Source: a virus
Reading direction: 5' to 3' (one strand)
IMG/VR virus record: IMGVR_UViG_3300025467_000079
Location: 1-22,358 of that record
DNA: 22,358 bases
Shown here: positions 1 through 22,358 of the stretch, piece after piece
How the letters are laid out: each line of letters starts with the position of its first letter
Position numbering within the stretch: position 1 is the stretch's first letter
Notes under the pieces: generated by a model
The model's input: the letters and a program-made list of their open reading frames with translations, nothing else
Told to the model about the DNA's origin: nothing
Database searches by the model: none
Translations under genes and position numbers: made by a program

Positions 1-31
1 CTTATATAAAACCCACCCCCTTGATGGAACC

Positions 32-661
32 GTGGAGTCTCTATACATTGCGCGCATGGAGCTTATTCCCGACATCGATTCGGATATCCCCGTTCCGCTC
101 AAATCTTCCAAGCACTTGGAGATGTCCCCGGCGGCAGAACTCCGTGCCCGTGCGGAAACTATAAAGATCCTGTCCGATTTAACCGGGACGCCGCTCGTAC
201 CTACGGAAGACGACCAGTCCGCTGCCGAATCCTTGGCGAGGCAAATGATGTCCGATCCAGAAGTAAGACCGGACTTCTCGCGTTATCAGAACTCGACCAT
301 GGCGTTCCTTGCCGGGATGGTCGCGCAGATGAACGTGCAGATCGTGGACGAACTGTCCGAGCTGAAACTGTACGTTGTCAACAAGTTGATCTTCGAAGCG
401 GAGAATGCCCCGGACAGCAAGACCCGTATCACGGCGCTGTCCAAACTGGGCGAGATCGATGGCGTCGACGCCTTCAAGAAGCGCTCAGAAGTCACCGTGC
501 AAGTGAAGCCGATTGAGGAAGTGGAGCGAGAACTCCTGACTGTGCTTAATAATATAGAGTACACAGTCGTAAACACCCCAGCTTCCACAGAGGATGTCGA
601 GGACATCGACTACGAAATTGAGGAGAGTGATGGCGTAGAGAACGATAGTGACGAGTCCTAA
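32..661 (+). CDS. Putative terminase small subunit
   Basis: Acidic 209-residue protein directly upstream of the large terminase and overlapping it by 14 bp, the usual position of the small terminase, which recognises phage DNA and feeds it to the motor. The stretch LGEIDGVDAFKKRSEVTVQV (about residues 143-162), ending in a beta-like segment before a very acidic tail, resembles the C-terminus of phage small terminases, the part expected to contact the large subunit or portal. I see no clear helix-turn-helix at the N-terminus. The start is uncertain: GTG at 32 is used, ATG at 56 is possible but has no ribosome binding site, and the frame stays open to the left edge, so the gene could begin outside the window. 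The function rests mostly on position. Confidence 0.6.
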   Translation: MESLYIARMELIPDIDSDIPVPLKSSKHLEMSPAAELRARAETIKILSDLTGTPLVPTEDDQSAAESLARQMMSDPEVRPDFSRYQNSTMAFLAGMVAQMNVQIVDELSELKLYVVNKLIFEAENAPDSKTRITALSKLGEIDGVDAFKKRSEVTVQVKPIEEVERELLTVLNNIEYTVVNTPASTEDVEDIDYEIEESDGVENDSDES

Positions 662-2192
662 CGCCTCAAATATGTTGAACTCAGGCTTATCACCGTCGGA
701 CATCGCTAAACTCCGCGCTGCCCTACCCCATATGCCGGAAGCGCAAAAGCGCAAAACGGCGGATTTACTGGTCAAATACTACAAAGAGACGGCTAAAACC
801 AAGGGTAAAGACGACTTTTTGACGTTCATTAAGCACGTCTACCCGGGGTATAAAGTAGGCCCTCACCATGCCAAATTAGCACGAATCTTTGAAGAAGTCG
901 CCAACGGGAAGAAAAAACGCGTGATTGTGAACATCGCGCCCCGTCACGGTAAGTCTGAGATGATCTCTTACCTTGCTCCGGCGTGGTTTTTGGGCAAATA
1001 CCCCGAGAAGAAGGTCATCATGTCGTCCCATACGGCAGATTTGGCGGTCAACTTCGGTAGAAGGGTGCGAAATCTCGTCGGATCGGACCTTTATAAAGAC
1101 ATTTTCCCACAGGTTGAGCTTCAAGCGGACTCTAAATCGGCATCACGGTGGGGGACGAACTTCAATGGAGAGTATTTCGCTATCGGTGTGGGCGGCGCTC
1201 TCGCTGGTCGGGGTGCTGATCTATTCATTATTGACGATCCGCACTCTGAGCAGGAGGCTAAGCAGGGCACTTCTCATGTCTTCGAACCGGCGTGGGAGTG
1301 GTTCCAGTCGGGTCCGATCCAACGTTTGATGCCCGGAGGCGCGATCATCGTCGTCATGACGCGGTGGTCGAAGCTCGACCTGACCGGACAGATCATTGAC
1401 CACATGATGCGCAACGACGACTCCGATGAATGGGAGGTCGTCGAGTTCCCTGCCATCCTCAACGACAAGCCGTTGTGGCCTGAGTTCTGGAAGTTGGACG
1501 AACTCCTTGCCAAGAAGGCGTCCATGGACGTGCGCTACTGGCAAGCCCAGTACATGCAGGAGCCGACGAGCGAGGAAGGCGCGCTGATCAAGCGCGAATG
1601 GTGGAACGTGTGGGAGGAAGACACCCCTCCGCAGTGTGACTACCTCATCATGAGTCTTGACGCCGCCCAAGAAGCCAATACACGCGCGGACTACAACGCC
1701 GTGACGATATGGGGGGTGTTCGAGAACCGGACTACGCACACCAAGAACATCGTGCTGCTGAATGCCATCAAGGAACGGATGGAGTATCCGGAGTTGAAAG
1801 AGTTAATATTGGAGCAGTACAAAGAGTGGACGCCTGACAGTTTCATCGTCGAGAAGAAGTCCAACGGCGCGGTGCTCTACCAAGAGATGCGTCGGATGGG
1901 CATACCCATCACAGAGTTCACTCCGGGTAAGGGTCAGGACAAGATCAGCCGCGTGAACGCGGTGTCCGACTTGTTCCGATCTGGGATGGTGTGGGCACCC
2001 GACCGGCGATGGGCACGAGAAGTGATCGAAGAATGCAACGACTTCCCGGCAGGTAAAAATGACGACTTGGTTGATAGTACCACTCTTGCTCTTCTGCGTT
2101 TTCGGCAGGGTGGCTTTATACGTCTACCTTCTGATGAGCCAGAGCCTGTCAAACTGTTCCGATCGACCCGACGAGTAGGAGGATACTACTGA
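648..2192 (+). CDS. terL: Terminase large subunit (packaging ATPase/nuclease)
   Basis: 514-residue motor protein that docks on the portal, pumps DNA into the prohead using ATP, and cuts concatemers. The P-loop is APRHGKS at residues 97-103, Walker B is LFIIDD at 192-197, and the likely coupling motif is TRW at 238-240. The C-terminal RNase H-like nuclease shows D338 in IMSLDAA, E402 in FIVEKKSNG and the D472/D473 pair in AGKNDDLVD, so all expected catalytic acids are present. The length is normal for the family. Start is GTG at 648, overlapping the upstream gene; a later ATG at 672 lacks a ribosome binding site. The stop overlaps the next start as TGATG, implying translational coupling. The assignment is secure; the packaging type (cos, pac or terminal repeats) cannot be told from this. 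Confidence 0.97.
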   Translation: MTSPNASNMLNSGLSPSDIAKLRAALPHMPEAQKRKTADLLVKYYKETAKTKGKDDFLTFIKHVYPGYKVGPHHAKLARIFEEVANGKKKRVIVNIAPRHGKSEMISYLAPAWFLGKYPEKKVIMSSHTADLAVNFGRRVRNLVGSDLYKDIFPQVELQADSKSASRWGTNFNGEYFAIGVGGALAGRGADLFIIDDPHSEQEAKQGTSHVFEPAWEWFQSGPIQRLMPGGAIIVVMTRWSKLDLTGQIIDHMMRNDDSDEWEVVEFPAILNDKPLWPEFWKLDELLAKKASMDVRYWQAQYMQEPTSEEGALIKREWWNVWEEDTPPQCDYLIMSLDAAQEANTRADYNAVTIWGVFENRTTHTKNIVLLNAIKERMEYPELKELILEQYKEWTPDSFIVEKKSNGAVLYQEMRRMGIPITEFTPGKGQDKISRVNAVSDLFRSGMVWAPDRRWAREVIEECNDFPAGKNDDLVDSTTLALLRFRQGGFIRLPSDEPEPVKLFRSTRRVGGYY

Positions 2193-3313
2193 TGGCTAAC
2201 CCGCCTATTGCCCCTAAGAACATTGATACGTTGGGGCCAACCTATGTCGGGGATCCGAAGTATCTCACTCCGGAAGAATTAAACAGCGGGGGTCTTGATC
2301 GATGGGATCCGTACGGAGCGCACAAGCCCCCTGCACTTAAGATCTACAAGATGGACTACAAGACGGGTAAGCCTGAGACCTTACCCCATGTGTTCACGCC
2401 GAACTACCAAGACTACTACGACGCCGCACAGGCGAAGTACGGGCCTAATAAGTGGCGCGACCATGTGTCGAACATCCACGAACCTATAAGCCGCCCGATG
2501 CTGAACGCGTTGTACACCGCGCAGCAAAACGGTCTGAAGATTAAACCCGAAGACGTGATGACCTTGATCGCACAGGAAGGTCGCGGCGATCTGGGCGGGA
2601 ACGACTTTGACATTCAGCGTTCGTATCCGAACAACAAACCCGCTCAAGCCCTGTACCAGAAGGTAATGGATTACGGGCACGACTCCGAACATGCGGGTAC
2701 CGCAGCGCTCATGCTGGCTAAGCAGATGGACGCGGATCGTTTAAACGTCCCGTTCGGCGCGGCGTGGAACGGCACGGGGGAGTCCGTTAAGAATCCGACG
2801 TACCTCAAGAAGGGTGTGTCGCACACGGGGTTTGATTACGCCCGTGAGATGGACATGAACAAGGACATCATCAACGACCCGCGTAACGCACCCGCGCTGA
2901 ACTATATCCGGCAGCAGATGTCCCCTCCGCCGTCGATCAACGAGATCAATCAGGCGGAGTATCAGCGGCGGTTGCAAGCCCGAGAGAAAGAAAAGCAAGC
3001 GTATATCGCCCAGAATGCGTCGCAGTATACGGACCCCACGAAGGATCGGAACCGGCTCGGGGCTACGGATATGCCGTGGTTGAACGCAGGACTGCACGGT
3101 CTGGCGAATCTTGTCCATGGCAACTCGCCGTTCCACGGTTGGGACGATCAGCAAGTGCGCGACCATTATGCGGACGAATACGATGCGAATTCGACCAAGC
3201 GTGTTGTTGCCCCTCCGCAATACGACACGACACAATCGCAGCAGCCGGTCTATCAGGCCACTGTTGCTTACCCTGAAAACTACCGCGCTGGCGGTCGAGT
3301 AAGGATGATCTAA
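2192..3313 (+). CDS. Conserved phage protein with lysozyme-like core
   Basis: 373-residue protein between the terminase and portal. Residues about 100-225 look like a helical lysozyme/transglycosylase-type core: LIAQEGRGDLGGN at 125-137 has a candidate catalytic Glu129, followed by a helix (AALMLAKQMDADRLN) and FGAAWNGTG at 188-196. I recall similar QEGR...WNGTG proteins in uncultivated phages, usually without a function. If correct, the role would be local peptidoglycan cleavage at entry, with the protein carried in the virion. No signal peptide or membrane segment is seen. The C-terminus is low complexity and ends in YRAGGRVRMI, one of the two-glycine motifs that recur in this genome. Start ATG at 2192 overlaps the terL stop. 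The gene is certain; the enzymatic role is a guess. Confidence 0.85.
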   Translation: MANPPIAPKNIDTLGPTYVGDPKYLTPEELNSGGLDRWDPYGAHKPPALKIYKMDYKTGKPETLPHVFTPNYQDYYDAAQAKYGPNKWRDHVSNIHEPISRPMLNALYTAQQNGLKIKPEDVMTLIAQEGRGDLGGNDFDIQRSYPNNKPAQALYQKVMDYGHDSEHAGTAALMLAKQMDADRLNVPFGAAWNGTGESVKNPTYLKKGVSHTGFDYAREMDMNKDIINDPRNAPALNYIRQQMSPPPSINEINQAEYQRRLQAREKEKQAYIAQNASQYTDPTKDRNRLGATDMPWLNAGLHGLANLVHGNSPFHGWDDQQVRDHYADEYDANSTKRVVAPPQYDTTQSQQPVYQATVAYPENYRAGGRVRMI

Positions 3314-3375
3314 TGGCTGACACATATAAGATGGGGTCCATCTCACCGATTGAACCGACGCACGACTCACGATAG
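3313..3375 (+). CDS. Possible 20-codon mini-gene before portal
   Basis: Start ATG overlaps the preceding stop as TAATG, with AAGGATG just upstream that could serve as a ribosome binding site. It encodes MADTYKMGSISPIEPTHDSR and stops at 3373-3375, so close to the portal ribosome binding site (AGGAAAA at about 3375) that a ribosome ending here would be delivered to the portal start at 3385. It may be a real micropeptide or only a coupling leader. The coding evidence is weak: position, overlap geometry and an uninterrupted frame. No family is recognised. Confidence 0.35.
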   Translation: MADTYKMGSISPIEPTHDSR

Positions 3376-3384
3376 GAAAATACT

Positions 3385-6069
3385 ATGAGCATCGACAAGT
3401 CCTTGTACGCGGCCCCGCAAGGGCTTGGCTCTCTGAATCAAGAACCGATTGAAGTGGAGATCGAAGATCCGGAGGCGGTACACATCTCCGGCCCGGGCTT
3501 TGAGATGCACATGGAGCACCATGTCCCGGCGTTCGATGCCAACCTCGCCGAGGAAATGGACGAGCGCGCCCTCATGTCGTTGGGCTACGAGTTGCTCGGT
3601 GACATCGATGAGGACATGGCGAGCCGCAAAGATTGGCTCGACACCTACGTCAAAGGGCTTCAGCTCTTAGGTCTCAAATACGAAGAGCGGACGGAGCCGT
3701 GGCCCGGAGCCTGTGGTGTCTACCACCCACTCTTATTAGAGGCTGCGGTCAAGTTCCAAGCTGAGATGATCATGGAGACGTTCCCCGCCGCAGGGCCGGT
3801 GCGAACCAAGATCATAGGCAAGGAGACCCCGGAGAAGAAGCAAGCCGCGACTCGCGTTCAGGAAGACATGAACTATGAGTTGACCGAGGTCATGCAGGAG
3901 TACCGTCCCGAGCACGAACGCCTCCTCTTGAGTATGGCGATCGCGGGCAACGCGTTCAAGAAGATCTACTTCGACCCATCGCTGAACCGCCAGATTGCGC
4001 CCATGATTCCGGCGGAGGACGTCATCGTCCCGTACGGCGCGGCGAACTTAGAGTCGGCGGAGCGCGTCACGCACCGGATGCGGAAGACCAAGAACGAGTT
4101 GCGCAAATTGCAGGTCGCGGGGTTCTACCGCGATGTGGACTTGGGCGAACCGATGCGCATCATGGACGAGGTCGAGAAACGTAAAGCGGAGCAGCAGGGC
4201 TTCAGCGCGTCGATGGACGACCGCTTCCAGATCCTCGAAGTGCATTGCTACCTCGACTTGCCCGGGTATGAGGACGAAGACGGCATCAAATTGCCGTATG
4301 TCGTGACCATTGAGAAGGGTACGGCGACGGTTCTGGCGATTCGCCGCAATTGGTTGGAGGACGACAAACTCAAACTGCGCCGTCAGCACTTCGTCCACTA
4401 CGGATACATCCCGGGCTTCGGCTTCTATTACTTCGGCTTGATCCACCTGATCGGTGGGCACACCAAGGCCGCGACCTCCCTCATCCGTCAGTTGATCGAT
4501 GCGGGCACCCTATCGAACCTTCCCGGTGGCTTAAAGGCCCGGGGTATGCGCGTCAAGGGGGACGATACCCCCATTGCACCCGGAGAATTCCGTGATGTCG
4601 ATCTTCCCAGCGGCGCTATACGCGACAATATCCTTCCGCTTCCGTACAAGGAGCCATCGCAAGTTCTGATGGCGCTGATGGACAAGGTGGTGGCTGACGG
4701 TCGTCAGTTTGCGGCCTCGTCAGAACTCAACGTGTCCGATATGTCGTCACAGGCTCCGGTCGGCACGACGCTCGCCATTCTTGAACGCGTGATGAAGGTC
4801 ATCAGCGCCGTTCAGGCCCGTATTCACTACGCCATGAAGCAGGAGTTCAAACTGCTCGCGGCGATCATTCGGGACAACACCCCGGAGGATTACGACTATG
4901 AGCCAGAGATTGGCGACGCTTCTGCAAAGCGTTCTGATTACGACTGCGTTGACGTACTACCTGTATCTGACCCTAACGCCTCCACTATGGCGCAAAGAGT
5001 GGTTCAGTATCAGGCAGTTATGCAGTTGGCTCAGCAAGCGCCTCAGATCTATGATCTCCCGTTTCTTCACCGGCAGATGATCGAAGTTCTGGGCATCAAG
5101 AACGCCCAGAAGATCGTGCCGTTGGCGGAAGATGCCAAGCCGATGGATCCTGTGTCCGAGAACATGGCGATCATGAACGGCAAGCCCGTCAAGGCGTTCA
5201 TGTACCAAGACCACGCGTCGCACCTCGCCGTCCACATGGCGGCGATGCAGGATCCGATGATCATGCAGGTCATCGGTCAGAATCCGAAAGCGCAGGGGAT
5301 CATGGCAGCGGGTGCCGCGCACGTCATGGAGCACGTCGCCATGAAGTATCGGCAGGAGATTGAGAAGCAGTTGGGCGTACCACTTCCGCCGCCGCCGGAG
5401 GCCGCACTGGCGGGCAGTGGCGAGGGCGATGATGACTTGGGGTACTTGCCGCCGCAAGCGGAGTCCGAGTTGTCGTCTCTGTTGGCGCAAGCGGCCCAGA
5501 AGCTGCAAGCTCAGAATCAGCAAGCGGCGCAACAGCAACAGGCTCAGCAACAGCAGCAGGATCCGCTCATCCAGATGCAGCAGCAAGAGTTGCAGATCAA
5601 GCAGCAGCAGGTTCAGGTGGCGATGCAGGAAGTGCAGATCAAGGCGCAGCAAGCACAGGCAGCGGCTCAGATCGCGCAGGAAGAACAGCAGCGCAAGATC
5701 AAGAAGGACATGATGGATGCGGCGGCTCGGGCCGACGAGTTGAAGTTAAAGGAGATGGAACTCCAGACGATGGTGCAGTTGGAAGGCGTGAAGATCGGCG
5801 CGGACATTCAGCACCGCAAGATCGCTCACATGACCAGTACGGCACAGGCTGTGGACAAGCACCAACTGGAGCAGTCGAAGCACCTCGTGGACGCTGCGCA
5901 CCGCGCAGACACGCACGATCTCAATACATCAAAGCATCTACACGACGTCGTCAAGACGGGTGTGGATACGGCGCACAAGAAGGCTCAGCACAAACTGGAC
6001 GTCGCTCAAATGCAGAACGACGCACAGCAAACGGACGATCAACCAAGTGAAGACGGGGGTAGTGAATGA
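3385..6069 (+). CDS. Portal protein
   Basis: 894-residue portal, the dodecameric ring at one capsid vertex through which DNA enters and leaves and on which the terminase and tail adaptors dock. The N-terminal two thirds resemble large podovirus-type portals: WPGACGVYHPLLLEAAVKFQ at residues 106-125, an LLSMAIAGNAFKKIYFD segment at about 181-197, and PAEDVIVPYGAA at 209-220. From about residue 690 the chain becomes a long Gln/Ala-rich helix with many Gln runs, then a Lys/His-rich helical tail, recalling the C-terminal barrel of P22-type portals that extends into the capsid. At 894 residues it is longer than the P22 portal. Ribosome binding site AGGAAAA precedes ATG 3385. The stop overlaps the next start as ATGA. 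Confidence 0.93.
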   Translation: MSIDKSLYAAPQGLGSLNQEPIEVEIEDPEAVHISGPGFEMHMEHHVPAFDANLAEEMDERALMSLGYELLGDIDEDMASRKDWLDTYVKGLQLLGLKYEERTEPWPGACGVYHPLLLEAAVKFQAEMIMETFPAAGPVRTKIIGKETPEKKQAATRVQEDMNYELTEVMQEYRPEHERLLLSMAIAGNAFKKIYFDPSLNRQIAPMIPAEDVIVPYGAANLESAERVTHRMRKTKNELRKLQVAGFYRDVDLGEPMRIMDEVEKRKAEQQGFSASMDDRFQILEVHCYLDLPGYEDEDGIKLPYVVTIEKGTATVLAIRRNWLEDDKLKLRRQHFVHYGYIPGFGFYYFGLIHLIGGHTKAATSLIRQLIDAGTLSNLPGGLKARGMRVKGDDTPIAPGEFRDVDLPSGAIRDNILPLPYKEPSQVLMALMDKVVADGRQFAASSELNVSDMSSQAPVGTTLAILERVMKVISAVQARIHYAMKQEFKLLAAIIRDNTPEDYDYEPEIGDASAKRSDYDCVDVLPVSDPNASTMAQRVVQYQAVMQLAQQAPQIYDLPFLHRQMIEVLGIKNAQKIVPLAEDAKPMDPVSENMAIMNGKPVKAFMYQDHASHLAVHMAAMQDPMIMQVIGQNPKAQGIMAAGAAHVMEHVAMKYRQEIEKQLGVPLPPPPEAALAGSGEGDDDLGYLPPQAESELSSLLAQAAQKLQAQNQQAAQQQQAQQQQQDPLIQMQQQELQIKQQQVQVAMQEVQIKAQQAQAAAQIAQEEQQRKIKKDMMDAAARADELKLKEMELQTMVQLEGVKIGADIQHRKIAHMTSTAQAVDKHQLEQSKHLVDAAHRADTHDLNTSKHLHDVVKTGVDTAHKKAQHKLDVAQMQNDAQQTDDQPSEDGGSE

Positions 6070-6272
6070 GTGCAGATACCGCTGCGGAGTTTCTCATCAA
6101 GAAATTCCAGAAAGAGCGCGAACGAATTGTAGGACACGTCTTAAAGGGCGTGTCATTTGAACAGGAATACTACCGGTCACTCGGTCTTATTCAGGGGTTC
6201 GACTACGCAGTTGAGTTGATTAAAAACACGGCCCAAAAGGTCGCAAACGACGAGGAGTTAGACGATGAGTGA
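6066..6272 (+). CDS. Small acidic protein of unknown function
   Basis: 68 residues, coupled to the portal by an ATGA overlap and overlapping the co-chaperonin-like gene by 8 bp. It is predicted nearly all helical: AAEFLIKKFQKERERIVGHV near the N-terminus, then EYYRSLGLIQGFDYAVELIKN, ending in acidic EELDDE. No Cys, membrane segment or recognised domain. Its place between portal and capsid assembly genes suggests a head-assembly accessory or minor virion role. Conserved small helical proteins often sit here in related phages, but I cannot name this one. Confidence 0.8.
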   Translation: MSADTAAEFLIKKFQKERERIVGHVLKGVSFEQEYYRSLGLIQGFDYAVELIKNTAQKVANDEELDDE

Positions 6273-6651
6273 CATCAATGTCGATAAGACATTGTCCGAA
6301 GCCGAGCGCAAGGCAAAGCAGCTACCCGATCCTGTCGGGTTCAAGTTGCTGTGCATGGTGCCCAAGGTAGAGGAAGAGTTCGGCGGCACGGGGATCATCA
6401 AGTCCTCGGAGTCCGTCAAAGTCGAAGAGCAGACGACCATCGTCTTGTTCGTCGCAAAGGTCGGGCCGGATGCTTACAAAGATCCGACTCGGTTTCCATC
6501 GGGGCCGTGGTGCAAGGTGGGGGACTTCGTGGTCGTCCGCGCCTACAGCGGTACTCGCATCAAGATTCACGGTACCGAATGGCGGATCATCAACGACGAT
6601 TCCGTTGACGGCACTGTGGAAGATCCACGCGGCATTGGGAGGGCAGGATAA
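6265..6651 (+). CDS. GroES-like co-chaperonin
   Basis: 128-residue protein matching the chaperonin-10 fold. GFKLLCMVPKVEEE (residues 25-38) corresponds to the first strand of GroES. FGGTGIIKSSESVKVEEQTT (39-58) corresponds to the mobile loop that docks on GroEL. AKVGPDAY (64-71), CKVGDFVVVRAYSGTRIKIH (83-102) and WRIINDDSVDGTVED (106-120) follow the GroES order of GPG turn, VKVGD, GTEVKIDG and the final ILAVIE strand. Phage co-chaperonins such as T4 gp31 replace host GroES so that the capsid protein folds in the GroEL cage. Its place between portal and scaffold fits that role. No GroEL-like gene is present, so host GroEL would be the partner. Whether the loop binds GroEL, rather than the fold being reused structurally, is not settled by sequence. 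Confidence 0.82.
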   Translation: MSDINVDKTLSEAERKAKQLPDPVGFKLLCMVPKVEEEFGGTGIIKSSESVKVEEQTTIVLFVAKVGPDAYKDPTRFPSGPWCKVGDFVVVRAYSGTRIKIHGTEWRIINDDSVDGTVEDPRGIGRAG

Positions 6652-7568
6652 TGGCAGAGCAAAACCAAGAGCTTGAAGCTGAAGACTTCAAGGTAGACAT
6701 CGAAGACGACACTCCGGTAGAGGACCGTAATAAGGCTCCGATGCCCAAGGAAGTGGTCGAGGAAATTGAGAAGGATGACCTTGAGGAATACTCCGAAAAG
6801 GTTCAGACCCGTATCAAGCAGATGAAGAAGGTCTACCACGATGAGCGTCGGGCTAAAGAAGCCGCCGCTCGGGAACGTGAGGAGGCTCTTCGCTTTGCTC
6901 AGCAAGCATACGAAGAAAATAAGCTGCTAAGACAACGACTTAGCGCAGGTGAGAAGATTTTCGCCTCAGAGACGACCAAGGCGGCTACCACGGAAGTGGA
7001 ACGCGCCCGTGAACGACTCAAGGCGGCGGTGGATGCGCAGGACTCCGGGGCGATCGCAGAAGCGCAGGAAGCGCTCATGGACGCCAAGGCGAAACTTAAA
7101 GAGTTTCAACAGTTTCGGCCCTCTTTACAAGAACCGGAACACGGTGTACAACAGCAACCACAGGCTCAGCCTCAGACCGTTCAGCAGCCGCAGGTGGACC
7201 CAAAAGCCCTTGCATGGCAGAAGCAGAACCCATGGTTTGGGGCAGACGAGGAGATGACTGCCCTCGCTTTGGGTTTGCACGAAAAACTGGTCCGGTCGGG
7301 TGTAAATTCGAGCAGCGACGATTACTACCGCCGAGTCGATGAGACGATGAAAAAACGATTCCCCGAGTACTTCGAGGAATTGCAACCCACGGAAGAGCCT
7401 GAAAAGCCCGTCCGCAAGACCAGCACTGTTGTGGCTCCTGCTACACGGTCCTCTGCACCCCGACAAATCCGAATCACGGCCTCTCAGGCTGCAATTGCTA
7501 AACGATTAGGGATTAGTCCGGAGCATTACGCCCGTGAAGTCTTGAAACTGGAGAATAACAATGGCTGA
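6651..7568 (+). CDS. Putative capsid scaffolding protein
   Basis: 305-residue, highly charged, mostly helical protein upstream of the major capsid gene, where the internal scaffold that guides shell assembly and then leaves is expected. The N-terminus (1-48) is strongly acidic. Residues 45-155 have coiled-coil character (VQTRIKQMKKVYHDERRAKE, later VERARERLKAAVDAQDSGAI). A Gln/Pro-rich linker spans 160-185. A second helical part contains QKQNPWFGADEEMTALALGL (190-209). A basic C-terminal helix, ITASQAAIAKRLGISPEHYA (275-294), is a good candidate for the capsid-binding end, as in other scaffolds. No protease domain is visible. The start overlaps the previous stop (TAATG). Composition and position carry the call; no catalytic motif is expected. 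Confidence 0.75.
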   Translation: MAEQNQELEAEDFKVDIEDDTPVEDRNKAPMPKEVVEEIEKDDLEEYSEKVQTRIKQMKKVYHDERRAKEAAAREREEALRFAQQAYEENKLLRQRLSAGEKIFASETTKAATTEVERARERLKAAVDAQDSGAIAEAQEALMDAKAKLKEFQQFRPSLQEPEHGVQQQPQAQPQTVQQPQVDPKALAWQKQNPWFGADEEMTALALGLHEKLVRSGVNSSSDDYYRRVDETMKKRFPEYFEELQPTEEPEKPVRKTSTVVAPATRSSAPRQIRITASQAAIAKRLGISPEHYAREVLKLENNNG

Positions 7569-8022
7569 AAATCGTCTGACTCGTACCTTAGAAGATCGTG
7601 AAGCGTCCAAGCGTCCGATGACTTGGCGTCCTGCGTCGATCCTACCTGAACCCAATCCCGTTCCCGGCTGGGCTTTTAAGTACATCCGTATGAGCGTGAT
7701 GGGGCAGAACGATCCGACCAACGTATCTAAGATGTTCCGTGAAGGTTGGGAGCCTGTGAAGGCTGCTGAAGTTCCGGAGATCATGCACCAGCGAGACAAC
7801 AACCCCAACAGCCGGTATCCGGATGGTGTGGAGATTGGTGGACTGCTGCTCTGCAAAGCCCCCACTGAATTGGTTGAGTCCCGTAGGCAGCACTTTCAGG
7901 ACTTGGCGCAACGTCAGTTGGAGGCCGTCGATAACAATATGTTGTCTCAAAAGGACCGTCGGTCGAACATGGATATGTTCACCGAGAGAAAGTCTCAGGT
8001 CTCTTTTGGGCGTGGCAAATAA
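7561..8022 (+). CDS. Conserved phage protein of unknown function
   Basis: 153 residues. The start overlaps the scaffold gene by 8 bp, with GGAG upstream. It has a compact core with PGWAFKYIRMSV, FREGWEPVKAAEVPE and DGVEIGGLLLCKAPTELVES, then a helix (ESRRQHFQDLAQRQLEAVDN) and a basic tail ending SFGRGK. I recognise this pattern as common just upstream of the capsid gene in uncultivated phages, with no known function. The link to the scaffold and capsid genes suggests a head component or assembly factor. No membrane segment or signal peptide. Confidence 0.85.
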   Translation: MAENRLTRTLEDREASKRPMTWRPASILPEPNPVPGWAFKYIRMSVMGQNDPTNVSKMFREGWEPVKAAEVPEIMHQRDNNPNSRYPDGVEIGGLLLCKAPTELVESRRQHFQDLAQRQLEAVDNNMLSQKDRRSNMDMFTERKSQVSFGRGK

Positions 8023-8038
8023 CTTTTAGGAGTCTTCA

Positions 8039-8908
8039 ATGGCTTATCCGACTATCTCAGCCCCATACGGGCTAAAGCCGGTGAACCTGCAAGGCGGTCG
8101 TGTATTTGCGGGTTCCACCCGTATGTTCCCGATTGTCAACGGTTACGGCACGAGCCTGTTCAACGGCGACGTTGTGCAGATCGGTACTGGTGCCAATATT
8201 GGCAACCTCATCGCTTCGGGTCTTACCTACAACGCTGCGTCGGCGGTTGCAGGTACCATCGGCGTGTTCGTCGGCTGCGAATACAGCACGACGGGCGGTC
8301 CGATTTACGGCAAGAATCGCTATCAGTACTGGCAAGCCTCCACGACTGCTCCGGACGCGATTGGTTACGTGGTGGATGATCCGAACGCGTTGTTCCGCAC
8401 GGCAGTTGTTGTTAACCCCGCCGGTACCGGCGGTAGCCAGACCATTCAGTACGTTAATCCGGCGTTCGTCGGTTCCAACGCGTACTACATCGGCGCGGCA
8501 GCGGGTAACACCGGTCTGACCACGACGGGCGACTCGTTGGCGGGTGTGGCTGTGTCGGCTTCGGCGACGGTCTCGACCCCGATCACCGCGTCGGCTGCGT
8601 TCCGCATCGTGCAGGTGGTTCCGGATACGGCGGTGAACGTGACGGCGGCGGCGACGTCGAGCAGCACGACCATCACCCTGTCGGCCTCCAACTCGGCGAT
8701 TCAGCCGGGAATGGCAGTCAACGGCCCCGGCATCACGGTCGGTTCCAACACCTACGTGACGGCTGTTTCGACTACGTCTGTGACTATTAACACGGCGGTG
8801 ACAACGGCGCAGAGTACTGCGACCAACTTCACCTTTACTGGCTATCCGGAAGTGATTGTCGGCTGGAACTTCGGTTACCACGGCTATCTCAACGCGACCG
8901 GCGTCTAA
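8039..8908 (+). CDS. Beta-rich virion protein preceding the capsid gene
   Basis: 289-residue Gly/Ser/Thr/Val-rich protein immediately upstream of the major capsid gene. The N-terminal part (YPTISAPYGLKPVNLQGGRV at 3-22; GVFVGCEY at 75-82; YWQASTTAPDAIGYVVDDPN at 97-116) and the C-terminal end (YPEVIVGWNFGYHGYLNATG at 269-288) match a conserved phage structural family known to me mainly from uncultivated phages; a head decoration or minor capsid role is the likely one. Residues about 200-267 look like a separate module with no place in the core, inserted just before the last strand and related to a segment in the protein encoded at 9956-10891. Ribosome binding site AGGAG is upstream. Structural assignment is likely; the exact position in the virion is unknown. 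Confidence 0.8.
   Translation: MAYPTISAPYGLKPVNLQGGRVFAGSTRMFPIVNGYGTSLFNGDVVQIGTGANIGNLIASGLTYNAASAVAGTIGVFVGCEYSTTGGPIYGKNRYQYWQASTTAPDAIGYVVDDPNALFRTAVVVNPAGTGGSQTIQYVNPAFVGSNAYYIGAAAGNTGLTTTGDSLAGVAVSASATVSTPITASAAFRIVQVVPDTAVNVTAAATSSSTTITLSASNSAIQPGMAVNGPGITVGSNTYVTAVSTTSVTINTAVTTAQSTATNFTFTGYPEVIVGWNFGYHGYLNATGV
8636..8839 (+). repeat. Shared beta-module, copy 1 (within virion protein)
   Basis: Encodes about 68 residues with the core IQPGMAVNGPGITVGSNTYV (221-240), flanked by Ser/Thr-rich strands. It matches the core IYPGMVVTGAGITGTITVSS in the protein at 9956-10891 at positions P-G-M-x-V-x-G-x-G-I-T. Similarity is at protein level; the DNA copies are diverged. Confidence 0.65.
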
Positions 8909-8921
8909 GGAGTAATGACAA

Positions 8922-9830
8922 ATGGCAATTTCACGCGCACAACTCCTTAAGGAACTGCTTCCGGGTCTGAACGCTTTGTTCGGTCTTGAGTATGCTTCGT
9001 ATGGCGAAGAGCATAAGGAACTCTTTGAGGTCGAGACCTCTGAGCGTTCGTTTGAAGAAGAGACGAAACTCTCGGGCTTCAACGCTGCTCCGGTTAAGAA
9101 CGAAGGTCAGGCGATTGCGTATGACAATGCGCAGGAAGCGTGGACCGCTCGTTACAACCACGAGACCATCGCTCTCGGCTTCTCCATCACGGAAGAAGCG
9201 ATTGAAGACAACTTGTACGACTCGCTGTCGAAGCGTTACACCAAGGCACTCGCTCGTGCCATGGCGTACACCAAGCAGTACAAGGCCGCTTCGATCATCA
9301 ACAACGGCTTCAATGCCGGTGGTCAGTACAACGGCGGCGACGGCGTTCCCCTGTTCTCGACGGCTCACCCGTTGATCTCGGGCGGTACGAACAGCAACAC
9401 CTTCTCGACCAGCCCTGACCTGAACGAAACGTCGCTTGAAGCGGCGACGATTCAGATCGCTGGTTGGACGGACGAGCGCGGTCTGTTGATCGCTGCGAAG
9501 CCGCGCAAGTTGGTGGTTCCGCCGAACCAGATGTTCGTTGCGAAGCGTCTGCTCGACACGGAACTCCGTGTTGGCACGTCGGACAACGACATCAACGCTC
9601 TGAAGTCGATGGGCACGATCAGCGAAGGGTTCAAGGTGAACCACTTCTTGACCGACACCCACGGCTACTACATTCTCACGGACGTTCCGAACGGCCTGAA
9701 GATGTTCGAGCGTGTTGCGCTTCAGAACAGCATGGACGGTGACTTCGATACGGGCAACGTGCGGTACAAGAGCCGCGAACGTTACTCGTTCGGTTGGTCG
9801 GATCCGCTCGGCGTGTTCGGCGTGGCCTGA
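8922..9830 (+). CDS. Major capsid protein (HK97 fold)
   Basis: 302-residue shell protein. AISRAQLLKELLPGLNALFG forms the N-terminal helix. AWTARYNHETIALGFSITEE (residues 73-92) and the long helix YDSLSKRYTKALARAMAYTK (99-118) fit the HK97 N-arm/E-loop to spine-helix order. GGDGVPLFSTAHPL (138-151) is a signature of Mu-like and related HK97-type capsid proteins. AAKPRKLVVPPNQMFVAKRL (191-210), the TDTHGYYILTDVP turn and the final RERYSFGWSDP strand complete the fold. There is no N-terminal delta domain, so a separate scaffold (the 6651 gene) is expected. Ribosome binding site AGGAG lies upstream. A strong terminator follows directly, consistent with high-level expression of this gene as the end of a transcript. 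Codon use is GC-rich and regular, as for an abundant protein. Confidence 0.95.
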   Translation: MAISRAQLLKELLPGLNALFGLEYASYGEEHKELFEVETSERSFEEETKLSGFNAAPVKNEGQAIAYDNAQEAWTARYNHETIALGFSITEEAIEDNLYDSLSKRYTKALARAMAYTKQYKAASIINNGFNAGGQYNGGDGVPLFSTAHPLISGGTNSNTFSTSPDLNETSLEAATIQIAGWTDERGLLIAAKPRKLVVPPNQMFVAKRLLDTELRVGTSDNDINALKSMGTISEGFKVNHFLTDTHGYYILTDVPNGLKMFERVALQNSMDGDFDTGNVRYKSRERYSFGWSDPLGVFGVA

Positions 9831-9835
9831 TGACG

Positions 9836-9860
9836 AAGGGGGCCTCACGGCCCCCTTTCT
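9836..9860 (+). terminator. Intrinsic terminator after the capsid gene
   Basis: Perfect 9-bp stem AAGGGGGCC / GGCCCCCTT (9836-9844 with 9849-9857) around the 4-nt loop TCAC, followed by a T-rich run, starting 5 bp after the capsid stop. This is the clearest factor-independent terminator in the window and lies in its only long intergenic region. Confidence 0.9.
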
Positions 9861-9873
9861 CTAGGAACATTGA

Positions 9874-9916
9874 GTCTTACGAACCGGCCTAGCGGACGTT
9901 GCAGAGATCGTAAGAC
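9874..9916 (+). promoter_or_regulatory. 9-bp inverted repeat in the capsid-downstream gap
   Basis: Perfect arms GTCTTACGA (9874-9882) and TCGTAAGAC (9908-9916) separated by 25 nt. It has no T-tract, so it is not a second terminator. It could be an RNA stem, a processing site or a protein-binding site. I found no convincing promoter -35/-10 pair in the gap 9861-9955. Confidence 0.6.
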
Positions 9917-9927
9917 GACGATACATG

Positions 9928-9948
9928 GCCCCCTGCAAGGGGCAGGAG
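9928..9948 (+). promoter_or_regulatory. Small hairpin adjoining a ribosome binding site
   Basis: GCCCC (9928-9932) pairs with GGGGC (9939-9943) around a 6-nt loop, immediately followed by the AGGAG ribosome binding site (9944-9948) of the gene starting at 9956. It may stabilise the 5' end of a processed transcript or tune initiation. It is short, so the functional meaning is uncertain. Confidence 0.4.
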
Positions 9949-9955
9949 AATTATC

Positions 9956-10891
9956 ATGGGATTACAGACTCATTTAGGCCCACAACTGTTGGGCACGATC
10001 AAGAACAATAATCCGGCAATCGTACTGACGAACACACCGTCACCGACGTATCTTGGCTCGTACCCGACTAACGGTTACCGCAATCTCGGTGCCGGTGACG
10101 GCTCGCAGTTTGCGCCGATCTCGTTCACGCAGATGAACACGTCTGCGAACAACTCGTCTGCGGTGTTCTATCCGTATCTGACGACCAACGGTGGCACGGC
10201 GCAGCCTATTGTCATTCCGTCGGGGTCGTTCATCAGCAGCATCTATTTGGATGTCGTCATTCCGTTTAACTTCTCGACTATCCCAACGGGTATTACGATG
10301 AGCATTAACGCGTATGGCGGCACCGGCACGACTATCAGTACGGGCGTTTCGACTGTCACCACGACGTGTACGGCGGCTACGACTAGCGCTACGCAAGCCT
10401 TCACGTCCACCGCAGGTATCTACCCCGGCATGGTGGTCACGGGCGCGGGTATTACTGGTACGATCACGGTCTCGTCCATCACCAATGCCACGACGCTTGT
10501 GTTGTCTGCGTCGATTACTTCGACGGCGACGGCGTACACGTTCACGGCAAATTCGGTCAGTCTGAGCAGCGGCCTCAACATCGTAACGCACGGCTCCAGT
10601 TCGGCTATTACGGCGTATAACTCCGCGCAGCGTAACCAAGTCGGTTCGGGTACCTCGTTCGCGTATGTGTCGGGTACTTCGATAACCAACATTGCCGGTA
10701 TGCAGTACCTCACCAACACGGGTCCGACGGACACGATGCTCGGTGTTACGTTCACGTATACGGGTTCTGGTACGGCAGTCGCTGGCTCTGCGATCCTGTC
10801 AGTCAACTACGTCCTCCGTAACCCGGATGGCACGTACTACCCGCAGACGCCGACTAGCCCGATTGCGAACCCGCCGGTCGTCACGTACTAA
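9956..10891 (+). CDS. Beta-rich phage structural protein
   Basis: 311-residue Gly/Ser/Thr/Asn-rich protein, first gene after the capsid terminator, with AGGAG 8 bp before ATG. The N-terminal part (MGLQTHLGPQLLGTIKNN; YRNLGAGDGSQFAPISFTQM) leads into jelly-roll-like strands (IVIPSGSFISSIYLDVVIPF at 85-104). Residues about 136-198 are a separable module also found in the protein at 8039-8908. The rest continues as strands (AGSAILSVNYVLRNPDGTYY). No catalytic motif or membrane segment. Likely a head- or tail-surface protein, a spike or a decoration protein; I cannot assign a specific one. Its gene order before the fibre genes supports a surface role. Confidence 0.8.
   Translation: MGLQTHLGPQLLGTIKNNNPAIVLTNTPSPTYLGSYPTNGYRNLGAGDGSQFAPISFTQMNTSANNSSAVFYPYLTTNGGTAQPIVIPSGSFISSIYLDVVIPFNFSTIPTGITMSINAYGGTGTTISTGVSTVTTTCTAATTSATQAFTSTAGIYPGMVVTGAGITGTITVSSITNATTLVLSASITSTATAYTFTANSVSLSSGLNIVTHGSSSAITAYNSAQRNQVGSGTSFAYVSGTSITNIAGMQYLTNTGPTDTMLGVTFTYTGSGTAVAGSAILSVNYVLRNPDGTYYPQTPTSPIANPPVVTY
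10361..10549 (+). repeat. Shared beta-module, copy 2
   Basis: Encodes about 63 residues with the core IYPGMVVTGAGITGTITVSS (155-174), followed by TTLVLSASITSTATAYTFTA (179-198). The order matches copy 1 at 8636-8839: a Thr/Ser strand, P-G-M-V turn, G-x-G-I-T, T-V strand, then a final T-x-F-T-F-type strand. Confidence 0.65.
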
Positions 10892-10903
10892 TAGGACACT
10901 GAC

Positions 10904-11173
10904 ATGGGTAACCAAACTCATCCGAGTCCTACGTTCCCGCAGTATCCCGGCGGTGCGTACGCCATCACGCCGAGTGACACGGCTAACATTCCGTTGCCGA
11001 ATGGTCACTCGTGCGTGGTTTATGTAGGCACGGGTGGCAACATCCAAGTCACTACGTCGAACGGGGATACCGCGACCTTCACGAACTTGAACAGCGGGTC
11101 TATCCTGCCTGTGCAGGTGACGAAGGTCTGGGCGACCAGTACGACTGCTTCAGGCTTGATCGGGATCTACTAA
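10904..11173 (+). CDS. Small conserved phage structural protein
   Basis: 89 residues; ribosome binding site AGGA upstream of ATG 10904. It is all-beta in character: SCVVYVGTGGNIQVTTSNGD, ATFTNLNSGSILPVQVTKVW and TASGLIGIY. The pattern 'VYVGTGGN...DT.TFTN...GSILPVQV..V..T.TTASG' recurs in many phages as a short virion-associated protein next to capsid or fibre genes; its role is not known to me. It lies in a same-strand run with the large fibre genes, one base before the next start, so it is probably translated together with them. Confidence 0.82.
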   Translation: MGNQTHPSPTFPQYPGGAYAITPSDTANIPLPNGHSCVVYVGTGGNIQVTTSNGDTATFTNLNSGSILPVQVTKVWATSTTASGLIGIY

Positions 11174-11174
11174 C

Positions 11175-13478
11175 ATGACCTTCGGCTTCGGCCTTGGTTT
11201 GCCTCATGGCATCACGAGCGGTGGCCCTGCGCTGAACTACAACTTCACGCAGGGCGTACTGCCTCAAGGTGTCACGTTCTCCCGTGGTACGGTTGCAACC
11301 CAGTACAACTCGCAGGGGTTGGTGGCGTATGCGCCGTCGAATTTGTTGCTGCAAAGTAATTCGTTTTCCACCAGTCCGTGGGTTGCGTCTGGCGGCGTTG
11401 CGGCGGTAACGACTAACGTCGTTGCTCCTGACGGCACATTGGCTTACATATTTACCTCGTCAAGCAGCAACGCTTATTTGTATCAACCCATAACGGCGTC
11501 AAACAATACGACGTACACGTTATCTGTTTGGGTGATGTCAACAGGTACGCCAATCACGGCGAATCTGGCGTTGTCCCAAAACAGCGGCGCTACCAATGCG
11601 CTTGCCACGCCGTTTACTACGTCAAACATCTGGCAGCGCGTTGTGCTGACCGGAACGCTTGGAACGCCCACAGCGCCGCTTTGGTTCTTGATTGGCGGCG
11701 GTGGTCAAATCCCGTTGGGTTCATCGCTGTACATCTGGGGCGCTCAGTTAGAGCAATCCCCCACCGCTACCACCTACACGCCCACGACCACCGCTGCTGT
11801 CTACGGCCCTCGGTTCGACTACGATCCGGGCAACGTGTTGCAGCAGAATTGGTTGTCGTATTCGCAACAATTTAACAATGCAGCGTGGAGTAACTCCCAT
11901 ACAACGGTTTATCCAAATACGCTGCAAGCGCCGGATGGAACGTACACCGCGTCAACAATTACGAATACTGTTGGACAAAATTCTTACATATCGCAAGGAA
12001 CACCCGTTTCTGTTCCCGTAGGAACTGCGTATGTGATGTCTGTATACCTTCAGCAATTAGTGGGCAACGGACTTGTTTATTTTGAAAACATTGGCGCTGT
12101 TGGAATATCCCCTGTTACTGTCAATTTGTTGGCGGGGACTATTTCCACCGGAACGCTTACGCCCGTTGGGAATGGATGGTATTTGGCCTCATGGCCTACC
12201 ACAACAAATGCTTCCAGTCCGAACCCGCATTTTGTGATGTACATGAACGTCTACGGCGTTTCAACGTCGGCACAAAGCGTGGGTGTTTGGGGCGCACAAG
12301 TTAGCGTGTCATCGGCTCAGTTGCCCTACCTCGCCACCACTTCAACTCCGCAAACCGTCTGCGCCCCCAAGGGGCTGCTGATTGAGGAAGCGCGGACGAA
12401 CACGGTTCTTTGGTCAACCGCAGTTGGCGGCACAAACGGTTGGGTACAAACCGGCGCAACAACCGCTGTAAATTCAAGTACAGCACCAGACGGCACAACA
12501 ACTGCATCGTTGATTTCGGAAGATACATCGGTTAGCGCGCAACACGCGGTGTACGGGGCGACAACTGTTTCTGCGTCTACAGCAATTGCTTTGACTTGCT
12601 ATATCAAAGCATCGGGTAGAAGTTACGCCTACATTCAGTATAACGACACCACAAGCGCAAACGATGCGTGGACATCGTTCAACCTGACTACGGGCGCTGT
12701 TGTCACGGCTCCAACAACTTTGGGCGGCACGTTTACAAATATGGCGTCTAGTGCCGTCAACGTCGGCAACGGATGGTTCCGCGTAATTTTTACGTTGACT
12801 ACAAGCACCGTAGCCAACGGCTCATTTTACATAGGGTCGTCACCAGACGGAGTGCAACGTCTTTTTACAGGATCGGGTGCGGCGGCAATTTATGTTTGGG
12901 GCGCTCAATGCGAGGTAGGAGCCTTCCCCACCTCCTACATCCCAACCACAGCGGCGACGGTGACGAGGAATGCGGATGTGGCGCAGATCACTAGTTTTCC
13001 GTGGTTTAACGCAACAGCCGGTTCGTTTGTTGCTGTGTTTGATGCGGCTTCTATTACGCAGACAACTAGCATTATCGGAAGCGCACTTAGTAGCGGTGCT
13101 GCAATCATGTATAGCAGCATTGGCGACATCAAAACTTTTGACGGCACAACTGGCGCTGCAACAACTGGCAGTTACGCAATCAACACAACGGCTAAAGGTG
13201 GTTTGACGTATTCCGCAAGCGGTCGAACGGTAATGCTCAATGGAAATTTGGGCGGCATAGGAACCGTGGCTGGCAACTTGCAAACCGTTACGTCAATCGT
13301 GTTGGGTTCTGGATTTGGCGCAAATTATCTCAACGGCCACATTCAGTCCATTCAATACTTCAACTACGCGCTGACTAACACGCAACTTCAAGCCCTGACC
13401 TACGCGCAGTACATCTTGCTTGAGAACGGCAACCGAATTCTGCTGGAGAACAACTCCGGCGACATCTTATTAGGATAG
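11175..13478 (+). CDS. Large modular tail fibre/receptor-binding protein
   Basis: 767-residue protein built of binding-type modules. Residues about 56-216, 225-395 and 406-600 are three divergent copies of a jelly-roll, carbohydrate-binding-like module. Signatures are an Asn-Leu-rich start with S/F/W, APDGT, Y-x-S/C-V/Y-x-K, V-x-NGW (330s, 530s) and (V/I)Y(I/V)WGAQ(L/C/V)E (187-193, 371-375, 574-580), then YTPTT or YIPTT. Residues about 606-745 resemble a LamG/concanavalin-like domain (SFVAVFDAASITQTTSIIGS; HIQSIQYFNYALTNTQLQAL). The end, ILLENGNRILLE...GDILLG, is a recurrent short phage tail. It likely binds host surface glycans. Parts of the gene are clearly AT-richer than the capsid genes, as expected for a region exchanged between phages. 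Function is inferred from architecture. Confidence 0.82.
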   Translation: MTFGFGLGLPHGITSGGPALNYNFTQGVLPQGVTFSRGTVATQYNSQGLVAYAPSNLLLQSNSFSTSPWVASGGVAAVTTNVVAPDGTLAYIFTSSSSNAYLYQPITASNNTTYTLSVWVMSTGTPITANLALSQNSGATNALATPFTTSNIWQRVVLTGTLGTPTAPLWFLIGGGGQIPLGSSLYIWGAQLEQSPTATTYTPTTTAAVYGPRFDYDPGNVLQQNWLSYSQQFNNAAWSNSHTTVYPNTLQAPDGTYTASTITNTVGQNSYISQGTPVSVPVGTAYVMSVYLQQLVGNGLVYFENIGAVGISPVTVNLLAGTISTGTLTPVGNGWYLASWPTTTNASSPNPHFVMYMNVYGVSTSAQSVGVWGAQVSVSSAQLPYLATTSTPQTVCAPKGLLIEEARTNTVLWSTAVGGTNGWVQTGATTAVNSSTAPDGTTTASLISEDTSVSAQHAVYGATTVSASTAIALTCYIKASGRSYAYIQYNDTTSANDAWTSFNLTTGAVVTAPTTLGGTFTNMASSAVNVGNGWFRVIFTLTTSTVANGSFYIGSSPDGVQRLFTGSGAAAIYVWGAQCEVGAFPTSYIPTTAATVTRNADVAQITSFPWFNATAGSFVAVFDAASITQTTSIIGSALSSGAAIMYSSIGDIKTFDGTTGAATTGSYAINTTAKGGLTYSASGRTVMLNGNLGGIGTVAGNLQTVTSIVLGSGFGANYLNGHIQSIQYFNYALTNTQLQALTYAQYILLENGNRILLENNSGDILLG
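11340..12974 (+). repeat. Three tandem divergent binding modules
   Basis: Module 1 is at about 11340-11822, module 2 at 11847-12359 and module 3 at 12390-12974. All share APDGT, a mid-module aromatic strand and the closing WGAQ motif. Similarity is at protein level only. The linker residues PRFDYDPGN lie before module 2, and CAPKGLLIEEARTN lies after it. Confidence 0.7.
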
Positions 13479-13482
13479 AACA

Positions 13483-15036
13483 ATGGCTGACACTAAAATC
13501 TCGGCTCTTGCATCAGGCGTACCGGCGGTAACGACGGACCTGATCCCCATCGCTCGCGGCACGGCGAACTACAGCCTCACGGCGGTCTCATTGCTTTCGC
13601 CTTCGGGCGTTAACTTCGCGGTCAACTCATCGACGGGCAACGTTACCGCAGGTCCGATACTCACGTTGAGCAACGGTGGCGGTAGCAGCAACGCGACTAT
13701 CTCACTGACGGGATGGAACGCGGGCGTCTCTGCCACGGCGCAGATTTTTTCCGACTATACCGGCGACATAAAGATAGTCCCCGCTACGGGCATGACCACG
13801 CAGATCATGACGCCGAGTTCCGTCGCTGCGCTGACGGTTGGTTCGTCGGGTACAGTGACGATTGCCGCGCCGACGAGTGGTACTGCTTTGGTTGTTAACC
13901 AATCAAGTACGTCTGCCGCACTCCAAGTTCAAAGCCCTAACGCGACGTCTAACCTTTTGGCGTCATTTACGAACGCTACAACGGGTGGAAGTTTATCTAT
14001 AGCAATGTCCGCTATTGCAAGTGGGTATTTGACTGGTACCGCGTCTGGCGACTCCGCAATTCGTACGGAAGCCAACAACCTTGCCATTGGATCTTTCAAC
14101 GGCAACACACTTATCTCTAACGGCTCAAGATTGATCGCTACCTTTGCGTTTGCGGGTAACGTCACCATCGCTGCACCATCAAGCGGTGCCACTCTGACTG
14201 CTACCGCAGTTGCCAACTATCCTGCGCTTAACCCTATCTCTGCCGGTGGTGCGCCGCACATCGCCTTGGGTACTGTTGCGTCTTACAATGCGTGGTCTAC
14301 AGGTTACTCGGCTATCCAGTATTTGACTTACGGGTCTACGTACGACTGGAACGGTGGCGGTACGGGCCACGTAAACAACGCCTACTACAACGGCACGAAC
14401 TGGATTTACCGCACGACCAACGCGGCAATGCGTTACTCGCAGAACCTTGGTGCGAACTTCCACCAGTTTGATGTCGCGGCTTCGGGCACTTCCGGCAACG
14501 CGATTACGTGGCTTACGTCCATGTATATCGGCAGTTCCGGTAACGTTACGATCAACGCTCCGACAAGCGGCACAGCGTTAGCTATTACGGGGACAAACTC
14601 GACGACTGGTATAGGTGCTGTAATTGCGGGGTCCTACACTGGCGCAGGTACTACGCAACTTTTGTCGCTTAACGATCTCAACAATACCAATGGCGTAAAT
14701 TTAAAACTGACCGGTAATGGCGCAACTACGCCGTCTAAGACGATCCGCGTCAGTAACGGCAATATGGAAATATTGAACGACGCGTACAGCGCGACGTTGC
14801 TTCGAGTAGTCGATAGCGGAGTTATTCAAATTCCTGCAGGCGGCGCTATGCGAATCGTGGCGACCACATACGCGACTATTCCCGCAGCAGCCACGGCGGG
14901 TGCGGGGGCGCAGGTGTGGATTACGGATTCCGGTACGGCGTACACGGGCGCGAATATCGGTACTATTATCAGCGCGGGCGGCGGTGCAAATCTCGCTCCA
15001 TTGTACTCTGACGGCACTAACTGGCGAATTGGTTAA
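13483..15036 (+). CDS. Tail fibre protein with beta-repeats
   Basis: 517-residue fibre. The N-terminus MADTKISALASGVPAVTTDL is a common phage fibre start, probably the virion-attachment end. The shaft contains three copies of a short repeat, SSGTVTIAAPTSGTALVV (about 121-138), AGNVTIAAPSSGATLTAT (224-241) and SSGNVTINAPTSGTALAI (351-368), separated by more variable strands and by an aromatic Asn/Gly-rich region (STYDWNGGGTGHVNNAYYNG at 285-304), a candidate contact surface. The end APLYSDGTNWRIG is a typical fibre C-terminus. No intramolecular chaperone/peptidase domain is seen. Ribosome binding site AGGAT lies a few bases after the upstream fibre gene. It presumably forms trimers and works with the 767-residue protein in host recognition. 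Confidence 0.85.
   Translation: MADTKISALASGVPAVTTDLIPIARGTANYSLTAVSLLSPSGVNFAVNSSTGNVTAGPILTLSNGGGSSNATISLTGWNAGVSATAQIFSDYTGDIKIVPATGMTTQIMTPSSVAALTVGSSGTVTIAAPTSGTALVVNQSSTSAALQVQSPNATSNLLASFTNATTGGSLSIAMSAIASGYLTGTASGDSAIRTEANNLAIGSFNGNTLISNGSRLIATFAFAGNVTIAAPSSGATLTATAVANYPALNPISAGGAPHIALGTVASYNAWSTGYSAIQYLTYGSTYDWNGGGTGHVNNAYYNGTNWIYRTTNAAMRYSQNLGANFHQFDVAASGTSGNAITWLTSMYIGSSGNVTINAPTSGTALAITGTNSTTGIGAVIAGSYTGAGTTQLLSLNDLNNTNGVNLKLTGNGATTPSKTIRVSNGNMEILNDAYSATLLRVVDSGVIQIPAGGAMRIVATTYATIPAAATAGAGAQVWITDSGTAYTGANIGTIISAGGGANLAPLYSDGTNWRIG
13834..14589 (+). repeat. Fibre shaft repeats (three copies)
   Basis: Copies lie at about 13834-13896, 14146-14205 and 14527-14589, encoding the G-x-VTI-x-APTSGTAL core. 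Copies 1 and 3 are closest. They mark similar blocks of the shaft about 100-125 residues apart. Confidence 0.75.
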
Positions 15037-15050
15037 AACGGGGGATTGAA

Positions 15051-15206
15051 ATGACTCTGGAACTCTCGACTGAAGAAGCACAGGCTCTCCTCAACTTCAT
15101 CGACCTTGGCCTCAAGGCCACGGGTCTGGGTTCGGCGGAAGCGGCGGTGGTTCTGTCCAAGAAGATTCAGGACGCCGCGAAAGAAGCGGCTAAGGCGGCA
15201 GAATGA
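15051..15206 (+). CDS. 51-residue helical protein
   Basis: Short gene with GGGGGA about 8 bp before ATG 15051 and an ATGA overlap with the next gene (start 15203). It encodes MTLELSTEEAQALLNFIDLG, then LKATGLGSAEAAVVLSKKIQ and an Ala/Lys/Glu helix ending KAAE. The arrangement (helix, Gly-rich turn, helix) is compact and clearly not random, and it fills the space between the fibre gene and the 104-residue gene exactly. No membrane segment. Small helical proteins of the type 'LEL...EAQ.LLN.ID...K..GL' occur beside phage fibre genes; the function is unknown to me. Confidence 0.75.
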   Translation: MTLELSTEEAQALLNFIDLGLKATGLGSAEAAVVLSKKIQDAAKEAAKAAE

Positions 15207-15517
15207 GCGTTACCTACACGACGAGCGTTACGTCCTTGGTCACCGTGCCGTCGCAAGACGGCCTGACGGATGTTGTCACTGCCGTGAACTGGCAGGTCTT
15301 GGCGACGGACGGGACGTACTACGCGCAGCAGTCGGGCACCGACGCGGTGGGGCCTCCCAATCCGGGCGACTTCACGGCGTACCCGAATCTGACTCAGGCA
15401 CAGGTACTGAGTTGGATCCCTGACCCGTCCACAGCGGACGTGCAAGCGTACCTCGCGTCTAACATCGCCCTACAGGCCAACCCGCCTGTCGTGACCCTGC
15501 CACCGCCTTGGGGATAA
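15203..15517 (+). CDS. Conserved phage protein next to fibre genes
   Basis: 104 residues, coupled to the upstream gene by ATGA. The first half is a beta segment (VTAVNWQVLATDGTYYAQQS at 26-45). The second half has a helical YPNLTQAQVLSWIPDPSTAD segment and a Pro-rich end (NPPVVTLPPPWG). I recognise the pattern 'V..V.W.....DG.Y.A...G......P....F..Y..LT..QV..W' from many tailed phages, often near tail-fibre genes. The function is not established; a fibre-associated or assembly role is only a positional inference. Confidence 0.8.
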   Translation: MSVTYTTSVTSLVTVPSQDGLTDVVTAVNWQVLATDGTYYAQQSGTDAVGPPNPGDFTAYPNLTQAQVLSWIPDPSTADVQAYLASNIALQANPPVVTLPPPWG

Positions 15518-15520
15518 TCC

Positions 15521-15772
15521 GTGAGCGACCACAACGACACCATCAAGCACAGCCTAGATCTCGCTTTCGCTGCGGTAGTGGGCGGTGCGTGGTTACAGGT
15601 ACTGCCGACGGTAACGACCCTCGTAGGCCTCGTGTGGTACCTGCTCCGGATCTGGGAGTCGGAGACGGTCAAGCAGTTGACGGGTAGACCCATGAGCAAT
15701 CGTGACTGGATAGACACGATGCAGTTCCGCAGCCTGAGAAGGAAACAGGAGGGGGATAGAAATGGCGAGTAA
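15521..15772 (+). CDS. Small membrane protein, putative holin
   Basis: 83 residues from GTG 15521, preceded by GGGGATA. A short polar N-terminus is followed by a hydrophobic stretch, LAFAAVVGGAWLQVLPTVTT then LVGLVWYLLRI (about 14-44), enough for one long or two short membrane segments, and a charged basic C-terminus (RSLRRKQEGDRNGE). The size and layout are like small phage holins such as T7 gp17.5, which open the inner membrane at lysis. No endolysin or spanin is visible in the window, so the lysis role lacks its usual neighbours. A minor virion membrane-contact protein is the alternative. The end overlaps the next gene by 11 bp. Confidence 0.7.
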   Translation: MSDHNDTIKHSLDLAFAAVVGGAWLQVLPTVTTLVGLVWYLLRIWESETVKQLTGRPMSNRDWIDTMQFRSLRRKQEGDRNGE

Positions 15773-15953
15773 GAAATGGATTCAGAAGGCAATCAAGCAC
15801 CCCGGAGCGTTGCATGAACAATTACACGTTCCAAAGGGTGAAAAGATTCCTGCAAAGAAATTGGCTAAAGCCGCTGGCGCTTCAGGTAAGTTGGGCCAAC
15901 GTGCGCGACTGGCCCAGACGCTTAAAGGAATGGGCAGTGCCGAGCGTAAGTAA
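15762..15953 (+). CDS. Small basic conserved phage protein
   Basis: 63 residues, overlapping the putative holin by 11 bp with GGGGGAT upstream. KKWIQKAIKHPGALHEQLHV, then PKGEKIPAKKLAKAAG and KLGQRARLAQTLKGM, is a very recognisable small phage protein pattern found in many genomes, strongly basic and helical, without known function. The charge suggests nucleic acid or acidic-protein binding. Its stop lies inside the start of the following gene (start 15937), so the two are probably coupled. Confidence 0.88.
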   Translation: MASKKWIQKAIKHPGALHEQLHVPKGEKIPAKKLAKAAGASGKLGQRARLAQTLKGMGSAERK

Positions 15954-17160
15954 GAAACAACACAACCTCATGGAGGCCGTGGCGCACAATCCCGGCTTTG
16001 CCAAAAAGGTTGGCATCCCACAGAAAGTGGGTAAACATTTCCATGAGGCAGATAAGATGAAACGTAAAAAATTTGATGAAGGTGGACAAGCCTCCAGCAA
16101 AGCCGACAAGGAATGGTGGAGGCATGGGAACCCCAGTGCGCCTAAGACGACAAAAGACATTCCGTCAGATGATTACGCTGATGCCTACGGGTTCGATAGC
16201 GCTTCGCAAGCGGGAAGTTATTTGTACGACAAAACTAAGAAGGCGCTTGGTCCGGGTATCGGAGACGCTTTAGGTTTTACCGTCGGTACGGTTGGCGCAT
16301 TGCCAGCGCGTGGAATCAGTATGCTCTACCGTAAAGTGACGGGGCATACGCCTCCACCAAGATCTGACAACGAAGAATATAGGAAAGGTGGCAAAGTGAA
16401 ACACGCAAACGAACTCCATGGCAAGGCTAAGGAAACGAAGTCGATTGCTAAGGAAGAAATGAAGGCCCTGAAGCGTGGTCACGCGCCGAAGGAAATCCTA
16501 GAACACGAAAAAGCGGAGCATAAGGCTATGGGCTACAAGAAGGGCGGCAAGATCGAAACCCCGAAGAAGGGTTTCGCGATGGCTGAGACCAAAGGTGGTC
16601 GCAAGCCACCGCACAGTAAGAAAGGCGAAGAAGGCGATACCAAACTCAAGGGTTTCGGTATGGGCAAGGGTCTCGGTAAGGGCCGTAAGGTCACCAAGGC
16701 GGCGACGCCGAAGGACGAGATGCCCCGTAAGGGCTTTGCCATGAAGAAGGGCGGTCACGTCAAGAAGCACGAGAAGCACATGGCGCGTGGCGGCATGGGC
16801 GCTCCGGCGCGTAAGCCGCATGTCCCGAAGCCTCCGAAGGCTGATCCGGCGGCGATCGCGGCCCTGATGGGTCCGGCGATGGGCGGCGGTGCCCCGGCTC
16901 CGGGCGCAGGTATGCCGCCGATGGGCGGGCCGACGATGGGTGCCAAGAAGGGTGGGCATATTAGCCATCACCATCATCACCACTACGCCAAGGGCGGTCA
17001 CGTCAAGGGCGAGCACAAGCATGAAGACGGCATCGCCGAAAAGGGTCATACTCGCGGTAAGCAGGTGAAGATGGCCTCCGGCGGTCACGTCGGTTCCCAC
17101 CCGTCTCGCCGTGCTGATGGCGCGGCCCACAAGGGACATACCCGCTGCAAGGTAGTGTGA
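15937..17160 (+). CDS. Gly/Lys/His-rich protein with recurring GG motifs
   Basis: 407 residues from GTG 15937. The frame is open further upstream, but GTG has AAAGGA about 8 bp before it and gives the family-like N-terminus MPSVSKKQHNLMEAVAHNPG followed by FAKKVGIPQKVGK, known from many phage proteins. Residues 102-134 are a Gly-rich hydrophobic segment. The rest is low complexity with eight two-glycine motifs at about 46, 148, 200, 270, 282, 337, 350 and 379 (for example YRKGGKVK, YAKGGHVK), the repeated block KGFAM, a Pro/Gly/Met-rich stretch at 295-335, and six consecutive histidines at 344-349. It ends with two similar segments, DGIAEKGHTRGK and DGAAHKGHTRCK. It is strongly basic. The function is unknown; nucleic acid, metal or virion binding is possible. 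Confidence 0.8.
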   Translation: MPSVSKKQHNLMEAVAHNPGFAKKVGIPQKVGKHFHEADKMKRKKFDEGGQASSKADKEWWRHGNPSAPKTTKDIPSDDYADAYGFDSASQAGSYLYDKTKKALGPGIGDALGFTVGTVGALPARGISMLYRKVTGHTPPPRSDNEEYRKGGKVKHANELHGKAKETKSIAKEEMKALKRGHAPKEILEHEKAEHKAMGYKKGGKIETPKKGFAMAETKGGRKPPHSKKGEEGDTKLKGFGMGKGLGKGRKVTKAATPKDEMPRKGFAMKKGGHVKKHEKHMARGGMGAPARKPHVPKPPKADPAAIAALMGPAMGGGAPAPGAGMPPMGGPTMGAKKGGHISHHHHHHYAKGGHVKGEHKHEDGIAEKGHTRGKQVKMASGGHVGSHPSRRADGAAHKGHTRCKVV

Positions 17161-17161
17161 G

Positions 17162-17950
17162 ATGAAAGCGAAGGCGAGCAAAAAGCACGCGAAGCCTACC
17201 CGCCGAGCTAAAGGCGGGAAGTTTCACCACAAAATGAAGCGTCATTACGACGACGGCGGCGGTATCGACGTGGGTCCGATCGACATGGGTGGTCATATGC
17301 CCAATATCGATGACGCGATGTCGTTTAGCACCGCGTTTAAGTTGGCCCGTGCCGCGGGTAAACCGACGTTTCCGTGGCGTGGTAAGCGGTACACCACTCA
17401 GTTGGCGGGTGCGCAGCCTTCTGCGCCTTCCGCTGCCGCACCCTCGGCGGCTCCCGCTGCCGCACCCTCGGCGGCTCCGATGCCCCCACCGTCGCGCACG
17501 ACAGGTCCGGGTATGGACATCAGTGGCACGGCCCCTGACGTCTATGGGCGCAGCAGTACAGATCCGTTCAGTATGCGACCGTCTGTAAATCCCGAGGAAT
17601 ATAGTCAGCAAGCCCGGATGGAAGGCACGCTTGGGCGACTGGGCACCCTTGGTGCCGCTGTCGCAGGGCCGGAAGCCTTGGGCGCGGAAGCCGGTGAAGG
17701 CTTCATTGGAAAAGAAGGGCTTACTGCTCTAAAGGCCCTCAAGAAACGTGGGCAGTTGGCGCGTAACCTCGGTAAAGCGACCAATAAGTCACTCCCGCAC
17801 GCCGAAGCGGCTTCGGGTATGTGGAATGACGAATTCGGTCTAGGCATCAAGCGCGGCGGTAAGATCAAAGCCCACAAGTACGCCGCTGGCGGTTCTATTC
17901 GTGGCGGCGGCTGCGAATCGAAGGGCAAAACGAAAGGTTCTCATCGTTAA
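17162..17950 (+). CDS. Gly/Lys/Ala-rich protein, probably virion-associated
   Basis: 262 residues, one base after the preceding gene and with a weak ribosome binding site, so probably coupled. The basic His/Lys-rich N-terminus has RAKGGKFHHK. The segment AFKLARAAGKPTFPWRGKRY (58-77), continuing TTQLA, is a motif I recall from virion and lysis proteins of several tailed phages ('F..AR..GK.TF.W.GK.Y.T'). An Ala/Pro/Ser linker (84-110) follows, with an exact 24-bp DNA duplication. Residues 150-205 are helical and Ala/Gly-rich. The C-terminus has IKRGGKIKAHKYAAGGSIRG then GGCESKGKTKG, sharing the two-glycine motif and the K-G-x-T-K ending with the upstream protein. No enzymatic motif. Function unknown. 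Confidence 0.78.
   Translation: MKAKASKKHAKPTRRAKGGKFHHKMKRHYDDGGGIDVGPIDMGGHMPNIDDAMSFSTAFKLARAAGKPTFPWRGKRYTTQLAGAQPSAPSAAAPSAAPAAAPSAAPMPPPSRTTGPGMDISGTAPDVYGRSSTDPFSMRPSVNPEEYSQQARMEGTLGRLGTLGAAVAGPEALGAEAGEGFIGKEGLTALKALKKRGQLARNLGKATNKSLPHAEAASGMWNDEFGLGIKRGGKIKAHKYAAGGSIRGGGCESKGKTKGSHR
17431..17478 (+). repeat. Exact 24-bp tandem duplication
   Basis: Two identical adjacent 24-bp units (17431-17454 and 17455-17478), in frame, encoding repeated Ala/Pro/Ser octapeptides of the linker in the protein at 17162-17950. The lack of any mismatch suggests a recent slippage event and a length-tolerant linker. Confidence 0.9.
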
Positions 17951-17963
17951 TTAGGAGATTGAA

Positions 17964-18203
17964 ATGTCGAAGCACGGTCATCACGAACATCACGGTCATC
18001 TCAAGCCCCATCACTCGAAGGGTCATCACGGTCCGCACGGCTCGCACGAGCATGCGACTCATGAGCATCACCCGAAGCATCATGAGCCGAAGCACCACAC
18101 CCATCACATGACGCCGCACCACATCCACCACTCGCACGGTGGTCATGTGGATACGCACTTGCATCACCGCGAGCATATCCTCAAGCACTTCCACGGGAAG
18201 TAA
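17964..18203 (+). CDS. Extremely histidine-rich 79-residue protein
   Basis: 79 residues, of which 34 are His (43%), spread through the whole chain as HH, HxH and HHxHH clusters (for example HHEHHGH, THEHHPKHHEPKHHTHH), with Lys, Gly, Glu and Pro and no Cys. It has a good ribosome binding site (AGGAGATTGAA before ATG 17964), so it is likely well expressed. This composition predicts binding of Zn, Ni, Cu or Co, and a charge that changes sharply near neutral pH. The end SHGGHVDTHLHHREHILKHF contains the two-glycine motif of its neighbours. No family is recognised. It sits between two basic low-complexity genes and could be a virion component or a metal buffer. The gene is supported by start, spacing and composition; the role is open. 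Confidence 0.85.
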   Translation: MSKHGHHEHHGHLKPHHSKGHHGPHGSHEHATHEHHPKHHEPKHHTHHMTPHHIHHSHGGHVDTHLHHREHILKHFHGK

Positions 18204-18206
18204 GTG

Positions 18207-18566
18207 ATGTTGTCTTCACGGGGCATGGGTGCCATAAATCCCAGTAAAGTCCCTACCCCCCGTACTGGGAGGAAGGTCCATGCCCCCGTGAAGGCTTGTT
18301 GTTCAGGTGGGAAGATGGCGAAGGGTGGGTTGGCATGGACTCGCAAGGAAGGCCAGAACCCGAATGGCGGCTTGAACGCTAAGGGTCGGGCGTCCTACAA
18401 CAAGGCACACGGAGCGCACCTCAAGGCTCCGCAACCGGAAGGTGGCCCTCGTCGGGATTCGTTCTGTGCCCGGATGAAAGGCGCGAAGCGTAAACTGACG
18501 AGCAAGAAGACGGCGAACGATCCGAACAGTCGGATCAACAAAAGCCTACGGGCGTGGAAGTGCTAA
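18207..18566 (+). CDS. Conserved phage protein (DUF6321-like)
   Basis: 119 residues from ATG 18207, with GGGAAG 6 bp upstream; GTG 18204 in the same frame is an alternative. The N-terminus is SSRGMGAINPSKVPTPR. The C-terminal two thirds, AWTRKEGQNPNGGLNAKGRA, DSFCARMKGAKRKLTSKKTA and NDPNSRINKSLRAWKC, is a well-conserved phage pattern that I believe is Pfam DUF6321 (from memory, not checked). It is very basic, has CC at 31-32, and ends on Cys. The function is unknown; basic charge and Cys residues would fit nucleic acid or metal binding. A strong nested hairpin (18212-18295) lies inside codons 2-30. Confidence 0.85.
   Translation: MLSSRGMGAINPSKVPTPRTGRKVHAPVKACCSGGKMAKGGLAWTRKEGQNPNGGLNAKGRASYNKAHGAHLKAPQPEGGPRRDSFCARMKGAKRKLTSKKTANDPNSRINKSLRAWKC
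18212..18295 (+). promoter_or_regulatory. Nested hairpin at the start of the DUF6321-like gene
   Basis: The outer stem pairs CTTCACGGGGCATGG (18214-18228) with CCATGCCCCCGTGAAG (18278-18293): 15 bp with one bulged C. It extends by a G-T and a G-C pair to 18212/18295. Inside it, CCCAGTA (18240-18246) pairs with TACTGGG (18263-18269) around a C-rich 16-nt loop. The element begins a few bases after the start codon, so it could slow or gate translation, protect the mRNA from decay, or act as a DNA site. There is no T-tract, so it is not a terminator. Confidence 0.75.
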
Positions 18567-19295
18567 ATGACCGCTACACTGTCTGGTCTTACGACGTTTA
18601 ATCCGAACCTCAACGACGTTGTTGAGGAGGCGTTTGAGCGTTGTGGCGCAGAGTTACGCTCGGGTTATGACTTGCGTACGGCTACGCGCAGTCTGAATCT
18701 GCTATTCATGGACTGGGCCAATCGCGGCGTCAATCTGTGGACGATGGATCTGTCGTATCAACAGGTGCTGACCCCCGGCGTAGCGACGTACACGATTCCC
18801 GTGGACACGGTAGATCTGCTCGACCATGTGATCCGTACAGGGTCTGGGACGACGCAGCAGGACATCAACATCACGCGCATCTCCAGTTCGACCTACCTCA
18901 TGATCCCGAATAAGAATGCCACGGGGCGTCCTATTCAAGTTTGGATCAATCGGTTGAGCGGTCAGACGGCGGCGGGTGGTAGCAGCACGACGTATCAGCC
19001 CACGATCACGGTCTGGCCTACGCCAGACAATTCTACGACGTACACGTTCGTAGCAACGCGGCTGCGGCGTATTCAGGATGCGGGAACAGGTCTCAACATT
19101 CAGGACATGTCGTTCCGGTTCTGGCCCGCGATGTGTTCGGGTCTGGCCTACTACTTGTCTATGAAGATCACCGGGGCTGAGTCACGTACGCAGGTTCTTA
19201 AGATGGCGTACGACGAGGATTGGCAACGCGCGGCAGACGAAGACCGCGAGAAGGCGGCGATTCGATTTGTTCCCCGTGAAACATTCTTGCGGTGA
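18567..19295 (+). CDS. Head-tail adaptor (head completion) protein
   Basis: 242 residues, starting one base after the previous stop. NLNDVVEEAFERCGAELRSG (14-33), then YDLRTATRSLNLLFMDWANR (34-53), gives the helical N-terminus. GVATYTIPVDTVDLLDHVIR, SSTYLMIPNKNATGRPIQVW and TITVWPTPDNSTTYTFVATR form the beta part. QDMSFRFWPAMCSGLAYYLS and YDEDWQRAADEDREKAAIRF close with helices. This matches the widespread adaptor family related to P22 gp4/T7 gp11-type proteins, which form a ring under the portal, seal it after packaging and receive the tail. Length and order fit. In this genome it lies 12 kb from the portal, beyond the fibre genes. Family assignment is from memory of the pattern. Confidence 0.78.
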   Translation: MTATLSGLTTFNPNLNDVVEEAFERCGAELRSGYDLRTATRSLNLLFMDWANRGVNLWTMDLSYQQVLTPGVATYTIPVDTVDLLDHVIRTGSGTTQQDINITRISSSTYLMIPNKNATGRPIQVWINRLSGQTAAGGSSTTYQPTITVWPTPDNSTTYTFVATRLRRIQDAGTGLNIQDMSFRFWPAMCSGLAYYLSMKITGAESRTQVLKMAYDEDWQRAADEDREKAAIRFVPRETFLR

Positions 19296-19298
19296 TCC

Positions 19299-19679
19299 AT
19301 GCCGAATCGGTTTTCATCTGGCAAGTTTTCGATCGCCGAGTGCGATCGATGTGGGTTCCGGTACAAGTTGTCGGAACTCAAGAACCTTGTCATCAAGACG
19401 AAAAATGTCAGTATCAAGGTCTGTCCGTCGTGTTGGGATCCGGATCACCCGCAGTTGCAGTTGGGTCTGTATCCGGTCAACGATCCGCAAGCGGTGCGAG
19501 AGCCTCGCAAGGACATTAGTTACTACACCGCGACAAGCGTAAACGGCGGTGACGGTGGTAGCCGTATCTACCAGTGGGGATGGAATCCGGTCGGGTACCG
19601 GACATCGTTTTTGCCTGAGACGCCTAACGATCTAATCGGCGTCGGTGGCGTGGGTACGGTTACTATAGCGTTCTCCTAG
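19299..19679 (+). CDS. Zinc-ribbon phage protein
   Basis: 126 residues. CDRCGF (C15, C18) and CPSCWD (C42, C45) form a four-cysteine zinc ribbon at the N-terminus. DPDHPQLQLGLYPVNDPQAV, SRIYQWGWNPVG and a final strand, GVGTVTIAFS, follow. The combination 'AECDRCG...VCPSCWDPD.PQLQLG.YPV.DPQAVR' is a conserved phage protein I recognise next to adaptor genes. It is probably a structural or assembly factor rather than a regulator, given the position. Starts 3 bp after the adaptor stop. The zinc ligand set is complete. Confidence 0.85.
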   Translation: MPNRFSSGKFSIAECDRCGFRYKLSELKNLVIKTKNVSIKVCPSCWDPDHPQLQLGLYPVNDPQAVREPRKDISYYTATSVNGGDGGSRIYQWGWNPVGYRTSFLPETPNDLIGVGGVGTVTIAFS

Positions 19680-19688
19680 GAGAGTTAG

Positions 19689-19838
19689 ATGAAGAAGCAC
19701 GACAAGCATCACGACGGCAAAAAGCACATGGCGGCGGGTGGTGTCACTGGCGAAGCCATGAAGAAGTATGGGCGCAATCTCGCCCGTGCGATGAATCAGA
19801 AAGCCGCGTCGCATAAGAGCGGCGGTCGGGGGCGGTAA
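19689..19838 (+). CDS. 49-residue basic protein with GG motif
   Basis: Starts at ATG 19689 after AGGAGAG (19678-19684), ends with TAA overlapping the next ATG (TAATG at 19836-19840). It encodes MKKHDKHHDGKKHMAAGGVT and GEAMKKYGRNLARAMNQKAA, then a Gly/Arg tail. The pattern 'H..KKHM.AGGVT.EAM...GRNLARAMNQ' is familiar from small phage proteins, and AAGGV is another copy of this genome's two-glycine motif. Very basic, with a His-rich start. The function is unknown. The strong ribosome binding site, exact coupling and conserved-looking sequence support it as a gene despite its size. Confidence 0.8.
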   Translation: MKKHDKHHDGKKHMAAGGVTGEAMKKYGRNLARAMNQKAASHKSGGRGR

Positions 19839-20140
19839 TGAGCAACAAATGGCAGGATTTTAAGTATTTCGGGTGGGATGAACCGAACCCCATCGGGAAG
19901 TACAAGCAGCCTATGAAGAACCCTCGGTTCACCGACGGTCAGGGCTACGAGTCTGATGAACTCGACCGCATGGGCACCAAGACCTACGGTCGTTGGGTGC
20001 GCCCGTTGAACGGCGACAAGAAGGAACGCCTTGAGATTCGTGGTTGCAAGAACACGACTCGCGGCAAGCACTTCTACGAGGATCACCAAGAGCGCGATCA
20101 GGTTCGTACTAAGGCTCGTCCGGGCAAGCACGAGGACTGA
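19838..20140 (+). CDS. Conserved phage protein of unknown function
   Basis: 100 residues, coupled to the previous stop (TAATG). Trp/Lys/Arg/Glu-rich and soluble, with no membrane segment: NKWQDFKYFGWDEPNPIG, then KTYGRWVRPLNGDKKERLEI, then RGCKNTTRGKHFYEDHQERD. The RGC-x3-T-x-GKxFY segment resembles the short RG-C/A-x-x-x-T-(K/R)-G-K motif found at the ends of the neighbouring Gly/Lys-rich proteins, which hints at a shared partner. No enzymatic signature. Confidence 0.75.
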   Translation: MSNKWQDFKYFGWDEPNPIGKYKQPMKNPRFTDGQGYESDELDRMGTKTYGRWVRPLNGDKKERLEIRGCKNTTRGKHFYEDHQERDQVRTKARPGKHED

Positions 20141-20146
20141 TAGACC

Positions 20147-20845
20147 ATGCAGGTCATCTACAGCACGTCGTCGTCTGCGACGAACAACTTGTACACGATG
20201 ATTCAGAACTACTGTGAATCGTCGGAAGCGTCGTTCGTTGCGAACATACCGAACTTTGTACAGTTAGCGGAAGAGCGGATCTATAACTCTGTTCAGCTTC
20301 CTGTCATCCGACAGAACGCGACGGGTACGATGACTGCGGGCAATCAGTACCTCCAGTTGCCTTCCACGGTCGGCGGTGTGCCGGTGTCTTGGCTGTCGAT
20401 CTTCTCGGTCGCGGTCATTAACCCGAACAACATCGCGGGTAACATCAGTCAGGCGTTCTTGCTCGACAAGGACGTGAACTTCGTTCGCCAGTCGTATCCA
20501 GACCCTACGATCACCGGTACGCCGCAGCACTATGGCGTGTTTGACTCCAGTACGCTGATTCTTGGCCCTACGCCGGATCAGAACTACGCGGTCGAGATGC
20601 ACTACTACGGTTACCCTGCGTCCATCGTGACGGCAACCAATACATGGTTGGGCAATAACTTCGGTGAAGTATTGCTGTACGGTGCGGTGCGTGAAGGATA
20701 CGTCTACCTGAAGGGTGAGACGGACATGGCACAGAAGTACGACCAGATGTATCAGGAAGGCATGGCGCTGCTCAAGCAGCTTGGCGATGGCAAAGACCGT
20801 CAGGACGCGTATCGTTCTGGTCAGGTCAGGGTTAAGGTCACATGA
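20147..20845 (+). CDS. Phage adaptor/neck protein
   Basis: 232 residues. Helical start: YTMIQNYCESSEASFVANIP (16-35), then NFVQLAEERIYNSVQLPVIR (36-55). Beta centre: GTMTAGNQYLQLPSTVGGVP and AFLLDKDVNFVRQSYPDPTI, then YGVFDSSTLILGPTPDQNYA and EMHYYGYPASIVT. Helical end: TWLGNNFGEVLLYGAVREGY, then QMYQEGMALLKQLGDGKDRQ. I recognise this as a common phage adaptor family annotated near tail genes. Likely the second ring of the neck, binding the gene product of 18567-19295 or its tail partner. It has only a weak ribosome binding site, and its stop overlaps the next start (ATGA). Confidence 0.8.
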   Translation: MQVIYSTSSSATNNLYTMIQNYCESSEASFVANIPNFVQLAEERIYNSVQLPVIRQNATGTMTAGNQYLQLPSTVGGVPVSWLSIFSVAVINPNNIAGNISQAFLLDKDVNFVRQSYPDPTITGTPQHYGVFDSSTLILGPTPDQNYAVEMHYYGYPASIVTATNTWLGNNFGEVLLYGAVREGYVYLKGETDMAQKYDQMYQEGMALLKQLGDGKDRQDAYRSGQVRVKVT

Positions 20846-21255
20846 GTGGTATCACGCAATGTATGACCACCTCGTTCAAGGTGGACTGTTTGGGCATCGT
20901 GTCCAACGCCAAGATCGCGTTGTACTTAGTTGCCAATGGCGCGGCGTTAGATGCGACCACGACAGCGTACACCGCAACGGGCGAGACCACGGGTACCGGC
21001 TACACTGCCGGTGGACTCGCGTTGACCATAGGCACAGCGCCGACATCTAGCGGTACGACGGCTTATTTGGGCTTCAATAACGTCTCGTGGCCCGGAGCGT
21101 CGTTCAGCGCGGACGGCGCACTCATCTATAACTCGGTGACGGGACACTCTATCGCCGTGTTGAACTTCGGCGGTACCAAGACCGTTACGTCGGGTACGTT
21201 CACAGTACAGTTCCCCGCTGCCGCACCGGGGACTGCAATCGTTCAAATATCCTAG
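20842..21255 (+). CDS. Beta-rich phage structural protein
   Basis: 137 residues, ATGA-coupled to the adaptor. Strand-rich with conserved features: NAKIALYLVANGAALDATTT (22-41), a TGYTAGGLALTIG turn, SGTTAYLGFNNVSWPGASFS, ADGALIYNSVTGHSIAVLNF and TVTSGTFTVQFPAA. The 'GTGYTAGG..L' and 'F.ADGALIYN......AVL.FGG.KTV.SGTFT' pattern is familiar as a small virion-type protein in podovirus-like genomes. Probably a tail or head accessory protein; the site is unknown. Confidence 0.82.
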   Translation: MSGITQCMTTSFKVDCLGIVSNAKIALYLVANGAALDATTTAYTATGETTGTGYTAGGLALTIGTAPTSSGTTAYLGFNNVSWPGASFSADGALIYNSVTGHSIAVLNFGGTKTVTSGTFTVQFPAAAPGTAIVQIS

Positions 21256-21264
21256 GGGTAGGCT

Positions 21265-21606
21265 ATGAGCAGTAAGCGTTCTAAAGAGGGTTATCTGATC
21301 ATCGACCATCGGGCAACAGAACCTGTTCCTGATGAAATCATGGTAAAAGACGGACTTCCTCCCGGTTCCGGTCGTGGAGTGTTTGAGTCTGCAACGTATA
21401 CGTGTTCGCATTGCCAATATGTAGTAGTGCTAAACCCTAACCGTACTCGGGAACGCGAGTACTGCCGTGGTTGCGACAGTTATATTTGTGACGGTTGCGG
21501 ACTACTTAAAAAGAATGGCGCTCCGTGCAAAACGTACGCGCAAGTTATAGACGAGGCTCATGAGGCCGCGTTGAGATTAACAAATTCTGGTTTGATTATT
21601 TCTTAA
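21265..21606 (+). CDS. Cysteine-rich zinc-binding phage protein
   Basis: 113 residues. C47-S-H-C50, C67-R-G-C70, C75-D-G-C78 and C88 give seven Cys plus nearby His49, enough for one or two zinc sites. The N-terminus, EGYLIIDHRATEPVPDEIMV, and TYTCSHCQYVVVLNPNRTRE followed by REYCRGCDSYICDGCG, match a conserved phage protein I have seen in structural regions. It is the second zinc-ribbon-type protein within 2 kb. The codon use is AT-richer than that of its neighbours. The function is unknown; protein-protein or nucleic acid binding are the usual roles of such ribbons. Confidence 0.85.
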   Translation: MSSKRSKEGYLIIDHRATEPVPDEIMVKDGLPPGSGRGVFESATYTCSHCQYVVVLNPNRTREREYCRGCDSYICDGCGLLKKNGAPCKTYAQVIDEAHEAALRLTNSGLIIS

Positions 21607-21617
21607 GGAGATTTGCA

Positions 21618-22148
21618 ATGGCTAAGTATTCAGCCCAATACTCTTCGGTTCCTTTTGCAGTTACGGCCCTTGGTTCGAGTATCAGCACGACTGGTACTAA
21701 TGCGTTTATGGCGTTGATCGGCGGTGTTGCTACCGGCGGCCTCAAGGTCAGCGAGATCTACATGGGTGGTGAAGCCGCTTCATCCTCGCAGGTGGCTTCG
21801 ATGGCGTTTAGTCGCGCGACCACGCTTGCTGCGACTCTGACCGCAGGTTTCGCGACCATCATCTTAACGGATATTTTTGCGTCCCCGCCCGCGACCGCTC
21901 CTTCGGTGGGCACTCAGTGGACTACGACGACGGCTCCTGTCGCTAGCGCTAACGCACTGCTCCACTTGTCGTTCAACGCGTACGGCGGCATCGTGCGTTG
22001 GGTGGCATCGCCTGATCAAATGATTACGGCGTTCGGTACGGCGGCGTATACCAACGGTACGCAGGGTACGGGTGGTGAACTTATTTTGACGCAGATTGCG
22101 GGTACGGCTTCGACGATCTCGGGTCATATTCTGTTCGAAACCCTGTAA
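21618..22148 (+). CDS. Beta-rich phage structural protein
   Basis: 176 residues with AAGGAG before ATG 21618. Ala/Thr/Ser/Gly-rich and strand-forming: SSVPFAVTALGSSISTTGTN, FMALIGGVATGGLKVSEIYM with GGEAASSSQVASMAFSRATT, a long loop with PPATAPSVGTQWTTTTAPVA, FNAYGGIVRWVASPDQMITA, and LILTQIAGTASTISGHILFE at the end. The motif set (KVSEIYMGGEA...W.A.P.Q...) is of a virion protein type that I have met near neck and tail genes; a specific name is not justified. It precedes another gene of similar style. Confidence 0.78.
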   Translation: MAKYSAQYSSVPFAVTALGSSISTTGTNAFMALIGGVATGGLKVSEIYMGGEAASSSQVASMAFSRATTLAATLTAGFATIILTDIFASPPATAPSVGTQWTTTTAPVASANALLHLSFNAYGGIVRWVASPDQMITAFGTAAYTNGTQGTGGELILTQIAGTASTISGHILFETL

Positions 22149-22160
22149 GAGGAGAACGCC

Positions 22161-22358
22161 GTGGCAGCAAACGGGTTAATGTACACGGCGTCGTTCAACG
22201 CCACGTCTGGTTTTGCGGGCGGTACAGTACAAGATCTTTGGCAGATCACTGCTTCTGCCACGGCATCCATCCTCATCCATTCGTGGCGCGTCACGATGCT
22301 CCCGGTGATTACATCGGGCGTGGCGCAGGACTTGCGGTTCAATCTTCAAATCCTTACG
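22161..22358 (+). CDS. Phage structural protein, cut by window edge
   Basis: Starts at GTG 22161 with GAGGAG about 7 bp upstream and runs open for 66 codons to the right edge; the true end is outside. It begins MAANGLMYTASFNATSGFAG, then QDLWQITASATASILIHSWR and LPVITSGVAQDLRFNLQILT. The opening 'Y.ASF......QDL..I.A......ILIHS' resembles small phage beta-proteins that follow adaptor genes. Too little is visible for a role. Confidence 0.75.
   Translation, partial: MAANGLMYTASFNATSGFAGGTVQDLWQITASATASILIHSWRVTMLPVITSGVAQDLRFNLQILT

Follow-up and report, generated by a model that had tools for sequence, protein, structure and literature searches.

The window analysed here, that is, the whole 22,358-base stretch of a virus record, encodes terminase, portal, capsid and SU10-type adaptor proteins, and by this gene content it is a fragment of an uncultured tailed phage. 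The His-rich gene at 17964-18203 encodes a protein of 79 amino acids, largely histidine ('HGHHEHHGHLKPHHSKGHHGPHG...'), for which no match was found in Pfam and PHROGs. The codons GTG ATG lie immediately 3' of its TAA stop codon and start a gene of 119-120 amino acids. An ATG start is common to all relatives of this gene, and from the sequences ATG 18207 appears more likely to be the start than GTG 18204. The gene product contains DUF6321 (PF19846) at amino acids 51-118 (E = 3.7e-21, 76 bits against a curated cut-off of 28.5), and its N-terminal part, 'MxxSRGMGAINP...PVK', represents a common family of small phage proteins. A nested hairpin lies in the first codons of this gene. The features of the locus are as follows.

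17964..18203, + strand: His-rich gene, 79 amino acids; stop codon TAA at 18201-18203, in frame with the next gene
18204..18566, + strand: hairpin gene (N-terminal 'SRGMG...PVK' module and DUF6321); start at GTG 18204 or ATG 18207
18212..18228, + strand: outer stem, 5' arm; from the fold, the longest Watson-Crick stem in the window and frozen silent sites
18278..18295, + strand: outer stem, 3' arm, with C18283 bulged; from the fold and the alignment of relatives
18239..18246, + strand: inner stem, 5' arm; from the fold, changes on both sides in relatives, and better fit of own than of swapped arms
18263..18270, + strand: inner stem, 3' arm; from the fold, the swapped-arm test and changes on both sides in relatives

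The outer stem is composed of 15 Watson-Crick pairs (5' side 18214-18228) with one G-C and one U-G pair at the base, and the inner stem of 8 bp (18239-18246 with 18263-18270). In the window, the foot of the hairpin lies 5 nt after the A of ATG 18207 and 8 nt after the possible GTG 18204. The first-pass annotation had described a 15-bp stem with one bulge at 18212-18295, located in a DUF6321-like gene directly after the His-rich gene and lacking a T-tract. Its sequence and coordinates hold, PF19846 is matched above the curated cut-off, TAA 18201-18203 precedes GTG 18204 and TTGTTGTTCAGG comes after the stem. The nested perfect stem also exists, with a length of 8 bp instead of the 7 bp given there. 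Because TTGTTGTTCAGG, directly after the stem, has no T run, an intrinsic terminator was ruled out. Rfam 15 gave no match at or above the gathering score in the window.

Relatives were collected from IMG/VR by protein searches and pattern scans. These gave the hairpin block in fifteen distinct versions, one of which is shared by the window and L087. In all fifteen carriers the block begins 5-8 nt after the ATG. Eight of them (the window, L001, L002, L004, L005, L007, L008 and L110) form a codon-blind set, found regardless of codons. The six carriers L088, L092, L093, L176, L179 and L184 were found by DNA patterns that fix part of the arms, and the sample of carriers is small and recombining. 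Pairing between the arms exceeded that of synonymous shuffles in 12 of the 15 carriers (z -2.4 to -6.0). L110, L176 and L184 were within the range of the shuffles in this test; the hairpin of L110 is a weaker version, and L176 and L184 have a strong stem in folds. Among about 94 distinct other members of the N-terminal family, only L023 and L220 passed -2.4. The idea that the hairpin is general to the whole SRGMG family was thus rejected, since most members are without excess pairing. In pattern scans of viral contigs the hairpin was confined to one gene, and a covariance model found one strong place per locus besides weak mirror matches on the other strand. A tblastn search for cultured-phage relatives of the hairpin module gave none at E <= 0.1. 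In bacterial genomes no protein relative was found, and the genome contigs scanned for the hairpin pattern gave no match.

The arms of the hairpin have frozen silent sites. Within the codon-blind set, a single codon is used at 5 of the 6 four- or six-fold arm codons, compared with 3 of 49 in the remaining gene (p = 9e-5); the test was also run on this set because the search patterns of the six other carriers fix part of the arms. Hairpin-free relatives encode the same residues more freely, with Ser by TCA in 12 of 93 and Arg by CGG in 21 of 93. The natural 5' and 3' halves of the hairpin fit each other better than swapped halves, whose fit was as good in 0 of 20000 permutations for the whole hairpin, 1 of 20000 for the inner stem and 578 of 20000 for the outer stem alone, all uncorrected for relatedness. 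The outer-stem test is weak because the outer arms hardly vary.

In an alignment of ten sequences, four pairs have changed on both sides, three of them in the inner stem and one at the base; CCCAGTA/TACTGGG of the window, for example, corresponds to CCCAAC/GTTGGG in L004. Covariation across relatives, which the first-pass annotation had put forward as a check, is seen in the inner stem as compensating pairs, while the 15-pair outer core has only G-U changes in arms that hardly vary. No pair of that core is broken in the ten sequences, and all its changes are from A-U to G-U or from G-C to G-U. Since these changes would be mismatches on the other strand, the target of selection is likely the sense-strand RNA. 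The bulged base is at the same place in all ten aligned sequences. The outer arms are near-identical in sequence, even between carriers whose identity falls to 60-80% in the DUF part and 33-60% in the loop. By these comparisons, conservation of the hairpin in relatives beyond the needs of the protein is well supported. Support for a functional structure comes from the covariation, from the silent sites that are frozen and from the position of the hairpin in the tail of the synonymous shuffles.

No other Watson-Crick stem in the window with one bulge or none is as long as that of the hairpin, and a stem of equal length was found in 1 of 100 dinucleotide-shuffled windows. Total folding energy was z = -2.3 against dinucleotide shuffles (131 nt) and z = -2.2 against synonymous shuffles (3 of 200; first 102 nt of L087, identical to the window here). 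When only the pairing of arm to arm was scored, z was -4.1 and 1 of 300 synonymous shuffles of L087 reached it. Relative to G+C content, folding is equally good or better at several other places in the window. Total folding energy is thus weak evidence for the hairpin, and the arms-only pairing is stronger. The earlier view that such a hairpin is unlikely by chance applies to stem length; in total energy it is only modestly unusual, and in the comparison with synonymous shuffles, proposed in the same annotation, it lies in the tail with a modest effect. The weight of the case therefore rests on the relatives. As a separate observation, a 13-bp stem with one bulge at 10964-11019, within the ORF 10904-11173, comes second in the window by Watson-Crick stem length, and its region ranks first in the window for G+C-corrected folding energy.

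The surroundings of the hairpin are changeable. The upstream gene is His-rich in 9 of the 15 carriers (the window, L001, L002, L004, L005, L008, L111, L176 and L184), and a different gene, ending in '...ESKGKTRGRFC' or '...RGKFV', precedes it in the other six (L007, L088, L092, L093, L110 and L179). In L111 the hairpin is found with a phrog_17747 C-terminus instead of DUF6321, and in L184 an extra segment stands ahead of DUF6321. L008 is like the window in its N-terminal part, where it differs from L179, and like L179 in its C-terminal half, an unusual form of this half of DUF6321. L002 and L005 agree on both sides, with about 97% identity in DUF6321, and have diverged across the His-rich gene and the hairpin. 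From the C-terminal swap in L111, the changing upstream genes and the mosaics, we infer that the hairpin belongs to the N-terminal 'SRGMG...PVK' module and that the link to DUF6321 is not essential. It does not look like an insertion, judged from the alignment, because its arms fall on codons that are present in hairpin-free PVK relatives. The N-terminal module itself, 'SRGMGAINPSKMP...', is frequent in small phage proteins: about 109 distinct sequences have it, with C-terminal domains of several kinds (DUF6321, phrog_17747), and in the proteins scanned no match of Pfam or PHROGs covers the 'SRGMGAINPSKMP...' motif.

In all 15 carriers, the junctions read show the start codon adjacent to the upstream stop codon, overlapping it or only a few nucleotides away. 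Since stop and start also adjoin in hairpin-free relatives, the hairpin is not a requirement for coupling. According to a 2025 review (PMC12548453), structure in the start region can keep the downstream member of a coupled pair silent until its upstream partner has been translated, phages providing some of the examples, and coupling is lowered by structure just after the upstream stop. Two marks of such pairs are present here: adjoining or overlapping stop and start codons, and a stable, conserved RNA structure in the ribosome landing site of the downstream gene. Given both effects in the literature, the explanation that we favour, with slightly less than even confidence, is that the hairpin is an RNA element that acts in cis as a brake or gate on initiation of translation and is opened by ribosomes as they finish the upstream gene. 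Located 5-8 nt past the start codon, the foot of the stem would be within the stretch of mRNA covered by an initiating ribosome, and for this reason the folded hairpin should block fresh initiation on the downstream gene. Since stop and start adjoin in all carriers, ribosomes terminating on the upstream gene could open the foot and then restart. The downstream protein would thereby depend on upstream translation, and its yield would be held below that of the upstream protein. Formation of the hairpin is predicted from folding, and its action on translation is what we infer from its position. Of the three roles suggested in the first-pass annotation, the best fit is with control of how strongly the two genes are expressed relative to each other, by a mechanism that would be of this kind.

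The near-invariant sequence of the outer arms speaks against a pure gate, which would not need it. An operator, whose outer stem is recognised by a phage or host protein that represses or times translation or mRNA decay, would account for this invariance beyond pairing alone and for the bulged base kept at one place in the ten aligned sequences. However, part of this invariance is explained by the conserved SRGMG and PVK residues that the arms also encode, the inner loop is freely variable and no candidate binder emerged; we regard an operator as rather unlikely. Its more specific form, in which the operator is embedded in the exchangeable N-terminal module and bound by a protein of the phage itself (a virion protein, perhaps, or the small basic product with DUF6321), seems improbable. 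If it were true, regulation would move with the module between different proteins and upstream genes. The hairpin may instead stabilise or bound the upstream mRNA, or serve for RNase III-type processing between these genes, as its place directly after the upstream stop in every carrier and its long stem without a T-tract would allow. Cutting inside the next coding sequence would, however, destroy the downstream message, and where the upstream gene is a different one, the hairpin is still found with the downstream N-terminal module. A role of this type is accordingly doubtful in our judgement, and protection of the mRNA end of the His-rich gene, suggested earlier, is weakened because the hairpin is kept with different upstream genes in 6 of the 15 carriers.

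Complementarity between the SRGMG and PVK codons might also be an accident of protein conservation and composition. Conserved peptides can encode part of it (TCACGGGG with CCCCGTGA), and total folding energy is only modestly unusual, but the frozen silent sites, the covarying inner stem and the lack of excess pairing in nearly all of the approximately 94 SRGMG-motif relatives make such a by-product very unlikely. Equally slight is the chance that a DNA-level element, such as a recombination patch, a site-specific site or a mobile palindrome, is present. The region is active in recombination: the window and L008 share the N-terminal part and differ in the C-terminal half, and the differences between L002 and L005 are concentrated in the His-rich gene and the hairpin. 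Against this, pattern and model scans found one hairpin per locus and only in the hairpin gene, neither further copies elsewhere nor an enzyme that acts on the site came to light, and the arms match codons of hairpin-free PVK relatives with nothing apparently inserted; a mobile palindromic element was rejected on the single copy per locus and the absence of insertion. The earlier suggestion of a DNA site fits poorly because the changes in the outer core pair as G-U on the sense strand only and would be mismatches on the other. An element for readthrough or frameshifting that joins the His-rich and DUF6321 proteins is extremely improbable. In the window the upstream stop codon shares the frame of the next gene, and the distance of 8 nt from it to the stem is one that viral readthrough signals are known to have. 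Yet the frame relation changes between relatives: it is in frame in the window and L007, stop and start overlap as TAATG or TGATG in L088, L092, L110 and L179, and another frame is used in L176 and L184. A conserved element of this kind was rejected for that reason, and no slippery heptamer was seen by eye in the junctions examined.

Coupling with RNA structure in the start region is described for genes VII-IX of phage f1 and for the coat and lysis genes of MS2 (reviewed in PMC12548453). The present locus resembles these pairs in its adjoining or overlapping stop and start codons and in the RNA structure near the downstream start. It differs in that the stem is wholly in the downstream coding sequence, 5-8 nt past the ATG, and is kept by constraint on silent sites, and coupling is here a proposal. 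Among hairpins near start codons, that of the MS2 coat protein is an autogenous translational operator of the phage. Our hairpin shares with it a conserved bulge close to the start codon, but its stem is much longer and lies after rather than around that codon, and it has no known binding protein. REP-type intergenic palindromes, which are mRNA stabilisers, also consist of a long stem that lacks a T-tract and follows a stop codon between two co-oriented genes; unlike them, this hairpin is coding, single copy and tied to a downstream protein module. Rickettsial palindromic elements, which are mobile, are likewise in-frame palindromes within coding sequence, whereas here copies elsewhere and an insertion relative to hairpin-free relatives are both absent.

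To our knowledge, conserved RNA structures within phage coding sequences have seldom been documented outside model phages. This hairpin is short and has clear conservation statistics; proteins with the same motif and no hairpin form a natural control group, and natural domain swaps are also at hand. It therefore suits reporter tests of how a stem just downstream of a start codon determines the protein ratio of two adjoining genes in phages.

Two minor observations concern the neighbouring genes and DUF6321. One structural region of the window contains two separate SU10-adaptor-like genes (PF24175), at 18567-19295 (26.3 bits, just under the cut-off of 27) and 20147-20845 (74.4 bits). In Synechococcus phage MinM2 (L171), the DUF6321 gene at 2543-2788 is annotated as 'RecA-like recombination protein', a label to which the short sequence gives no obvious support.
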